A DNA stretch of 61,907 nucleotides. It comes from Microcoleus sp. CSU_2_2 (GTDB lineage Bacteria; Cyanobacteriota; Cyanobacteriia; Cyanobacteriales; Microcoleaceae). The notes beneath the pieces were generated by a model. That model made no database searches. It was not told the DNA's origin and saw only the letters and a program-made list of their open reading frames with translations. Shown one piece after another: positions 1 to 61,907 of this stretch. Position numbers and translations under genes: made by a program. How positions within the stretch are numbered: the stretch's first letter is position 1; each line of letters begins with the position of its first letter. The DNA lies in the NCBI GenBank assembly GCA_012035135.1, contig JAAUPI010000002.1, positions 1 to 61,907 of the forward strand. Reading direction: 5' to 3'.

Positions 1-121
1 AATCTCGTAAATGTAGTAAATGTAGGGTGCGTCGCTACGAACAACTCTCGTTGCTATTGGGAGATCTCATAGCGACGCACCATACCAATTATAACGGGGA
101 TGGGAAACCCGGATTTGGTAT
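1..121. repeat. MITE-like palindromic repeat, copy 1 (cut by window start)
   Basis: This is the right-hand part of a MITE-like element whose full form is at 38284-38435. It holds the 12-bp hairpin arms GGTGCGTCGCTA / TAGCGACGCACC and the right terminal repeat AACCCGGATTTGGTAT. The left terminus lies outside the window. No coding potential is seen. The inverse of this sequence ends the window at 61907. Confidence 0.8.
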
Positions 122-156
122 AATATGATGTCCGGTCGATTACCAGTAATAAAAAT

Positions 157-216
157 GGTTTGTAGTGAGGAATGCAAGTCCTTCGCTTGTCAGGACTTTA
201 GTCCTTACTACAAACT
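157..216. repeat. Palindromic interspersed repeat (AGTCCTTACTACAAAC family)
   Basis: The outer arms GGTTTGTAGTGAGGA and GTCCTTACTACAAACT are inverted, with an inner AAGTCCTT / AGGACTT pairing. Related copies occur at 12957-13000, 20350-20497 and, inside a gene, 2636-2665. It is followed at 229-247 by the CGATCGGACATGAT motif, which also recurs near 13009 and 38490. Confidence 0.65.
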
Positions 217-319
217 AATCTTATTGTAATCATTCGATCGGACATGATCTGATTCGAGTTCTCGATCGAACTACACAAACTTTCGTCCACCTACACGGAC
301 TAAGATATTATTAGGAAAT

Positions 320-709
320 TTAAGGAACCGGCGCGATAATTTCATTAGGTTCGATCGCCCCTGATGAAGGTTCAGCTTGTTTTTGCAGTAGTTGGCGCTG
401 TTTGTCCCTAAACTCCGCAGCCGCATCGTTTAAATTTTGGCGCTGTTCGGTAGTAAATTCATCCAAATTGCGACCGTTTCCCAATCGGGATCTATGAATT
501 AAATCAAATATTCCCGTTCCGCTGCTGCGGCCGGAAAAAGGGTCGGGATTGTCGTTAGTTTGAAAGTCTTGCAGTGGCTGGGAATTGTTTAAACCGCTGG
601 CTTGAGCAAATGTTGCTTGAGGTAATAGAATAGCTGAAGAGGCGATCGCGCCGATCGCAACCTGCATCATCCAATTGCTCGATATAGAAGTTTTGTTGTT
701 CATCTTCAA
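320..709 (-). CDS. Secreted small protein of unknown function
   Basis: This 129-residue protein begins with a typical Sec signal peptide: a hydrophobic core (VAIGAIASSAILLP) and a likely cleavage after AQA near residue 37. The mature part is polar, with GRSSGTGIFDLIHRSRLG followed by a charged helical stretch rich in Q, R and E (EFTTEQRQNLNDAAAEF) and a short Pro-rich tail. No catalytic motif or known domain was recognised. It probably acts in the periplasm or outside the cell. The start codon at 709 directly precedes the signal peptide; a second Met two codons later is possible. The gene stands alone, divergent from the next gene. Confidence 0.6.
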   Translation of the reverse strand: MKMNNKTSISSNWMMQVAIGAIASSAILLPQATFAQASGLNNSQPLQDFQTNDNPDPFSGRSSGTGIFDLIHRSRLGNGRNLDEFTTEQRQNLNDAAAEFRDKQRQLLQKQAEPSSGAIEPNEIIAPVP

Positions 710-826
710 AAAAACAATCCTATCTAAAAAATCTTCTGAGTGGCAACTAACTAAAGATTGTACCGCTTATGCAAAATTAATCGATCTGTTAAGATAATTC
801 AATTATATGGACAAACTACCTCTTTC

Positions 827-1312
827 ATGCAAACCTTCAAACAATCAACCCGCCCTTTTAACTCTGAAGATAGTTATCCTTGCCCGGTATGTCGCACCGG
901 TCAAATTTCCACCCTACCCTTGATGGATGCCCTGGCGTGCAACTTTTGCCAGCACATTTTCACCGCCAGCGAAGAAAGACAAATCCTCAAAATGGCGGAT
1001 CGCGAACCGCCTGTAACTTGGCACTGGAACGGCAAGCGGTGGATCGGAGCTCACCTCGAAGGCGTAGAATTCGGATGGCCCTACTTAGCAGCAGCACTTG
1101 GTCTAATTTTCCTTCCCCCTTCCCTGCTGGGAATGTCGGCTTACTATTTTCCCCCGGTACCCGGTAGTCGCTTGTCATGGTTTCCCGCAGCTTGGACGGG
1201 TTTAACCTTTTTGTCCCACTTAGGAATAGTGCTGTGGCTGGTAATTGAATTTTATCAATTTCCGATCGCCACTTACTTTAGAGCTTGGTGGCGACGGATG
1301 CATCGATTTTAG
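827..1312 (+). CDS. Zinc-ribbon membrane protein, unknown function
   Basis: This 161-residue protein starts with a zinc ribbon (CPVC at about residue 19 and CNFC at about 39) and then has a short WHWNGKRWIGAH segment. Two hydrophobic helices follow (YLAAALGLIFLPPSLLGMSAYYF and WTGLTFLSHLGIVLWLVIEFY), ending in a basic tail. It is likely an inner-membrane protein with a cytosolic zinc finger. The open frame reaches back to 758, but its first 23 codons have no domain-like character, so the Met at 827 is chosen. The function is unknown. Confidence 0.6.
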   Translation: MQTFKQSTRPFNSEDSYPCPVCRTGQISTLPLMDALACNFCQHIFTASEERQILKMADREPPVTWHWNGKRWIGAHLEGVEFGWPYLAAALGLIFLPPSLLGMSAYYFPPVPGSRLSWFPAAWTGLTFLSHLGIVLWLVIEFYQFPIATYFRAWWRRMHRF

Positions 1313-1519
1313 ATTTTGGATTTTGGATTGAAGAAAGCGATACCACGACTCAATCCGGGGCTTGTACCCAGGCTGTTTTGGGTTAGCAAAACAGCCATTA
1401 CTCCCGGTAAAATTAAAGTGATCCCAAAACTCAATTACAAATCTACCCTTCTAGAGCTATAATCGGTAGCTATTCTAAAACAGTCAGATCCAGACGCATT
1501 GCGATTTGTGAGGAGAGGG

Positions 1520-3460
1520 ATGAACATACTTGGAATCTCGGCGTACTATCACGACAGCGCCGCAGCCTTAATTCGCGACGGAGAAATTATCGCCGCAGCG
1601 CAGGAAGAGAGATTTTCCCGCAAAAAGCACGACGCCAGATTTCCCAAGAATGCGATCGCATATTGCCTAAAAGAAGCAAAAATTGACTTACAGGAAGTCG
1701 ATCGCATCGTTTTTTATGACAAACCTTTAGTCAAATTCGAGCGGCTTCTCGAAACCTATATAGCCTACGCGCCGAAAGGTTTTCGCTCTTTCTTAACCGC
1801 CATGCCCATCTGGCTAAAAGAAAAGCTGTACCTCAAAACCATCCTCAAAAGAGAATTCGCAGCAATGGCCAACTGCAAAACCTCAAAACTGCGGCCATCT
1901 CTGCTATTTACCGAACACCACCAATCCCACGCAGCCTCAGCCTTTTTTCCCAGCCCCTTTCAAAAAGCCGCCGTTTTGTGTCTCGACGGCGTGGGCGAAT
2001 GGGCGACAACTTCGGTTTGGTTAGGAGAAGGAAACCAACTTACTCCTGAGTGGGAAATTGATTTTCCCCACTCTTTGGGTTTGCTTTATTCCGCTTTCAC
2101 CTATTACACGGGGTTTAAAGTTAACTCTGGGGAATACAAACTCATGGGTTTAGCCCCTTACGGCGAACCCAAATATGTAGACAAGATTCTCAACTATTTA
2201 ATCGACCTCAAAGATGACGGCACTTTCCGCTTGAACATGGATTATTTCAACTATACTGTTGGCTTAACCATGACCAATCAGAAATTTGACGAACTGTTTG
2301 AAGGGCCGCCACGTAAAGCAGAAGGCAAATTGACTCAGCGGGAAATGGACATTGCTGCTTCCATTCAAGTTGTCACTGAAGAAGTTGTATTGCGGCTTTG
2401 CAGAACAGTTAAAAAAGAGTTGAATGTCGATTATCTTTGTCTCGCCGGCGGTGTTGCACTCAACTGCGTGGCTAACGGTAGAATTTTGCGCGAAGGTATT
2501 TTCAAAGATATTTGGATTCAGCCGGCGGCGGGAGATGCTGGCGGTGCTTTAGGCGCGGCTTTGGCGATTTGGTATCAGTATTGCGAAGAATCGCGCGATG
2601 TTGCGGGCGATCGCACAATTGCGAATACTGTAGAAGAGAGGACTGAAGTCCTGACTACGAACCAACCAGTAGCAACTGTTACTAAGTCTACTGCTCATTT
2701 AACTTGTCGCGATCGAATGCGCGGTTCGTATTTGGGGCCAAAGTTTAGCGATGCCGAAATTGTTGAATATTTGGATGCTGTCAAAGCCAGCTATCATCGA
2801 TTGGATGATGCCGAATTAATGCCACAGTTGGCAGAAATTTTGGAACAGGGAAATGTCATAGGATGGTTCCAAGGGCGGATGGAATTTGGGCCGCGGGCTT
2901 TGGGAGGTCGATCGATTATTGGCGACCCCCGCAATGCCAAAATGCAGTCGGTAATGAACCTGAAAATTAAATATCGGGAATCATTTCGACCTTTTGCTCC
3001 CTCAATTTTAGCCGAACGAGTTGCAGATTACTTTGAACTCGATCATTCTAGCCCTTATATGCTATTAGTGGCTCCTGTCAAAGCCAGTCTGCGAATTCCG
3101 ATGACTGCGGAACAAGAACAACTTTTTGGCATTGACAAGCTCAACGTTCCGCGTTCCGAAATTCCGGCCGTTACCCACGTCGATTACTCGGCTCGTATTC
3201 AAACTGTTCACAAAGAAACCAATCCTCGGTACTATGATTTAATCCGTCATTTTGAAGAGCGATCGGGATGTTCGATTGTCGTGAATACTTCTTTTAATGT
3301 TCGCGGCGAGCCGATCGTTTGTACTCCTGAGGATGCTTATCGCTGTTTTATGCGTACCGAAATGGACTATCTGGTTTTGGAGAATTTCTTACTACCTAAA
3401 TCAGCACAAATTCCTTGGAAACAAGACGATTCTTGGAAAAATGAATTTGAATTGGATTAA
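1520..3460 (+). CDS. Carbamoyltransferase, NodU/CmcH (SxtI-like) family
   Basis: Enzymes of this family transfer the carbamoyl group of carbamoyl phosphate, through an adenylate, onto a hydroxyl of a sugar or secondary metabolite. The 646-residue protein opens with MNILGISAYYHDSAAAL and carries the HHQSHAASAFF and LCLDGVGEW motifs of the N-terminal kinase-like domain. The YrdC-like C-terminal half has MEFGPRALGGRSIIGDPR and NTSFNVRGEPIVCTPEDA. GAGGAG at 1510-1515 sets the start at 1520; the open frame continues to a TTG at 1499. Downstream genes resemble sxtJ, sxtK and GDSL proteins, the order found next to sxtI. Residues about 360-387 look inserted and include repeat-derived sequence. The acceptor substrate is unknown. 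Confidence 0.9.
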   Translation: MNILGISAYYHDSAAALIRDGEIIAAAQEERFSRKKHDARFPKNAIAYCLKEAKIDLQEVDRIVFYDKPLVKFERLLETYIAYAPKGFRSFLTAMPIWLKEKLYLKTILKREFAAMANCKTSKLRPSLLFTEHHQSHAASAFFPSPFQKAAVLCLDGVGEWATTSVWLGEGNQLTPEWEIDFPHSLGLLYSAFTYYTGFKVNSGEYKLMGLAPYGEPKYVDKILNYLIDLKDDGTFRLNMDYFNYTVGLTMTNQKFDELFEGPPRKAEGKLTQREMDIAASIQVVTEEVVLRLCRTVKKELNVDYLCLAGGVALNCVANGRILREGIFKDIWIQPAAGDAGGALGAALAIWYQYCEESRDVAGDRTIANTVEERTEVLTTNQPVATVTKSTAHLTCRDRMRGSYLGPKFSDAEIVEYLDAVKASYHRLDDAELMPQLAEILEQGNVIGWFQGRMEFGPRALGGRSIIGDPRNAKMQSVMNLKIKYRESFRPFAPSILAERVADYFELDHSSPYMLLVAPVKASLRIPMTAEQEQLFGIDKLNVPRSEIPAVTHVDYSARIQTVHKETNPRYYDLIRHFEERSGCSIVVNTSFNVRGEPIVCTPEDAYRCFMRTEMDYLVLENFLLPKSAQIPWKQDDSWKNEFELD

Positions 3461-3478
3461 ACCCGCAGCCCGCGAATC

Positions 3479-3670
3479 CGGCAGGGCTTCGGCAGGGCTT
3501 CGGCAGTAGTCCGGCAGTAGTCCGGCAGGGGTTTAAACCCCTGCCTCAGAGCTGCGAGTCGGTTAAAACCGACTGTTAATTACAATCGTTAATTACAAGA
3601 GAAATTCCGATGTATTTTAGTCCTCTTTTAGAGGACTTTAGCTATGAGACAGGGGTTTTCAACCCCTGTC
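3479..3670. repeat. Tandem and palindromic repeats between carbamoyltransferase and SxtJ-like genes
   Basis: From 3479 there are direct repeats of GGCAGGGCTTC and GGCAGTAGTCC. They are followed by three hairpins: GGCAGGGGTTTAAACCCCTGCC, a perfect palindrome at 3524-3545 whose core is CAGGGGTTTAAACCCCTG; AGTCGGTTAAAACCGACT at 3557-3574; and the pair GACAGGGGTT / AACCCCTGTC at 3648-3670. They could attenuate or stabilise transcripts within the operon, but the same hairpin types occur near IS remnants (11240-11340), so they are first of all a repeat family. Confidence 0.7.
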
Positions 3671-3745
3671 GGACCAAAGGAACGATCGACCGACTTTCTG
3701 CACGATCGAACCTCTTCCTTCTTCCTTCTTCCTTCTTCCTTCCCC

Positions 3746-4156
3746 ATGACTCACGACGAAATTAAAAAACTCGATAAAAAAGGCCTGCGCGATTTCGGGC
3801 TGCTAATTGGCGGGCTGATTGCAGTGCTATTTGGTTTAGTAGTACCTTTACTACACAGACATTCTATACCTGGGTGGCCCTGGGCTATCTGCGGAGTGCT
3901 AGTTGTGCTAGCATTGGTTGCACCGAAATCGCTGAATCCCATTTATCATGGGTGGATGCGGTTGGGAATTATCCTCCACAAAATCCAAACACCAATTATT
4001 TTGGGGATAGTTTTTTACCTGATAGTTGGGCCGATGGGATTGATTAAACGCTGGTTTGGCGAAGATGCAATGCAGCGAAAACTCAATCCAAAAATGGACA
4101 CTTACCGCGTCCGAAGTAAAGTAAGAACCAAAGCTAGTATGGAGCGTCCTTTTTAA
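3746..4156 (+). CDS. SxtJ-like membrane protein
   Basis: The protein has 136 residues and three hydrophobic segments (about 17-38, 44-60 and 78-102). They are followed by IVGPMGLIKRWFGEDAM and a basic C-terminus ending in KASMERPF. This layout and position resemble SxtJ, a protein of unknown function encoded beside the SxtI carbamoyltransferase in saxitoxin clusters and beside many other carbamoyltransferases. The open frame reaches 3644, but that part encodes palindromic and CTTCCTT repeats, so the ATG at 3746 is chosen. The next gene starts directly after the stop codon, which implies translational coupling. The family assignment rests on memory of the family and on context. Confidence 0.75.
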   Translation: MTHDEIKKLDKKGLRDFGLLIGGLIAVLFGLVVPLLHRHSIPGWPWAICGVLVVLALVAPKSLNPIYHGWMRLGIILHKIQTPIILGIVFYLIVGPMGLIKRWFGEDAMQRKLNPKMDTYRVRSKVRTKASMERPF

Positions 4157-4321
4157 GTGTTTGAAGCAACTTTAGATTTTCTCAAAGATTTGTGGGCGTT
4201 TATAAAAGAACGTCAAAAGTATTGGATGCTACCATTAATTGTGACTTTAGTCTTTTTGGGAGCTTTGATTGTCATCAGTCAGGGTTCTGTGATTGCTCCG
4301 TTTATTTACACTTTATTTTGA
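4157..4321 (+). CDS. SxtK-like small membrane protein (DUF5989 type)
   Basis: This 54-codon gene starts with GTG immediately after the TAA of the upstream gene and ends in TGA, four bases before the next ATG. The product begins MFEATLDFLKDLWAFIKERQ and has one transmembrane helix (about residues 24-41), then SQGSVIAPFIYTLF. Small proteins of this kind (SxtK, DUF5989) sit next to carbamoyltransferases and SxtJ in many bacteria. They are presumed membrane partners, but no function is established. The tight spacing on both sides argues strongly that it is real. It is easily missed because it is short and starts with GTG. Confidence 0.8.
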   Translation: MFEATLDFLKDLWAFIKERQKYWMLPLIVTLVFLGALIVISQGSVIAPFIYTLF

Positions 4322-4325
4322 CAGA

Positions 4326-5555
4326 ATGAGCAAGTTTAAAAATTTGGTTGTCAATTTGAGTTTGACACTCGGTGGTTTATTTATGGGGGTGATAATTGGT
4401 GAAATTGGATTGCGAGTTGCTAGCATTGAAGGCTATCAAAAAATCGGAGATTTTGTAGACTCAGCACCGACTAGTTTTCACACAGCACATCCGGATTTGG
4501 GCTGGAAGCTCAAACCCGGTGCATCGGGGGAGTGGAAAGGGGAAGGTGCCAGTTTTGTGCGGGTGAATAGCAATGGTTTGCGCGACGATAGAGAACATAC
4601 AAAAGCTAAACCGCCTAATACTCTCCGGGTGGCGGTTCTGGGAGATTCTTTCACCGAAGCCATCCACGTACCAGTCGAACAGACTTTTTGGTCGAAATTA
4701 GAACGAAAATTAGGAAATTGTGCGGCTGTAAAGGGGCGAAAAAATGTTGAGGTACTTAATTTAGGGGTGCAGGGTTACGGTACTGGTCAACAATTAATGA
4801 TGCTGCGAAAAAAAGTCTGGGATTACAATCCTGATATTGTAGTGCTTGCCTTTTTTACTGGCAATGATGTCATTAATAATTCGCCTAAATTGGAATACGA
4901 TCTCTACCGACCGTTTTTTGTTTATAATGCTAGCGGTAAGTTGGTTCCAGATATGTCTTTTCGGAAACTAGCCCCGCTCGATCGCAATCAAAGAGCTGTT
5001 TCTTTTGTTGATAGACTACCAAGTTGGCTGGTCAACAACTCTCGGATTTTGCAGGTTGCAAAAAAGGCAGACTTAGATCTGAAAAAGCGCCAGATATCTA
5101 AGGATTTTACGGTTTTGAGGGCGAACAATTTCAATCCACCGAAGGATGCAGTTTGGGACAATGCTTGGAGGGTGACAGAGGATTTGATTGTGACCATGCG
5201 GAATGAAGTAGTGCAGAAAAATGCTGATTTCTTGCTGGTAGTTGTTGGCGATCCCATCCAAGTCAATAGAGATCCGCAGAGGCGGAACAAGTTTATGCAG
5301 GAAAACAAGATTCAGGATTTGTTTTATCCTGACAAAAGGCTGGAAAAATTGGGAAATCGCGAGGGTTTTCGGGTATTAACTTTAGCCGAACAGTTCAAAG
5401 GTTACACTGAAAAATTTCAAGTTTGCGTCCACGGTTTTGACAATTCCGTACCCTGCGGAGGCCACTGGAATGAAATCGGACACCGATTGGCAAGTATCAA
5501 AATCAGCCAGAATTTGTGCCAACAATTGAAGCAGTCTCAACTCCCAAAGCGTTAA
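4326..5555 (+). CDS. Membrane-anchored SGNH/GDSL hydrolase (SxtL-like position)
   Basis: The 409-residue protein has an N-terminal membrane anchor (about residues 10-35). It then shows the four SGNH blocks: GDSFTEA with the catalytic Ser, NLGVQGYGTGQQ with the conserved Gly, FFTGNDV with the Asn, and GGHWNEIGH with the catalytic His. Such enzymes are esterases or O-acyl transferases acting on glycans or lipids outside the membrane. It lies four bases after the SxtK-like gene. A GDSL protein (SxtL) also follows sxtK in saxitoxin clusters, so it likely modifies the same glycan or metabolite as the carbamoyltransferase. The substrate is unknown. Confidence 0.85.
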   Translation: MSKFKNLVVNLSLTLGGLFMGVIIGEIGLRVASIEGYQKIGDFVDSAPTSFHTAHPDLGWKLKPGASGEWKGEGASFVRVNSNGLRDDREHTKAKPPNTLRVAVLGDSFTEAIHVPVEQTFWSKLERKLGNCAAVKGRKNVEVLNLGVQGYGTGQQLMMLRKKVWDYNPDIVVLAFFTGNDVINNSPKLEYDLYRPFFVYNASGKLVPDMSFRKLAPLDRNQRAVSFVDRLPSWLVNNSRILQVAKKADLDLKKRQISKDFTVLRANNFNPPKDAVWDNAWRVTEDLIVTMRNEVVQKNADFLLVVVGDPIQVNRDPQRRNKFMQENKIQDLFYPDKRLEKLGNREGFRVLTLAEQFKGYTEKFQVCVHGFDNSVPCGGHWNEIGHRLASIKISQNLCQQLKQSQLPKR

Positions 5556-5591
5556 GCTGTTGTGTATTTAAATTGTAATTCGTCTAATTTT

Positions 5592-6926
5592 ATGAAAGAT
5601 TCAACGTTGATAAGCAAAGGCAAAAATGTATTGACTTTAATCGCTGTTAATTTAGCGATCGCATTTATTTGCCTAGAATCTTTATCGTTAGCATTTTACT
5701 TGATTAATCAAAAGCAGTTTTTTTATACCCGAACTAAAACTCAAGAAAAAGTAGTAGAAGATCTTGAAAGAATTGGCATTAGACTAAATGAGTCGATCGT
5801 TGAAAGACTGCACCCGTTTTTCGGTTACGTACTCAAACAAGGTGCTTTTACCAATGAAAAATTAAAATTGAAAGTCAACAGACACGGCTTTTTTTCCCTG
5901 TATGAATATCCGTTAATTAAAACCCATAAAAATCAATTGATTGTCGGAGTTTTTGGCGGTTCGGTTGCCAATAATTTTGCAGTTGATGAATACGTAAATC
6001 AAAGATTGTCTAAAAAATTGAAGACTTATCCAGAATTTGCAAACCAGGAAATTATTGTTTTAAATTTTGGGAATGGTGGCTACAAACAACCGCAACAATT
6101 ATTGATTTTAAACTACTTTTTAGCTTTAGGCCAAGAACTCGATCTAGTGATTAATATTGACGGTTTTAATGAAGTAGCGCTGTCAAATTTAAATAATAAA
6201 GCCCGAGTTGAAGTGGGAATGCCCAGCGTTCAACACCTACAGCCATTAACTGGCTTAGCAAATAATAATTTGTCGCCTGAAACAATGAGTTCGATCGTCC
6301 AAATTAGCACGAACAAAAAACAGTTAAAAGAGGCGATCGATAAATTGCAAACTTGTCAGTTAGCACTATGTCACGCTGTTACCTCCCTACAAGTTAGACA
6401 ATTAGTCAACAGTTACCAGCAAGCAGTTGTCAAGTACGATCGGCAAGTCAAAAATTCTCACAATTCAGACACGGCCAATAGCGGTATAGTCTACATTCCT
6501 AAAGCTGATTTTGTTTTAAAAGATGCGGCAGCTTTTGAGAAAATGGCATCAATGTGGTACGAATCGTCCGTGATGATGAATCAAGTTTTATCAAGTAGAA
6601 AAATTCCGTATTTTCATTTTATCCAACCCAACCAGTATTATCCAACTAAGCGAGAGTTTACTGCCAAGGAAAAGGAAATAGCAATTAGTAAAGATAGTCC
6701 GTATATCGAAGGTGTAAAACAAGGCTATCCGGTACTTTTCTCTAAAATAGACGATTTACAAAAAGCTCGCGTCAATGTATTTAACGGAGTGAATATTTTG
6801 GACAATACAAAAGAAACAGTTTACAAAGATGCTTGCTGTCACTATAATTCAGTAGGAGAGGATATATTGGCTAACTATATTTCTAGTTCTATTATTCAAG
6901 TATTGAGGAAAAATGAAAGATCTTAA
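5592..6926 (+). CDS. SGNH-like membrane-anchored protein, tandem paralogue 1
   Basis: This is a 444-residue protein from the ATG at 5592; a GTG at 5562 would add ten residues. It has an N-terminal membrane segment (about 13-38) and an SGNH-like fold. Block I is GVFGGSVAN, with Gly replacing the Asp of GDS but the Ser kept. Block II is NFGNGGYKQPQQ, block III is NIDGFNE, and the C-terminal His is in CCHYNSVGE. It is probably an extracytoplasmic esterase or acyltransferase. The next gene is a close paralogue that overlaps it by 14 bp. It probably belongs to the carbamoyltransferase operon. Confidence 0.75.
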   Translation: MKDSTLISKGKNVLTLIAVNLAIAFICLESLSLAFYLINQKQFFYTRTKTQEKVVEDLERIGIRLNESIVERLHPFFGYVLKQGAFTNEKLKLKVNRHGFFSLYEYPLIKTHKNQLIVGVFGGSVANNFAVDEYVNQRLSKKLKTYPEFANQEIIVLNFGNGGYKQPQQLLILNYFLALGQELDLVINIDGFNEVALSNLNNKARVEVGMPSVQHLQPLTGLANNNLSPETMSSIVQISTNKKQLKEAIDKLQTCQLALCHAVTSLQVRQLVNSYQQAVVKYDRQVKNSHNSDTANSGIVYIPKADFVLKDAAAFEKMASMWYESSVMMNQVLSSRKIPYFHFIQPNQYYPTKREFTAKEKEIAISKDSPYIEGVKQGYPVLFSKIDDLQKARVNVFNGVNILDNTKETVYKDACCHYNSVGEDILANYISSSIIQVLRKNERS

Positions 6927-8247
6927 GTTCATTAACCAAGGCAAAGAAGTTCTAAAAGTTGCTGCGCTCAACTTACTGCTGTTATTGTTTTTCCTGGAAC
7001 TTGGTTCTTTGGGATGGTATTTTGTCAAGCACAAGCAATTTTTTTATACCAGAGAAAAGCCGAAAGATAACTCTGCTTTGGGAGTTAATTTAACAGGAAT
7101 ACGATTAAAAAATTCGATCGTAGAAAGATTTCATCCTTTTTTTGGGTTCATTCAGAAACCGAGTCCTGATTTTCGCCCCGGTTTCAAAGTTAATAATTAT
7201 GGGTTTATTTCTCCTTACGATTACCCTCTCAAAAAAACTAACAAGAATCAATTTTTTATCGGCGTATTTGGCGGGTCTGTTGCTTCGGATTATGCCATAT
7301 TTCAAGTTCAAAATAAAATTTTACCTAATTACCTCAAACAGTTGCCTGGTTTAAAAGATAAAGAATTTGTAATTTTGTCTTTTGCAACAGGAGGCTATAA
7401 ACAACCGCAGCAGTTACTAATTTTAAACTATTTTTTGGCTTTAGGTCAAGAACTGGATATGGTCATCAATATAGATGGCTTTAATGAAGTAGCGCTGTCA
7501 AATTTAAACAATCAAAATAAAATCGATTTGGCGATGCCAAGCGTTCAGCATATTCAGCCACTGACTAGCATCGCTAATAACAGCCTTTCGCCGAAAGCGA
7601 TGATGGCAATGGTGAGAATTCAAGAGAATAAAACCAGGATCAATGAGGGCTTAGAAAGTTTGCCACATTGCACTTTGGCTGTGTGCGATGCTTTAACTTC
7701 TGTTTATATTCAAAATTTAGTCAACAATTACCGCAAAGATGTAATTAAGTTTGAACAAGAACGTGGCAAAAAGCAAAAAGATGACGGTGGTAGCATCATT
7801 TATGTCAATCCCAACAAGTCTATTTTAACAGATTCAGTCGCTTTCGATCGCATGGCGTGGAACTGGGCGAAAAGTTCAATTTTTATGAATAAAGTGTTGT
7901 CTGCTAGTAAAGTTCCTTATTTTCACGTTCTTCAGCCCAATCAATATTATCAGACAAAAAAGGTGTTTAGCGCCGCCGAAAAACAGATTGCTTTTAATCA
8001 GGATACTCCTTATGCTCAAGCTGTTGAACTTGGATATCCGGCTCTTTTTAAGAAGTTTCCTAATTTAAAAAAGAATAATATTGATATACTAAATGGTGTC
8101 AATATTTTTGATCAGACTAAAGAAGCTGTTTATGTAGATAGTTGCTGCCATTATAATAAAGTTGGAGAAGCGATTTTTAGCGATTATGTGGGGAGTTCAA
8201 TTTTAGAAGCGTTGCGGAAGGATGAAAGAAAAAATAAGCAGCGATGA
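6913..8247 (+). CDS. SGNH-like membrane-anchored protein, tandem paralogue 2
   Basis: This 444-residue protein is a tandem duplicate of the gene before it. They share KQFFYTR, GFNEVALSNLNN, KQPQQLLILNYFLALGQELD and CCHYN-VGE. The N-terminal membrane helix is at about 15-35, the nucleophile motif is GVFGGSVASDYA, and the C-terminal His is in SCCHYNKVGEA. It overlaps the upstream gene by 14 bp, so the two are translationally coupled. Both copies have changed GDS to GGS. The divergence in the middle part (DSSIIYV-like linker) suggests an old duplication with possible specialisation for different substrates. Confidence 0.75.
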   Translation: MKDLKFINQGKEVLKVAALNLLLLLFFLELGSLGWYFVKHKQFFYTREKPKDNSALGVNLTGIRLKNSIVERFHPFFGFIQKPSPDFRPGFKVNNYGFISPYDYPLKKTNKNQFFIGVFGGSVASDYAIFQVQNKILPNYLKQLPGLKDKEFVILSFATGGYKQPQQLLILNYFLALGQELDMVINIDGFNEVALSNLNNQNKIDLAMPSVQHIQPLTSIANNSLSPKAMMAMVRIQENKTRINEGLESLPHCTLAVCDALTSVYIQNLVNNYRKDVIKFEQERGKKQKDDGGSIIYVNPNKSILTDSVAFDRMAWNWAKSSIFMNKVLSASKVPYFHVLQPNQYYQTKKVFSAAEKQIAFNQDTPYAQAVELGYPALFKKFPNLKKNNIDILNGVNIFDQTKEAVYVDSCCHYNKVGEAIFSDYVGSSILEALRKDERKNKQR

Positions 8248-8427
8248 GACAGAGCCTGTGGGTATGCGTTGCCCGGTTCTACCTATTATCGATCTGAAAA
8301 ATATAGTATCCCAATGAAGTATCTTTTTAGTTAGCAAAATTTACAAATTCTTGTCAAATATTTGTTAGTATCATGGCGAGTCTGCCCCCAGCAGACACTC
8401 TGCTAACCTTGTCACTAAAAAATCGTC

Positions 8428-8649
8428 ATGAGTCAACCTCCCTCAGCCCCTGAAACCTCTGCCTCGCCCGCTGCCGAAACCCCCACACAGCCGGCTAGCA
8501 CTTCACCTCCACCGAGTTATGTCAAGCTAGCTATGCGCAACATGGTGCGGAAGCGGGCGACTTCGCTGTTTCATTTTGCGTTGACTGCTGCGGGAATTTT
8601 AGGCGTACTCGTCGGTTTGGCTTTTCTCGATCGATATTTTAATTCTTAA
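8428..8649 (+). CDS. DUF3285-type single-span membrane protein
   Basis: This is a 73-residue cyanobacterial family protein. A Pro/Ser/Thr/Ala-rich N-terminus (about 1-30) precedes the conserved block SYVKLAMRNMVRKRATSLFH. One transmembrane helix follows (about 48-66), ending in FLDRYF. The function is unknown. The core motif is characteristic of a small family found throughout cyanobacteria. It stands upstream of ybeY on the same strand with a 204-bp gap, so co-transcription is possible but not shown. Confidence 0.8.
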   Translation: MSQPPSAPETSASPAAETPTQPASTSPPPSYVKLAMRNMVRKRATSLFHFALTAAGILGVLVGLAFLDRYFNS

Positions 8650-8853
8650 TCAGGATTGGCGCAATCGGCCTCTAAATTTCGATCGCTTTTTTCATATTTC
8701 TTCATCGGGAGTTAAGCTGATTGTTGTGCCTACCTATTGAAATCTTAAACAGATTGCTGTATCTTGCCTGCAACCGCAAAATCCTATTGGCTCGATCGGA
8801 CAATTTAAGATTGTCAAAAAATCGCCTATATCGCTTGACAGGAGAGCCAAAAA

Positions 8854-9390
8854 ATGCTAATCGAGGTGAACGTGGAAGACTGTTACGGGCAAGCCCAACC
8901 GTCAGCCGACCCTCTCAACCTCCCTCAGAGTGCAGCCAGCACCGAGATTTTGCCGGAAACTTGGGAAAATTGGTTCCAGGTTTGGCTGGAAAATCAGGCT
9001 GCGGACGTGCCAGCGGCCCCGGGCTACGAAGTCAGTCTGCGTTTAACCGCCGATTCGGAAATCCAAGCCCTCAACGCCCAGTATCGCCAGCAAGATCGAT
9101 CGACCGATGTCCTAGCTTTCGCAGCTTTGGAGGTAGACTGTCCTCCACTAGCAGAAATGCAATCATCTGAACCCCTATACTTGGGTGATATCGTCATCTC
9201 GATCGACACGGCTCACCGACAAGCCCAGCAGCAAGGACATCCCCTAAAGACTGAACTCGCTTGGCTGGCAGCCCACGGTTTCCTGCATCTTTTGGGTTGG
9301 GATCACCCGAATGAAGAGAGTTTAACTCAAATGCTCGATCGACAAGAAACTTTGCTGCGGGCAATAGGTCTTGCGATCCAAACAGCATAG
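8854..9390 (+). CDS. ybeY: Endoribonuclease YbeY (rRNA maturation)
   Basis: YbeY is a zinc-dependent endoribonuclease that takes part in 16S rRNA 3'-end processing and ribosome quality control in the cytosol. The 178-residue protein carries the diagnostic zinc motif AHGFLHLLGWDH at about residues 140-151, preceded by LGDIVISIDTA. The N-terminal 60 residues are longer than in Escherichia coli, as is common in cyanobacteria. AGGAG at 8840-8844 supports the ATG at 8854. The order ybeY-dgkA-trpG on one strand is common in cyanobacteria. Confidence 0.93.
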   Translation: MLIEVNVEDCYGQAQPSADPLNLPQSAASTEILPETWENWFQVWLENQAADVPAAPGYEVSLRLTADSEIQALNAQYRQQDRSTDVLAFAALEVDCPPLAEMQSSEPLYLGDIVISIDTAHRQAQQQGHPLKTELAWLAAHGFLHLLGWDHPNEESLTQMLDRQETLLRAIGLAIQTA

Positions 9391-9575
9391 CTGAGATTTT
9401 AAATTGCCTAGTGTGGGAAAATGGTGAGTATGTCAAAAATCATGTCAAGTCAAACATAACTTTCTGAAAGTACAGTCAAACTTTAGTAAAAACGGAGGAA
9501 AGTTACCTAGACTTCATGAAACCCATCGTAAAAGTCTCGCTTTCATTCATCTCTATAAGTTAAAGTTGATTGTTT

Positions 9576-10085
9576 ATGACACTACATCAACCCTCAATTT
9601 CATCCAACCACCCACAGTTGCTCGCCATGCCTCAAGACTCTCCAGTCCAGACAGTTAACGAGTCTAAAAAAGCATTAAAATACCACCGAGAACTGTCTTG
9701 GAAAATAGCCTCTAGTTTAGCTACTAGTTTTAAATATGCTTGGGCGGGCATAACTTACGCTTTTGAAACTCAGCGAAATTTTCGGATTCATACTGCTATT
9801 GGCACTTTGGCGATCGGACTGGCGCTGTTTTTGCAATTACAGCCTGTGGAAATATCTGTCATCGGCGTCACGATCGGAGTGGTTTTGGCAATGGAATTGT
9901 TGAATACAGCGATCGAATCAGTGGTAGACTTAACGGTCGGACAATCTTACCACGAACTCGCGAAAATTGCTAAAGACTGTGCTGCCGGAGCCGTTATGGT
10001 GTCGGCAATGGCCGCTGCTATCGTTGCTGCTGCCCTGTTGCTCCCTGCTTTGTGGACAGTGATTCAACACGCAATAGCCCATTAG
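9576..10085 (+). CDS. dgkA: Diacylglycerol kinase family protein (DgkA type)
   Basis: This small trimeric-type integral membrane kinase phosphorylates diacylglycerol or undecaprenol with ATP, recycling lipid carriers. The 170-residue protein has a roughly 50-residue hydrophilic N-terminal extension. The core follows with FKYAWAGITYAFETQRNFRIH, three transmembrane helices and the active-site signature MELLNTAIESVVDL. The conserved Glu and Asn residues are present. The ATG at 9576 is used; the Met of MPQDS, 18 codons later, is also possible. It lies between ybeY and trpG on the same strand. Confidence 0.9.
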   Translation: MTLHQPSISSNHPQLLAMPQDSPVQTVNESKKALKYHRELSWKIASSLATSFKYAWAGITYAFETQRNFRIHTAIGTLAIGLALFLQLQPVEISVIGVTIGVVLAMELLNTAIESVVDLTVGQSYHELAKIAKDCAAGAVMVSAMAAAIVAAALLLPALWTVIQHAIAH

Positions 10086-10258
10086 CAATTTATTTTGCAA
10101 GGCCAATTTTAGGTTTTAGATGGCTAATTTGAGGTGCTTAGTTAGACGATCGAACATAAGGGCTATTGGTGCATCTCTCTAAAATCTTCAAAATCTTGTT
10201 TCTAAGCAGTAAGTCAATCTAAAATCTAAAATCTCCAACCTAAAATCATAATTAACCC

Positions 10259-10846
10259 GTGATTATAGTCATCGATAACTACGACAGCTTTACATACAAT
10301 TTGGTGCAATATCTAGGAGAACTAGGTGCTGAGTTGCCAGTAGCAAAAGAGGTGCAAGTCTACCGTAACGACCAGATTTCCTTAGCAGAAATTCGCTGCT
10401 TGCAGCCGGCGGCAGTTGTGATTTCTCCGGGGCCAGGGCGGCCGGAAGATGCGGGCATTTCTCTAGAATTAATTAGACAGTTGGGGCCAACTCTGCCAAT
10501 TTTGGGCGTGTGTCTCGGGCATCAAAGTATCGGTCAAGTATTCGGAGGCAAAATCGTTTCTGCACCGATATTAATGCACGGCAAAACTTCTCAGGTGCAA
10601 CATGCGGGAGTAGGGGTTTTTCAGGGTGTGGAATCGCCGCTGACTGCGACTCGCTATCACAGTTTGGTAATTGAAAAGCAAAGCTGTCCCGAAGTTTTGG
10701 AAATTACAGCTTGGGTTGAGGATGGAACGATTATGGGCGTGAGACATCGGGAATATCTGCACATTGAAGGCGTGCAATTTCACCCGGAAAGTATTTTAAC
10801 GACTTCGGGAAAACAATTATTACGCAATTTTCTCGATCGACTTTAG
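10259..10846 (+). CDS. trpG: Anthranilate synthase component II / glutamine amidotransferase
   Basis: This class I glutamine amidotransferase subunit releases ammonia from glutamine for anthranilate synthesis (TrpE partner) and possibly for aminodeoxychorismate (PabB partner). The 195-residue protein has the full triad: Cys85 in GVCLGHQ, and His175 and Glu177 in GVQFHPES. The oxyanion strand [12 protein letters not shown] is also present. It starts with GTG at 10259, where [14 protein letters not shown] is the classical N-terminus. No trpE or pabB is adjacent. In cyanobacteria a single TrpG may serve both pathways; this is inferred. Confidence 0.9.
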
Positions 10847-10867
10847 CGAAGTTTTGAGTTTTCGCCA

Positions 10868-11358
10868 ATTTTTGGTTTGACACTCCTCGCTCTTTGATAG
10901 ACGAGGATTCTTAATTCAGCGACTGACTCTGCTATTGTAATTTGACACTCTCAGGTCTAAAGACACTGAGATTCTTAAGACGTTGCGGTCTTAATATCCC
11001 TATTACTAGGGTTCCTGGGCGCAATCCTGTTGCCAAAAATGGTAGGCTGCTATCCTTGTCTTTCAACAAGCTCCTCAAGCGTCTAAGGGTCAATGCCCTT
11101 GGTTTCGCGAAGTCCCCGCGTACTTTTTTGTGAGTATTAAATACCAGACTTTCCAGCCTGTGTATTCATTCTCATCTTAAGTATAAGGGCGAAAGCCCTT
11201 TTCACACCGCTAAAAATGTTAAGATTCAAGAAAGATTGACGGCGGTTAAAACCGCTCGTGTCGCTTACATCTCATAGCTAAAGCTGATGAGTTTTCCGCT
11301 TTCCGTCCTTGTTTTATAAAGCCGTCCTAAAAGGACGGGGTTTCAACCCATTTTTCTG
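10868..11358 (-). mobile_element. Decayed IS200/IS605-type element without tnpB core
   Basis: No intact gene lies in this 490-bp interval. Its right edge (minus-strand start), TCATCAGAAAAATGGG then a GTCCTTTTAGGAC hairpin, closely matches the sequence upstream of the tnpB remnant at 22229-22318. Its other end contains two copies of the TTTGACACTC...GATTCTTAA motif that I associate with IS200/IS605 ends in cyanobacteria. Short open stretches carry many stops. It is best read as an element that lost most of tnpB and kept its ends, and perhaps its guide-RNA (omega RNA) region. The following gene starts on this edge. Confidence 0.45.
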
Positions 11359-12141
11359 ATGAAACGGCGACAATTAATGCGTTACGCACAGACGAGTTTG
11401 CTAGCAGCTTTAGCAACTGGTTTGCCATCTGGATGGGAAAGCTATCAAGCTCAAACTACTGATTCTTTGTCGGTTCAGTGGTTGGGCCACACTTGCTTTT
11501 TGTTTTCAGGAGGCGGTGCGAGGGTGCTGGTGAATCCTTTTCGCCCCCTGGGCTGCACCGCAGGATATCGGTCTCCCAAGGTGGCTACAGATTTGATTCT
11601 GATTAGCAGCCGATTGCTCGATGAAGGGGCGATAGATGGATTTTCCGGCAATCCTGGCCTTTTGTACGAGCCGGGAGCTTATCGGTCAAATGGGCTGCGG
11701 TTGCAAGGAATTCGGACGCAAAAAGACCGGCAAGGGGGACGGCGATTTGGCGTCAACGTGGCTTGGCTGTGGCAGCAAGCGGGTGTGAAAATTTTGCATC
11801 TGGGTGGAGTTGCAGGGCCCATCGGCATTGAAGAGCAAATCTTAATCGGGCGGCCGGATGTAGTGCTGATTCCTGTCGGTGGTGGCCCGAAAGCTTACAC
11901 TCCGGCGGAAGCGAAGCAAGCTTTGCAACTTCTGAAGCCTAAGATGGTAATTCCGACTCATTTCAAAACCCAAGCTGCTGATGCTGCTACTTGCGATTTG
12001 GTAACACTAGATGAATTTCTGGCGTTAATGGATGGCACGCCAGTACGTCGATTGAATAATGATACAATTTCGATTCGATCGGCCGATTTGCCACAAAACG
12101 GTTCGGTAATTGAGGTTTTGAGTTACAGATTTAGTGCTTGA
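11359..12141 (+). CDS. Metallo-beta-lactamase-fold protein lacking the HxHxDH motif
   Basis: This is a 260-residue exported protein with a twin-arginine-like or Sec N-terminus (MKRRQLMRYAQTSLLAALATG). The fold resembles UlaG-type metallo-hydrolases: VQWLGHTCFLF near residue 40, VLVNPF, KILHLGG, PDVVLIPVGGGPKAYTP and MVIPTHF. The metal-binding loop that should read THxHxDH is replaced by ILISSRLLDEGAIDGF, and the Asp after HLG is Gly. It is therefore probably not a two-metal hydrolase; it may bind a ligand instead. Its ATG overlaps the TCTGATGA edge of the IS remnant, so its promoter and ribosome-binding site may come from that element. Confidence 0.75.
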   Translation: MKRRQLMRYAQTSLLAALATGLPSGWESYQAQTTDSLSVQWLGHTCFLFSGGGARVLVNPFRPLGCTAGYRSPKVATDLILISSRLLDEGAIDGFSGNPGLLYEPGAYRSNGLRLQGIRTQKDRQGGRRFGVNVAWLWQQAGVKILHLGGVAGPIGIEEQILIGRPDVVLIPVGGGPKAYTPAEAKQALQLLKPKMVIPTHFKTQAADAATCDLVTLDEFLALMDGTPVRRLNNDTISIRSADLPQNGSVIEVLSYRFSA

Positions 12142-12303
12142 CGATCTTTTTCCTAATGTTGCGTTATATTAAGGAAGTTTTGGTACGATCGAGAATCCAA
12201 GCAGATTTTCGATCGAGCTTAGCCTTTATAGGCATTATCTCTTGTGCATAACTGGCTAACATAAACACTCATGTCCACTGTTTAATAAGGAAACACAAGC
12301 GTA

Positions 12304-12912
12304 ATGAAAAACCAAAATTTACCTAGCTGGATGAAGTCACTGACGGGTTTTGCAGGAGTAATCGGCGCAAGCGCGCTAATTGGTTTCCCTGCTTGGGCTC
12401 ACATCAATTCCAACACCACTGTTGCTAGTACAACTCAAACTCAACAAGTTGCAGGAAACGTGAAAACTGTGGCAGCACCGGTACAAACTGCTCAGGCTAA
12501 GGATATTGTCGCGACTGCATCAGGCGATCCTCAATTTAAAACTCTAACCAAAGCTTTGGGAGCAGCAGGATTAGTTACGACTTTACAAGGAAAAGGCCCC
12601 TTCACTGTTTTTGCTCCAACAGACACAGCATTCGCAGCTTTACCAAAAGGCACTTTAGATGATTTGCTCAAACCAGCGAACAAAGCTAAACTTACTAAGA
12701 TTTTGACTTACCATGTTGTTCCAGGTTCAGTTTTATCTACTAGCCTGAAATCGGGTGATGTCACCAGCGTTGAAACAAGCCCGCTGAAAGTAGTAGTTAG
12801 CGATGGCAAAGTTACTGTGGGTGGCGCTAATGTTGTTAAAGCTGATATCAAAGCTAGCAACGGCGTTATTCACGTCATTGATAAGGTCTTGATCCCGCCC
12901 GATGCGAAGTAA
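12304..12912 (+). CDS. Secreted fasciclin (FAS1) domain protein
   Basis: This 202-residue protein has a signal peptide (about 1-32, cleavage near AWA) and an Ala/Thr/Val-rich linker. A single FAS1 domain follows at about 67-200. Its two conserved boxes are visible: [20 protein letters not shown] (H1) and ILTYHVVPG followed by [12 protein letters not shown] (H2). FAS1 proteins mediate adhesion to carbohydrate or protein partners outside the cell. AAGGAAA shortly upstream of the ATG serves as ribosome-binding site. Single-FAS1 secreted proteins are common in cyanobacteria. Confidence 0.9.
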
Positions 12913-12956
12913 AAAGGTAGCATCCCAATTGTGCAAACATATCCGCAAGGGCGAGG

Positions 12957-13000
12957 CATTCGCGAAGGACGAAAGTCCTCACTACGAACATTCTAGATCG
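12957..13000. repeat. Interspersed AAGTCCTCACTACGAAC repeat copy
   Basis: The stretch GGACGAAAGTCCTCACTACG belongs to the same family as 157-216 and 20350-20497. It is followed by ATCGATCGGACATGATATGA at about 13008-13025, a motif also found at 229-247 and 38490-38510. It lies between two convergent genes. Confidence 0.6.
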
Positions 13001-13090
13001 CGGGTAATCGATCGGACATGATATGAGAACTCTTCGTCCTCAATACCAACCTAAACATCTGGTTAGTAGTGAGGAGGAAGAGTCATTTCT

Positions 13091-14077
13091 TCAAGCTGGT
13101 GTACTGAAAATTACCCACTGCATTAACTCTTGCCACTCAGGAGACTTAGCTAGTAAATCTGCATCCAATTCATTTCCGACATCCTGCGAAAATTCTGCGA
13201 AACATTCCGCCCAATTAATTACTGTTTCCACAGGCAAATAAGGCGTATAATTCCACGATCGCTGCAAAAATTGTACCATCTCCACGGGATGACCGGTGCG
13301 ATGCAAATACCAAGCAATCCAAACTAACGTACTGTACTTAATTTGCTTTTCCAACAAACGTATTTTATCCGGCAATTCGGGGCGAGCAAAAAAATTGTCT
13401 ATTACTGCAGCCAATGATTTAGCCTGTGGCAAGCCTTTATACATCGCACTTTGTTCGTGCTGGCGGTAGCCAACAGTTACTTGACGCAGCCAATCTGTTT
13501 CGCATCCCATTAAAGCCAAACGCAGCACTAAATCTGTATCTTCCGCTGGTGGAAATCGAGGATCGAAGCCACCAGCGCGCTCTAACCAATCGCGACGAAA
13601 CATCATCGCGCTTGGCAATACTGGTTTCCATCTCAGCCACATTTCTAAGTCTAAGCTAGGCACATTTTGCCAGGGTTTGACATCTCGAATCGGTTCCCCT
13701 TTACTGTTAACTAAGCGCCAGCCACTGTGGACAATTCCTAAATTTGGTTGTGCTGCAAACACAGCTATTTGTGCAGCTAATTTGTCAAAAAAAAAGAAGT
13801 CGTCTGCATCTAGAAATGCCACAAAGTCACCTCGCGCTAACTCAATACCGCGATTTCTGGCAATAGAAACTCCTTGATTTTGTTGGTAAATGTAGCGAAC
13901 CCGATCGCCATAATTCTCTAAAACTAATTTCGTATCATCTTTTGAACCGTCATCCACCACAACAATTTCCCAGTTAGTATAGGTTTGGTTCAAAACGCTA
14001 TCTACTGCTTGACCGATGTAAGCAGCGCAATTGTAAGCTGGAATTACTACGCTCACCTGCGGGGTGCGATCGCTCAT
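13091..14077 (-). CDS. Family 2 glycosyltransferase
   Basis: This is a GT-A fold, inverting nucleotide-sugar glycosyltransferase of 328 residues. The N-terminus VSVVIPAYNCAAYIGQAVDS leads to the UDP-sugar-binding VVDDGSKDDT, the DxD-like FLDADDFF at about residue 90, and PAEDTDLVLRLA (ED motif) near 175. There is no transmembrane segment, so it is cytosolic or peripheral. Acceptor and sugar are unknown. It stands alone rather than in an exopolysaccharide cluster. The Met at 14077 is preferred over a Met four codons upstream. Confidence 0.9.
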   Translation of the reverse strand: MSDRTPQVSVVIPAYNCAAYIGQAVDSVLNQTYTNWEIVVVDDGSKDDTKLVLENYGDRVRYIYQQNQGVSIARNRGIELARGDFVAFLDADDFFFFDKLAAQIAVFAAQPNLGIVHSGWRLVNSKGEPIRDVKPWQNVPSLDLEMWLRWKPVLPSAMMFRRDWLERAGGFDPRFPPAEDTDLVLRLALMGCETDWLRQVTVGYRQHEQSAMYKGLPQAKSLAAVIDNFFARPELPDKIRLLEKQIKYSTLVWIAWYLHRTGHPVEMVQFLQRSWNYTPYLPVETVINWAECFAEFSQDVGNELDADLLAKSPEWQELMQWVIFSTPA

Positions 14078-14240
14078 AATTAATATCAAGTTCGATTGAT
14101 TAAAACCAATATGCTCCGATGGGGCGGGTTTGCTGCCATCCTGGCTGGGAAGTCAAAATATTCACGAACCCGCCCTGACAAGATTTATTTGTTAAATCCG
14201 GTTGCATATTGATTGTACAATAATTGTAGGGTGCGTCATA

Positions 14241-15467
14241 TCAAGAATTGGCTAAGGTAAGCCGATGCGAATTCAGTAAACGATCGGGATGAATAGCTAA
14301 AAGTCTGCGATCGCCTTTGGGCTTCAAATACTTGTCAACTACTTGCAAAACCTGTTCCGGACTCGATGGCTTGCTCAAAAAATCAGAAGCACCTGTAAAT
14401 TTGGCTCGCGTCCGGTCAATTATACTGTCTTTACCTGTCAAAAATACGATCGGAGTTTCCCGAAAAGCTGGTGTTTGTCGCAAAAAATTGCAGAGAGCAA
14501 AACCATTTGTTTTAGGCATCAGCACGTCCATAAAAATAAAAGCAGGTTTGTGTTTGGCGAGAAGGCCTACTCCCTGCATCGGATCTTGAATTTTGAGGAC
14601 GCGATATCCTGCCTGTAATAAAATTTGCTCTAAAAACGCGCATACTGTCGAACTATCGTCGATACAGGCCACTAAAGGGCGACTTGGTTGTGCCATCGCA
14701 GCAGCCAAACGCCATTGTTCGATCGGCGACGGTAAATCCGGTACTGTGCGGAAATTTACTAAACCCTGTTTGATGTAATTCAGCAAAGCACGGGTTGTCA
14801 CGGTTACGCACTGCTTTCTCTTAAAAGCAATATCCCAAAGAGTATTCTCGCCGTTGAATACGTTAGCTAGAGCCTGCAAAGAATTAGAACTAAATCGACT
14901 TTGCTGCTCCTCGGATGATATTTTTAAAAGCGGTGCTTGTTCTGGCTCTACCATCCACAAACCCATTTCTTTCCACTTATCCCATAGTTGTTCTGTAGAA
15001 GACAGAATTTGATTTACTTCCGTTACAGACAGCAGCAAAGAAGGGATAACATTAGAAACATATTTTTTGGATGAACGCCACTCTCGGCGCAAACCCGACT
15101 GACCGATGAGAGCAAATAACACTTCGGAAAGACTGGTTTGGACGATCGCCTTAGCTTGTTCCAGACTCATTTCGCTTGAAGCAATGCCATGTTGTAGCAG
15201 TTGATACTCCCACAATTCGCCAGCATCAAGTTCTCTAAGATCGACTTGAAAGTTGCGGCAGTGTTGACCAACAGCCCTGTACCAGCGTCTCGCCCTGTGC
15301 CATCCTCCAGTCGCATACACCAGAGAACCCCGGAAAAAGTAAAGTTGCCATTGTTGCTCGCCTTGCTCTAACAACAATTTTCCCGTTGCTTCTTTTCGGC
15401 TCAGCAGTGCCACAGTATGAGACAACATTTTGTACCCGATTGCGGTAGCAGACATATTAACTCGCAT
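14241..15467 (-). CDS. PatA-type response regulator (PATAN/DUF4388 + REC)
   Basis: The 408-residue protein has an N-terminal PATAN/DUF4388 region (about 10-120; SRKEATGKLLLEQGEQQWQ, YFFRGSLVYATGG), a helical middle, and a C-terminal receiver domain (about 265-385). The receiver shows VACIDDSS, the phosphoacceptor Asp in FIFMDVLMPKTNG, and Lys in DFLSKP. This architecture matches PatA, PixG and TaxP1 regulators, which act in heterocyst patterning, phototaxis or pilus control. No cognate kinase or CheW gene is adjacent. A Met four codons downstream (15455) is an alternative start. Confidence 0.88.
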   Translation of the reverse strand: MRVNMSATAIGYKMLSHTVALLSRKEATGKLLLEQGEQQWQLYFFRGSLVYATGGWHRARRWYRAVGQHCRNFQVDLRELDAGELWEYQLLQHGIASSEMSLEQAKAIVQTSLSEVLFALIGQSGLRREWRSSKKYVSNVIPSLLLSVTEVNQILSSTEQLWDKWKEMGLWMVEPEQAPLLKISSEEQQSRFSSNSLQALANVFNGENTLWDIAFKRKQCVTVTTRALLNYIKQGLVNFRTVPDLPSPIEQWRLAAAMAQPSRPLVACIDDSSTVCAFLEQILLQAGYRVLKIQDPMQGVGLLAKHKPAFIFMDVLMPKTNGFALCNFLRQTPAFRETPIVFLTGKDSIIDRTRAKFTGASDFLSKPSSPEQVLQVVDKYLKPKGDRRLLAIHPDRLLNSHRLTLANS

Positions 15468-15623
15468 CCCCTGTACTCTGTTTACAACATTTTACAACTG
15501 CTGAAGAGTGGGGGCAAACAGTAATATTACTGAAATTATGGGAGATATCTAATAAAAAGGCTTTCAATAACAGGCCCGATGCCTGTTCCACAAGAATTAT
15601 GCCAGATGTCTAATAACTCCTGA

Positions 15624-15857
15624 CTAATTGCTATCTTTGGGAGGTACGGGATCGTAACCTCCGGGATGCAAAGGTTGACAGCGCAAAATCCGCTTAATGG
15701 CCATCGTTCCACCGCGCGCTACGCCAAACCTTTCTATTGCTTCGAGAGCATATTGAGAACAGGTTGGATGAAATCTACAGGCGTTAGGTAAGTAAGGAGA
15801 AATTACAACTTTGTAGCCTCGGATTAATCCAATTAGTAAATTTTTCATAGCTGTCAC
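15624..15857 (-). CDS. yidD: Membrane protein insertion efficiency factor YidD
   Basis: YidD is a small peripheral membrane protein that aids YidC-dependent insertion of inner-membrane proteins. The 77-residue product has the family signature: [35 protein letters not shown] and [14 protein letters not shown], with the three conserved Cys. A Met three codons in (15848) is an alternative start matching the common MKxLL N-terminus. It lies about 100 bp upstream of the truB stop on the same strand, without rnpA or yidC nearby. Confidence 0.93.
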
Positions 15858-15964
15858 CTCAACTAATTTGGTTAGAACTACAGTTAACTGTCAACTTTAT
15901 TCGCCTCTAAATCGTCTCCACAAGCGCCAATAATACCTACTTTCATTTTTTGCCTCTTCGATCG

Positions 15965-16885
15965 CTAAAACACAATTTGAGGAGCCAAGATGCTACTTGT
16001 ATCTGAGTTAACTACTTGACCGATACCTAAAAACTGACCATCTTCATCATAAACCTGCAAGGGAGAAGGTGAGGGAATTGAAATATTTTTTTCTACTTGC
16101 CGATGTTCCATGATTTCGGCGATCGGCAGGCGTTGACCTTGAAACCAGCGTTTGGCATATTCGGGAGAAAGGACGATCGCACCTAAATGCCGCAAAACCT
16201 GCGCAGGCAAGATCGGGCAAAATTTATGTTCCTGCAATTGCATTTCTAATTCTGCAAAAGTGAGACTTTCGGCGATCGCAAAACCACTGCTTTCGGTGCG
16301 AGTCAAAGTAGCCAAAGTGCCTCCTACATTCAATATAGCACCCAAATCGCGGGCGATCGCCCGAATATAAGTACCGGCCCCGCAGGCGATCGCCACATCC
16401 AATTCTGGAAAATCCCCCGATCGCCAATCCAAAATATCCAGCCGAAAAACCTCTACATTCCTAGCAGCAACTTCCACAGTTTCGCCTTTCCTCGCTAACT
16501 CATAAAGGCGTTTTCCACCGACTTGAATTGCACTAAAATTAGGCGGAAATTGCTCAATTTTTCCGAGGAAATTCGGCAGTGCAGCTTGCACTTTTTCTAA
16601 ACTCAAATCCGGCACTGGTTGAGAGTTAAGAATTTCTCCTTCTAAATCGTCCGTGGCAGTAGTTAAACCAAAGCGAATCGTGCCTCGGTAAGCTTTATTA
16701 TGTTCGAGAAATTGCAGGAGTCTCGTTGCTTTGCCCAGGGCGATCGGCAAAACGCCAGTAACAGCAGGATCGAGGGTTCCCCCATGTCCAACTCGTTTGA
16801 GTTTCAACAAGCGACGCACTCGCCCCACGCAGTCGTGGGAAGTCATGCCCGCAGGTTTATTGAGATTTAGGAAACCATCATTCAT
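15965..16885 (-). CDS. truB: tRNA pseudouridine(55) synthase TruB
   Basis: TruB converts U55 in the T-arm of tRNAs to pseudouridine. The 306-residue protein starts [20 protein letters not shown] and has the catalytic Asp39 in [20 protein letters not shown]. The RNA-contact segments [18 protein letters not shown] and [15 protein letters not shown] are also present. The length is typical of cyanobacterial TruB with its C-terminal extension. It precedes yidD on the same strand. Confidence 0.95.
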
Positions 16886-17020
16886 TGGTTAGTTGTTATT
16901 GGTTAGTTGTTATCGAAGAAGGGAACTCTTACCAGGGAACGGGCAACAGTTTCCTGTTCCTGTTCCCTTTTAAGGTTTCAGGCGATTGTTGACACCAATG
17001 CCCAATTTCCAATTCCAAAA

Positions 17021-17785
17021 TCAAACAATAAAGTCGGCACGAGTGATTAAACTGGGGGCAATTCCTACGATCGTAGCGAGATTTTCCTTAGTGCTTATAA
17101 GCTGAATAATTGTACTAGGGGAAGTTCCGACACCTCCGAAAACCGTGACTTGATCGAAGGTGAGTCCGGCATTCAAGCGAATTCGATCGCCACCACCAGT
17201 AAAATCTGTAATCAAATCGTTATCTGACTGACGACCGATGGCAAACGTGTCATTTCCGACGCCACCAGTTAAGGTATCTCGGCCCCTATCGCCCGAAAGA
17301 CAGTCATCACCGATGCCACCAAACAACGAGTCATCGCCGGCCCCACCAAAGAAAGTATCATTGCCCGCGCCTCCCAACAAAGTATCGCTATCTTGGTTGC
17401 CAAACAGCAAGTCATTGCCATCATCGCCACTTAGCGAATCAGCATCTTTGCCACCAAAAAGAGTGTCATCGCCTTCGCTGCCTAATACGGTGTCCCTGCC
17501 GCTACCGCCGAACAAGCAATCATTGCCAGCGTCGCCGCGGATAGAGTCATCCCCTTCGTTTCCGTAAATTGAATCGTTACCGATTAAGCCAAAAATAGTG
17601 TCAGGCCCTCCTAAACCGAAGATTAAGTCACCACCGCCAGTACCCGTAACAGAGTCAGGGCCACTTGTACCGCGAATGGCGTTGCTTGGCACGCTGGGGC
17701 TTGTACCGCTGGGGCTTGTACCGCTGGGGGTTGTTGGGGTTGGAGTTGGTCTGGGGATTGGTTGTGATGGTACTGCTGCTGGCAT
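17021..17785 (-). CDS. RTX (hemolysin-type) calcium-binding repeat protein
   Basis: This 254-residue protein has a Pro/Thr/Ser-rich N-terminus (about 1-37). About a dozen nonapeptide repeats follow (about 45-195), for example GGSGRDTVL, GGAGNDTFF and GGAGDDSLF. It ends with the usual secretion tail: DLITDFTGGGDRIRL and a hydrophobic C-terminal segment. Such proteins leave the cell by a type I secretion system and fold on binding calcium outside. No enzymatic domain is attached, so a surface or S-layer-like role is possible. No T1SS genes are adjacent. A long open frame on the opposite strand is an artefact of the repeats. Confidence 0.9.
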   Translation of the reverse strand: MPAAVPSQPIPRPTPTPTTPSGTSPSGTSPSVPSNAIRGTSGPDSVTGTGGGDLIFGLGGPDTIFGLIGNDSIYGNEGDDSIRGDAGNDCLFGGSGRDTVLGSEGDDTLFGGKDADSLSGDDGNDLLFGNQDSDTLLGGAGNDTFFGGAGDDSLFGGIGDDCLSGDRGRDTLTGGVGNDTFAIGRQSDNDLITDFTGGGDRIRLNAGLTFDQVTVFGGVGTSPSTIIQLISTKENLATIVGIAPSLITRADFIV

Positions 17786-17997
17786 TGTTTAACCCTGGAT
17801 GATGAGAAATTTGCATTTCTAAGTTAGCGAATTTTCAAACAAGTCGCACGCTGTTCTGTTAGATACCCGACTTTTTAAAGCAGTTGGGTATCTAGGTATA
17901 ATTAAAATACTAAAATGCGATCGCTGTTAGATCGTCAATTTCTTAAATAAGTCGGGATCGAGGTATAATTAAGATAGATGCGGAGGAAACACAGCTT

Positions 17998-18870
17998 ATG
18001 GTAATGATTCTGATTGAAGGAAACTTTTCTATCCTGAATGCAGCGCCGGATGGGGACTCGGTTCGCTTTATTCCAAACAATCCTGATTTGTGGAAAAAGT
18101 TGGAAACAAAAGTGCATCCTAATAAATCCGGGGGAGTGCAACTGCGATTGGATTCGATCGATACTTTAGAAACTCACTATAGACCAAACGTAGGTGCGAT
18201 CGGCATTCAGCATCAACCTAAAAAATTTGCTGACGCAGCATCGGCCAGACTTCTAGATATTTTAGGGTTCGATAGCAGTACCGTCGAACGTGGCAAGGCA
18301 GAAAAGGTGAAACAAGCTATTCCCGATCGCGTTCCCGGTTATATTATGACTCGTTTTGCCGATGTTTACGGACGGGCAGTAGCTTTCGCTTGCAAGGGCA
18401 AATCTGACAAACCGGATGGAGAACCAATCTTTGTAGACAAAGCACTGATTCGTCAGACAGCTAATTATCAATTGTTAGCCCAAGGGCTGGCTTATCCAAC
18501 CTTTTACTCTAAACTGTATGTTGATTTACGACGAGAATTGACGGCTGCTGTGACTAAGGCACGTTCTAAAAAGCTGGGTCTTTGGGTAGAGGATGCAACT
18601 AACACAGGCTTTAATTTAACCAGCTTGAAAACTATTACCGATGAAGTCGAAATTTTACCTAAACTTTTTCGACGCTTGTTGAGCTATCTGGCTATTAATG
18701 ACGATAGCGTTGAGTTAGATGGCTTTGCCGAATTTCTCGAAGCTAATAAAGACCGCATTTTGATTTTGTCAGAAGGGCGGATGACGGGTTTTGATAATGT
18801 GGTAGAAATTGACGGGCAGACACTCAAATTAACCGAGAAACCAGAGAATTTGGTATTTTTTGAAAAGTAA
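17998..18870 (+). CDS. Staphylococcal nuclease (SNase)-like protein
   Basis: This 290-residue protein has an SNase fold in its N-terminal 190 residues. The calcium/catalytic residues of the family can be aligned by eye: Asp20 in PDGDSVRF, Arg50, Asp55 and Glu58 in LRLDSIDTLE, and Arg126 in DVYGRAVAF. An insertion of about 45 residues separates the second and third motifs. The C-terminal 100 residues are an extra part of unknown role. No signal peptide is visible, unlike classical secreted thermonuclease, so it may act inside the cell. GGAGG about 15 bp upstream supports the start. Confidence 0.8.
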   Translation: MVMILIEGNFSILNAAPDGDSVRFIPNNPDLWKKLETKVHPNKSGGVQLRLDSIDTLETHYRPNVGAIGIQHQPKKFADAASARLLDILGFDSSTVERGKAEKVKQAIPDRVPGYIMTRFADVYGRAVAFACKGKSDKPDGEPIFVDKALIRQTANYQLLAQGLAYPTFYSKLYVDLRRELTAAVTKARSKKLGLWVEDATNTGFNLTSLKTITDEVEILPKLFRRLLSYLAINDDSVELDGFAEFLEANKDRILILSEGRMTGFDNVVEIDGQTLKLTEKPENLVFFEK

Positions 18871-18899
18871 AGCATAGATGACTATGCTTTTATACCAAC

Positions 18900-20309
18900 C
18901 TATTTCCTCTGCAACTTCACCCCGCGCATCGAATAATCCAAAAGCTCAACAGGGTGCATCAAAGTAACTGTTTTACCCTGCAATTCCAAATGCTTCTTAA
19001 TTTGCAAAGAACAACCAGGATTCGCCGAAGCAATCAACTCGGCCCCAGTATTCAATAAATTCTCCACTTTTTGCTGTCCTAACTCCTCAGCAACCTCCGG
19101 CTGCAACATATTGTAAACGCCGGCACTCCCGCAGCACAAAGCCGCATCTAAGGGTTCTTTTAACTTGACACCGGGAATTTGTTGTAGCAATTGACGCGGC
19201 TGCAAACTAATCTTTTGTCCGTGCAGTAAATGACACGCATCCTGATAAACTATTGTCAAATCTCCATCAATCAAAGGATGCAGTTTTGCCGTCAATCCCG
19301 CACTGGCTAAAAACTCTTGCACGTCTTTAACATTGGTGGCAAACTCTTTAGCTTTTTCGCAATATTCCGGGTCATCTGCTAGAATGTGACCGTATTCTTT
19401 CAAAGTATGACCGCAACCAGCCGCGTTGATAATCACAGCATCAACTTGCAGGTTGGCAAAGCTGTCAATCATTTGTCTGGCTAAAACTTTCGCTTGTTCG
19501 GTTTGTCCTTGGTGTTCGGGTAAAGCGGCGCAACATCCTTGAGATTTGGGAATCACCACCTCGCAGCCATTAGCCGTTAAAACTCTGACGGTTGCTTCGT
19601 TAACTGGGGAGAAAAATAACCGCTGTACGCAGCCTAAAATCATCCCCACTCGATAGCGTTTTTCTCCTCTGGCTGGAATCACATCGGGCAAATTATCCCG
19701 AAAAGAGTCGATCGTAATTTCTGGTAAAATTGACTCCATCGCCGCCAATCGGGGAGAGATTTTGGGCAGCAAACCCGTCAAACGGACGAGTTTTTGCAAT
19801 CCCAATTTTTGATAGAGAAACATCGGAGCGAGCAAAGGTCGCAATCGGTTAGGATAGGGAAAGAAGTTGAACAGGATAGAGCGAATTAGTTTGTCGGAAA
19901 AAGTGCGATCGAAATTTCTCTCTACTTGATGGCGAGTTGCACCGATCAATTTGTCGTACTGCACTCCAGACGGACAAGTTGTCACGCAAGCCAAACAGCC
20001 CAAGCAAGTATCAAAATGCTGTGCTGTTGCTTCATTTAAAGGTGCTTCGCCTTCGTTAATCGCATCCATTAAATAAATGCGGCCTCTCGGAGAATCCATT
20101 TCTTTACCAAGTACCCGATAACTCGGACAAGTAGACAAACAAAATCCGCAGTGAACGCAACTATCAATTAATTTGGGATTCGGCGGATTTTGAGCATCAA
20201 AACCCTGCATTTCTGGAGATTTTAAATGGGGATTTTGTGACAAAAAATTGCTATCTTTAGCAGGTTTTAAATTGTCGCTGGGAAGTGTAGATTTTTCGGA
20301 AATTTGCAT
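18900..20309 (-). CDS. glcF: Glycolate dehydrogenase iron-sulfur subunit GlcF
   Basis: GlcF is the iron-sulfur and electron-transfer subunit of glycolate dehydrogenase (GlcDEF), which oxidises photorespiratory glycolate to glyoxylate. The 469-residue protein has two ferredoxin-type motifs (CVHCGFCLSTCP, CLGCLACVTTCPSG). It also has the cysteine-rich CCG-type motifs QGCCAALPEHQG and ALCCGSAGVYN, and a YQDACHLLHGQ segment. The open frame extends to 20339, but the extra ten residues (STVNCQLLY) are encoded by CAACTGT-type tandem repeats, so the Met at 20309 is chosen. glcE lies just upstream on the same strand; glcD is not in the window. Confidence 0.93.
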   Translation of the reverse strand: MQISEKSTLPSDNLKPAKDSNFLSQNPHLKSPEMQGFDAQNPPNPKLIDSCVHCGFCLSTCPSYRVLGKEMDSPRGRIYLMDAINEGEAPLNEATAQHFDTCLGCLACVTTCPSGVQYDKLIGATRHQVERNFDRTFSDKLIRSILFNFFPYPNRLRPLLAPMFLYQKLGLQKLVRLTGLLPKISPRLAAMESILPEITIDSFRDNLPDVIPARGEKRYRVGMILGCVQRLFFSPVNEATVRVLTANGCEVVIPKSQGCCAALPEHQGQTEQAKVLARQMIDSFANLQVDAVIINAAGCGHTLKEYGHILADDPEYCEKAKEFATNVKDVQEFLASAGLTAKLHPLIDGDLTIVYQDACHLLHGQKISLQPRQLLQQIPGVKLKEPLDAALCCGSAGVYNMLQPEVAEELGQQKVENLLNTGAELIASANPGCSLQIKKHLELQGKTVTLMHPVELLDYSMRGVKLQRK

Positions 20310-20349
20310 ATATAGCAGTTGACAGTTGACAGTTGACAATTACATAATT

Positions 20350-20497
20350 AACTTGGTTCGTAGTAAGGACTTTAGTCCTTTCTACAGTACGAGCAAGGAA
20401 TGAAGTCCTCACTACAAACTTTTTATTTTGGTTCGTAGTGAGGACTTTAGTTTTTTGACAGTACGATCGAGGACTAAAGTCCTTACTACAAACTTTA
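20350..20497. repeat. Array of AGTCCT...CTACAAAC palindromic repeats between glcE and glcF
   Basis: At least three partial copies in alternating orientation (TTGGTTCGTAGTAAGGACTT, GAATGAAGTCCTCACTACAA, GGTTCGTAGTGAGGACTTTA, GACTAAAGTCCTTACTACAA) separated by ACAGTACGA spacers. They can fold into long hairpins. They fill the whole glcE-glcF gap and may affect the stability of a joint transcript. Confidence 0.75.
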
Positions 20498-20499
20498 AA

Positions 20500-21930
20500 C
20501 TAAATACCATCAAGAAAACGATTTGGACTCAAAATATTTTGCGAGTCAAACTGTTGTTTGATCCCGCGCATTAAATCGATCGCACTTCCATTATAGCCCC
20601 AAACATCCAACTGCTGCTTGAGATCGATCGACCCTGCTAAAACAGTCAGAAAACCGCCTTTCGCTTCGCAGCCTCGGCGTATTTGCCGCAATGTGTCCGC
20701 AGTCGCAGTCTCAAACCGTAAAACCCCCAAACCGCTGCCTGCATGAATCACGACGTCTTGGATTGGCAACTCATCAAGTAGTTTGACAGATTCCGAGGGC
20801 CTGACTCCTATTTTGCAAATAATGGCTGAGTTTTTGGCAGAATTCCAGATAGTTTCTGGCAATGTTTGCCATAACTGATTCTCATCATTTTCGCGGCAGA
20901 TATTTGCTTGCAAACCCAACTTTTCGCCAACTTCCACCAAGCGGGCAGATTGTTCTTTAACGCTCTCTGCGATACTTTGAAATCTGACGATTAATCCCGT
21001 GCCTTTTCCTAAACCTAATTTGGCGACTAAATCAGATGACAGCAGATCGACGGCTGTCGGAGTCAAAGCAGAAGATAATAAAATTTGAGTCGATCGAGCT
21101 AAAGCATCAGTTTCCCCAGTCAGCACGACTGTTGCAGAGGTTTCAGGGAGCGGATAAACTCGGAAAGTCACTTGAGAAATGACGCCTAATGTGCCGTAGG
21201 AACCGGAAAACAGCTTCATCAAATCGTAGCCGGCGACATTTTTCACAACTCGGCCACCCGCAGTGGCAATTTGGCCATCCGATCGCACAAAGCTAATTCC
21301 CAACAGCATATCGCGAACGCCCCGATAGCGGTGTCGCAGGGAACCCGCCTCAGCGGTGGCGACAATGCCGCCTAAGGTTGCGTGTTGTGGATATGCTGGA
21401 TCGATCGGCAAAAATTGACCTGCTGAGGCTAAAATTTGCTGCAAATCGGCAAACTTCATCCCCGCTTCCGCTGTCACCGTTAAATCGCCCACAGCGTGTT
21501 CTACGAGTCCGTTGAGGCGCCCCGTACTCACAGCCACGATTGCCCTTGCATCAGGAGATCCCCCTAAATCCCCACCTCCCCCTGCCCCCATGCCCGCCCT
21601 GGGCTGGGGGGGATCTGAATCTGATTGGAAAATTGGAAAATTCTCCCCAGGGAAGCCTAATTTCACTAAACCGCCCCAATCAAGTTTGCTGCCGTTGCCA
21701 CAAGGCAAGACTGCATAACCATTTTGCCCAGCCCAAGCAATGACAGTCGCGAGTTTTTCCTGAGTATTCGGGTAAACGGTATAGTCTATTTTAGTGCCTG
21801 GGACAATAGCTTTTTCTATCCGTTCTTGCCAAAATGGCTCTGTATCTTCCCAGCGACAGATGCCAGAGGGGCCGACAATACTTTCTAGTGCTGGTGTGCT
21901 AACGTAATTTTTGGTAGAAAAATTTTTCAT
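20500..21930 (-). CDS. glcE: Glycolate dehydrogenase FAD-binding subunit GlcE
   Basis: GlcE is the second flavin subunit of glycolate dehydrogenase. The 476-residue protein has the PCMH-type FAD fold: LPCGNGSKLDWGG, AEAGMKFADLQQILA, HATLGGIVAT and GRVVKNVAGYDLMKLF-GSYGTLGV. An insertion at about residues 100-130 (SDSDPPQPRAGMGAGG...) interrupts the conserved path between the PCGNG loop and VAVSTGRLNG. It is repeat-encoded sequence in frame (nt about 21560-21640), shared with the next gene's insertion. The Met at 21930 is chosen over 21966. It lies directly upstream of glcF. Confidence 0.92.
   Translation of the reverse strand: MKNFSTKNYVSTPALESIVGPSGICRWEDTEPFWQERIEKAIVPGTKIDYTVYPNTQEKLATVIAWAGQNGYAVLPCGNGSKLDWGGLVKLGFPGENFPIFQSDSDPPQPRAGMGAGGGGDLGGSPDARAIVAVSTGRLNGLVEHAVGDLTVTAEAGMKFADLQQILASAGQFLPIDPAYPQHATLGGIVATAEAGSLRHRYRGVRDMLLGISFVRSDGQIATAGGRVVKNVAGYDLMKLFSGSYGTLGVISQVTFRVYPLPETSATVVLTGETDALARSTQILLSSALTPTAVDLLSSDLVAKLGLGKGTGLIVRFQSIAESVKEQSARLVEVGEKLGLQANICRENDENQLWQTLPETIWNSAKNSAIICKIGVRPSESVKLLDELPIQDVVIHAGSGLGVLRFETATADTLRQIRRGCEAKGGFLTVLAGSIDLKQQLDVWGYNGSAIDLMRGIKQQFDSQNILSPNRFLDGI
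21560..21640. repeat. GC-rich interspersed repeat inside glcE
   Basis: GGAGATCCCCCTAAATCCCC through GGGGGGATCTGAATCTGATT. It is bounded by inverted GATCCCCC / GGGGGATC ends and contains GCCCGCCCTGGGCTGGGG. A longer copy is at 22795-22945 and fragments occur at 23480-23520 and 56250-56285. Translated on the minus strand it gives SDSDPP. Confidence 0.75.
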
Positions 21931-21989
21931 TAAGGTTATTAGATGCCCGGTAAAACAAATAATCAAACAACTGCCTAAAACTATTAAAT

Positions 21990-22228
21990 ATTAAGAACGG
22001 AACACAACTAACTTGGTTGAGGAAGTCCAGTTCTGGGTTCTGCTTCCACCTCGTCAACATAGCCGAAGTATCGCTGTAGGCGACTGGTTGCTGGTCTTTG
22101 TACCCAGCCTCTGTGCGAACTCTCAAGGCCCGATTATAGACTAAACGAGTACAGCCGATCGTCCGCTTTAACAAGAAACCTTGTTAAGGCGTTGGATAGA
22201 AACGGTACTTGAAGGCTTTTTGTGTCAT
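21990..22228 (-). pseudogene. tnpB (IS200/IS605 OrfB) N-terminal remnant
   Basis: Read on the minus strand from the ATG at 22228: MTQKAFKYRFYPTP, then an in-frame TAA, then LLKRTIGCTRLVYNRAL, KDQQPVAYSDTSAMLTRWKQ and LDFLNQVSCVP. This is the typical TnpB N-terminus. Homology stops near 21990; the RuvC-like catalytic region and zinc finger are absent. The sequence upstream (22229-22318), with the hairpin-forming GTTCTTTGAGGAC and the TCATCAGAAATTTGGG edge, matches the edge at 11358. It is a dead fragment of a guide-RNA nuclease gene. Confidence 0.85.
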
Positions 22229-22411
22229 GCTTTACATTATAGTGCTGATCTCGTGAGATGCGTTAAATTGCTGTCAAGCCGTCCTCAAAGAACGCAGTTT
22301 CAAACCCAAATTTCTGATGACTAATGGTAAGGTGCGTCGCCGATCGATTGTCGATTTTTTGAGGGATTTAAGAGTGGCGACGCACCCTACGACTAATGAC
22401 TAATGACTTCT

Positions 22412-23467
22412 TCAAAGTTCTAAAGGAGCAGCAGCCTTCAATAAATCTTCTAGCATAAAGCGTAGCAAAGATTGAGTTACTAATACTAAACCCAATCGGG
22501 CTTGAGCGAGTTTGGGCGTTTCTATTTTAACTTCGCCCCAAATCCGGCACTGGCTGTAAAAAATCTGAAAAGCTGCGCTCAAACTGTTAGCTAATTTGAA
22601 ATAATCGATCGATCTTTCGTCGCTATACTCCCCAAACACAAAAGCTAAACTGTCTAGCACTGTTAACAGTTGTGAGATTAAATTGTATTCTGCTGGATGT
22701 ACTAATCGCAGCTTTTTGTCGTCGAGCCAAGGGATGGGATTTGGGGCGGAAAGCGACCAAATTTGGCGTGTTGTAGTGTGTGTTTTCAAACCCGGAGATC
22801 CCCCCCAGCCCAGGGCGGGCACGGGGGCACCGCCCCTACAAAAGGGGGAGAATTGTGTCAAAGTCCCCCTTGTTTCCTCCCTTGGGGCAGGGCAGGGGGG
22901 GGTGGGGGATTTAGGGGGATCTGAATCCGATCGACAAGTTTGAAAACACGCCCTAGTGGCGTCGAATTCGACGATCGAAATAATTCGATCGCGGTGGGCC
23001 ATTCGCAGCAGAGAACAGCAACGGGCGTGGCTGTATTGAATGGGAAAGAGTCGATCGGCCGAAACAACAGGTAATATTTGAGACTCTGGAAGTGGCAGAG
23101 AAGTTTGAGCTAAACGCTGCAACCAGACGGCTAAAGCGACATCGGTCAACTCAAACTGAATGATACCCGACGGTGCGACTTCAATGGTGAAATCTCCACT
23201 GCATAGCACTTTGAGACTTTCGACCAACTGTGCGGCAATTGTCTGGGGTGACTGCTGCCAGTTGTTTGCCAATTTGAGGGCGATCGCAGATACGTAGAGC
23301 ACCCGCGTGCTATTTTTAGCCCGATTTAATGGAATTTCATGGCGAATGCTGTCTTGGGTGAGTTTCAAAGCATTTTCCGGCACGCTGGCTTGCCCGATCG
23401 CACTTTGTAGTCGCTGCACCACCAAAAACTTCACCGTGAATTCTGGAAACTTCCACTGATTAGTCAT
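22412..23467 (-). CDS. DALR anticodon-binding domain protein (ArgS C-terminal-like)
   Basis: The 351-residue protein resembles a stand-alone, extended DALR domain like the anticodon-binding end of arginyl-tRNA synthetase: IQYSHARCCSLLRMAHRD, VHPAEYNLISQLLTVLD, and LANSLSAAFQIFYSQCRIWG followed by KLAQARLGLVLVTQSLLRFML. No synthetase catalytic motifs are present. It may bind tRNA or act as a synthetase-like accessory factor; the function is unknown. A roughly 50-residue in-frame insertion (SDSDPPKSPTPPCPAPREE ... ALGWGGS) comes from the GC-rich repeat at 22795-22945. The Met at 23467 is chosen. Confidence 0.8.
   Translation of the reverse strand: MTNQWKFPEFTVKFLVVQRLQSAIGQASVPENALKLTQDSIRHEIPLNRAKNSTRVLYVSAIALKLANNWQQSPQTIAAQLVESLKVLCSGDFTIEVAPSGIIQFELTDVALAVWLQRLAQTSLPLPESQILPVVSADRLFPIQYSHARCCSLLRMAHRDRIISIVEFDATRACFQTCRSDSDPPKSPTPPCPAPREETRGTLTQFSPFCRGGAPVPALGWGGSPGLKTHTTTRQIWSLSAPNPIPWLDDKKLRLVHPAEYNLISQLLTVLDSLAFVFGEYSDERSIDYFKLANSLSAAFQIFYSQCRIWGEVKIETPKLAQARLGLVLVTQSLLRFMLEDLLKAAAPLEL
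22795..22945. repeat. GC-rich interspersed repeat inside the DALR gene
   Basis: It begins GGAGATCCCCCCCAGCCCAG and ends TTTAGGGGGATCTGAATCCG, so the termini are inverted GATCCCCC / GGGGGATC. The interior carries GGGCGGGCACGGGGGCACCG and CCCTTGGGGCAGGGCAGGGG. It is the long relative of the copy in glcE (21560-21640), and it preserves the reading frame of the host gene. Confidence 0.75.
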
Positions 23468-23550
23468 TGGGAATGGGTAATGGGAATCCCCCCTCACCCC
23501 CCAAGGGGGGAATGGGGGGGGTGGGTAATGGGGAATGGGTAATTGGAACT

Positions 23551-23679
23551 GTCAACCCTTCGGCCGGCTCTGGGCAAGCTGTCAACCCAACGGCCGGCTC
23601 TGGGCAAGCTGTCAACTGTCATCCCCCTTGGGGGGCGAGGGGCAGGGTTGTCAACCCAACGGCCGGTTCTGGGCAAGCT
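23551..23679. repeat. 30-bp repeat, three copies
   Basis: The unit starts GTCAACCCAACGGCCGGCTC and ends TGGGCAAGCT. Copies are at 23551-23580, 23581-23610 and 23650-23679, with single-base changes. A rearranged inverse form lies at 56205-56245. The rest of the gap 23468-24043 holds poly-G/CCCC low-complexity sequence (23480-23525), A+T-rich DNA, and the direct repeat described at 23964. Confidence 0.8.
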
Positions 23680-23963
23680 GTCCACAGTCCACTGTGCACT
23701 GCCATTGTTACAGCGTGTACTGTTTTTGTACGTCAAACTGCTGATATTATCAGTGACGATCGGCATCAATAAGCCCGGTATGCATGGAAATAATCGACTT
23801 TCTCGCGGTTTTTACGCAAGAGATGCAAACATTTACGACAAACCCCATGCTTAATTTAACCATTTGGATGTATTTTTTGCTACATTGAATTTTTATGTAA
23901 AAGTGACAAAAGCTGGCACAGCTAGCTAAGCTGTTACAAGCTCGATCGGGGTTGTTTGTCTCA

Positions 23964-23988
23964 CTTTGTATCACTTTCTTTGTATCAC
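23964..23988 (+). promoter_or_regulatory. Direct repeat upstream of the Crp-family regulator
   Basis: The 11-mer CTTTGTATCAC occurs twice, at 23964-23974 and 23978-23988, with a 14-bp period, 56 bp before the regulator's ATG. It could be an operator for autoregulation. No clean NtcA consensus (GTA-N8-TAC) is visible here. This is inference from position and repetition only. Confidence 0.35.
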
Positions 23989-24043
23989 AAGGTTGGTAGA
24001 AACTGTTTTTTTCACTTATTAAATACCTCCCACAGCCTCACTT

Positions 24044-24811
24044 ATGCAATCAACTTCCACGCCTCTAGAGACCATTAATCGACCATTTCTAACTTGGCAG
24101 CGAATTATAGACTGGGCCCAAGAACACTACCGCTGCCGGACTTTTAGCAAAGACGAGCGGATTCCAGCTAGGCCGGGACTGCTGTATTTGGTGCAGAAAG
24201 GTTCTGTGCGACTGGTGGGCAGCGCTCAAGTCAGTGCTACTGCCAAGCCGGGGTCAAAATCCACTCGCAAGACGACTACAGAAGAAGCTTTTTTGGGCTT
24301 TGTCGGCGCGGGCCAACCCTTTGAACTGGTTGCTCAGTCGCCGTTTACATTGCAAGCTTACGCTCACGCCGACCAAACTCACGTAGTGTGGATGTATTGG
24401 CACGATCTGGACAATTGGCCTCACTTCCGCCGGGAAGTTTTGGATGCGTTTCGCTACCAGCACCAGCGGAAACTTCTCTGGCTAAGCACTTTGGGACAGC
24501 GCCGGACGATCGATCGACTGCTAGGATTTCTCACTTTGTTAGTTGAAGAGTTTGGCGAACCTTACGTAGGTGAGGCAGATCCGGAGGTGGTGCGGGGCTA
24601 TCGCCTGCCTTGGGCCCTGACTCACGCTCAAATTGGCAGCGCCATCGGTTCTACGCGGGTGACAGTGACGCGACTGATGGGTAAGTTACGATCGAAAGGT
24701 TTGATCAATACCGAAGACGACAATTTAATCTGTTTACCTGCTAACTCTGAGCCCCAGAAGAGAAAAAGCCAAAAGCAGAAGGTAGAAGAACCGATCGAAG
24801 AATTTGCATGA
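24044..24811 (+). CDS. Crp/Fnr-family transcription regulator, NtcA-like
   Basis: This 255-residue protein has a cyclic-nucleotide-binding-like N-terminal domain (about 15-135) and a helix-turn-helix C-terminal domain (about 150-235). The recognition region LTHAQIGSAIGSTRVTVTRLMGKLRSKGLI shares GSTRVTVTRL with NtcA, the global nitrogen regulator. The effector domain differs: it has a Ser/Thr/Lys-rich insertion (about 65-85, VSATAKPGSKSTRKTTTEE) and lacks clear cAMP-binding residues. It is therefore a paralogue and not NtcA itself. Its effector is unknown, and its DNA target may overlap NtcA's. Confidence 0.85.
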   Translation: MQSTSTPLETINRPFLTWQRIIDWAQEHYRCRTFSKDERIPARPGLLYLVQKGSVRLVGSAQVSATAKPGSKSTRKTTTEEAFLGFVGAGQPFELVAQSPFTLQAYAHADQTHVVWMYWHDLDNWPHFRREVLDAFRYQHQRKLLWLSTLGQRRTIDRLLGFLTLLVEEFGEPYVGEADPEVVRGYRLPWALTHAQIGSAIGSTRVTVTRLMGKLRSKGLINTEDDNLICLPANSEPQKRKSQKQKVEEPIEEFA

Positions 24812-24939
24812 AAGCCGGAGAGTGGCAGCCAACAAACAGCAGTTAGCTGTTAGTTATGTTGTCGGTGGGGGTGTCTATCGCTCGACATTGTACGATAAAT
24901 AGTGTAAACTTTTGCCGTTTTTGCAGGGTGCGATCGACT

Positions 24940-25608
24940 ATGACCGATGACAAGCAAAAATCTCCGATTTCCACCAATCCTAAACGGGTGGTATTCTGCG
25001 ATTTTGACGGCACAATCACTGTTGAGGAAACTTTTGTGGGAATGCTCAAGCAATTCGCACCGAAAAAGTCATCTCAACTGATGCCAGAAATGTATGCTAG
25101 AAGGCTGAGTCTGCGATCGGGAGTGCGGCAGTTATTGGAGTCGATTCCCTCGGAATGTTATGGGGAAATTGTTGAGTTTTCCAAAGGAAAGCTGATGCGG
25201 CCAGGATTGGTAGAATTGCTGGATTTTTTGGATGCTCAAAGGGTTCATTTTGTTATAGTTTCCGGTGGCCTGCGGGTAATGGTAGAGGCCGTAATGGGTG
25301 ATTTGGTGCAACGGGCCAGCGCGATTTATGCTGTGGATTTGGACGCTAGCGGCCCTCGCTTGCAAGTAAATTCCGAGTTTGAGGGGGATGATGAATTGGT
25401 GTCGAAGGTGCGGGTGATGGGGCAGTACAGGGCATCAGAACAGGTGGCTATCGGAGATTCGCTGACGGATTTTAACATGGCTTTGCAGGCTTCGTCGGTA
25501 TTTGCGCGCGATCGACTGGCGGAATATCTAGACGAACAGCAAAAACCTTATATTAAATGGGATAATTTTTTTGATGTGCTGGACAATTTGTCCCATCAAT
25601 GGAATTAA
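24940..25608 (+). CDS. mtnX: HAD-family phosphatase MtnX (methionine salvage)
   Basis: MtnX dephosphorylates 2-hydroxy-3-keto-5-methylthiopentenyl-1-phosphate in the methionine salvage pathway. The 222-residue protein has HAD motif I VVFCDFDGTIT, motif II VIVSGG and motif IV AIGDSLTDFNMA. Its cap region resembles MtnX and phosphoserine phosphatase. An open frame extends to 24856, but the ATG at 24940 fits the family N-terminus. mtnB lies 250 bp downstream, which supports the pathway assignment over phosphoserine phosphatase. Confidence 0.82.
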   Translation: MTDDKQKSPISTNPKRVVFCDFDGTITVEETFVGMLKQFAPKKSSQLMPEMYARRLSLRSGVRQLLESIPSECYGEIVEFSKGKLMRPGLVELLDFLDAQRVHFVIVSGGLRVMVEAVMGDLVQRASAIYAVDLDASGPRLQVNSEFEGDDELVSKVRVMGQYRASEQVAIGDSLTDFNMALQASSVFARDRLAEYLDEQQKPYIKWDNFFDVLDNLSHQWN

Positions 25609-25621
25609 ACAGTTGACAGTT

Positions 25622-25684
25622 GTAGGGTGCGTTCCCACCGCTCATCCCAAATAAAAATCGACCATCGATGAGCGACGCACCTGA
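25622..25684. repeat. Hairpin-forming GTGCGT repeat between mtnX and mtnB
   Basis: TGTAGGGTGCGT and GAGCGACGCACCTGAC can pair, with an inner GCTCATC / GATGAGC and CGA-CCATCGA segment. The arms echo the GGTGCGTCGCTA arms of the MITE-like repeat. A similar hairpin lies at 22330-22393. The rest of the gap to 25859 has CAGTTGACAGTTG repeats and A+T-rich sequence. Confidence 0.55.
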
Positions 25685-25859
25685 CATTTGACCGCTCGAC
25701 AGTTGACAGTTGCGGGCGGGGTTTTTAGGATGAGGAATTAAACAGTTGACCGTGGATACTTAACAGGAAAAATATGATGTTTTTTTTGCTTTCAATGTTA
25801 ATTTTTAATGGTTGAAACTAAACGTAAAAGTTAAATAAACAGCGGAGAAGTTAGGAACA

Positions 25860-26480
25860 ATGAGTGTTGATTTGAGATCAGATTTAATTGCCGCAGCCAA
25901 ACATTTTTACGATCGAGGTTGGATGGTGGGTACTGCCGGCAATCTGTCAGCTCAATTGCCAGATGGCAGTTTTTGGATTACTGCTAGCGGGCGCCCAAAA
26001 GGGCAGTTAACCGATCGAGATTTTATCAGAATAAACTTAGATGGTGAGATTGTCGAACAGCCTGTTTCCGACAGTCGCCCTTCGGCAGAAACTAGCATTC
26101 ATTTAGCTGTTTATAATAGTTTTCCAGAGGCTAAAGCTTGCTATCACGTTCATTCGATCGAAGCAAATTTAGTCTCTCGCTTAACAGCAGGAGATGCAGT
26201 GCCTTTACCCGCGATCGAAATGCTCAAAGGTTTGGGGGTGTGGGAGGAAAACCCCCAGGTGGCGATGCCCCTATTTCCAAATTATTTAGAAGTGACGAAA
26301 ATAGCTCATGAAATTTGCGAGGCTTTTGCCGTTTCGCGGCCGAAAGTACCCGCTTTGCTAATCCGCGATCACGGCATCACCGTCTGGGCAAATTCGCCAG
26401 CAGCCGCCTACAATTACGTAGAAGTTGTGGAATACATTTTTCGCTATATGGTAGCAGCTAGCCAAGTTGTTCGATTTTAG
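25860..26480 (+). CDS. mtnB: Methylthioribulose-1-phosphate dehydratase MtnB
   Basis: MtnB dehydrates 5-methylthioribulose-1-phosphate, a zinc-dependent class II aldolase-like reaction in methionine salvage. The 206-residue protein shows GTAGNLSAQLPDGSFWITASG, the catalytic-site segment PSAETSIHLAVY, the zinc ligands in CYHVHSIEAN, and LLIRDHGITVWA. The length matches the family. It acts in the cytosol with MtnX, encoded upstream. Confidence 0.93.
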   Translation: MSVDLRSDLIAAAKHFYDRGWMVGTAGNLSAQLPDGSFWITASGRPKGQLTDRDFIRINLDGEIVEQPVSDSRPSAETSIHLAVYNSFPEAKACYHVHSIEANLVSRLTAGDAVPLPAIEMLKGLGVWEENPQVAMPLFPNYLEVTKIAHEICEAFAVSRPKVPALLIRDHGITVWANSPAAAYNYVEVVEYIFRYMVAASQVVRF

Positions 26481-26640
26481 ATTTTAGATTTAGGAGTTAC
26501 GCAACTGGCAGATAAACTAGGGTGTGTAATGAATAGTTTTGAGCATCTTTATGCTAGTATATTCTCTAGATTCCCAAATCCTAGCATCTAAACTAAAAAT
26601 CGGGTAATCAAGGAACATCGATAGAAAAGAGGCAACAATT

Positions 26641-27672
26641 ATGGCTAAATATACCAGAATTTTATCCATAGATGGAGGAGGTATTAGAGGGATTATCCCC
26701 GCACAAATTGGAGTGAGAATCGAAGAAAAGCTGCAACAGAAAAGCGGCAACCCTGGTGCAAGAATAGCTGACTATTTTGATTTAATCGCAGGCACGAGTG
26801 CGGGAGGGATTTTAGCTTGCATTTATTTGTATCCCGATGCCGAAAATCCCGATCGACCTCGGTGGACTGCCCAAGACGCTGTTAATTTTTCGATTAAAAG
26901 CGGCCGCGATGTTTTTCAGAGTTCATTTTGGCAAAAACTCAAATCTCTAGATGGTTTGATAGACGAGAAATATCCGAGCGATCGCTTAGAAAAATTTTTT
27001 TTGGAAAATTTTATAGCTTGCAAACTCAGCGAACTGCTGAAACCTTGTTTGATTTCCAGTTACGATGTCGAAAGGAGAAAAGCGCACTTTTTCAATCAAA
27101 TAGATGCTCGAGAACATCCAGAAAAAAACTATTTTATCAGAGATATAGCCAGAGCCACATCAGCCGCTCCTTCCTACTTTGAAATTCCCAAAATCCACTC
27201 TTTGACAAACGAATCCTACGCTTTAGTAGACGGCGGAGTATTCGCCAACAATCCAGCACTTTGTGCCTATGCAGAGGCCCGCAGCAAATTAAGAATTCCG
27301 GACGATCGCCCTGACAGAAGCCCGACGGCAAAAGATATGGTAATTTTATCGCTGGGAACAGGACAAGCTCAAAAAAAATATCCCTACGAAGAAGTGAAAA
27401 CTTGGGGTCAAGTAGAGTGGGTTGAGCCTTTGATTAGTATTATGATGACGGGAGTTGCGGAGACAGTCAATTATCAAATGCTGCAAATTTTTGATGCGAT
27501 CGAAAGACCAAATCAATATTTGAGAATTACTCCCAATTTGAATAAGGAAAAACCCCTACCAATTGATGCAGCTTCCGAAGAAAATATATCGGAATTGGTG
27601 AGGATTGGCAAAGAGCAAGCAGAAAAGTATAATGATGAATTGGATAAATTGATCGATTTGTTGCTTGCTTAG
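26641..27672 (+). CDS. Patatin-like phospholipase
   Basis: This is a 343-residue lipid acyl hydrolase. It has the oxyanion loop DGGGIRG at about 11-17, the nucleophile Ser53 in GTSAGG, and the catalytic Asp197 in LVDGGVFANNP. The C-terminal part (about 230-343) is helical. The Ser-Asp dyad is complete, so it is probably active on membrane lipids. CapV effectors of CBASS defence share this fold, but no cyclase gene is nearby, so a housekeeping lipase is more likely. It is followed 13 bp later by an MlaE-type permease on the same strand, which suggests a lipid-related pair. Confidence 0.92.
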   Translation: MAKYTRILSIDGGGIRGIIPAQIGVRIEEKLQQKSGNPGARIADYFDLIAGTSAGGILACIYLYPDAENPDRPRWTAQDAVNFSIKSGRDVFQSSFWQKLKSLDGLIDEKYPSDRLEKFFLENFIACKLSELLKPCLISSYDVERRKAHFFNQIDAREHPEKNYFIRDIARATSAAPSYFEIPKIHSLTNESYALVDGGVFANNPALCAYAEARSKLRIPDDRPDRSPTAKDMVILSLGTGQAQKKYPYEEVKTWGQVEWVEPLISIMMTGVAETVNYQMLQIFDAIERPNQYLRITPNLNKEKPLPIDAASEENISELVRIGKEQAEKYNDELDKLIDLLLA

Positions 27673-27685
27673 TCATTAGTCAGCA

Positions 27686-28543
27686 GTGAATAGTCAACTA
27701 TCAATTGTCAACTGTCAACTGTTTACCGCGTTGGTCAAAAAATACCAAGAAAAGGGCGATCGGCATTTAGATGAAACCTTGAACAACAGGTGGTTTCAGC
27801 GCTTTTTAGTAACTATTTTTCTAGGCGGACAAGTGCTATTGCGAATCCTCAGTGGCAAAATTGACCGCCGCAAAATCATGGAACATTTAGTAACAGTCGG
27901 GTTAGATTCTTTGCGGGCGGTACTGCTAATAGCTTTTTTTGCAGGCATGATTTTCACCATTCAATCCGCCAGGGAATTGATTCGGTTTGGGGCGGTAAAT
28001 GCGGTAGGAGGTGCTTTTGCCTTGGCATTTTGCCGGGAATTGGCACCAGTTTTAACAGCGGGTGTGGTGGCGGGACAAGTCGGTTCGGCTTTTGCGGCGG
28101 AAATAGGCGAAATGCAGGTGACGGAACAAATAGACGCCCTGTATATGTTGAGAACAAATCCCGTGGATTATTTAGTAGTACCGCGGGTGATAGCTTGCGG
28201 TGTAATGCTGCCAATTTTAACTATTTTTGCGGTGGCGGTGGGGATTGTTGGTGGGCTGTTTGTAGCGGCTATTTTTTATGGTTTGGAACCGTCGGTATTT
28301 TTGGAATCGGTGCGGAATTTTTTGGGGCCTTGGGATTTAGTAACGGTGGCGATTAAGAGTTTTATTTTTGGGTTAATAATTGCGATCGTTGGTTGTGGTT
28401 GGGGGTTGACGACAACGGGTGGAGGAAAAGGGGTTGGACAAGCTGCGACGGCATCGGTGGTTACTTCTTGGGTGTTTATTTTTGTGGCGGATTTCTTTTT
28501 GTCGCTGTTAATGTTTCATGAGTTGGCAATTACTAGAAATTAA
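27686..28543 (+). CDS. MlaE/TGD1-type ABC lipid transporter permease
   Basis: This is an integral membrane permease of the Mla/TGD lipid-trafficking family, with about five hydrophobic segments. The conserved part runs from HLVTVGLDSLRAV through MIFTIQSAREL, FCRELAPVLTAGVVAGQVGS, AEIGEMQVTEQIDALYML and TNPVDYLVVPRV. The protein moves phospholipids between membranes together with an MlaF ATPase and an MlaD protein, which are not in the window. The first 13 residues of the 285 (MNSQLSIVNCQLF) come from CAACTGT tandem repeats, so the true start is probably further in, such as the TTG near 27731. Confidence 0.9.
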   Translation: MNSQLSIVNCQLFTALVKKYQEKGDRHLDETLNNRWFQRFLVTIFLGGQVLLRILSGKIDRRKIMEHLVTVGLDSLRAVLLIAFFAGMIFTIQSARELIRFGAVNAVGGAFALAFCRELAPVLTAGVVAGQVGSAFAAEIGEMQVTEQIDALYMLRTNPVDYLVVPRVIACGVMLPILTIFAVAVGIVGGLFVAAIFYGLEPSVFLESVRNFLGPWDLVTVAIKSFIFGLIIAIVGCGWGLTTTGGGKGVGQAATASVVTSWVFIFVADFFLSLLMFHELAITRN

Positions 28544-28727
28544 CTGTTTCCTAGCAAAGGGTGGATGGGGAGGATCGGCATAGATCGCGACCCTACAAAA
28601 TCCCGATCGTCCTGAGAATGAAACAGCCCTGCCCTTGGAGGCAAAGATAGAGGACACGGCAGTGCCGTGTCCCTACGGCGATATATCGCTTGGGGGTGTA
28701 CTTCATCAACGCGGAATCTGCTGTAAT

Positions 28728-30212
28728 TCACCCGTTAAGCTTGTTCGCGAGTAACTGATTGGTCAATTTGGGGTCAGCCCTGCCGCCGGTCTCCTTCATT
28801 ACCTTGCCGACAAAAAAGCCCAGCAGCTTAGTTTTTCCGGCACGGTACTGTTCGAGTTCCTTGGGATTGGCTGCCAAAACTGCATCGATCGCACTTTCGA
28901 TCGCCCCAGTATCAGAAATTTGAATCAAACCCTTGCTTTCCACCAATTTTTGAGGCGAACCACCGTTTGAGAGCAACTCCGGCAAAATATCCTTAGCAAT
29001 TTTGCCACTGATCGTGCCAGTATCAATCAGCGAAATTAGTTCCGCCAAATCATGAGGTTGTAAAGGAATTTCCCCAATCGCCAGCTTTTCATTTTTGAGG
29101 TAAGCAGTGATATCGCCCATCACCCAATTCGCAGCTTGCTTGGCTGGAGCTCCGGCAGCGATTACGTTTTCAAAATACTCTGCTACTGCTTTGTCATCCG
29201 TCAACACGCGCGCGTCGTAAGGAGAAAGACTCAGTTTAGTTTCGTAGCGATCGCGTTTTTCGGCTGGTAATTCCGGCAGTTGAGCTTTCCAATCCTGCAA
29301 CTGAGTCGCTGAAACCTCGATCGGAGGTAAATCCGGTTCCGGGAAATAGCGGTAATCGCTCGCACCTTCCTTAACACGCATACTAAAAGTACACTGCTTG
29401 CCTTCATCCCAAAGCCGCGTTTCTTGGACAATGGTTTCGCCATTTTCCAAAGCTTGAATTTGCCGATCGATCTCATAGTCGATCGCCCTTTCGATCGCAT
29501 TAAAAGAGTTCATATTTTTAATTTCCACTTTCGTGCCGAACTCTTTTCGCCCGATGGGGCGCACCGAAATATTCACATCACATCTGAGGGAACCTTCCTG
29601 CATATTCCCATCGCCAACGCCGATGTAGCGAACAATCCGGCGCAATTCTTGACCGTACTCCGCAGCTTCCGCCCCCGATCGCAAATCTGGTTCGGAGACA
29701 ATTTCAATTAAAGGCACGCCGGCACGGTTGTAATCTACCATTGAATAAGTAGAACCGCTCAGTCGATCGCTGCCTCCGTGAACCAATTTTCCGGCATCTT
29801 CCTCCATGTGCAAGCGAGTAATGCCTATTTTTTTCCGCGTCGAATTGCCAGTTGCGTCCACCAATTCTATTTCCAGCCAACCGTTAGTAGCGATCGGCAA
29901 ATCGAACTGCGAAATTTGATAATTTTTCGGCAAATCCGGATAAAAATATTGTTTGCGATCGAACTTACTGTAACGTGCGATTTCACAGTTAAGAGCTAGT
30001 CCAGCTTTCACCGCATATTCGAGCACTTTCTGATTTAGTACCGGCAACACCCCAGGCATTCCCATACAAATTGGGTCAATGTTAGTGTTTGGGGCATTTC
30101 CAAATTCTGTAGAAGAACTCGAAAAAATTTTAGTATTCGTACTCAATTGGCAATGAGTTTCCAGACCAATAACGGCCTCGTACTTAGTTTTAACTGGTGC
30201 AGCAGTAGTCAT
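28728..30212 (-). CDS. gatB: Asp/Glu-tRNA amidotransferase subunit B
   Basis: GatB phosphorylates and transamidates Glu-tRNA(Gln) and Asp-tRNA(Asn) within the GatCAB complex. The 494-residue protein starts [20 protein letters not shown] and carries [42 protein letters not shown] and [16 protein letters not shown]. The tail domain [13 protein letters not shown] is at the C-terminus. An upstream Met at 30245 is less likely. gatA and gatC are not in the window, as is usual in cyanobacteria. Confidence 0.96.
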
Positions 30213-30255
30213 AATTCTGAGCGGGATGCTACCTAAAGGGTTCACTAACTTTAAT

Positions 30256-30357
30256 AGGACTTACGCACAAGAGTGTTTGTCATGAGTCAAACAAAACGGA
30301 GTGTCTTGATACTCCCCAGGTCGGAATGACAGAATTACATTGAAATGCGTAAGTCCT
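30256..30357. repeat. MITE-like inverted repeat (AGGACTTACGCA ends)
   Basis: The ends AGGACTTACGCAC and TGCGTAAGTCCT are inverted, enclosing about 100 bp without genes. A third solo end, TGCGTAAGTCCT, lies at 30775-30786, so the interval 30256-30786 could be a larger nested element that includes the tnpB remnant. A related hairpin element is at 49076-49164. Confidence 0.7.
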
Positions 30358-30542
30358 GTTTAAGATTTTATTTTAGCTTGTTATTCATCAAAAAGTAGGT
30401 AGGATGTCCCCATGCCAGATCCGATCCCCTAGTCGCCCTAATATTCAGGGGTCGTAACTGTTGACAAAAATTTACCTAAAACTTTCTAAAGTTACCGATC
30501 GACTGTGCTATCATCCCTACACGAGTAGGTTAACCAGCTCTG

Positions 30543-30745
30543 ATGTACGCCATCAAACTTGAATTAAAACTCAATAACAAGGAACATACCTTGATGGCGC
30601 GGCATTCTGGCTATGTCAGATTTTGTTACAATTACGCATTGGCTCTTTAAAGACTTGTTCGAGTTGTGGTCATATTCAGTCAATGCCATTGAAAGAGCGA
30701 GTTTTTGAGTATCAACTTAAGACTAAAACCTTTGATAAACCTCGC
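30543..30745 (+). pseudogene. tnpB remnant with the middle deleted
   Basis: From the ATG at 30543 the frame reads MYAIKLELKLNNKEHTLMAR, then HSGYVRFCYNYALAL and a stop; this is a TnpB N-terminus. A few bases later, in another frame from about 30650, it reads KTCSSCGHIQSMPLKERVFE, the first half of the TnpB C-terminal zinc ribbon. About 250 residues, including the RuvC-like catalytic core, are missing between the two parts. The element is dead. It belongs to a different tnpB lineage from the fragment at 21990-22228. Confidence 0.8.
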
Positions 30746-30838
30746 TGTTTCTTTCAGCATGACAGACACCCTGCTGCGTAAGTCCTGCTAAATTTACATC
30801 GATCTCCTAAAATTAAGTATTACTAAATTGTTAAAAAT

Positions 30839-33412
30839 ATGCCTGAAATTCCACTTGAAACTTCCGAATTATTTCCCAACAGCATCACTGAGGTAGAGCA
30901 GGCGGAGTCAGCCCTAGAACTAGCTTGGGACGAATTAGAAAAACAAACCGCCGAAACTATAGCTGAACTCACTAAATCTGGTGCATCCAACACAAAGCAA
31001 ATAGATCAGATATTCACATTAGCAAAGCAACTTCGCTCCTCGCTCAAAACCAAAACACAACAAGCCAGTTCACGACTAGAGTTTCACATAGATAACTCAC
31101 CAATTCAGTCTTTTGCTAGAAATATAACCGATCGACACCGCATTCAAGAAGAACTGCACCAGCGCGAACAAGCCTTCAGTGCCCTAGCCGAAAATTCTAC
31201 CGATATTATCACGAGGTTCGATCGAGAACTGCGCCTCCTTTACGTCAACCAAGCAGTCGAATCAGCAACCGGAAAAACCCCCGCAGAATTGATTGGCAAC
31301 ACCACCAGACAATCGGGGATGCCGCCGCACTTGTGCAACCTGTGGGACGAGACTTTTCTGAAAGTTTTTTCCACAGGCAAATCAGAAACCATAGAATTTG
31401 AGTTTCCCAGTATTGATGGCATAAAACATTACCACTGTCGAGTCATTCCCGAATTTGCAGGGGACAATTCAGTAGCAACAGTTTTATCGATATCCCGCGA
31501 CATTACAGAAATAAAACAAGCGGAATCCCAGTTTCGACAAAGCGAAGCCAAATTTAGAGCGATAGTTGATTCTAACATGATAGGCATAATTTTTTGGAAC
31601 ATTAACGGCCGCATTATAGATGCCAACGGCGCTTTTTTAAACATGGTAAATTATACGCATGACGATCTGCTTTTAGGAAGAATTAACTGGCAAGAAATCA
31701 CCCCGCGAGAATACGTGCGTTTAGACACAGAAAAAGTTGCCGAACTGATGGTTAGAAATACGGTTGTTCCTTTTGAAAAAGAATACATTCGTTCCGATGG
31801 TAGTTGCGTTCCGGTGCTACTGGGCAGCGCATTTTTAGAAGGAACGCAGGAGTTAGGTGTCAGTTTTGTGCTTGACATCAGCGATCGCAAACAAGCCGAA
31901 GAATCATTAAAACAGCAAAAAGAAGTGCTGCAAACTATATTGGATAACGTGCCAATTATGCTCAAATTTGTGGATACAAACGGTGAAATAAACTGGGTAA
32001 ATCGGCACTGGGAAGAAGTGCTAGGCTGGAGTTTAGAAGAAATCAAAGGTCGAGATATATTAGCTGAATTTTATCCGCAGCCAGAGGACTACCAATACGT
32101 TTTGGATGAAATCCAAGCAGCAAATCAGAGCTGGAGTGACTTCAAAACAAAAGTTAGAGACGGGCGAATTATCGATACTACTTGGGCAAACGTTCGCCTT
32201 TCCGACGGCAGGTTGATCGGCATTGGTCAAGATATCACCGAACGCAAGCGAGTAGAAGCTGAACTCAAAGAACTCAACGAAACTTTAGAAGCTCAAGTTG
32301 CCCAGCGCACAGTAGAATTAGAGACTTTTTTTGATGCTTTGCCCGACCACATTTTGGTTGTAAAACGCGACAATATGAGCCTGCCTTTTGTTAATCAGAT
32401 TGCGGCTCAAGTGGCCGGATTCGACAGCAGGCAGCAGATGCAGGGAAAAACTATTTTTGAGTGCTATCCACGGCAACTAGCCCAACAATTTTGTAGGGAA
32501 AATGCGCAGGTGTTTGAAACAGGAAAAACCCTGCACTTGCAGGACGAATTCGCGATCTCTGGCGACACTTTTTACTTCGATACTTTTAAGATACCCCTCA
32601 GAAATATCGACGGCGAGGTTTATGGTTTAATTAGCACTTCTCGCGATATCACTGAGTTGGTAGAGACAAAACAAGCTTTGTCGGAACGCACAGAGCAATT
32701 AGAAGCTGCCAATCAAGAATTAGAATCTTTTTCCTACTCAGTTTCCCACGATTTGCGCGCACCTTTGCGACACATTTCAGGTTTTGTAAATGCCTTGAAA
32801 CAGCGACTAGAAGCAACTGAGGCTTTGACCGATCGCAAAATAGTTCACTATATAGAAGTAATTGAAGACAGCAGCCAAAAAATGAGCCTGTTAATTGACG
32901 GTTTACTCGCCCTGTCGCGGGTATCTCGCACTGAGTTGATGCAAATTCCGATCGACCTTACCTACTTGGTGCAAACTGCGATTAAATTGGCTAAACTTCA
33001 ACTTGTCACAACTTCCGTCCCAACTCCTCAAGCGGTGGAATTTGAAATTGGAGATTTGCCAACTGTGACGGGAGATCCAACCTTGCTACAACAGGTTTTC
33101 AGCAATTTGATTAGCAATGCAGTCAAGTTTAGTGGCGATCGCACTCCAGCCAGGATAATAATTGATTCATTACCAGATGGCACTATTTTTGTCAAGGATA
33201 ACGGCATCGGATTTGAGATGGAATATGCCGATCGACTGTTTGGAGCTTTTCAGAGGCTACACTCTCAGAGAGAATATGAAGGTACGGGCATCGGTTTAGC
33301 GATCGCCTGGCGGATTATTCATCGCCACGGCGGCAGGATTTGGGGCGAAAGCGTACCTGGTCAAGGAGCAACTTTTTACTTTAAACTGGGATCAAATCAT
33401 CCCAACAGGTAA
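30839..33412 (+). CDS. Multi-PAS sensor histidine kinase (phytochrome-type HisKA)
   Basis: This 857-residue soluble kinase has a coiled-coil N-terminus (about 20-105) and four PAS domains at about 105-220, 230-350, 355-470 and 490-610. The last PAS pairs are separated by a helix (ELNETLEAQVAQRTVELET). The HisKA domain has the phosphoacceptor His637 in FSYSVSHDLRAPLRHI. HATPase_c at about 745-855 has NLISNAVKF, DNGIGFEMEYADRLF and GTGIGLAI. There are no transmembrane segments or receiver domain. The adjacent downstream protein starts with a receiver and ends in GGDEF-EAL, so it is the likely partner. The signal is unknown. Confidence 0.93.
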   Translation: MPEIPLETSELFPNSITEVEQAESALELAWDELEKQTAETIAELTKSGASNTKQIDQIFTLAKQLRSSLKTKTQQASSRLEFHIDNSPIQSFARNITDRHRIQEELHQREQAFSALAENSTDIITRFDRELRLLYVNQAVESATGKTPAELIGNTTRQSGMPPHLCNLWDETFLKVFSTGKSETIEFEFPSIDGIKHYHCRVIPEFAGDNSVATVLSISRDITEIKQAESQFRQSEAKFRAIVDSNMIGIIFWNINGRIIDANGAFLNMVNYTHDDLLLGRINWQEITPREYVRLDTEKVAELMVRNTVVPFEKEYIRSDGSCVPVLLGSAFLEGTQELGVSFVLDISDRKQAEESLKQQKEVLQTILDNVPIMLKFVDTNGEINWVNRHWEEVLGWSLEEIKGRDILAEFYPQPEDYQYVLDEIQAANQSWSDFKTKVRDGRIIDTTWANVRLSDGRLIGIGQDITERKRVEAELKELNETLEAQVAQRTVELETFFDALPDHILVVKRDNMSLPFVNQIAAQVAGFDSRQQMQGKTIFECYPRQLAQQFCRENAQVFETGKTLHLQDEFAISGDTFYFDTFKIPLRNIDGEVYGLISTSRDITELVETKQALSERTEQLEAANQELESFSYSVSHDLRAPLRHISGFVNALKQRLEATEALTDRKIVHYIEVIEDSSQKMSLLIDGLLALSRVSRTELMQIPIDLTYLVQTAIKLAKLQLVTTSVPTPQAVEFEIGDLPTVTGDPTLLQQVFSNLISNAVKFSGDRTPARIIIDSLPDGTIFVKDNGIGFEMEYADRLFGAFQRLHSQREYEGTGIGLAIAWRIIHRHGGRIWGESVPGQGATFYFKLGSNHPNR

Positions 33413-33543
33413 TGTAGAGTTGTAGGCTACCAATGACCGGAGGGCGATCGCTAAAACAAATTAATCCAACGTGCAACTTAGAAATTGCCAAACCTTCTAC
33501 AATCGGCTGCTTAACAAAAGTATTTATTATAAATTAATTAATT

Positions 33544-35670
33544 ATGTTAGACCGAACTCAAACGAACTATATACTAAAAATGGTAGCGGAATCAACTTTG
33601 AAATTGTTGATTGTCGAAGACATGACAGAAGATCTAGAATTAATCGAGATCGCCTTAGAATCGGGTGGAGTAAACTTTACTTTCGACACAGCCCAAACTA
33701 TAACAGAGTGCAGGCAACACCTCGAAACTAGCAAATACGACGCTGTTTTATCAGATTACCGCCTCCCAGGGTTCAACGGTTTGGAGGTGTTGAAATTGAT
33801 GCAGGAATTAGAGCAAGACATACCTTTTATTTTAGTAACCGGAAGTTTGGGAGAAGAAGCAGCAGTAGAGTGCATCAAAGCTGGAATGACCGACTTCGTG
33901 TTGAAAGGTAGGCTGTTCAGGTTGCCAACAGTATTAGCACGATCGCTCCAAGAATATAAAATGCGCCACCAGCAACAAGAAGCGATCGCCCAAATTAAAC
34001 GGCAAGCGACTCGTGAAGCGATCGTCAACCGCATCGTTCAAGCCATGCGCGAAACCCTGGTACTCGATGAAGTGCTGCAAACTACTGCTGACCAACTGCA
34101 CGAAGCTTTGGAAATTAGCCGCTGCGCCATCTTGCAGCCAGATCCAGAAGGCAGAATCACAGTTCGCTATATCAGCAAAGCCACCGCCTGCAGAGAACGG
34201 CTATTCGGACTAAATTGCGAATTTGCCCAGCATTACCAATCCTCCCTCGCGGGCGGAGAAACACTCGCAGTCGCTGATTTATCGACCCTGTGCCCATCCC
34301 TGCAAGCAGCGGCAGAGTTTTTGGAGTTTCGGTCGATCGCGATGGCTCCGCTGCTTTACCAGCAGTCATTCTTGGGAGTAATTAGCCTCTACCAGTGCGA
34401 TCGCGGGCGCTCTTGGAGTGCAGAAGAAATGTCCCTAGTCAAAGCCATAGCCGATCAGTGCGCGATCGCGATCCACCAAGCCGAACTCTACCAGCAAGCC
34501 CAAACCGAACTCGCCGAACGCAAACGCGCCGAAGCAACAGTCCGCGGCATCCAGCAGCAGCTAGCAACAATGGCAGCCAACATTCCCGGTTCAGTCTACC
34601 GCGTCATCCTCCATCCAGACGACACCACCTCCATGCCCTACATCAGTCCGGGCGCGCGGGAAGTGACCGGCATCGATCCAGCAGCAGCAATGGCGCACCC
34701 AGAACTCTTAAACGAAATCATTCATCCCGAAGACAAAAACTATTTTGACAGCAGCATAGTAGAATCAAAAGCCAGTCTCCAGCCCTGCGATCGCCAATAT
34801 CGAATCGTTCTGAGTTCCGGGAAGGTCAAGTGGGTACAAGACATCGCCCGGTTTTCCCGAACCGAAAACGGCGACGTAATCATAGACGGAGTAGCACTCG
34901 ACATTAGCGATCGTAAACTTGCCGAAGAAGCCCTGCGACAAAGCGAACAGCGGTTTCGATCGCTCATCGAAAACGCCACAGACATCACCGTTATTCTCGA
35001 TGCCAAGGGCATCTTTCGCTACATCAGCCCTTCCGTCAAGCGCATATTAGGATACCCGCCGGAACAGGCGATCGGGCGCTACGCTTTAGAGGCAGTTCAC
35101 CCCGACGACTGCGCCCAAATAGCCCAAACTCTCAACAAAGCGATCGAAAACCCCGGAATCAGCCAGCCACCAGTTGAGTACCGAGTCCGCCACCGCAACG
35201 GCAACGAGTGTTTTTTGGAAGCTGTAGCCACCAATTTGCTTGACAATCCGGCAGTCAAGGGAATTATCATCAACTGCCACGACATCACTGGGCGCAAACT
35301 CGTTGAAGAACAACTGCTGCACGATGCTTTACACGACACCCTCACCGGATTGCCCAACCGAGCCTTGTTTGCCGATCGCCTAGAACACGCTTTGAGACTG
35401 GCAAAACGCCGCAAAGACTACTTATTTGCGGTAATATTTCTCGATTTAGATAGATTTAAAGTAATTAACGAATCCCTTGGACTGACGATCGCCGATCAAC
35501 TCCTGGTCGCGATCGCACGGCGTCTGGAAGCCTGTTTGCGTGTCGAGATACAGTTGCCCGCTTCGGAGGCGACGAGTTTGCGATTCTGCTGGAAGATATC
35601 GAGGGAATCCACGAAGCCACCAATATTGTCAACTGCCTCCAGCAGAAAATTACCGCCCCGATCGTTCTAG
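33544..35670 (+). CDS. REC-GAF-PAS-PAS-GGDEF protein, 5' part (frameshifted)
   Basis: This is the first part of a c-di-GMP enzyme: a receiver domain (about 18-135, Asp in AVLSDYRLPGFNG, Lys in DFVLKG), GAF (about 165-320), two PAS domains (about 340-460 and 470-585) and the start of GGDEF (DALHDTLTGLPNRALFADRL, IFLDLDRFKVINESLG). After CLRV near nt 35545 the frame is wrong: the following DNA read in another frame gives DTVARFGGDEFAILLEDIEG. One missing base explains this. The last roughly 40 residues in this frame are therefore artefactual. It lies 131 bp after the histidine kinase. Confidence 0.85.
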   Translation: MLDRTQTNYILKMVAESTLKLLIVEDMTEDLELIEIALESGGVNFTFDTAQTITECRQHLETSKYDAVLSDYRLPGFNGLEVLKLMQELEQDIPFILVTGSLGEEAAVECIKAGMTDFVLKGRLFRLPTVLARSLQEYKMRHQQQEAIAQIKRQATREAIVNRIVQAMRETLVLDEVLQTTADQLHEALEISRCAILQPDPEGRITVRYISKATACRERLFGLNCEFAQHYQSSLAGGETLAVADLSTLCPSLQAAAEFLEFRSIAMAPLLYQQSFLGVISLYQCDRGRSWSAEEMSLVKAIADQCAIAIHQAELYQQAQTELAERKRAEATVRGIQQQLATMAANIPGSVYRVILHPDDTTSMPYISPGAREVTGIDPAAAMAHPELLNEIIHPEDKNYFDSSIVESKASLQPCDRQYRIVLSSGKVKWVQDIARFSRTENGDVIIDGVALDISDRKLAEEALRQSEQRFRSLIENATDITVILDAKGIFRYISPSVKRILGYPPEQAIGRYALEAVHPDDCAQIAQTLNKAIENPGISQPPVEYRVRHRNGNECFLEAVATNLLDNPAVKGIIINCHDITGRKLVEEQLLHDALHDTLTGLPNRALFADRLEHALRLAKRRKDYLFAVIFLDLDRFKVINESLGLTIADQLLVAIARRLEACLRVEIQLPASEATSLRFCWKISRESTKPPILSTASSRKLPPRSF

Positions 35671-35768
35671 ACGGACACGAAGTATTCATCACCGCCAGCA
35701 TCGGCATTGCCCTGAGTTCTGCCGAATACCTGGAACCGACAAACCTGCTGCGAGACGCAGACACAGCA

Positions 35769-36728
35769 ATGTACCGCGCCAAAGAACTCGGCAGAGCCCG
35801 CCATGAAGTTTTCAGCAGTTCCATGCACGCCCACGCTTTGCGACTGTTGCAGTTAGAAAATGACTTGCGGCGGGCGATCGAATCGATTAGAGACCGAATC
35901 AGAGAAGAAGACCCTCCCCAGTATCCCAAATCTCCCTTGCTGCCCCTTTCGCCAGCGCCCCAATTTATCATTCACTACCAGCCGATCGTCTCGATCGCCA
36001 ACGGCAAGATTACAGGTTTTGAAGCCCTAGTGCGCTGGCAGCACCCAGAACGGGGCTTAGTTTCCCCCGGCGAATTCATCCCCGTTGCTGAAGAAACCGG
36101 ACTGATCGTACCCCTCGGCCGCTGGGTGCTGCGCACGGCTTGCCACCAGATCCGCGAGTGGCAGCAGTTATTTCAAAGCACCCCCCCACTGAGTGTCAGC
36201 GTCAACCTTTCTGTCAAACAGTTTTCTCAGCCAGATTTAATTGAATACATCGACCAAGTTCTCGAAGAAACTCAGCTCGACGGCAACAGTTTAAAATTAG
36301 AAATTACAGAAAGCGTACTCATAGAAAATTCCGAATCAGTAACAGCAATGCTGGTCAAACTAAGAACCCGAAACATACACTTGTGCATTGACGATTTCGG
36401 CACTGGATATTCTTCGCTCTCCTACCTGCACCGCTTCCAGACCAATACTTTAAAAATAGACCGCTCTTTTGTGAGCAGGATGGGAATTGAGTACGCGTTC
36501 GGGAAAGGAGGGATTGACCCGACAGAAATTGTCCGATCGATCGTTACTTTGTCGCATAATTTAGGTATGGACGTAGTAGCCGAGGGAGTCGAAGAAGCCT
36601 CACAACTAGCTATTCTCAGGGGGTTAGATTGCGAATATGCCCAGGGATTCTTTTTCTCTAAGCCGGTGGACTCTCAGACAGCAGCAGCGCTGATATCGCA
36701 GCAAGCAGAAAACCATTCGACCTGTTGA
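35769..36728 (+). CDS. GGDEF(C-terminal end)-EAL domain part of the frameshifted protein
   Basis: The same frame is open from about 35547, where it completes GGDEF (FGGDEFAILLEDIEG, VFITASIGIALS, LRDADTAMYRAKELG). Translation could in principle restart at the Met of MYRAKELG. EAL follows at about 70-310 of this piece: FEALVRWQHPERG, LEITESVLIE, IDDFGTGYSSLSYL, KIDRSFV and AEGVEEASQL, with the metal and catalytic residues intact. It would hydrolyse c-di-GMP. A Pro-rich linker (DPPQYPKSPLLPLSPAP) between GGDEF and EAL looks repeat-derived. It is probably one gene with the preceding part, 33544-36728. Confidence 0.85.
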   Translation: MYRAKELGRARHEVFSSSMHAHALRLLQLENDLRRAIESIRDRIREEDPPQYPKSPLLPLSPAPQFIIHYQPIVSIANGKITGFEALVRWQHPERGLVSPGEFIPVAEETGLIVPLGRWVLRTACHQIREWQQLFQSTPPLSVSVNLSVKQFSQPDLIEYIDQVLEETQLDGNSLKLEITESVLIENSESVTAMLVKLRTRNIHLCIDDFGTGYSSLSYLHRFQTNTLKIDRSFVSRMGIEYAFGKGGIDPTEIVRSIVTLSHNLGMDVVAEGVEEASQLAILRGLDCEYAQGFFFSKPVDSQTAAALISQQAENHSTC

Positions 36729-36806
36729 AAAGGACTAAATTCCTCACTACTAACCTACAAATTTTTGGGATAGATTCAGGTTTTTCAACTATTCAGCAAA
36801 TATACT

Positions 36807-38132
36807 ATGCAATTTACAATCAAGTTTCCACCTATTAATAGACTACTGCTAATTTGCTTAGCTATTGTTACTGTACTGTTAATCATATATTCGGGGCAGC
36901 AGAGATCGATCGCCCAAATTCGATCGAACGTCACAGTTGATTTTGGACTGCCAGCAGCCACAACATCCATGAGTGGCCTCCTCCACGGAATCGACACCAC
37001 AAAACCGCCGGATAACTTCATCAAACCCTTGCAACCCAAACTTTGGCGGGTGGGGAGACTCGATATTTACGATCGAGTAATCGCCCATGGAGCCGAGTTT
37101 CAACTGGTAGTCAGCGACTTGTGGGGCTACGGCAGCAATCCCAAAGGCTGGCCATATCAAAACTACCCTGCATGGGAAGCATTCATACGGCAGTTAGCTC
37201 AGCAAAATAAAGGCAAAAAAATTATTTGGGATATTTGGAATGAACCAGATTTAAGAAATCCTTTTTGGAGGGGAAGTAGAGAACAATTTTTTGAAACCTA
37301 CAAAAGAGCTTACAAAATCTTGCGAGAAGAATTGGGGCCGTCAGCAATCATTGGCGGACCTAGTATCAGTCGCTACGACAAAGGATATCTGGCTAATTTT
37401 TTAGATTACTGCAAGGCTAACAAACTGGAGGTAAATTTTCTAGCTTGGCACGAACTGAATGACTCGATGATTTTATTTATTGACGATCACGTAATCGATG
37501 CCAAACGAAATTTTAAACAAAGTGCGGCTTACAGAGAACTCAAGTTGCAAAAAATTTACGTCAACGAGATTGTCGGAGAATTAGCACAGTATCAACCTGG
37601 GGAAATTTTAGGTTATTTATATAACTTGGAATACGCAAAAGCAGACGGTGCTTGCAGGGCTTGTTGGGACACAACAGGAGTCCAAAAAGTTAGCAATTGT
37701 TTCAACAATACGCTGACTGGGATGGTAACTCCCAATAGTTTCGAGCCGAGAGCAGCTTGGTGGACTTACAAAGCTTATGCTGACGGAGTTAATTCGCGAG
37801 TAATGAGTCGATCGGATAACGATCGCGTTGTTGCTTTAGCCAGCAGGTCAAATCCTGAAGGCAAGGCACAGGTGCTTTTGGGTTATTTCGATCGCAACTA
37901 TTCTTCAGCAACAAGCATCAGTTTGAACCTCTATAATTTGCAACAGCTAGGTATCCAAAAAGGTCAAAAAATCACTATCAAATTAGAGAAAATTCCTAAC
38001 CATCAAGAAGTAGCTGTGCAAAAATTGGTTGGCGTCAAGCAAGAGACTTTTCAAGTTGATAGCAACAGCTTGAATTATGTTACTCCTAACATTAACGTCC
38101 ACGAAGGCTACTTGTTGACTGTTAGCAAATGA
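36807..38132 (+). CDS. Exported GH39-like glycoside hydrolase
   Basis: This 441-residue protein has an N-terminal signal anchor (about 12-30) and a clan-A TIM barrel. Glu146 in IIWDIWNEPDLR is the likely acid/base. Glu254 in KIYVNEIVGE is the likely nucleophile. Their spacing of about 108 residues fits GH39 beta-xylosidase-like enzymes. Further motifs are IGGPSISR, FLAWHELND and RAAWWTYKAYADG, and a C-terminal beta-sandwich is likely from about 340. It would act on xylan-like or rhamno/uronic polysaccharide outside the cytoplasm. The substrate is unknown. Confidence 0.75.
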   Translation: MQFTIKFPPINRLLLICLAIVTVLLIIYSGQQRSIAQIRSNVTVDFGLPAATTSMSGLLHGIDTTKPPDNFIKPLQPKLWRVGRLDIYDRVIAHGAEFQLVVSDLWGYGSNPKGWPYQNYPAWEAFIRQLAQQNKGKKIIWDIWNEPDLRNPFWRGSREQFFETYKRAYKILREELGPSAIIGGPSISRYDKGYLANFLDYCKANKLEVNFLAWHELNDSMILFIDDHVIDAKRNFKQSAAYRELKLQKIYVNEIVGELAQYQPGEILGYLYNLEYAKADGACRACWDTTGVQKVSNCFNNTLTGMVTPNSFEPRAAWWTYKAYADGVNSRVMSRSDNDRVVALASRSNPEGKAQVLLGYFDRNYSSATSISLNLYNLQQLGIQKGQKITIKLEKIPNHQEVAVQKLVGVKQETFQVDSNSLNYVTPNINVHEGYLLTVSK

Positions 38133-38145
38133 TCTGATTTTGGTA

Positions 38146-38183
38146 TAGTGCGAGCTGTCGCGAACTCGCGACAGCTCGCACTA
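38146..38183 (+). terminator. Perfect 18-bp hairpin after the GH39-like gene
   Basis: TAGTGCGAGCTGTCGCGA and its exact complement flank a 2-base loop. It lies 14 bp after the stop codon, so it could end the transcript, but no U-tract follows. A related GTGCGAG hairpin is at 40533-40573, so it is also a repeat family member. Confidence 0.5.
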
Positions 38184-38283
38184 CATAATTCCGATGCAAC
38201 CGGATTTGATATCGTGTCCGGTAGCATCGGTTTTATATACTTGTAGGGGTGAAGCATTCGGGCGATCGTCTCTGCCATAGATT

Positions 38284-38435
38284 ATACCAAATCCGGGTTA
38301 CTTACCCCTTTTATAATCTGGTAAATGTAGTAAATGTAGGGTGCGTCGCTACGAACAACTCTCGTTGCTATTGGGAGATCTCATAGCGACGCACCATACC
38401 AATTATAACGGGGATGGGAAACCCGGATTTGGTAT
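38284..38435. mobile_element. MITE-like element, complete copy
   Basis: This 152-bp non-coding element has perfect 16-bp terminal inverted repeats (ATACCAAATCCGGGTT at the left, its complement at the right). Sub-terminal pairing involves ACCCCTTTTATAAT and ATTATAACGGGGAT. A central hairpin has 12-bp arms at 38340-38351 and 38384-38395. A 9-bp unit GTAAATGTA is tandemly repeated inside. Other copies are at 1-121, 40585-40726 (inverse) and 61784-61907 (inverse). No transposase is present in the window. The rest of the gap 38184-38573 holds GGACATGATATGATAT-type motifs. Confidence 0.85.
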
Positions 38436-38573
38436 TACAGGTTTTAGATCCGAATGCTTCACCCAGGCTCTACGCGACCGATACAACCGGACATGATATG
38501 ATATCAACTGTTTGTTAGCGTCAAATATTTGGACTGACGCACCCTACATTCAGAATACCTTTTCCTTCTGTGC

Positions 38574-38867
38574 TTAATTTTTTAATAACTGCTGCACCGA
38601 GTGCAACCACTCCTTAACTGTTTGATTGTCGGCTTCGGGATTGTAGTAACAGCCCAATTCCTCCAGCATAAATGTTTCTAAATCGGGTTCTGCGATCGGC
38701 ATTTCTAGCAGTTTTTTGAGTTCTGCTAATGCACCTTCAATACTTTCGCGTGATTCGCTATTGCGGTAATTTGCCACTACTTCCCTGGGAGTGCTAGCTT
38801 CTAGTGGCCAGTCTTGATGAAAGTAGGAACTGAAAAATTGGGTCAAATGCGGAAATTGAGCATTCAT
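38574..38867 (-). CDS. CdiI-type immunity protein
   Basis: This 97-residue acidic, soluble protein resembles the contact-dependent growth inhibition immunity family with the YFHQDW signature. Visible are PHLTQFFSSYFHQDWPLEA, TPREVVANY, an Ala/Leu/Lys/Glu helix (ALAELKKLLEMPI), LEELGCYYNPEAD and a terminal TVKEWLHSVQQLL helix. Its start codon overlaps the stop codon of the upstream toxin gene (ATGA at 38864-38867), so the two are translated together. Its likely task is to bind and block the RNase A-like domain encoded by that gene. Pairing is inferred from family and overlap. Confidence 0.85.
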   Translation of the reverse strand: MNAQFPHLTQFFSSYFHQDWPLEASTPREVVANYRNSESRESIEGALAELKKLLEMPIAEPDLETFMLEELGCYYNPEADNQTVKEWLHSVQQLLKN

Positions 38868-39394
38868 ACGGGATATGCTGTGAGAATAAAGTATCCTGGA
38901 CGTAATTTGTTGCTCCGCTGAAAGACGATTTTCAAGCTAGATGTTGAAGAGGCTCTGGATGCACGGCGGCGCAGAGTAATACCAACTATTCTATTGGCTT
39001 TATAGTCGATCGTATAACGATTTTCTCTACTTCTAAGCCAGGAAGCCATCGCTCTTTCATTTCTGTTTATAGCCTCTCCAATGGCAGCTTCCGCTATGGA
39101 ACGGTTCGTGAAGGAAGAGGCGGCAGCAATTTGCCGATCAGTTTCTAGCCGCTGTTTTAATTCTGCTTCAGTTTTACCAACGTGTTTTTCGAGAGTATGT
39201 CCTCCTGCTGCTTCGTGAGCATCTAATCCGCCACCTGGTATCCTCAATACTAAAGCTACGGTTGTTGGTTCGGGTGTACTGAAAATCTGCTGTGCAGAAG
39301 CAGGAACTATAGCTGATTGGAATAAGATTATTATTGAGGCAATGCTGCACAGGATACCTAAAAAAAATTTTAAGCGATCGAGTTGAGTTTTCAT
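38864..39394 (-). CDS. Secreted RNase A-like toxin (CdiA-CT RNase A fold)
   Basis: The 176-residue protein has a Sec signal peptide (about 1-34, hydrophobic 10-30, cleavage ASA|QQ) and a short linker. A domain of about 54-176 matches the bacterial CdiA-CT RNase A family: PGGGLDAHEAAGGHTLEKHV (His60, His66, His71), AAASSFTNRSIAEAAIGEAI, MASWLRS and the C-terminal FILTAYPV (Thr172, Tyr174). In this family conserved His, Arg, Thr and Tyr residues cleave RNA. Unlike known CdiA, Rhs or LXG effectors, nothing but a signal peptide precedes the toxin domain. It overlaps the immunity gene by four bases. A 276-bp A+T-rich region lies upstream. Confidence 0.85.
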   Translation of the reverse strand: MKTQLDRLKFFLGILCSIASIIILFQSAIVPASAQQIFSTPEPTTVALVLRIPGGGLDAHEAAGGHTLEKHVGKTEAELKQRLETDRQIAAASSFTNRSIAEAAIGEAINRNERAMASWLRSRENRYTIDYKANRIVGITLRRRASRASSTSSLKIVFQRSNKLRPGYFILTAYPV

Positions 39395-39670
39395 CTTCCT
39401 AGATTCAAAATATCACAAATTATTCGCACACTGGTGAACTAGATTTATTTAAATAAACCCTGGACTAAAAAAATAACACAGAATCAGAATCAATCAGGGT
39501 TTTAGGGCGGGATAATAGCCACAACCCAAGTTCTATTGTATTTAAAAAAAAATGTCTGATCTCAATGATTTACAAAGCTTAACTCACTTTAAGAATATGT
39601 TAATAATTCTTTGAAAAAATGAGCGATGATTAATGATAAATTAGTCAATCATCTTTAAAAATGTACAAAA

Positions 39671-40447
39671 ATGCAAGTAGTTATCCTAGCTGGCGGTCTC
39701 GGTACTCGTCTCAGAGAAGAAACAGAATTTCGCCCCAAACCCTTAGTTGATGTAGGTGGGCGTCCGATTCTTTGGCATATCATGAAGATATATGCTCACT
39801 ACGGATTCCAAAACTTTGTTGTGTGCTTGGGCTATCGCGGAACTATGATTAAAGAATATTTTCTCAATTACGAAGCCATGAACAATGACTTCACTATCTG
39901 CCTGGGACGGAAAAATACCATTCTTTATCAAGAGGAACATCGAGAACAAGATTTTAACGTGACGCTGGCGGAAACAGGTGCCGATAGCATGACTGGAGGG
40001 CGGGTAAAGCGGATCGAAAAATACATCGATCGAGATAACTTCATGGTGACATACGGCGATGGAGTAGCCGATGTAAATATTGACGAATTACTCGCTTTTC
40101 ACAAAGCTCACGGTAAACTGGCAACTGTTACTACCTTTCGCCCTATTTCCCGCTTTGGAATTTTAGATGTAGACAATCAAGGTTGCGTACTCGAATTTTC
40201 TGAAAAACCTCAAATAGATGGTTGGATTAGTGTTGGCTATATGATCTTTAACCGTCGGATATTTGACTATTTGGATGGAGATGACTGTATCTTAGAACAG
40301 GAACCGATGCAGCGTTTGGCGGCAGATGGACAGTTGATGGCTTATCGGCACAATGGCTTCTTTTTTGCAATGGATACTTTTCGAGAATACAAGTATTTAA
40401 ACGAGCTTTGGGATCGGGGAGAAGCTCCTTGGAAAGTGTGGGAATAG
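39671..40447 (+). CDS. rfbF: Glucose-1-phosphate cytidylyltransferase RfbF
   Basis: RfbF makes CDP-glucose from CTP and glucose-1-phosphate, the first step to CDP-linked dideoxy or branched sugars. The 258-residue protein has the nucleotidyl-transferase signature MQVVILAGGLGTRLREETEF with RPKPLVDVGGRPILWHIM. Family motifs FVVCLGYRGTMIKEYFLNYE, VTYGDGVADV and FFFAMDTFREYKYLNELW are present. The length is typical. It is an orphan here: rfbG (CDP-glucose 4,6-dehydratase) does not follow before the window's next, oppositely oriented gene. Confidence 0.95.
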   Translation: MQVVILAGGLGTRLREETEFRPKPLVDVGGRPILWHIMKIYAHYGFQNFVVCLGYRGTMIKEYFLNYEAMNNDFTICLGRKNTILYQEEHREQDFNVTLAETGADSMTGGRVKRIEKYIDRDNFMVTYGDGVADVNIDELLAFHKAHGKLATVTTFRPISRFGILDVDNQGCVLEFSEKPQIDGWISVGYMIFNRRIFDYLDGDDCILEQEPMQRLAADGQLMAYRHNGFFFAMDTFREYKYLNELWDRGEAPWKVWE

Positions 40448-40532
40448 TGTTCAGTTGAAGAATTAAAAATTGGACATGGGGCATGGGGGCATAGACTATA
40501 TCAGGCCCGATCGATCGCTTATATTTATTTTG

Positions 40533-40573
40533 GAGTGCGAGTGTCCTCGCTCGATCGCGAGACGCTCGCACTC
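40533..40573. terminator. Imperfect hairpin GAGTGCGAG...CTCGCACTC
   Basis: Outer arms GAGTGCGAG and CTCGCACTC enclose an inner CTCGC / GCGAG pair around CGATCG. It is located about 85 bp after the rfbF stop. It is similar in sequence to the hairpin at 38146-38183. It could stop transcription between convergent genes, but there is no clear U-tract. Confidence 0.4.
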
Positions 40574-40584
40574 AATGATAACTG

Positions 40585-40726
40585 ATACCAAATCCGGCTT
40601 TCCCATCCCCGTTATAATTGGTATGGTGCGTCGCTATGAGATCTGCCAATAGCAACGAGAGTTGTTCGTAGCGACGCACCCTACATTTACGAGATTATAA
40701 AAGGGGTAAGTAACCCGGATAGGTAA
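40585..40726. repeat. MITE-like repeat, copy 3 (inverse, one end damaged)
   Basis: It reads ATACCAAATCCGGCTTTCCC to GGGGTAAGTAACCCGGAT, the inverse of the 38284-38435 copy. The last terminus is altered (AACCCGGATAGGTAAT instead of AACCCGGATTTGGTAT). Only one GTAAATGTA-type unit is present, so it is shorter than the others. Confidence 0.8.
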
Positions 40727-40751
40727 TTGCTACTTGTCAATTATCACTTGA

Positions 40752-43700
40752 TTAATGGATATCTGTTTCTGTTTCGCCATACTGCCGTTCCATTTTCAAA
40801 GCCGTTTCAACTCTTTGATATTCAACTGCAACCTGTTCAAAAACCCCGCAAGCTTGAGAAGATAAAGGCTTGTTCGCATTGATCCCAATCCTGCCCATGA
40901 CTTCGAGTTCCTCGCACAGCTCAAACAATCTAAAAGCACCAAGAGTACCGCTAATCGACTTCAAAGAATGAGCTGTCCGCCGTAAAGCTAAGGGATCGGC
41001 GCTATTGACAGCCGCAGAGATTCCTTTGAGCAATTTGGGAGCGGTTTCAAGGTAAATATCGATCGCCTCATCTAAAGCTTCCACATCTCGCAATCCCTCT
41101 ATAATCTTCCTATTGAGGGAATCGCCACATTCCAACAGTTGGTCGTCTAAACTAGATTCGTCGCACCTGATGCTGGAATTGGGAATAGTAAGTTGTTGAT
41201 TTGTCGTAACATTCAAACTCGTTAGCGTAGCCCTCGAAGAGGAGCGCACTTCTAATTCACTGTTTCCCCCGTTTTGTTCGGGATTACAGTTAAAAGAAAC
41301 CAGAGAATTCGGACGATCGAACTCTCCATTAAACCTCGATTTACACGCGCTCAAAGCTCGAACCAGTTCCTCGATTTCGATCGGCTTACTTAAATAGTCG
41401 TCCATCCCAGCAGCCATGCACTCTTCGCGATCGCCTCGCATCGCATTTGCCGTCATCGCCACAATCCAAGGTCTTCCAGTATCCCCCCATTCGGCGCAAA
41501 TCAACCGCGAAGCTTCCAAACCGTCCATTTCCGGCATTTGTACGTCCATCAGCACCACATCGTAAGGCTGACGGCGCAAAGCTTCGAGCACTTCCAAACC
41601 ATTTCCTGCCACATCTGCGCGATACCCCATCCGCTGCAAAATCTGCAAAGCCACTTTCTGATTCACCAAATGGTCGTCAGCCAAAAGAATTCGCAACGGT
41701 AAATGCTCGGCTAGTAAAGGTATACTTTGCAAGAAAGGCCCACTGGTGCGATGCACTTTACATTCAGCAGCCGATTCCCCAAAAATATTGATTAAAATAT
41801 TGTAAAGCTGAGATTGTTTGATCGGCTTGTTCAAAAAAGCAGCAAAATCCACCTTCATATCAGAGGTGTTAATTTCTTGCCTGCCCATCGAAGTTAGCAT
41901 GACTAACGGCAACTGTTCGCAATCAGAAGACTGGCGAATTTTCGCAGCTAAAGTCAACCCGTCCATTTCCGGCATTTGCATATCCAATATTGCCAAGTCA
42001 AACTCTTCTTTCGCAGCGAGCCAATCTAGGGCCAAAAGAGCCGAAGCAGAAGCCTTAGCCACCATTCCCCAAGACTGAGCTTGCAGAGTCAAAATTTGGC
42101 GGTTAGTGGCATTGTCATCCACAATTAGTAATCGCTTGCCAGCTAATTCAGGTTGAGAATTGCTCAAGTTAACTGGTAAGGTACTTTGGTTGCAAGAAAC
42201 GATCGTACTGAAATAAAAAGTAGAGCCAGTCGATTTGACATTTTGGCTGCCAAGTGTAGGCTTGGGAAAGCAAGATTGTTCGCCAGTTTCAGCAGATTCT
42301 CCCCATCCCCAATCCCAAACAGCCGTTTGAAAATCTTCCGGAGGACACCCGGCCAAGCCACCCATACTTTCCACCCACATTCTGCCACCCATCATGTGAG
42401 CCAAACGCTTGCTAATTGCTAAACCCAATCCCGTACCGCCGTAGTGCCGACTCGTAGAAGAATCAACTTGACTAAAAGATTTAAACAGCCGATTCATTCG
42501 ATCGCCTGGAATGCCGATGCCAGTATCTTTGACTGCAAATTGTATTTCGTATATTTGGTTAGCTAATTGTTCACTATTATTAATCACTGGCTGTTCTTGG
42601 TCATTTGCCACAGGCACTGACATCTTTCTAGCAGTGCAGGAAACTACAACTTCTCCAGCTTCAGTAAATTTAACTGCATTGCTGAGCAAGTTGATTAAAA
42701 TTTGCCTCAAACGGGTGCTGTCACCGATCGCAGTGCAGGGTACAGAACGGTCTATCAAGTAACCCAATTCGAGTTTTTTTTGTGCCGCCTTAGTAGCTAC
42801 CAGATCGAGAGATTCCTCAATACAAGTGCGGATGTCAAAGGGATGTTCCTCCAAATCCAATTTGCCGGACTCAATTTTCGAGAAATCTAGAATATCGTTG
42901 ATCAGGGTCAACAAGGCATCGCCGCTGCTGCGAATAGTTTCTACAAAATCGCGCTGTTCCCTAGTTAAATAGGTATCCAGCAGCAAACCAGTCATGCCGA
43001 TGACTCCATTCATCGGAGTGCGAATTTCATGACTCATGGTGGCCAAAAATTCACTCTTGGCTCTGGTAGCGGCAAGTGCTTCATCGCGGGCTTTTGCCAA
43101 ATCGACATCTGTTTGTTGGCGTTCGAGTTCGCTGCCCACCCACTGAGCCATCAGTTTCACCAACTCTCTGTCTACAACTCGAAACGGTTCCATCAGAGGA
43201 GTTGAACTCCAGAAGCATAGGGTGCCGTAAACTTCACCAGCCACCATTACGGGAATGCCCATGTAAGCTTCTATATTAAAGACTGGATCGGCACAATTGA
43301 AGGACAAACCCGAAAACCTCGCACACTCAAAATACATGGGTTCTTTTGCCATTGTCGTAGCAATGCAGAAGGTTTGTTCCAGATCGTAGATTTGTGATTT
43401 GACGATCGATCCGTCAGGACATTCAACAGCCATAATTCGATAGTTGTCGCCTTCAATCCGCGACAAAATCCCCACGGACAGACCGAACTGTCGGCATCCC
43501 ATTACCAGCAGTGCTTGGAGGCGTAAATCAAAGGTAGAAATGCGGTTGAGTGGGTCTGTACGAGGAGCTGAAGTTACTTGATACAAAGCTTTAATAGCAG
43601 CTTCACTTTCTCGCAGTTCTTGTTCTGTTTGCTTGCGCACGCTGATGTCGCGGGAAATGCCGATAATTTCTTGCACGCCCCCAGAAACCGGGTTGCGAAT

Positions 43701-45110
43701 GGTGCGGCTGGTGGTTTCAAACCAGATGTATTTGCCGTCTTTGCGGCGGATGCGGTAGCTGACGGTATAAGTAATTGGGAGCGCCATTACTTTTGAGTGA
43801 GCTTTGGCAATATTTTCTAAATCATCGGGGTGAAAATAATCGTTAGGGACGCGGCCAATGAGTTCAGAAGGTTGGTATCCCAACAAAGCGTGACAGGCTG
43901 GCGAGACGTAAATAAAAAGGCCTTTGGGGTTGTGTCTGCTGATCATGTCGGTTGAGTTTTCAGCCATCAACCGATAGCGATCCTCGCTTTCGTTGCGTTC
44001 GACTTGAGAATTGCCCAATGCTTCTAGCATTAGGTTGATGGTCTCTGCAAGGCTGGAGAGTTCATCACCTCCCGGCATTTGAACTCGCAATTCTGGGTCG
44101 CCACTAGCTGCGATGTTGCTAACGCTGGTGCTCAAGTCTTCTAATCTCGCCAAGACTAATTTTTCTAGCAATAAGAGCGCGATCGCACTAAATATTAAAC
44201 CTACTGCCAATATCGAGGATGTAAATAGCTCTAAGGTAGCTTGACCTTGGCGATAGATGATTCGATCGGTCTCTACTCGCAGCACCAACCCTAGATGGCC
44301 GCGGATATCTCGAATCAGTGCGTATCCTGCAACCGTGCTTTCATTCAGTGGCTCGACTAAAATTTCTACTGGTTTGAGATTGGAAATACTGAGTTGGCGA
44401 TTTTCCGAATCCTTGCCCGATTTAGGGAGTATTTTGGTGTCCCGGCTTGAGTAGCTCGTCGCTCCCACTTTAAAATCTAAACTCGGCAATCGAAAATCCA
44501 CTGACAGGTGAGTTAGTTTTGAGAGCAAACCGATTTCGGTGTTGTCGAGGTAGCGTCCCAGAATTAGCGTCCCGCGAGCTGGCCCTTGGGTGTTGCTGTT
44601 GAGGACGGGCTTTGAGGCAATCAGCAGCGTGCCTTCTGGTAAGGTGAGAACGCCTGTTTTGGGAAGTGGGGGAGAGCCTGTCCCAGAGTCTAGTAGAGCG
44701 CTCGTCAGGTTCTGTTTTAAGCTTTCGGGAATCGGGATTTCGGTTTTCGACTTCAAGTCAAAACCTTTGCTGAAGACTGTCTTACCGTTGGAGTCCAGCA
44801 GCACAAATAAGTTTAGCCTCAAGTAAATAAAGGTCGAATCGACCAAATTTGACTTGATATAATCCTCGCTTCGGGTATTGACGAAGGAGTAGGTATCATC
44901 CCACCCAGCATAATCTTGGGCACTGGTGTCTAAATTCGACAAGTCATCATCTAATGAGTCTAAAGCGCGAGCGACATCCTGGCGGACGTACTGTGCCTCC
45001 AGGTTGTGGAAGTCGTGCAACAAGATAGTTGATGCAGTGGCATAAAGAACCACAATTAGGCAGATCAGTGCGGCGCAGACGATGAGTAGTGTTTTTTTTC
45101 GGAGTTGCAT
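40752..45110 (-). CDS. CHASE4-HAMP-PAS-GAF hybrid histidine kinase with two REC and Hpt
   Basis: This 1452-residue membrane sensor has, in order: a transmembrane helix (about 8-30), a CHASE4 periplasmic domain (about 35-285, with DYAGWDDTYSFV), a second helix (about 290-315), HAMP, PAS (about 375-490) and GAF (about 510-660). HisKA follows (FLATMSHEIRTPMNGVIGMT), then HATPase_c (about 800-960), REC1 (LAILDMQMPEMDG), REC2 (VVLMDVQMPEMDG) and an Hpt domain near the C-terminus (RRTAHSLKSISGTLGA). It is a complete internal phosphorelay; the final receiver is not nearby. A roughly 45-residue Trp/Gly/Glu-rich insertion near the end of HATPase_c separates MWVES from GSTFYFS. The ligand is unknown. 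Confidence 0.92.
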   Translation of the reverse strand: MQLRKKTLLIVCAALICLIVVLYATASTILLHDFHNLEAQYVRQDVARALDSLDDDLSNLDTSAQDYAGWDDTYSFVNTRSEDYIKSNLVDSTFIYLRLNLFVLLDSNGKTVFSKGFDLKSKTEIPIPESLKQNLTSALLDSGTGSPPLPKTGVLTLPEGTLLIASKPVLNSNTQGPARGTLILGRYLDNTEIGLLSKLTHLSVDFRLPSLDFKVGATSYSSRDTKILPKSGKDSENRQLSISNLKPVEILVEPLNESTVAGYALIRDIRGHLGLVLRVETDRIIYRQGQATLELFTSSILAVGLIFSAIALLLLEKLVLARLEDLSTSVSNIAASGDPELRVQMPGGDELSSLAETINLMLEALGNSQVERNESEDRYRLMAENSTDMISRHNPKGLFIYVSPACHALLGYQPSELIGRVPNDYFHPDDLENIAKAHSKVMALPITYTVSYRIRRKDGKYIWFETTSRTIRNPVSGGVQEIIGISRDISVRKQTEQELRESEAAIKALYQVTSAPRTDPLNRISTFDLRLQALLVMGCRQFGLSVGILSRIEGDNYRIMAVECPDGSIVKSQIYDLEQTFCIATTMAKEPMYFECARFSGLSFNCADPVFNIEAYMGIPVMVAGEVYGTLCFWSSTPLMEPFRVVDRELVKLMAQWVGSELERQQTDVDLAKARDEALAATRAKSEFLATMSHEIRTPMNGVIGMTGLLLDTYLTREQRDFVETIRSSGDALLTLINDILDFSKIESGKLDLEEHPFDIRTCIEESLDLVATKAAQKKLELGYLIDRSVPCTAIGDSTRLRQILINLLSNAVKFTEAGEVVVSCTARKMSVPVANDQEQPVINNSEQLANQIYEIQFAVKDTGIGIPGDRMNRLFKSFSQVDSSTSRHYGGTGLGLAISKRLAHMMGGRMWVESMGGLAGCPPEDFQTAVWDWGWGESAETGEQSCFPKPTLGSQNVKSTGSTFYFSTIVSCNQSTLPVNLSNSQPELAGKRLLIVDDNATNRQILTLQAQSWGMVAKASASALLALDWLAAKEEFDLAILDMQMPEMDGLTLAAKIRQSSDCEQLPLVMLTSMGRQEINTSDMKVDFAAFLNKPIKQSQLYNILINIFGESAAECKVHRTSGPFLQSIPLLAEHLPLRILLADDHLVNQKVALQILQRMGYRADVAGNGLEVLEALRRQPYDVVLMDVQMPEMDGLEASRLICAEWGDTGRPWIVAMTANAMRGDREECMAAGMDDYLSKPIEIEELVRALSACKSRFNGEFDRPNSLVSFNCNPEQNGGNSELEVRSSSRATLTSLNVTTNQQLTIPNSSIRCDESSLDDQLLECGDSLNRKIIEGLRDVEALDEAIDIYLETAPKLLKGISAAVNSADPLALRRTAHSLKSISGTLGAFRLFELCEELEVMGRIGINANKPLSSQACGVFEQVAVEYQRVETALKMERQYGETETDIH

Positions 45111-45748
45111 GGCGTCGCCCTCCTCACGGTGCTAATAGGCAACTAGCCTGTGCAGGTTTGAGATGTAGGTAGTTAAGCATTGAATTGACTGGGCTGCGTG
45201 TTTTGACTTAGCTGGGCTGACTTGGCAAAGCCATTGGTACGCCCCAAGGTCTCGGGGATGTTGCCCACCACACTCAGTGTAGTATTTCAACACTTTTAGT
45301 TCCTGATTATCCATAACCTGTAAACTACGAGCTATTAACTCAATATCAGTATTTTCTCAGATTCAACGAGATCGCGGAAAACAATTAAGATTTGATACTG
45401 CCGTATATTTGGCGAGGGGCGGCTGGTTGTACCAATGATGGGGGAGAACCCAAATTATGGTTGTTGTTGGGAGTTGGACTTTCCCTTTCATTGCAAGTTG
45501 GGCGGTTCAAAGACATTTAAATGTCCAGAATGCAGACACACTCTGGACATAGATTTAAATGGCGCTTTCAATAGGCATCTCCTAAAAAGATTCTGGAAGC
45601 CTTGTTTTATATCGACAAAAACTTAATGATGGGAGATGTCTAATATTCTGTTGAAAGCTTTGAGAGATACCTCCACAAATGGAAGGCTTGACGGCTTTTC
45701 TATTGTGCCATACACAGTAGATTCAGGATTGATCCTGGATTTACCGGG
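45111..45748. other. Intergenic region with a tnpB C-terminal fragment
   Basis: This 638-bp interval contains no intact gene. A 60-codon minus-strand open stretch at 45132-45314 has no recognisable features. A tnpB tail fragment sits at 45505-45626 (listed separately). After it come short repeats such as GGGAGATGTCTAATA, which recurs as GGGAGATATCTAATA at about 15540. Confidence 0.5.
45505..45626 (+). pseudogene. tnpB C-terminal remnant (zinc ribbon end)
   Basis: The + strand reads KTFKCPECRHTLDIDLNGAF then NRHLLKRF. It matches the second CxxC of the TnpB zinc ribbon followed by the last RuvC motif (normally DRDxNAAxN; here the Arg is Ile and an Ala is Gly). Nothing of the N-terminal or central part is present upstream. 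It is a dead fragment. Confidence 0.75.
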
Positions 45749-48700
45749 TTAAATGTATCTGTACCTGAGTACGGCTAGGGCACCAGCGCCGGCAGCGGCA
45801 GCCGCGGAGCAAAGAGCGGTAAAAAACAGCCACCAGGAGGCAACTTCTGCTGCTTTGCGGGTTTCTTCGGCTTGTTTTTCGGCTTGCAATTTGATGCTTT
45901 CCAGGCGGAGTTGTGCTTCTTGCTGCAAGCGTTCGGCTCTTTGCAAAACGCTGTTTCTGCTTCTTTCGATTTGGTCGATCAAGCGGTTGGCGTCTGCTTC
46001 GGAAATGTCCTCGCGGGAACTAATGATTGCTACCAAAGTATCGCGGTTGAATTGACCTAGCCGATCGCGCAAAGCTTCAAATCCGGCTTGGGGATCGTCA
46101 AATAATTTGCGAACATCCCGCGTGATACCTTCGTAGTTGAGTTCTGGTCGATCGAGCGAATTGAGGTAATCCCTAATTTTGGCGAGAACGCCGTCAATTA
46201 CTGACTGAATCCGCTCCTGTATTTTCTGAATTTGCTGTTGGAATTGGTCGCGTACCGATACAATTTGATCGACAATGCGATTGGCTTCTGCTTCAGAAAT
46301 ATCCTGCCGCTGAGACAATAGGGAAACGACCGTAGCTCGATCGATATGCGACAGTCGCTCGCCCAAACTGTAAGCGCCGACTTTCGGATCGTGTAGCAGC
46401 AGTTGTAAGTCGCGCTTGATAGCTTCGGGATTTAATTCTTCCTTGCCCGTATTGCGCAAATAATCTTCTAAAACGCTCTGAAAATCTTGCGCTTGATTTT
46501 GCATCCGTCTTGCCAAACGACGCGGTGCTTTCACGATCGAGCCTAGTGTATCTTGCACTCCATCGATAATTTCATTGACTTGTTCTTCGCTCAAATCTTC
46601 CCTTTGAGAAAGCAGTTTCACCAAAGTATCGCGATCGACTTGAGACAGCCTGCCCCGTAACGCTAAAGCCCCTTCTTTGGGATTTTCGAGCAATTTGGTC
46701 AAATCGCGCTTAATCCCTTCAGGATTGAGTTCTGACTTGCCTGTATTGCGCAGATAATTTGCGAGGGCTGTAGTAGTTTCGTCGTACTGTTCCTTAGCTT
46801 TTTCGGCTAACTTTTGGGGTGCGCTGACTGCGCTGTGCCAAGTCTCTTCGGCGCTGTCGAGGAGTTGATTTACTTGGTTTTCGCTGAGGTCTTTCCGCTG
46901 AGCCAACAATTTTACCAAAGTATCGCGATCGAATCTAGAAGCTCTGGCTCTGAGCGCCCACATTCCCGCTTCGGGATTTTCGAGCAAAGTTTTGAAATCG
47001 CGCTTGATGCCTTTGGGATTGAGTTCTGCTTTGCCCGTAGACTGCAAGTATTCTTGCACCTTTTGCCACTGATTATCGAGGCGGACTTGCGCGGCTTCTT
47101 GCAGACCTTTTGCATCTGCCAAAACTACATCTCGCGTCCTTTCCAACTCTTTAACAATCTGTTCTACTTCCTGGAAGCCGAAGTTTTCGCGGCCTCTGAG
47201 GATTTGCACGAAACTGTCGCGGGTGTAAGGAGAAAGTCGATCGCCCAACTGTTCGTAAGAAGCATCAGCATCTTCTAAAATTTTCTTAAAATCGCGATCG
47301 ATGCCTGCTGCTGTCAATTCCTCTTTTGGCGTCAACTTCAAATAAGTTTCCACTCGCCACCGCAAATCGCGGACTTTTTCTTGTTCCTCGGCAAAAGCAA
47401 CAGTGTTTAAGATTCGCTTTCTGATTGCTTCTAGTTGGTTGGTAATTTCTTTGATTTTGGCTTGGGTAAAAACGCCTCTGCTGGAGAGAATCTCGGCAAA
47501 ATCTGATGCCTTGAGTTTTTCCAATTCGCGACGAACTGTTCCTGGATCGGCGCTAGGATCGTAGAGGACTTCTCGAAACTCGCGCTCGATCGTTTGCGAA
47601 TTCATCTGCCAGGAATAAGTGTTGAGCAAGTAGTTTTCTACATCGGCGCGAATGGAACTATAAGGTATGGGTTCGCCTTTGACTTGAGCTGTGACTTTAT
47701 CAGCTTGCTCGCTAACTTTGTGTTTAGCTGCTTTTAACTGACCGACTACTTTTTCCACATCGAAATCGGAAATATCTGTCCGTCCTAAAACTATTCCCAT
47801 TAAAGCATTGACTGCCATTGTCGCTGCTTGGGACATCATTGTCGGGCTTTGTTCTCCTTGGCCACCCAGATTTCCCAGTGCTTTTTCTACCCTACTTGCC
47901 AATTTATCCGAGAGCAAATCTCCCGATTTAGCAGATTTGAGATAGTCTACCAATTGAGCGATGCCATCTGGTTGCTGCGATTTTGTTCCTACTTGTTTCC
48001 AAGCGTCTTGAAGTTGGTCTACAATTCGGTTGACATCGCGCTTTGACAAGTCCGATCGAGAACTCACTAAGTCTACGAGGGTTTGCCGATCGAGGTTGGG
48101 CAAATTTTCGCCAGCAATAGATTTGAGTTGCGGATCGTTGAGCAACTTTTCAAATTCGCTCCGCATGGCTTTGATGTCCAATTCGGGCGGTTTGAGGCCT
48201 TGGATGTAGTCTTCAACGGTTTCCCGGAGGCTGGTAGGGTCGATCGCAGTACCGAGCTCGTGGCCGACTGCTGCCGCTGCTGCTTTGGCGGTGGCGACTA
48301 CTTGGTTGCTGGCTGCTTTAGCGCCCAGGGCGGCGGTGGCTGTGCCGACAATTGCTTGAAAGCCAGAGGTGGCGGTGTTGACAACGGAACCGATCAGGGA
48401 ACCGACGGTGGTGGAGCTCACCCACACCAGCATCGAGAAGTAGGTAGCCCAGATGACTAAACCGACGATCGCACCTAAACCGGGGTTGGTAATCAAACTC
48501 AGTTTGACTGCTAGCAAACAGGCGAAGAATATGGCAATGGTGACGGTGATCAGCGTCCAAGTGCCTACCTTTCTGCCGATATGGCGGACTGGGGGGCTAT
48601 CGCTGCTACTGTGGGTGATGGAAGTGTCGTGGGATTGAGCTCCCCAATAGGAAAGGCCAGCGGCTATTGATAAGTTTGTTAACAAAAGTTGGAAGGCGCA

Positions 48701-48865
48701 GGCTAGCACGACTCCAGCGATTAATGCAATAAAAAATTGAGGCCCGGAATACAGGAGTGCTGCGTCTTCTGCTCTGTTTGTGGTTGTAGTCTGTTCTATT
48801 GGCACTTGGGCCAGCCAGAACCCGATGTTATACAATTGTGGATTTATTGGCAAATTTTGATACAT
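45749..48865 (-). CDS. Large membrane protein with eight ~100-residue repeats
   Basis: The 1038-residue protein has hydrophobic helices near the N-terminus (about 35-60, 115-140, 145-175) and one at the C-terminus (about 1005-1025). Between them are about eight degenerate repeats with the pattern YLRNTGKxELNPEGIKRDL, LLENPxxGxxALRxRLSxxD, RDTLVKLLSQRxDLSExxVN and xxIDxxxxT. The last four are closest to each other. Long helices rich in Gln/Glu/Ala precede the C-terminal anchor, so a membrane-bracketed helical rod is plausible. The function is unknown. GAGGAA upstream supports the ATG at 48865; an open frame of 30 more codons precedes it. Confidence 0.85.
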   Translation of the reverse strand: MYQNLPINPQLYNIGFWLAQVPIEQTTTTNRAEDAALLYSGPQFFIALIAGVVLACAFQLLLTNLSIAAGLSYWGAQSHDTSITHSSSDSPPVRHIGRKVGTWTLITVTIAIFFACLLAVKLSLITNPGLGAIVGLVIWATYFSMLVWVSSTTVGSLIGSVVNTATSGFQAIVGTATAALGAKAASNQVVATAKAAAAAVGHELGTAIDPTSLRETVEDYIQGLKPPELDIKAMRSEFEKLLNDPQLKSIAGENLPNLDRQTLVDLVSSRSDLSKRDVNRIVDQLQDAWKQVGTKSQQPDGIAQLVDYLKSAKSGDLLSDKLASRVEKALGNLGGQGEQSPTMMSQAATMAVNALMGIVLGRTDISDFDVEKVVGQLKAAKHKVSEQADKVTAQVKGEPIPYSSIRADVENYLLNTYSWQMNSQTIEREFREVLYDPSADPGTVRRELEKLKASDFAEILSSRGVFTQAKIKEITNQLEAIRKRILNTVAFAEEQEKVRDLRWRVETYLKLTPKEELTAAGIDRDFKKILEDADASYEQLGDRLSPYTRDSFVQILRGRENFGFQEVEQIVKELERTRDVVLADAKGLQEAAQVRLDNQWQKVQEYLQSTGKAELNPKGIKRDFKTLLENPEAGMWALRARASRFDRDTLVKLLAQRKDLSENQVNQLLDSAEETWHSAVSAPQKLAEKAKEQYDETTTALANYLRNTGKSELNPEGIKRDLTKLLENPKEGALALRGRLSQVDRDTLVKLLSQREDLSEEQVNEIIDGVQDTLGSIVKAPRRLARRMQNQAQDFQSVLEDYLRNTGKEELNPEAIKRDLQLLLHDPKVGAYSLGERLSHIDRATVVSLLSQRQDISEAEANRIVDQIVSVRDQFQQQIQKIQERIQSVIDGVLAKIRDYLNSLDRPELNYEGITRDVRKLFDDPQAGFEALRDRLGQFNRDTLVAIISSREDISEADANRLIDQIERSRNSVLQRAERLQQEAQLRLESIKLQAEKQAEETRKAAEVASWWLFFTALCSAAAAAGAGALAVLRYRYI

Positions 48866-49075
48866 AGTATATTCCTCGTTCAGGGATTGGTTCGCGCATT
48901 TGCGGACACGGTGGCGAATGTATAGTTTTAGTCTTATGCCCCCAATCGCAAGCATCGCCGTATTGACGAGCTAAAGCATCCCCCTACAGTCGGAAGTATA
49001 TAAATATGTCTGCGGTACCCTGTTTATTTAAGGATGTTTGTGCTATGTCAATCTTGTTTGATTCACAGTCGATCC

Positions 49076-49164
49076 GGACTTGCGCACGCGAGGCCAAAAA
49101 CCCGATTTCTCTGGCGAGAGATCGACAATTTTTCACAAGAAATCGGGTTTTTGTGCGTAAGTCC
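49076..49164. repeat. MITE-like hairpin element (GGACTTGCGCAC / GTGCGTAAGTCC ends)
   Basis: This 89-bp element has near-perfect 12-bp outer arms. Its inner perfect arms are AAAAACCCGATTTCT and its complement at 49138-49152. It resembles the element at 30256-30357 in its ends only. It sits directly upstream of, and is fused in frame to, the gene remnant that follows. Confidence 0.75.
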
Positions 49165-49165
49165 T

Positions 49166-49405
49166 ATAGATTTTGATGAAACCGCATATCTTTTGAAATC
49201 AGAAAACAACAAAAACCAACTGTTAAAAGCTATTGAAAATATTAAAGACCGTCAAGATCAAGTCAGATTGACTTGGCATATTGCCGAAGTTAACTACGAT
49301 TTAGCACGACTCGATCGCCAGCGCGGCAACACAGAACTTGATCAACAACATTACGATACAGCACATCAAATTTTTCAACAATTGGGAGTGGCGGAGTTCT
49401 GCTAA
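49166..49405 (+). pseudogene. Gene remnant, TPR-like C-terminal fragment
   Basis: The open frame 49034-49405 consists of MITE sequence followed by about 75 residues of real-looking protein (NKNQLLKAIENIKDRQDQ, WHIAEVNYDLARLDRQRGNT, QQHYDTAHQIFQQLG). This looks like the end of a TPR-type or helical repeat protein that normally continues further; it stops at AEFC just before a repeat array. It probably lost its 5' part to the MITE insertion and its 3' part to the array. The parent family is not certain. Confidence 0.45.
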
Positions 49406-49410
49406 AATAA

Positions 49411-49635
49411 CTGGTTCCCAGGCTCTGCCTGGAAACCCATGTCTAGAGGCTCTTAACTGGTTCCCAGGCTCTGCCTGGAAACCCATGTCTAGAGGCTCTG
49501 CCTCGCTCTTCTAGTATTAACTGGTTCCCAGGCTCTGCCTGGAAACCCATGTCTAGAGGCTCTGCCTCGCTCTTCTAGCAGGAAAATTGGAGGCAGAGCC
49601 TCCGGATCTGCCCTGTCAGGCAAAGCCTGGAAACG
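49411..49635. repeat. Tandem repeats of a ~46-64-bp unit (CTGGTTCCCAGGCTCTGCCT)
   Basis: Three copies begin at 49411, 49457 and 49521. The core is CTGGTTCCCAGGCTCTGCCT then GGAAACCCATGTCTAGAGGC. The second and third carry an extra TCTGCCTCGCTCTTCTAG. A decayed inverse end (AGGCAGAGCC, AGGCAAAGCCTGGAAACG) lies at 49591-49635. The inner CCAGGCTCTGCCTGG pairs with itself. It is not a CRISPR: there are no unique spacers of constant length. Confidence 0.85.
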
Positions 49636-49655
49636 AGAAGTCACCCAAAAAAACA

Positions 49656-51023
49656 TCAACCAATGACCTTTTTAATCAAATCCAACTTACCCTTATAGGG
49701 AGCATACCGCCATTGCAACTCCAGCCAAAATGACTTTTGCAACACGCTTTTGTAATGCGAAAAAGTGTCAAAACTTGCTTTCCCGTGATAACTCCCAATC
49801 CCACTTTCGCCAACTCCCCCAAACGGCAAAGTTGCCACTCCCACTTGCATGACAGTATCGTTGATACAAACTCCCCCAGAAGAAGTTTCGCGCAAAACTC
49901 GCTGTTGTTTCTCTTTATCCTTCGAGAACAAATACAAAGCTAAAGGTTTGGGGCGGGCGTTGATTTGGGCGATCGCCTCTCCGAAATTATCATACTCCAA
50001 CACTGGCAAAATCGGCCCAAAAATCTCATCCTGCATCACCGGCGCATCCCAGGAAACATTATCTAAAACCGTCGGTGCAATATATCTATCTTCCGGCTTA
50101 ACTTTCCCACCAACGAGAATATCTCCATCTTTGATAAACGCACTTAAACGTTCCAATTGCCGCTGATTGATAATTCGCGAATAATCTGGACTTGTTTGCG
50201 GATCGTCGCCATAAAATTCTTGAATTGATGTTTTAATTGCCTGCATCAAATCTGGCTTGACTTTCTTATCTACTAACAGGTAATCTGGAGCAATGCAGGT
50301 TTGTCCGGCATTGATGAATTTGCCCCAAGCAATCCGTTTTGCAGTATGTTCAATCTGAATATCTGAATCGACAATGCAAGGACTTTTGCCACCCAATTCC
50401 AATGTTACAGGCGTCAGGTGTTTGGCGGCGGCTTCCATCACAATGCGACCGATTTTTGTGCCACCTGTAAAGAAGATGTGGTCGAATTTTTCGGCTAGCA
50501 ATTGTTGGCTGATTTCCACACCTCCCTCGACAGCGGCTACGTAGGCGGGATCGAAGGTTTTAGATATCATGTCGGCGACAACTTCAGAGGTGTGTGAGGC
50601 GATTTCCGACGGTTTGAGAAGTGCACAGTTACCAGCCGCGATCGCCCCTACTAAAGGTGATATCATTAACTGAAATGGATAATTCCAAGGCCCGATAATT
50701 AAAACTACGCCTAAAGGTTCTGGAAAAATGCGGGCTGAGGCGGGGAATTGGTCGATCGAAGTTGGCACTTTTCTCGGTTTTACCCAAGATTTTAGATTTT
50801 TGATGGCATAATTAACTTCGGCGATCGATGCAATTTCAAAGTAAGCCTCAAACTCCGGCCGATTCAGGTCTGCCTTGACAGCATCGACTATTCGTGATTG
50901 ATTGGATTCGATCGCACTTTTAAGTTTCTTCAGTTGTTCGAGCCGAAAATCCACATCTTTAGTTTTCCCAGTCGCAAAAAATTGTCGCTGCTGCTGGATA
51001 ATATCGTTGATGCTGACTACCAT
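49656..51023 (-). CDS. Aldehyde dehydrogenase (ALDH3-like)
   Basis: This NAD(P)-dependent enzyme oxidises aldehydes to acids; cyanobacterial relatives act on fatty aldehydes. The 455-residue protein shows PLGVVLIIGPWNYPFQL, the catalytic Asn and Gly of IFFTGGTKIGR, the general base Glu in TLELGGKSPCIVD, and the nucleophile Cys in INAGQTCIAPDYLLV. DEIFGPILPV and the C-terminal TLPFGGVGESGIGSYHGKAS follow. The length matches the class 3 group. It stands alone. Confidence 0.95.
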   Translation of the reverse strand: MVVSINDIIQQQRQFFATGKTKDVDFRLEQLKKLKSAIESNQSRIVDAVKADLNRPEFEAYFEIASIAEVNYAIKNLKSWVKPRKVPTSIDQFPASARIFPEPLGVVLIIGPWNYPFQLMISPLVGAIAAGNCALLKPSEIASHTSEVVADMISKTFDPAYVAAVEGGVEISQQLLAEKFDHIFFTGGTKIGRIVMEAAAKHLTPVTLELGGKSPCIVDSDIQIEHTAKRIAWGKFINAGQTCIAPDYLLVDKKVKPDLMQAIKTSIQEFYGDDPQTSPDYSRIINQRQLERLSAFIKDGDILVGGKVKPEDRYIAPTVLDNVSWDAPVMQDEIFGPILPVLEYDNFGEAIAQINARPKPLALYLFSKDKEKQQRVLRETSSGGVCINDTVMQVGVATLPFGGVGESGIGSYHGKASFDTFSHYKSVLQKSFWLELQWRYAPYKGKLDLIKKVIG

Positions 51024-51369
51024 CTTTTGTCCTCCATGTCTATCAATAAATGTTACAACAGGAAAACGAAAGTCGGGTAAGGTGCGGGTTGAAAAACAAT
51101 CTACTGGTTTCGGAGCAAAAGAATTAGTATGCTGGAACCGCGAAGGCAGGTTCGGCGAAGCCGTTCTTCCCGTAGGGGTTCCCGCAAGGTAGAGTAGGAC
51201 ACGAAGTCAGAATCACGAAGCAGAAGAGAAGATGTAGGTAATCTTGCGAGATGTCAGCGATGCCCATCCCAAAATCTTCTAAGCAGTCGCGGATCTTGTC
51301 TTTACAAATCCTTGAGAAATGCTCTAAATTAGAAGCTGATAGTTGTAGAACTAAAAACCGAGTTCGCTC
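51024..51369. other. Intergenic region between divergent genes
   Basis: This 346-bp interval contains the palindrome-rich stretch CGAAGGCAGGTTCGGCGAAGCCGTTCTTCCCGTAGGGGTTCCC-type at about 51140-51195, a repeat seen widely in filamentous cyanobacteria. The rest is A+T-richer and may hold the promoters of the divergent aldehyde dehydrogenase and substrate-binding protein genes. No gene was recognised. Confidence 0.5.
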
Positions 51370-52290
51370 ATGAAAATATCTAAGAACGATTTTTTTTTCT
51401 GTTCCTGCTGGCTGCTTTGTTTGTTTGCAGCAGCAGGATGTACCTCTAAATCTCAAAAAGAAGTTGTTATCTGCTCGAAAGACTTTACCGAACAAGTCAT
51501 TCTCGCAGAAATTTTAGCGCGACATATCGAAGCTAAAACCGATATTAATGTAGAACAACAATTGAATCTCGGTGGCTCGCTTTGCCATCAATCTCTAACA
51601 GCAGGTAAAATCGATTTGTATGTGGAATATACAGGTACTGCTTTTTCCAACATTCTTAAACAAAAGCCAATTTCCGACCCTAAGAAAGTTTTTAATTATC
51701 TAAAACAAGAGTATCCCAAACAATTTAAGGCAGAATGGATAGAACCGCTGGGATTTAATAACAGTTTTGCGATTATTGTTCGGGGAGATGATGCGAAACA
51801 ACTTAACCTGCAAAGTCTTTCGCAACTAGGGCAAGCTGCACCCAAGCTGCGGGCCGGTTTCGGCCCGGAATTTAAGGACAGAGAAGATGGATTTCCTGGA
51901 TTAGCTAAAACTTACGGGATTAAATTTGCGGAAGAACCGAAGGAATTGTTGTTAGGATTGCTTTATCAAGCTTTGCAACAAAAAGAGGTAGATGTAATAG
52001 CGGGAAGCACAACCGATGGCTTGATTCAAAGCTTGGGTTTGGTAGTGCTGAAAGATGACAAAAACTATTTTCCGCCCTATGAAGCAGTACCAGTTGTGCG
52101 ATCGCAAGTTTTGGAAAAGTACCCAGAATTGCGATCGGTAATCGCCGAATTGGGAGGCAAAATCTCCGAGGCAGATATGCGACAACTCAACTATCAAGTT
52201 GATAAGAAACAACAGGAAGCTGGACAAGTAGCGCAGGAGTTTTTGCAGCAAAAGTTGGGAAATTCAAAGCCTGTAACTCCAGCGAAATAA
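51370..52290 (+). CDS. OpuAC/ProX-like substrate-binding lipoprotein (orphan)
   Basis: This 306-residue lipoprotein has a signal sequence with lipobox AAAGC (Cys near residue 24). The glycine betaine/choline-type solute-binding fold shows VVICSKDFTEQVILAEILA, LNLGGSLCHQSLTAGKIDLYVEYTG, LRAGFGPEF and VDVIAGSTTDGLIQS. It would present an osmoprotectant or amine to an ABC permease at the cytoplasmic membrane. No permease or ATPase gene is adjacent, so its transporter is elsewhere. Confidence 0.85.
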   Translation: MKISKNDFFFCSCWLLCLFAAAGCTSKSQKEVVICSKDFTEQVILAEILARHIEAKTDINVEQQLNLGGSLCHQSLTAGKIDLYVEYTGTAFSNILKQKPISDPKKVFNYLKQEYPKQFKAEWIEPLGFNNSFAIIVRGDDAKQLNLQSLSQLGQAAPKLRAGFGPEFKDREDGFPGLAKTYGIKFAEEPKELLLGLLYQALQQKEVDVIAGSTTDGLIQSLGLVVLKDDKNYFPPYEAVPVVRSQVLEKYPELRSVIAELGGKISEADMRQLNYQVDKKQQEAGQVAQEFLQQKLGNSKPVTPAK

Positions 52291-52308
52291 ATACAGCAGA
52301 TTGCACTC

Positions 52309-54579
52309 CTAATTCACTTGACTCAGCCGTCGCAAATTCAAAATATCGCTCATATTTTTGATTTGCATACAAGTGCGCTCGAACTGTTCCTTGTCTTCAA
52401 TATCCATGCACAAGTCAATTAATGCTGGCAAACCGGGATAAGTTTTGACTTGAGCGCTGCGGACGTTGACTTTGTTGTCCTTCAAATGCGACAATACATC
52501 GTTGAGAACTCCGACTCGATCGAGAGCCTCAATTTGAATGTTAACAGCATAAGTATTCGGACGGCTACCATTCCGATCGCCCGAATTCCAACTTACAGGA
52601 ACCAACCGATCCCCAGGCACATTCTCCACATTTGAACAACCTTGCCGATGAATCGAAATTCCGTGAGTACGAGTCACAACTCCAATAATTGGTTCCCCCG
52701 GAATCGGACAACAGCAGCCAGATAAATGGTACATCAAGCCCTCAACACCTGCGATCGGTGATTTGCTCGGAGACGAACTAGGTGTCGGTTTCGGCGGCAT
52801 CATTGCAGGTATTTGCACGGGTACTTCTTGAGTTCCCACCGCAGGAGCAGTTTCTATTTTCTGCTTCACTTTTACTAAATCTCGCAGTCGATTTACCACC
52901 AGATTTAATGTCACTTCGCCATAGCCCAAAGCAGCTAATAAATCTTCGACACTGTGGTAATTGCAGCGCTGAGCCACCGATTGCATTGGTTCGGATTTTA
53001 GTAAAGATTCAAAGCCATTTTTACCTAATTCTTTTTCCAGCAATTCCCGCCCGCGAGCGACATTTTCATCTCGATGCGATCGCTTAAACCACTGTCGAAT
53101 TCGGTTTTTTGCCCCGTTTGTTTTAACAAAATTCAACCAATCCAAACTCGGACTACCATTTTTTTTATTCAGAATTTCGACAATATCGCCATTCTTTAAA
53201 ACCGTGTCCAGCGTCACTATCCGCCCATTCACCCGCGCGCCAGTGCAACGATTACCAATTTCTGTGTGAATGCGATAAGCAAAATCTACAGGTGTTGAAC
53301 CTTGGTTGAGAGCAATTACGTCTCCGTTAGGAGTAAAAACGTAGATATCTTCGTCAAATAAATTGTCCTTAACACTCTCTAAATATTCCCGATCGTCCTT
53401 GAGATCGCTTTGCCATTCTAGCAGTTGCCGCAGCCAAGTAAATTTCTCGTCGTCGCCAGTTACTTTAGTATTAGAACCGCCTGTTTCTTTGTATTTCCAG
53501 TGCGCGGCAATTCCGTATTCAGCAATGTGGTGCATTGCTACCGTGCGAATTTGAACTTCGATAGGACGGCCGCTGGTGCCGATGACTCCTGTATGCAAAG
53601 ATTGATAGCGATTTGCCTTCGGTAAGCCGATATAATCTTTAAAGCGGCCGGGTATGGGGCGAAAAGAATCGTGGACGATCGCCAAAGCTCGATAACAATC
53701 ATCATTGCTTTCTACAATTATCCGCACCGCAGCAATATCGTAAACTTGGTTAAACCCTTTTTGCCGTCGCTGCATCTTCCCGTAAATCCCGTATAAATGT
53801 TTGGGACGGCCGCTGACTTCGTAGCATTTAATGCCTAATTTTTCAAGTCTTTCTCGCAGAGTATCTGTAACTTCTGCGAGTTGAGTTTCTCGATCGGCTC
53901 GCTTCACCACCACCAAATCTTGAATTTCGCGGTAAGCCTCCGGTTCCAGGTATTTAAAAGCCAAATCTTCCAATTCCCACTTAAAGCGACCGATACCCAA
54001 ACGGTTAGCCAGGGGAGCAAAAATTTCTCGTGTTTCTAGGGCAATACTGCGCTGCTTTTCTGGCGACAAATGTTCCAGCGTCCTCATATTATGCAGCCTG
54101 TCTGCCAATTTGACTACAATTACGCGAATATCTTTTGCCATTGCCAAAAACATTCGGCGGAAATTTTCAGCTTGGCGCTCAGTTTTGCTCGAAAAATTAA
54201 ACTTAGAAAGTTTGGTGACACCTTCAACCAACTGTCGAACTTCATGCCCGAAACGCTGTTCCAAGTCTTCGACAGTAACATCCGTATCTTCCACAATGTC
54301 GTGGAGGAAACCGGCTGCTATCATGGCACTGTTGCCGCCCATATACCGCAAGATTCCAGCGACAGCTACCGGATGGCAAATGTAAGGTTCTCCTGACTTG
54401 CGGTATTGTCCTTCGTGCAACTCGCGAGCAAATTCAAAAGCCCGACAAATTAAGTTGTTGTCAGTCGGGCAATTGAGGTTGGGGTCAACATCAACTTGCG
54501 ATCGAGCATTCAGGCATTCTTGCAGCCAGTCGGGAATTAGAGCAGGATCGATCGAATGAGTCAGAATTTGAGTGTTCAT
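52309..54579 (-). CDS. Bifunctional (p)ppGpp synthetase/hydrolase RelA/SpoT
   Basis: This RSH enzyme of 756 residues makes and degrades the stringent-response alarmone. The HD hydrolase domain (about 50-200) has YICHPVAVAGIL, AAGFLHDIVEDT and LADRLHNMRTL. The synthetase domain (about 245-360) has PKHLYGIYGKM and KANRYQSLHTGVIG. TGS (about 410-470, FTPNGDVIALNQGSTPVDFA) and a C-terminal ACT domain (about 680-756) follow. Both active sites look intact, so it is bifunctional. The Met at 54579 is chosen over one three codons upstream. Confidence 0.95.
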   Translation of the reverse strand: MNTQILTHSIDPALIPDWLQECLNARSQVDVDPNLNCPTDNNLICRAFEFARELHEGQYRKSGEPYICHPVAVAGILRYMGGNSAMIAAGFLHDIVEDTDVTVEDLEQRFGHEVRQLVEGVTKLSKFNFSSKTERQAENFRRMFLAMAKDIRVIVVKLADRLHNMRTLEHLSPEKQRSIALETREIFAPLANRLGIGRFKWELEDLAFKYLEPEAYREIQDLVVVKRADRETQLAEVTDTLRERLEKLGIKCYEVSGRPKHLYGIYGKMQRRQKGFNQVYDIAAVRIIVESNDDCYRALAIVHDSFRPIPGRFKDYIGLPKANRYQSLHTGVIGTSGRPIEVQIRTVAMHHIAEYGIAAHWKYKETGGSNTKVTGDDEKFTWLRQLLEWQSDLKDDREYLESVKDNLFDEDIYVFTPNGDVIALNQGSTPVDFAYRIHTEIGNRCTGARVNGRIVTLDTVLKNGDIVEILNKKNGSPSLDWLNFVKTNGAKNRIRQWFKRSHRDENVARGRELLEKELGKNGFESLLKSEPMQSVAQRCNYHSVEDLLAALGYGEVTLNLVVNRLRDLVKVKQKIETAPAVGTQEVPVQIPAMMPPKPTPSSSPSKSPIAGVEGLMYHLSGCCCPIPGEPIIGVVTRTHGISIHRQGCSNVENVPGDRLVPVSWNSGDRNGSRPNTYAVNIQIEALDRVGVLNDVLSHLKDNKVNVRSAQVKTYPGLPALIDLCMDIEDKEQFERTCMQIKNMSDILNLRRLSQVN

Positions 54580-55170
54580 GGGGTACACCTTTAAAACTTA
54601 GAAATACAAATGCATTAGAAGTCTGTTGTGGGTTCAATTACGGAAATTCTGTGTTTAGTTGTCCTAAACTAATCGCTAGTTAAAATTTGCAATTGCAAAA
54701 AATAGTCGATTTTTCTGTCAACTATACCTATCTAATTCCGAATCATCCCCCTTCGCAGGGAAGAAAAGATAGTAACACCATTGCAGCGGCTGTGGCGCTC
54801 CGATCCGCTAAAATAAGAACATTTGAGCAGTTGCACGACTTGGGAAGGGCGATCGAGATTACTCATAGGTAACACGATTGCTCAAAACAGAAGCCAGACG
54901 GGTCAGCCGATTTTAGATTTTAGATTTTAGAGGCGACCCCACGGATAAATCCGTTCGTCTAGCATCGGAACGATGCTACGCTTTTTAAAGTCTCCACTGA
55001 TGAATCCGGGTGCTTGTGACCCAATTGGTTTCAGTCAACTTACGCCCACCAGTACAGAAAATTTCTCAATAAACAGGGAATTTCTGCAAAAATGCACGAC
55101 TTCCCTTAATATGAGCAAAATTTAAGTAAATGTCTACTTTGATTATAAATACAAATTTATTTACACAATC
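54580..55170. other. Long intergenic region upstream of the RSH gene and patD
   Basis: This 591-bp divergent gap has no gene I can support. It contains TTTTAGATTTTAGATTTTAG triplets (about 54911-54930) and a small hairpin, AGCATCG-GAA-CGATGCT (54961-54977), followed by ACGCTTTTT. The hairpin resembles a Rho-independent terminator on the + strand, so a small RNA ending near 54990 is possible. A 61-codon open frame at 54687-54872 has no protein-like features. Confidence 0.4.
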
Positions 55171-55581
55171 ATGATACTGTCCGAAGGTCGCCGCCAACTC
55201 TACCAAGAATTACAGCAAGCACTCGAACAGCTACAAACAACCGCTGCACAGGATAATCTCGATCGGGCACTGCTGGCAGCCGAATACAGAAAAGTGCAAC
55301 AATTTTTCGGAAACCAAATTATGAAAGCCGACAGCGGTGAGTTAGAGCCGTCAGAAACACCCCCAGAACAGTCCTATTTGACGGAAATTCACAAGCAACT
55401 ACGGTTGTTGGGGACAGACGTAACGTTTTTGCAAGCATCGCGCCAACCAGCGACAGCGACAGCGAGGCAAACTGCGGCACACGCGAGGCTTAACACGCTA
55501 ATTGGCTACTGCGGTGCGCTGCTGCAAAAAAATTCTGGTTCTTCAGGACCCACTGAGAAGGCAGAATTAATAACTGATTAA
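55171..55581 (+). CDS. patD: PatD-like protein (heterocyst frequency control family)
   Basis: This 136-residue helical protein resembles PatD, which in Anabaena tunes heterocyst frequency and binds FtsZ. Visible are YQELQQALEQLQTT, VQQFFGNQIM, the conserved EQSYLTEIHKQLRLLGTDV followed by TFLQASRQP, and LNTLIGYCGALLQ. Homologues also occur in non-heterocystous species, so it does not prove that heterocysts form. It is 32 bp upstream of a zinc-ribbon gene on the same strand. Confidence 0.75.
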   Translation: MILSEGRRQLYQELQQALEQLQTTAAQDNLDRALLAAEYRKVQQFFGNQIMKADSGELEPSETPPEQSYLTEIHKQLRLLGTDVTFLQASRQPATATARQTAAHARLNTLIGYCGALLQKNSGSSGPTEKAELITD

Positions 55582-55613
55582 CAGGGAATTGAGAAGGCAA
55601 GGAGAAAAAAGCC

Positions 55614-56195
55614 GTGGAATGTCCAAAATGCAAACATCCCAACTTAGAGGGCGGCACTTTAGCCGGCAGTATGTCGGTGCAGTGGTGTCCCAACTGTTAT
55701 GGTATCTGGATTCCAGGCAGAGAATACGAAGCTTGGCAAAAGAGCTACGGCAAGTGGTCGATTAAATCCGAGGTTCAGCAGAGAGGCGCTCTTGGCATCG
55801 AATTCACGCCGTCTCCCTACGACAGCAAAGCTGCATTGTGTCCTGAAGACGGTCACTACCTGTCGCGGGCGAAAGTTCCCTTTAGCAGAGTGCCTTTTTA
55901 CATAGAGCGCTGTATGCTTTGCGGGGGAATTTGGTGCGATAACGGCGAGTGGGACATTCTCGAAAGTCTGGGATTCCACACCGAGATTGACAAGATGTTT
56001 TCCCCTAATTGGCAAGCGAAGGCGCGGGTGCAGGAACTCGCCGAAAGAGAACGTCAAGTGCTCATTGACAAGTTGGGGCCTGATATTGCCGGGTATGTGT
56101 TGGAACTAGCGGAAGTTTTAGCAGACCATCCTCACGCAGATTGTGCGGCTACTTATATATTGCGAAAAGCTGAATTGAAGCGAAGGGAAATTTAG
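55614..56195 (+). CDS. TFIIB-type zinc-ribbon protein, unknown function
   Basis: This 193-residue protein has two zinc ribbons: MECPKCKHPNLEG with WCPNCYGIWIPG (about 1-36), and LCPEDGHYLSR with IERCMLCGGIWCDNGEWDIL (about 77-118). A helical C-terminus follows (ARVQELAERERQVLID). It starts with GTG at 55614, 32 bp after the patD-like stop, so the two are likely co-transcribed. The zf-TFIIB family is widespread and has no general function. Confidence 0.8.
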   Translation: MECPKCKHPNLEGGTLAGSMSVQWCPNCYGIWIPGREYEAWQKSYGKWSIKSEVQQRGALGIEFTPSPYDSKAALCPEDGHYLSRAKVPFSRVPFYIERCMLCGGIWCDNGEWDILESLGFHTEIDKMFSPNWQAKARVQELAERERQVLIDKLGPDIAGYVLELAEVLADHPHADCAATYILRKAELKRREI

Positions 56196-56199
56196 TCAG

Positions 56200-56396
56200 T
56201 TGACAGCTTGCCCGCTCGCCGGCCGTTGGGTTGACAGCTTGCCCGCTCGCTCTTGGGCGGGCACGGGGACACCGCCCCTACCCCTACATTTATCGAATGG
56301 CTTGAGATTCTTTTTAGGAGATATCTAATGACTAATGACTAATGACCAATGACTAATGACCAATGACTAAGGACTAAGGACTAATGACTAATGACT
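56200..56396. repeat. Short tandem repeats upstream of and into the Opp/Dpp ATPase gene
   Basis: TTGACAGCTTGCCCGCTCGC occurs twice (56202-56250) and is related to the 30-bp repeat at 23551. GCGGGCACGGGGACACCGCC follows, related to the GC-rich repeats near 22830. From 56325 to 56396 there are about ten 7-bp units (AATGACT, AATGACC, AGGACTA). The ATG of the next gene lies in this last array. Confidence 0.85.
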
Positions 56397-57274
56397 ATTC
56401 TTTGTTTTCCGTCGAAAATCTGCGAGTAGCTTATCCCCAGCGGCGAGGCCAATCCGGTTGGGCGGTTGATGATGTTTCCCTGACGCTGCAACCGGGCGAA
56501 AAGCTGGGATTAGTAGGGGAGTCGGGATGCGGCAAGTCAACTCTGGGAAGGGCTGCGATGCGGTTGCTGCCTGAATCTACGCAAATTGAAGGGCGAGTTG
56601 GCTTTGCTGGAGAATCTGTGTTTGAGATGAATGCGTCGCGACTCAGACGGTTTCGCGGGGAAGCTGTGGCATTGATTTTTCAAGATCCGATGACTCGTCT
56701 CGATCCTTTGATGACTATCGGCGAACATTGTATTGAAACTTTGCAAGCTCATAGACCGAATTTGGATCGCAAGCAAGCTAAGAAAAGGGCGATCGAAATT
56801 CTGGAAGCTGTGAAAATTCCCGCGTCTCGCTGGTCGCAATTTCCTCACGAATTTAGTGGTGGAATGCGGCAAAGAGTGGCAATTGCTTTGGCTCTTTTGC
56901 TCGATCCTAAATTAATTGTTGCCGACGAACCGACTACCAGTTTGGATGTCACTGTAGCCGCTCAGATTTTGCAGGAATTAACGCGACTTTGTGCGGAACG
57001 GGGAACGGCTATTTTGTTCATTTCTCACGATTTGGCGATGGTGGCTGAGTATTGCGATCGCATTGCAGTGATGTACGGTGGCAAAGTAGTAGAAACTGGG
57101 CCTGTGCAGAATGTTTTTCAACAACCGCAGCATGAATATACTCGATCGCTCTTAAAAGCAGCTTTGCATATTCAGAAGGAAGAAGGAAGAAGAACCCCCC
57201 CCTACCCCCCCCCAAGGGGGAAAGAAGGAAGAAGGAAGAGAACAAACCGATTTTCAGATTCAGTCTCAGTCTAA
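56384..57274 (+). CDS. Opp/Dpp-type ABC transporter ATPase, first half
   Basis: This peptide/nickel-family ATP-binding subunit of 296 residues has Walker A VGESGCGKSTLGR (about 46-58), the Q-loop IFQDPMTRLDP, signature FSGGMRQRVAIALALL, Walker B LIVADEPTTSLD and switch His in FISHDLAM. The conserved protein ends near HIQKEE; the last 30 residues come from a GGAAGAA/poly-C repeat (57178-57240). In that repeat the frame is lost relative to the second ATPase, with which it was probably fused. The first seven residues derive from AATGACT repeats. There is no permease gene nearby. Confidence 0.85.
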   Translation: MTNDYSLFSVENLRVAYPQRRGQSGWAVDDVSLTLQPGEKLGLVGESGCGKSTLGRAAMRLLPESTQIEGRVGFAGESVFEMNASRLRRFRGEAVALIFQDPMTRLDPLMTIGEHCIETLQAHRPNLDRKQAKKRAIEILEAVKIPASRWSQFPHEFSGGMRQRVAIALALLLDPKLIVADEPTTSLDVTVAAQILQELTRLCAERGTAILFISHDLAMVAEYCDRIAVMYGGKVVETGPVQNVFQQPQHEYTRSLLKAALHIQKEEGRRTPPYPPPRGKEGRRKRTNRFSDSVSV

Positions 57275-57290
57275 TTCTCCTCTTTTAACT

Positions 57291-57599
57291 GTGACTAATT
57301 TGCAGCAACACTACAGTTTAGAAAGTAATTTATTAGAACAGTTATTTTCCCGGAAGCGCGATGTAATTAAAGCAGTAGACGGCGTTAGTTTAGAGCTAGA
57401 ACGGGGCGAAACCCTAGGGCTGGTGGGGGAGTCCGGCTGTGGCAAAAGTACCTTGTCGCGCACAATTTTGCAGCTCATTCCATCTACTGGCGGGAAAGTT
57501 GAATTTCAAGGCATAGATCTCACTGCACTGTCTCGCGATGCTGTGAGAAAACACCGTCGGCAAATGCAATGGTATTTCAAGATCCCCACGCTTGTTTGA
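57291..57599 (+). CDS. Opp/Dpp-type ABC ATPase, second half, N-terminal piece (frameshifted)
   Basis: It encodes the Walker A part of the second ATPase: DVIKAVDGVSLELERGETLG, VGESGCGKSTLSRTILQ and KHRRQMQ. The frame is open back to at least about 57180, across the poly-C repeat. At 57565-57572 (CAAATGCAATGG) one A appears to be missing, since the expected RRQMQMVFQDP continues in the +1 frame. The last 8 residues (WYFKIPTLV) are therefore out of frame. A GTG at 57291 is the listed start, but the gene was probably one fused reading frame from 56384. Confidence 0.75.
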   Translation: MTNLQQHYSLESNLLEQLFSRKRDVIKAVDGVSLELERGETLGLVGESGCGKSTLSRTILQLIPSTGGKVEFQGIDLTALSRDAVRKHRRQMQWYFKIPTLV

Positions 57600-58090
57600 A
57601 TCCGATGATGACAGTCGGGCAAAGTATTGCCGATCCTTTGTTTATTCACAAATTAGCTACTCCTGAAGCAGCAAAAAAACAAGTAATCCAAATGTTGGAG
57701 CGGGTGGGTTTGACTCCGGGGGAGGATTTCTACAGTCGCCGTCCAGATGAATTGTCGGGAGGACAACAGCAGCGTGTTGCCATCGCCCGGGCTTTGATTA
57801 CTCGGCCACAACTAATTATTTGTGACGAACCTGTGAGTATGTTGGATGCGAGCGTGCAGACGCAAGTTTTAGAATTGATGTTGGAGTTGAAGCAAGAATT
57901 TAATCTAACTTATTTGTTTATTACGCACGATTTGTGGGTGGCAAGATTTTTTTGCGATCGAATTGCGGTAATGAATGCTGGCAAAATTGTGGAAATCGGC
58001 GAAACAAGAGATATTTTTACTAATCCACAGCACCCTTACACTCAGCAGTTGTTGCAAGCTGCTCCTTTACTAGCTCGCACTCAAAGCTAG
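57569..58090 (+). CDS. Opp/Dpp-type ABC ATPase, second half, C-terminal piece
   Basis: It continues the second ATPase after the frameshift: MVFQDPHACLNPMMTVGQSI, signature LSGGQQQRVAIARAL, Walker B LIICDEPVSMLD, switch FITHDLWVARFF, and a C-terminal GETRDIFTNPQHPYTQQLL typical of peptide transporters. Without Walker A this piece cannot bind ATP alone. Together 56384-58090 is either a pseudogene or a gene with two sequence errors. Confidence 0.75.
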   Translation: MVFQDPHACLNPMMTVGQSIADPLFIHKLATPEAAKKQVIQMLERVGLTPGEDFYSRRPDELSGGQQQRVAIARALITRPQLIICDEPVSMLDASVQTQVLELMLELKQEFNLTYLFITHDLWVARFFCDRIAVMNAGKIVEIGETRDIFTNPQHPYTQQLLQAAPLLARTQS

Positions 58091-58093
58091 AAA

Positions 58094-58254
58094 ATTTGGG
58101 AATTGGGTAATGGGAATTGGGCAAGGAGAGCATCGGAAATTAGTTATTGGTTATTAGAAATTATAACAACAAGTAACAAATAACTAATAACGAATAGCTA
58201 ATAACAAGTGCTTGACTCTCAACTGTCAACTGTCAACTATCAACTGTCAGATGC
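58094..58254. repeat. Short tandem repeats upstream of the sigma factor gene
   Basis: GAATTGGGTAATGGGAATTG (58102-58121) leads to TTAGTTATTGGTTATTAG-type and AACTAATAAC units (58140-58205), then CTCAACTGTCAACTGTCAAC (58216-58235). The roughly 90 bp between these and the GTG at 58347 could hold the promoter. Confidence 0.7.
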
Positions 58255-58346
58255 GCACCAGCTCAGCTCGTCCCGAATCCTAGTCCTAGCCGTTCCGCTG
58301 CTATTTAAAAAATAGATTTCGGCAATTTCGGGTTAAATTCGTTACA

Positions 58347-59480
58347 GTGAAGGCAGACTTTTCAAATCCCTCCACCGACACCAATCACCATATGGCAGAA
58401 TCTGACTTGAGCAGTTTTGCGGTGGCACCCGAAGCCTCTCTCGCGATCGCAGACGATGCAGACGATGCAGACGATGAGGACACCGATATCAATTATCTGA
58501 CTGTAACTCGATCGTCAGCATACAACTGGTCGGCCGACGATCCCGTAGGAGCTTTGTTCAAGGAAATGGCTCGCTATCCTTTGCTGACAGCCACCGAAGA
58601 GGTGGAGTTGGCGCGCCGTGTCCGAGAATTGGTAGCCCTTGAGGAACTCGAACAGCGTTTGCAGCAGGAATTGGGGAGAGTTTCGACAAAAGCTGAACTC
58701 GCCGTGGCTGCGGGATTGAGCGAAACTCAACTGCAACACTTCCGCCACCAGTGCCAGTCTGCGAAACGGAAAATGATTAGCTCTAATTTGCGGTTGGTGG
58801 TTTCGATTGCCAAACGTTATCTCAATCGGGGCGTGCCGTTTCTAGATTTAATTCAGGAAGGAGCTTTGGGTTTGAACCGAGCCGCCGAAAAGTTTGATCC
58901 GGAAAAGGGTTATAAGTTTTCTACTTATGCCTATTGGTGGATTCGCCAAGGAATTACGCGGACAATTGCCAATCAAGGGCGGACAATTCGCTTGCCGGTT
59001 CATATTGTCGAACAGTTAAATAAACTGAAAAGAGCTTATGTGGATTTGAGGCGCTCTCTCCAACGCAATCCGACTGAAGCTGAGCTGATTAGAGAAATGG
59101 AAATTTCTTCCGAACAGCTTCGCTACCTCCAGCAAGTACGTCGGCAATCTTTGTCTCTCAACCATCGTATCGGCTCGGAAGAAAGTTCGGAACTGTTGGA
59201 TGTTCTTGAAGATAACGCGACGCAATCTCCCGAAGCTCAAATGAATGAGATGATGATGCGTCAAGATATTTTGGAGGTGTTGGACAATATTTTGACTCAG
59301 CGGGAAAAAGAGATTGTGGCGATGCGTTATGGTTTGGTGACGGGGGAACCTTACACTTTAGAAGAGGTTAGTAGTTTGTTCAATTTGTCCCGCGAACGAG
59401 TTCGTCAAATTCAAAATAAGGCGATGCGGAAGCTGCGGCGGCCTCAAGTGACTGAACGCTTGAAGGGTTGGTTAAGATAA
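58347..59480 (+). CDS. sigC: Group 2 RNA polymerase sigma factor (SigC-like)
   Basis: This 377-residue sigma-70 factor has an acidic N-terminus with a DADDADDADDED stretch from a 9-bp GCAGACGAT triplication. Region 1.2 is DPVGALFKEMARYPLLTATEE. Region 2 is SNLRLVVSIAKRYLNRGVPF and GLNRAAEKFDPEKGYKFSTY then AYWWIRQGITRTIA. Region 3 is TEAELIREMEISSEQLRYLQ, and region 4.2 is EEVSSLFNLSRERVRQIQNK. The Asn in ALGLNRAAEKF and the length suggest SigC, a group 2 factor for stationary-phase or stress expression. The subgroup is by eye. It starts with GTG; the Met at 58392 is an alternative. Confidence 0.85.
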   Translation: MKADFSNPSTDTNHHMAESDLSSFAVAPEASLAIADDADDADDEDTDINYLTVTRSSAYNWSADDPVGALFKEMARYPLLTATEEVELARRVRELVALEELEQRLQQELGRVSTKAELAVAAGLSETQLQHFRHQCQSAKRKMISSNLRLVVSIAKRYLNRGVPFLDLIQEGALGLNRAAEKFDPEKGYKFSTYAYWWIRQGITRTIANQGRTIRLPVHIVEQLNKLKRAYVDLRRSLQRNPTEAELIREMEISSEQLRYLQQVRRQSLSLNHRIGSEESSELLDVLEDNATQSPEAQMNEMMMRQDILEVLDNILTQREKEIVAMRYGLVTGEPYTLEEVSSLFNLSRERVRQIQNKAMRKLRRPQVTERLKGWLR

Positions 59481-59541
59481 TTCCACATTAAATAGGTTGG
59501 ATATGATATTTTGATGTTTGATTGTCGCGTACTACTTGTCT

Positions 59542-60027
59542 ATGTCTTCTGAGGTAATTTTGCGTCCCGCAGTGCGAGCCGATGTGCCTGTGCTGTTCGA
59601 TCTGATTAAAGCTTTAGCTGAGTACGAAAAGTTATCTGATGCTGTGACTGGCAGTGGGGCTGATTTAGAGAATCATTTGTTTGGCGATCGACCTTTTGCG
59701 GAAGCAATTTTAGCAGAATGCGAGGGTCGAGTTGTTGGCTGGGCGCTGTTTTTTCACAACTATTCTACTTTTTTGACTCAGCCGGGAATTTATGTGGAAG
59801 ATTTGTTCGTGCTTCCGGAGCTTCGAGGGCGGGGAATTGGCAAGTCTTTGATTGTTTATTTGGCAAACTTGACAGTCGAACGGGGCTGCGGGCGTTTGGA
59901 ATGGAGCGTTTTGGATTGGAATGAATTGGCGATTGGATTTTATAAGGGCATTGGTGCTGATGTGATGCCTGACTGGCGGATTTGTCGGGTGGCGGGCAAA
60001 TCTCTGGCGAGTTTGGCGTCGAAGTAA
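59542..60027 (+). CDS. GNAT-family N-acetyltransferase
   Basis: The 161-residue protein has the acetyl-CoA fold: VILRPAVRADVPVLFDLIKAL, GWALFFHNYSTFL, the strand VEDLFVLPELRGRGIGKSL with the Q/RxxGxG/A pyrophosphate loop, and LEWSVLDWNELAIGFYKGIGA. It resembles diamine/spermidine N-acetyltransferases. The substrate is not certain. The Met at 59542 matches the family start; the open frame begins eight codons earlier. Confidence 0.9.
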   Translation: MSSEVILRPAVRADVPVLFDLIKALAEYEKLSDAVTGSGADLENHLFGDRPFAEAILAECEGRVVGWALFFHNYSTFLTQPGIYVEDLFVLPELRGRGIGKSLIVYLANLTVERGCGRLEWSVLDWNELAIGFYKGIGADVMPDWRICRVAGKSLASLASK

Positions 60028-60149
60028 TTCAGGGCGGGCTAGGAGCAACAGTCCATAAAAATTTCATCTCTTGTATAACAGGCCTCTTGCTTGTTATTAG
60101 AACAAGGGAACATTTAGATGATAGTTGGATTCGATCGGGAGAATAGATT

Positions 60150-60356
60150 GTGATTATTTGGGTAAACGAACAAATCGATCCGTCAGGTATTATTTATGCT
60201 TGTATTGCTTGTTGCGATGAAACTCAAGCTAAGCAATGTCACGAATCTTTTGAGCAAAATTTGATGGCAGATCAAAAAAAGATGGGCTGGGTTGCGACAT
60301 TGCGAACAGTTAGTTCTTGGGATGATGTGCCCGTTAATTCGTTGAAATTGAATTGA
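60150..60356 (+). CDS. Small conserved-looking protein, unknown function
   Basis: This 68-residue soluble protein starts with GTG: MIIWVNEQIDPSGIIYACIA, then CCDETQAKQCHESFEQN, KKMGWVATLRTVSSWDDVPV and NSLKLN. The composition and the WVATLR-SSWDDVP ending look protein-like and resemble small cyanobacterial proteins I have seen, but no domain name is known to me. It lies in the same direction as the GNAT gene, 122 bp downstream. Confidence 0.6.
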   Translation: MIIWVNEQIDPSGIIYACIACCDETQAKQCHESFEQNLMADQKKMGWVATLRTVSSWDDVPVNSLKLN

Positions 60357-60622
60357 TGCGGAGGAATGCAGTCTAAATATTTAGTCTGGCATGATTTCGA
60401 TTCGATCGCCTCAGATAGTCTTGCATATTAGTGCAGAAAATACAAGATTATTTGACAACAAAATTGTTAATTTTTGCAATCTGCCGTATTATGAAAACTT
60501 ATGAATAGAGTCCTTACCCTGCACTTCATCAACGGTTTGATTCTCGTCAAATGTAACTGTCAACTGTCAAATGTAACTGTCAACTGCTATAGAGGCATTT
60601 TAAATTCTCAAGTTAATTTTTT
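60357..60622. other. Intergenic region with CAACTGT repeats
   Basis: It contains two copies of GTCAAATGTAACTGTCAACT (about 60547-60589) just before the next gene, and otherwise A+T-rich sequence. No RNA gene or ORF is supported. Confidence 0.5.
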
Positions 60623-61618
60623 ATGATTGATACCTTATTTCATGCTTATACGCCTCTGGTGTTCTGGACAGGCTTAGGATTGCTGTTGTTTAGGTACATA
60701 CCAATTAATTTTCCCAAACTGCTAGCCAGTTTTCTTTACTGGATTGGTATACCGCTGCAAATTCTAGTTTTAGCCCGTCACAGCGACTTTTCCGGTGCAG
60801 TGGGATTCACACCTGCGATCGCCATATTTGTGTTATGTCTGAGTACGAGTTTGGCTTGGTTGACTTGGCACTTATTAGAGCAAATAAGTGTCCGCCACAT
60901 TGCAAAGCCGTATTTTCAGGGCAAAAACTCTGTGGTGAATTCACTATTGTCAAATTTCAACTCCCTGAAGCGATCGAGCAAGGGCAGTTTTATCCTGGCT
61001 TCAATATTAGGAAATACAGGCTTTGTCGGATTAGCAATTACCCCCGCCATCATCAGCGCCGATCACACCAACTGGGCTGTTTTGTACAGTGTCACCAATA
61101 ACGTGTTCGGAACCTACGTATTTGGTGTATTTATTGCTAGCTATTACGGGCATTCTGAGCAAAAAAATCACTGGTGGACTCAGCTAATCGACGTGGTAAC
61201 AGTTCCTGCATTGTGGGCATTTATGCTTGGTTTTTTTACCAGAAATATCGCCTTACCAGAGACAGTAGAATCGGGATTGCAAACAGCAGTTTGGGTGGTA
61301 ATTTCCAGTGCTTTGCTGCTGGTTGGTATCCGGCTGAGGTCTATTAAAAAATGGCAAAGTTTTGAAATGGCTTTAATCCCGTCGTTATTAAAAGTTGTAA
61401 TTGTGTCGATGATAGTGGGGTTAGGTGCTAGTTTTTTTGGATTGAGCGGCGATCCCAGGCTGGTGATGGTGTTGATGTCAGGAACGCCGACAGCTCTTTC
61501 CGTGCTGATTTTAGCAGAAGTCTACGAGCTCGATCGGGATTTGCTAGCTAGCAGCATTGCCATAACTTCTGTGGGGTTGTTGTTGATGCTTCCCTTGTGG
61601 ATAGCTTGGTTTAGTTGA
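60623..61618 (+). CDS. AEC-family transporter (auxin efflux carrier/malate permease type)
   Basis: This 331-residue integral membrane protein has about ten hydrophobic helices. The first half shows TPLVFWTGLGLLLFRYIPIN, FPKLLASFLYWIGIPLQILV and ILASILGNTGFVGLAITPAI. The second half ends with MVLMSGTPTALSVLILAEVY and ITSVGLLLMLPLWIAW. This pattern fits the AEC family of secondary carriers for organic acids. Substrate and direction are unknown. It stands alone. Confidence 0.88.
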   Translation: MIDTLFHAYTPLVFWTGLGLLLFRYIPINFPKLLASFLYWIGIPLQILVLARHSDFSGAVGFTPAIAIFVLCLSTSLAWLTWHLLEQISVRHIAKPYFQGKNSVVNSLLSNFNSLKRSSKGSFILASILGNTGFVGLAITPAIISADHTNWAVLYSVTNNVFGTYVFGVFIASYYGHSEQKNHWWTQLIDVVTVPALWAFMLGFFTRNIALPETVESGLQTAVWVVISSALLLVGIRLRSIKKWQSFEMALIPSLLKVVIVSMIVGLGASFFGLSGDPRLVMVLMSGTPTALSVLILAEVYELDRDLLASSIAITSVGLLLMLPLWIAWFS

Positions 61619-61783
61619 AGGAAGAAGAGAGAAGGAAGAATTTTTCCTTACAGCAATCTTCACGAAAAGGCGATCCAGATCGTACTTAAAAAACTGAGTG
61701 CGATCGATCTCGGTTCAGTTTATCGCTAGTAACGAGCCATTTTTTATCACTAAAAGATTAGCCGATCGATCAGACATAGTATA

Positions 61784-61907
61784 ATACCAAATCCGGGTTT
61801 CCCATCCCCGTTATAATTGGTATGGTGCGTCGCTATGAGATCTCCCAATAGCAACGAGAGTTGTTCGTAGCGACGCACCCTACATTTACTACATTTACGA
61901 GATTATA
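61784..61907. repeat. MITE-like repeat, copy 4 (inverse, cut by window end)
   Basis: It reads ATACCAAATCCGGGTTTCCC onward and includes both hairpin arms and the TACATTTACTACATTTACGA tandem unit. It is the inverse of the copy that starts the window at 1. The distal terminal repeat is outside the window. The gap after the AEC gene (61619-61783) has no gene. Confidence 0.8.

Follow-up and report, generated by a model that had tools for sequence, protein, structure and literature searches.

A small RNase A-like toxin with a signal-peptide-like leader is paired with a CdiI_2 immunity protein across the cyanobacterial genus Microcoleus

Nearly all genomes of the genus Microcoleus in our sample carry a pair of overlapping genes in which an RNase A-like toxin domain stands alone behind an N-terminus resembling a Sec signal peptide and is followed by an immunity gene of the CdiI_2 family. 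On balance we favour the reading that the pair would be a secreted ribonuclease together with its own cytosolic inhibitor, its export, activity, binding and target being predicted from the sequences. The pair lies in a stretch of 61,907 nucleotides of Microcoleus sp. CSU_2_2 (contig JAAUPI010000002.1), called the window below; the genus is known for mats and soil crusts.

Results

An RNase A-like toxin and a CdiI_2 immunity protein encoded by overlapping genes

The original prediction, made from the letters of the window alone, described an RNase A-like toxin of the CdiA-CT type with an overlapping CdiI-type immunity gene. Both open reading frames are present, on the minus strand and sharing an ATGA (Table 1), and so are the sequence motifs quoted for them. 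Profile searches bore out both family assignments: in Pfam the toxin matched PF18431 (RNAse_A_bac) with an E-value of 8.8e-32 over residues 65-175 and the full length of the profile (1-113 of 113), and the immunity protein matched PF18593 (CdiI_2) with an E-value of 6.8e-27 over residues 4-95 (profile 1-91 of 91). The scores of 110.7 and 94.5 bits are far above the curated cut-offs of 27 bits and 26.7 bits, respectively, and well beyond chance; in a control set of 14 well-known genomes, PF18431 was found in none and PF18593 in one, that of Bacillus subtilis. The nearest solved structures by sequence are chain B of entry 5E3E for the toxin and chain A for the immunity protein, so that each is best matched by a chain of one and the same entry.

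Table 1. Features of the toxin-immunity locus and its flanks in the window.
Feature	Position	Strand	Basis
Flank marker, glycosyl hydrolase family 39-like gene (GH39; outside the system)	36807..38132	+	PF01229
CdiI_2 immunity gene, 97 aa, without hydrophobic leader	38574..38867	-	PF18593, 94.5 bits; 5E3E_A, E 3.8e-8
4-nt overlap ATGA, toxin stop/immunity start	38864..38867	-	ORF coordinates
Stand-alone RNase A-like toxin gene, 176 aa	38864..39394	-	PF18431, 110.7 bits; 5E3E_B, E 2.1e-21
RNAse_A_bac domain, residues 65-175; catalytic H71, R82, T172, Y174 (by alignment)	38870..39202	-	PF18431 profile, 5E3E_B alignment
Pre-toxin motif PGGGLDAHEAAGGH, residues 53-66	39197..39238	-	Alignment; common to the tip of the G413 3766-aa frame, the G183 and G414 cassettes and the G1050 toxin
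Signal-peptide-like N-terminus, residues 1-34 (MKTQLDRLKFF...VPASA↓QQ)	39293..39394	-	Charge, hydropathy, -3/-1 rule
Flank marker, nucleotidyltransferase, rfbF-like (outside the system)	39671..40447	+	PF00483

The active-site set of CdiA-CT(YKris) is given in a review as H175/R186/T276/Y278 (PMC9086364), and in the alignment with 5E3E_B these residues correspond with identical spacing to H71, R82, T172 and Y174 of the toxin, so that the expected His/Arg/Thr/Tyr set is complete. All four are unchanged in the 27 aligned toxins of the genus and in a truncated 28th, G005, which is cut by a contig end and was left out of the alignment. The domain is predicted to have the metal-independent RNase activity of its family and, given the strong sequence match to 5E3E_B, the RNase A fold. 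The toxin domains of the genus are 60-99% identical to each other and, from residue 35 onward, the full-length toxins are cysteine-free with a pI of 9.65-10.61, whereas the immunity proteins of the 28 members have a pI of 4.05-4.6 and a top 15-residue hydropathy of 1.31; toxin and inhibitor are thus of opposite charge, the one basic and the other acidic. The immunity gene overlaps the toxin stop by four nucleotides (-4) in all 27 contiguous pairs of the genus, which is consistent with coupled translation.

A signal-peptide-like leader

The complete open frame around the toxin runs to 182 codons and holds no delivery part, in agreement with the stand-alone leader-plus-domain architecture that had been proposed. 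Judged by charge, hydropathy and the -3/-1 rule rather than by a signal-peptide predictor, the first 34 residues resemble the predicted Sec signal peptide, the ASA↓QQ site falling at residues 32-34. Across the 27 full-length genus toxins the net charge over the first ten residues is +1 to +4, the hydrophobic core starts at residue 11 with a 15-residue mean hydropathy of 2.47-3.02, and residues 32-34 carry small -3/-1 residues, in three members (G006, G007 and G011) as the weak motif VGG. A short linker separates leader and RNase A-like domain. The sole cysteine of the window toxin, C16, sits after a leucine within the hydrophobic stretch and is missing from G009, G014, G015, G016 and G021. A lipoprotein form was considered and rejected, as the leader has no lipobox-like cysteine and the lipoprotein family NF041883 scores only 72.2 bits against a cut-off of 200.

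Distribution within and outside the genus

The toxin was found in 28 of the 29 genomes of the genus, as one copy in each, and in all 25 of those with a completeness of 90% or more and a contamination of 5% or less; the immunity family is present in the same 28 genomes, also as a single copy. In the remaining genome, G022, a contig ends inside an immunity-like frame next to GH39; the 21 residues left resemble the C-terminal part of the immunity protein (57% identity, E 1e-4), and the pair is probably present in this genome as well. Beyond the genus the domain is rare. Among the other genera of the same taxonomic family, toxin and immunity family occur in 3 and 4 of 32 genomes, respectively, and in a sample of the phylum outside the genus in 6 (five over the family cut-off) and 4 of 379; the toxin occurs in 9 of 398 genomes (eight over the cut-off) of a phylum sample centred on Paraburkholderia and in 3 of 398 (two over) of one centred on Clostridium, the centre genome being included in both. 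Fisher tests of the genus against the rest gave p values of 7e-13 and 7e-12, which are descriptive only since species are non-independent.

A survey of cyanobacteria for the signal-peptide architecture, which had been suggested as a check, recovered it in all 27 full-length members of the genus and, outside it, in a distant cyanobacterium, G382, as a leader-plus-domain protein of 167 aa. No CdiI_2 match was found anywhere in the G382 genome, so the architecture does not strictly need this inhibitor; the leader form may have arisen on more than one occasion, with this inhibitor not obligatory. Further cyanobacterial copies lie in larger frames in G127, G153 and G219 and as a fragment in G237.

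Several of these loci have features of their own. The G382 protein (L082, 8590-9093) belongs to a genome of another family, and a 95-aa ORF 3' of it (9448-9735), without a Pfam match, could be a different inhibitor. The CdiI_2 gene at 1103-1417 of L088 is possibly an orphan immunity gene; its genome, G408, belongs to the Microcoleus family, is 55% complete and yielded no RNase A-like toxin. The Paraburkholderia genome G436 holds six RNase A-like copies (L109, L111, L112 and L121-L123), five of them in open frames of 284-337 aa that share an N-terminal region and one broken, and these form a separate small-effector type. The copies at L043, L044, L046 and L047 are cyanobacterial and lie within larger frames or loci; some of them have a leader region reminiscent of the DUF4157-type leader found on cargo of extracellular contractile injection systems.

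Neighbourhood and upstream regions

The predicted lack of a nearby delivery module held: a Pfam scan recognised no toxin-delivery family among the 20 of 44 window ORFs (at least 150 aa) that it covered. Nearest to a delivery role among these are an ABC ATPase (56384-57274) and an MlaE permease (27686-28543), the only transport proteins of the kind, and the nearest neighbours of the pair are the GH39-like hydrolase, the nucleotidyltransferase, for which we take rfbF to be the gene name, and sensor or cyclic-di-GMP proteins. Within 33544-36728(+) a GGDEF-EAL gene looks split, by a frame change or an assembly error: a receiver-GAF-PAS-GGDEF frame stops in the middle of its GGDEF domain (profile 1-71 of 161), and a separate ORF from 35769, behind the broken frame, carries the EAL domain. 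The 440 bases between GH39 and the immunity gene (38133-38573) contain five inverted repeats, including one perfect repeat of 18 nt with a 2-nt loop and another of 34 nt that is 82% complementary, and resemble a cluster of small palindromic elements.

Comparison of 27 upstream regions revealed no conserved element pointing to a regulator. Among the upstream sequences listed, a TATACT-like stretch precedes most starts and is absent from the window, G009 and G021; NtcA-like matches in 10 of the 27 (four near -106 and six at -32 to -41) and loose Pho-like matches in 5 of the 27, at four different places, have no value as proof. Sigma-70-like sites are not enriched (4 against a shuffle mean of 3.8), terminator-like sites number 4 against 1.2 in shuffles, and none of the terminator-like sites lies immediately 3' of the immunity gene on its strand.

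A present-day mobile carrier was also considered and rejected, because phage records gave no match and the eight plasmid records matched are all from Pantoea, sharing 31-34% identity across 65-68% of the query. Among the PHROG profiles, ones of unknown function match the toxin with 96.8 bits and the immunity protein with 20.8 bits, which means that some phage-related protein carries the toxin domain. No PADLOC family matched.

Locus order, selection and inheritance

The order GH39 - immunity/toxin - rfbF is found in the window and in 23 other genomes of the genus (24 in total); the GH39-like gene is on the same stretch as the pair, and the rfbF-like gene on the same stretch as the toxin, each in 24 of the 27 other genomes. 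The G005 contig breaks off inside the toxin, on the side of GH39. G008 has toxin and rfbF together, with the immunity gene and GH39 on other contigs, and in G009 and G021 the pair occupies another neighbourhood that is identical in both. G008 (L074, L075 and L091) is the only member with toxin and immunity gene on different contigs, both genes still being open, and the ORFs on both sides of its toxin are, judging by motif, presumably TnpB-like.

The toxin has a median dN/dS of 0.32 (leader 0.32, domain 0.34) and the immunity gene one of 0.26, compared with 0.095 and 0.116 in the flanking genes; pairs were kept at a dS of 0.05-1.5 (for whole genes, 377 of 378 for the toxin, 376 of 378 for immunity, 297 of 300 for rfbF and 406 of 406 for GH39). 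The values of the pair are about three times those of its neighbours, and relaxed constraint is also possible. The dN distances correlate between toxin and immunity gene (r 0.72) and between toxin and GH39 (r 0.68), with a range of r 0.57-0.72 when the neighbours are included, and none of 1000 permutations was as high.

Gene trees share many recurring groups, with clear exceptions. The window toxin groups with G009 and G021 (100/99), and its rfbF and GH39 join the G002 clade, which the toxin data reject (AU p 0.008). The toxin of G020 groups with the G002/G017 clade (100/97), a grouping that its immunity gene and GH39 reject (AU p 0.0006 and 0.0001, respectively); the groups put to the AU test, for the window as for G020, were named post hoc, after the trees had been seen. 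The locus has been inherited mainly vertically, with likely exchange of toxin alleles inside the genus. In G020 the immunity allele apparently did not travel with the toxin, a hint that the inhibitors may guard against alleles beyond their own.

Possible origin of the small leader-bearing form

In other genera of the same family, the domain occurs in different settings. In G413 it forms the tip of a frame of 3766 aa that also has a subtilase domain, and a second, broken copy of the RNase A-like domain is present in the genome; in G183 and G414 it is found as leaderless cassettes of 133-134 aa; by ORF coordinates, the G413 tip and both cassettes are each followed by a CdiI_2 gene with a 4-nt overlap. 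Despite coming from different genera, the tip in G413 and the cassette in G183 hardly differ in sequence, as would be expected of mobile cassettes. The motif PGGGLxxHExxGGH precedes the domain in the genus proteins, the giant tip of G413, the cassettes and the toxin of G1050, and within it G54-L57, H60, E61 and A63-H66 are invariant in 27 of 27 genus toxins. This common pre-toxin motif suggests that the small protein came from a toxin tip and not the reverse.

To trace the locus itself, GH39 was searched for in four members of the genus and 24 further genomes of the family, 28 out of 61. The GH39 closest to that of the window is in the genus of G155 and G414 (67% against 51-54% elsewhere in the family), where it lies near rfbF; there the two are separated by another gene and the toxin pair is absent. 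A domain tree of 28 genus sequences and 13 others, from which the second G413 copy, both G153 copies, G237, five of the six G436 copies, G435 (Clostridium), G757, G659, G630 and G1149 were left out, includes distant members, has very long branches and did not settle the origin; it puts the stand-alone G382 form inside the genus, on a branch 4.5 long, and this placement is not trusted.

Comparison with known systems

The pair was compared with the systems that it most resembles. It shares with CdiA-CT/CdiI of Yersinia kristensenii (5E3E) the match of both chains, the same four catalytic positions and a cognate immunity protein, but the Yersinia toxin is the tip of a large CdiA whereas the Microcoleus domain is alone behind its signal-peptide-like leader. 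Of the features of contact-dependent inhibition (CDI) and polymorphic toxin systems, the immunity gene adjacent to and downstream of the toxin is found here in every contiguous pair of the genus. The large delivery protein is not, the frame being only 182 codons long; nor, in the ORFs scanned, are delivery genes such as CdiB, nor is a varying toxin type, the same toxin and immunity families recurring in 28 of 29 genus genomes. The pair belongs to both protein families by profile, yet neither its architecture nor the neighbourhood scanned nor its degree of polymorphism is that of a CDI or polymorphic toxin system. Stand-alone toxin-immunity cassettes of polymorphic toxin systems are known (PMC3482391) and likewise consist of a toxin domain and an adjacent immunity gene with no delivery body, but those of G183 and G414 are leaderless and patchy, whereas in Microcoleus the toxin carries a leader and the pair is fixed across the genus.

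In its predicted wiring the pair would resemble barnase and barstar of Bacillus amyloliquefaciens, a small secreted RNase with a small intracellular inhibitor (PMC8837141): leader features are on the toxin gene only, predicting its export, and the inhibitor has none. The families are unrelated, barnase having the BECR fold and barstar belonging to PF01337 (PMC3482391), whereas Pfam gives only PF18431 and PF18593 above cut-off here. Ribocin RbcN of Pseudomonas aeruginosa (PA14_21120) is described as an RNase A-fold protein that stands alone and carries a signal peptide, whose activity needs His, Thr and Tyr, which targets eukaryotic ribosomes and which is highly divergent from CdiA-CT(YKris), with 15% identity (PMC13189344). 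The likeness, by description rather than by sequence comparison, is in the signal peptide and the stand-alone RNase A fold, both predicted for the Microcoleus toxin; the eukaryotic target is a difference, as is the inhibitor gene here, the available text on Ribocin mentioning no partner. The NCBIfam entry NF041883, RNase_A_lipo ('RNase A-like domain-containing lipoprotein'), also covers stand-alone RNase A-like domain proteins, and the domain matches it below the cut-off as given above.

The minimal form had been called undescribed, and this holds in part. Searches of open-licence literature turned up no account of a signal-peptide RNase A paired with CdiI_2, nor of such a pair being fixed in a genus of cyanobacteria, and nothing relevant on Microcoleus exoproteomes or cyanobacterial secreted RNases; NF041883, Ribocin and barnase-barstar nevertheless precede it partly. 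The original observation is thus confirmed and its interpretation partly supported.

Discussion

Under the reading that we favour, a secreted ribonuclease with a cytosolic inhibitor, the RNase would be exported by Sec and fold in the periplasm or outside, there being no cysteine after the leader. Stray RNase that folded early in the cytosol would be caught by the acidic inhibitor, which coupled translation would yield at a matching level and which would cover the active site, as CdiI(YKris) does. Once released, the basic RNase would act beyond its maker, most likely on RNA of other or lysed cells of the mat. A toxin tip and its immunity gene may have shed the large delivery protein, acquired a signal peptide and become fixed near the base of the genus, giving a wiring that we liken to barnase-barstar, rebuilt from polymorphic-toxin parts. 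We propose this broader history tentatively and with some reserve: a CDI tip that escaped its delivery protein may have become a core, secreted, inhibitor-guarded RNase of the whole genus and a second, independent barnase-barstar arrangement, in the RNase A superfamily. Simple barnase-barstar pairs have been discussed as forerunners of polymorphic toxins, the simple pair coming first and the tip later (PMC3482391); the change from weapon to fixed enzyme would run in the opposite direction.

Antagonism could still be what was selected. As a special case of the secreted RNase, the toxin would be a diffusible or contact-released antibacterial weapon that leaves through vesicles, an outer-membrane exporter or lysis of filament cells and enters competitors, with immunity guarding against own and incoming toxin. 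The family is antibacterial in CDI (PMC9086364), and retention of the immunity gene in all 28 toxin-bearing genomes of the genus is what one would expect if sister cells are hit. We nevertheless lean away from this possibility, as Pfam recognised no receptor-binding or translocation region in the 176 aa and no delivery genes among the neighbouring ORFs scanned, and the G020 toxin allele was seemingly exchanged without its immunity allele. The fixed, non-polymorphic toxin type also speaks against strain recognition inside the genus, where kin and non-kin could be told apart only if alleles differ in specificity, which the 60-99% identity leaves possible; with toxin type and inhibitor family invariant in each of the 28 toxin-bearing genomes, the kin recognition raised in the original prediction loses ground, less firmly than the orphan cassette raised beside it. 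That the pair is such a cassette, a decayed remnant of a polymorphic toxin locus, is very improbable: leaderless cassettes exist in G183 and G414 and a broken copy in G413, but throughout the genus the pair is single-copy and mostly syntenic, with an intact catalytic set, the overlap and a dN/dS well under 1.

Other roles for the ribonuclease were weighed as well. Degradation of extracellular RNA of the mat, for phosphorus and nucleotides or to remodel the matrix, with an inhibitor that only stops self-poisoning during export, would fit a locus that is fixed, single-copy, non-polymorphic and under modest constraint, and Bacillus is known to make small RNases that act outside the cell (PMC8837141). 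We hold it to be rather unlikely, given that the adjoining genes encode a hydrolase, a nucleotidyltransferase and signalling proteins rather than phosphorus functions and that no conserved phosphate-box-like element is found upstream, the loose matches being scattered. A defence against grazers such as nematodes and amoebae, whose ribosomes the RNase would hit, is suggested by Ribocin, which has the same architecture of signal peptide and stand-alone RNase A fold (PMC13189344); but Ribocin does not cleave bacterial H69, and the accessible report mentions no inhibitor gene (PMC13189344), whereas the gene kept in all 28 toxin-bearing genomes suggests a danger to bacterial RNA, so that this role seems improbable. 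About as improbable, or slightly more so, is a cell-internal toxin-antitoxin or programmed-death module, for example for filament breakage, in which the leader would be a vestige or a membrane anchor. The tight gene overlap and the constant pairing through the genus would suit such a module, but the leader is present in all 27 full-length members at a dN/dS like that of the remaining gene, and the toxin-first order is that of polymorphic toxin systems.

Taken together, the pair has a simple leader in place of a secretion partner, and its toxin and immunity gene are fixed in a genus and not strain-variable. If the history proposed here is true, a strain-level weapon would have been domesticated into a stable secreted enzyme, and the pair, if confirmed, would be a small, testable system for the role of a free RNase in the cyanobacterial mat.
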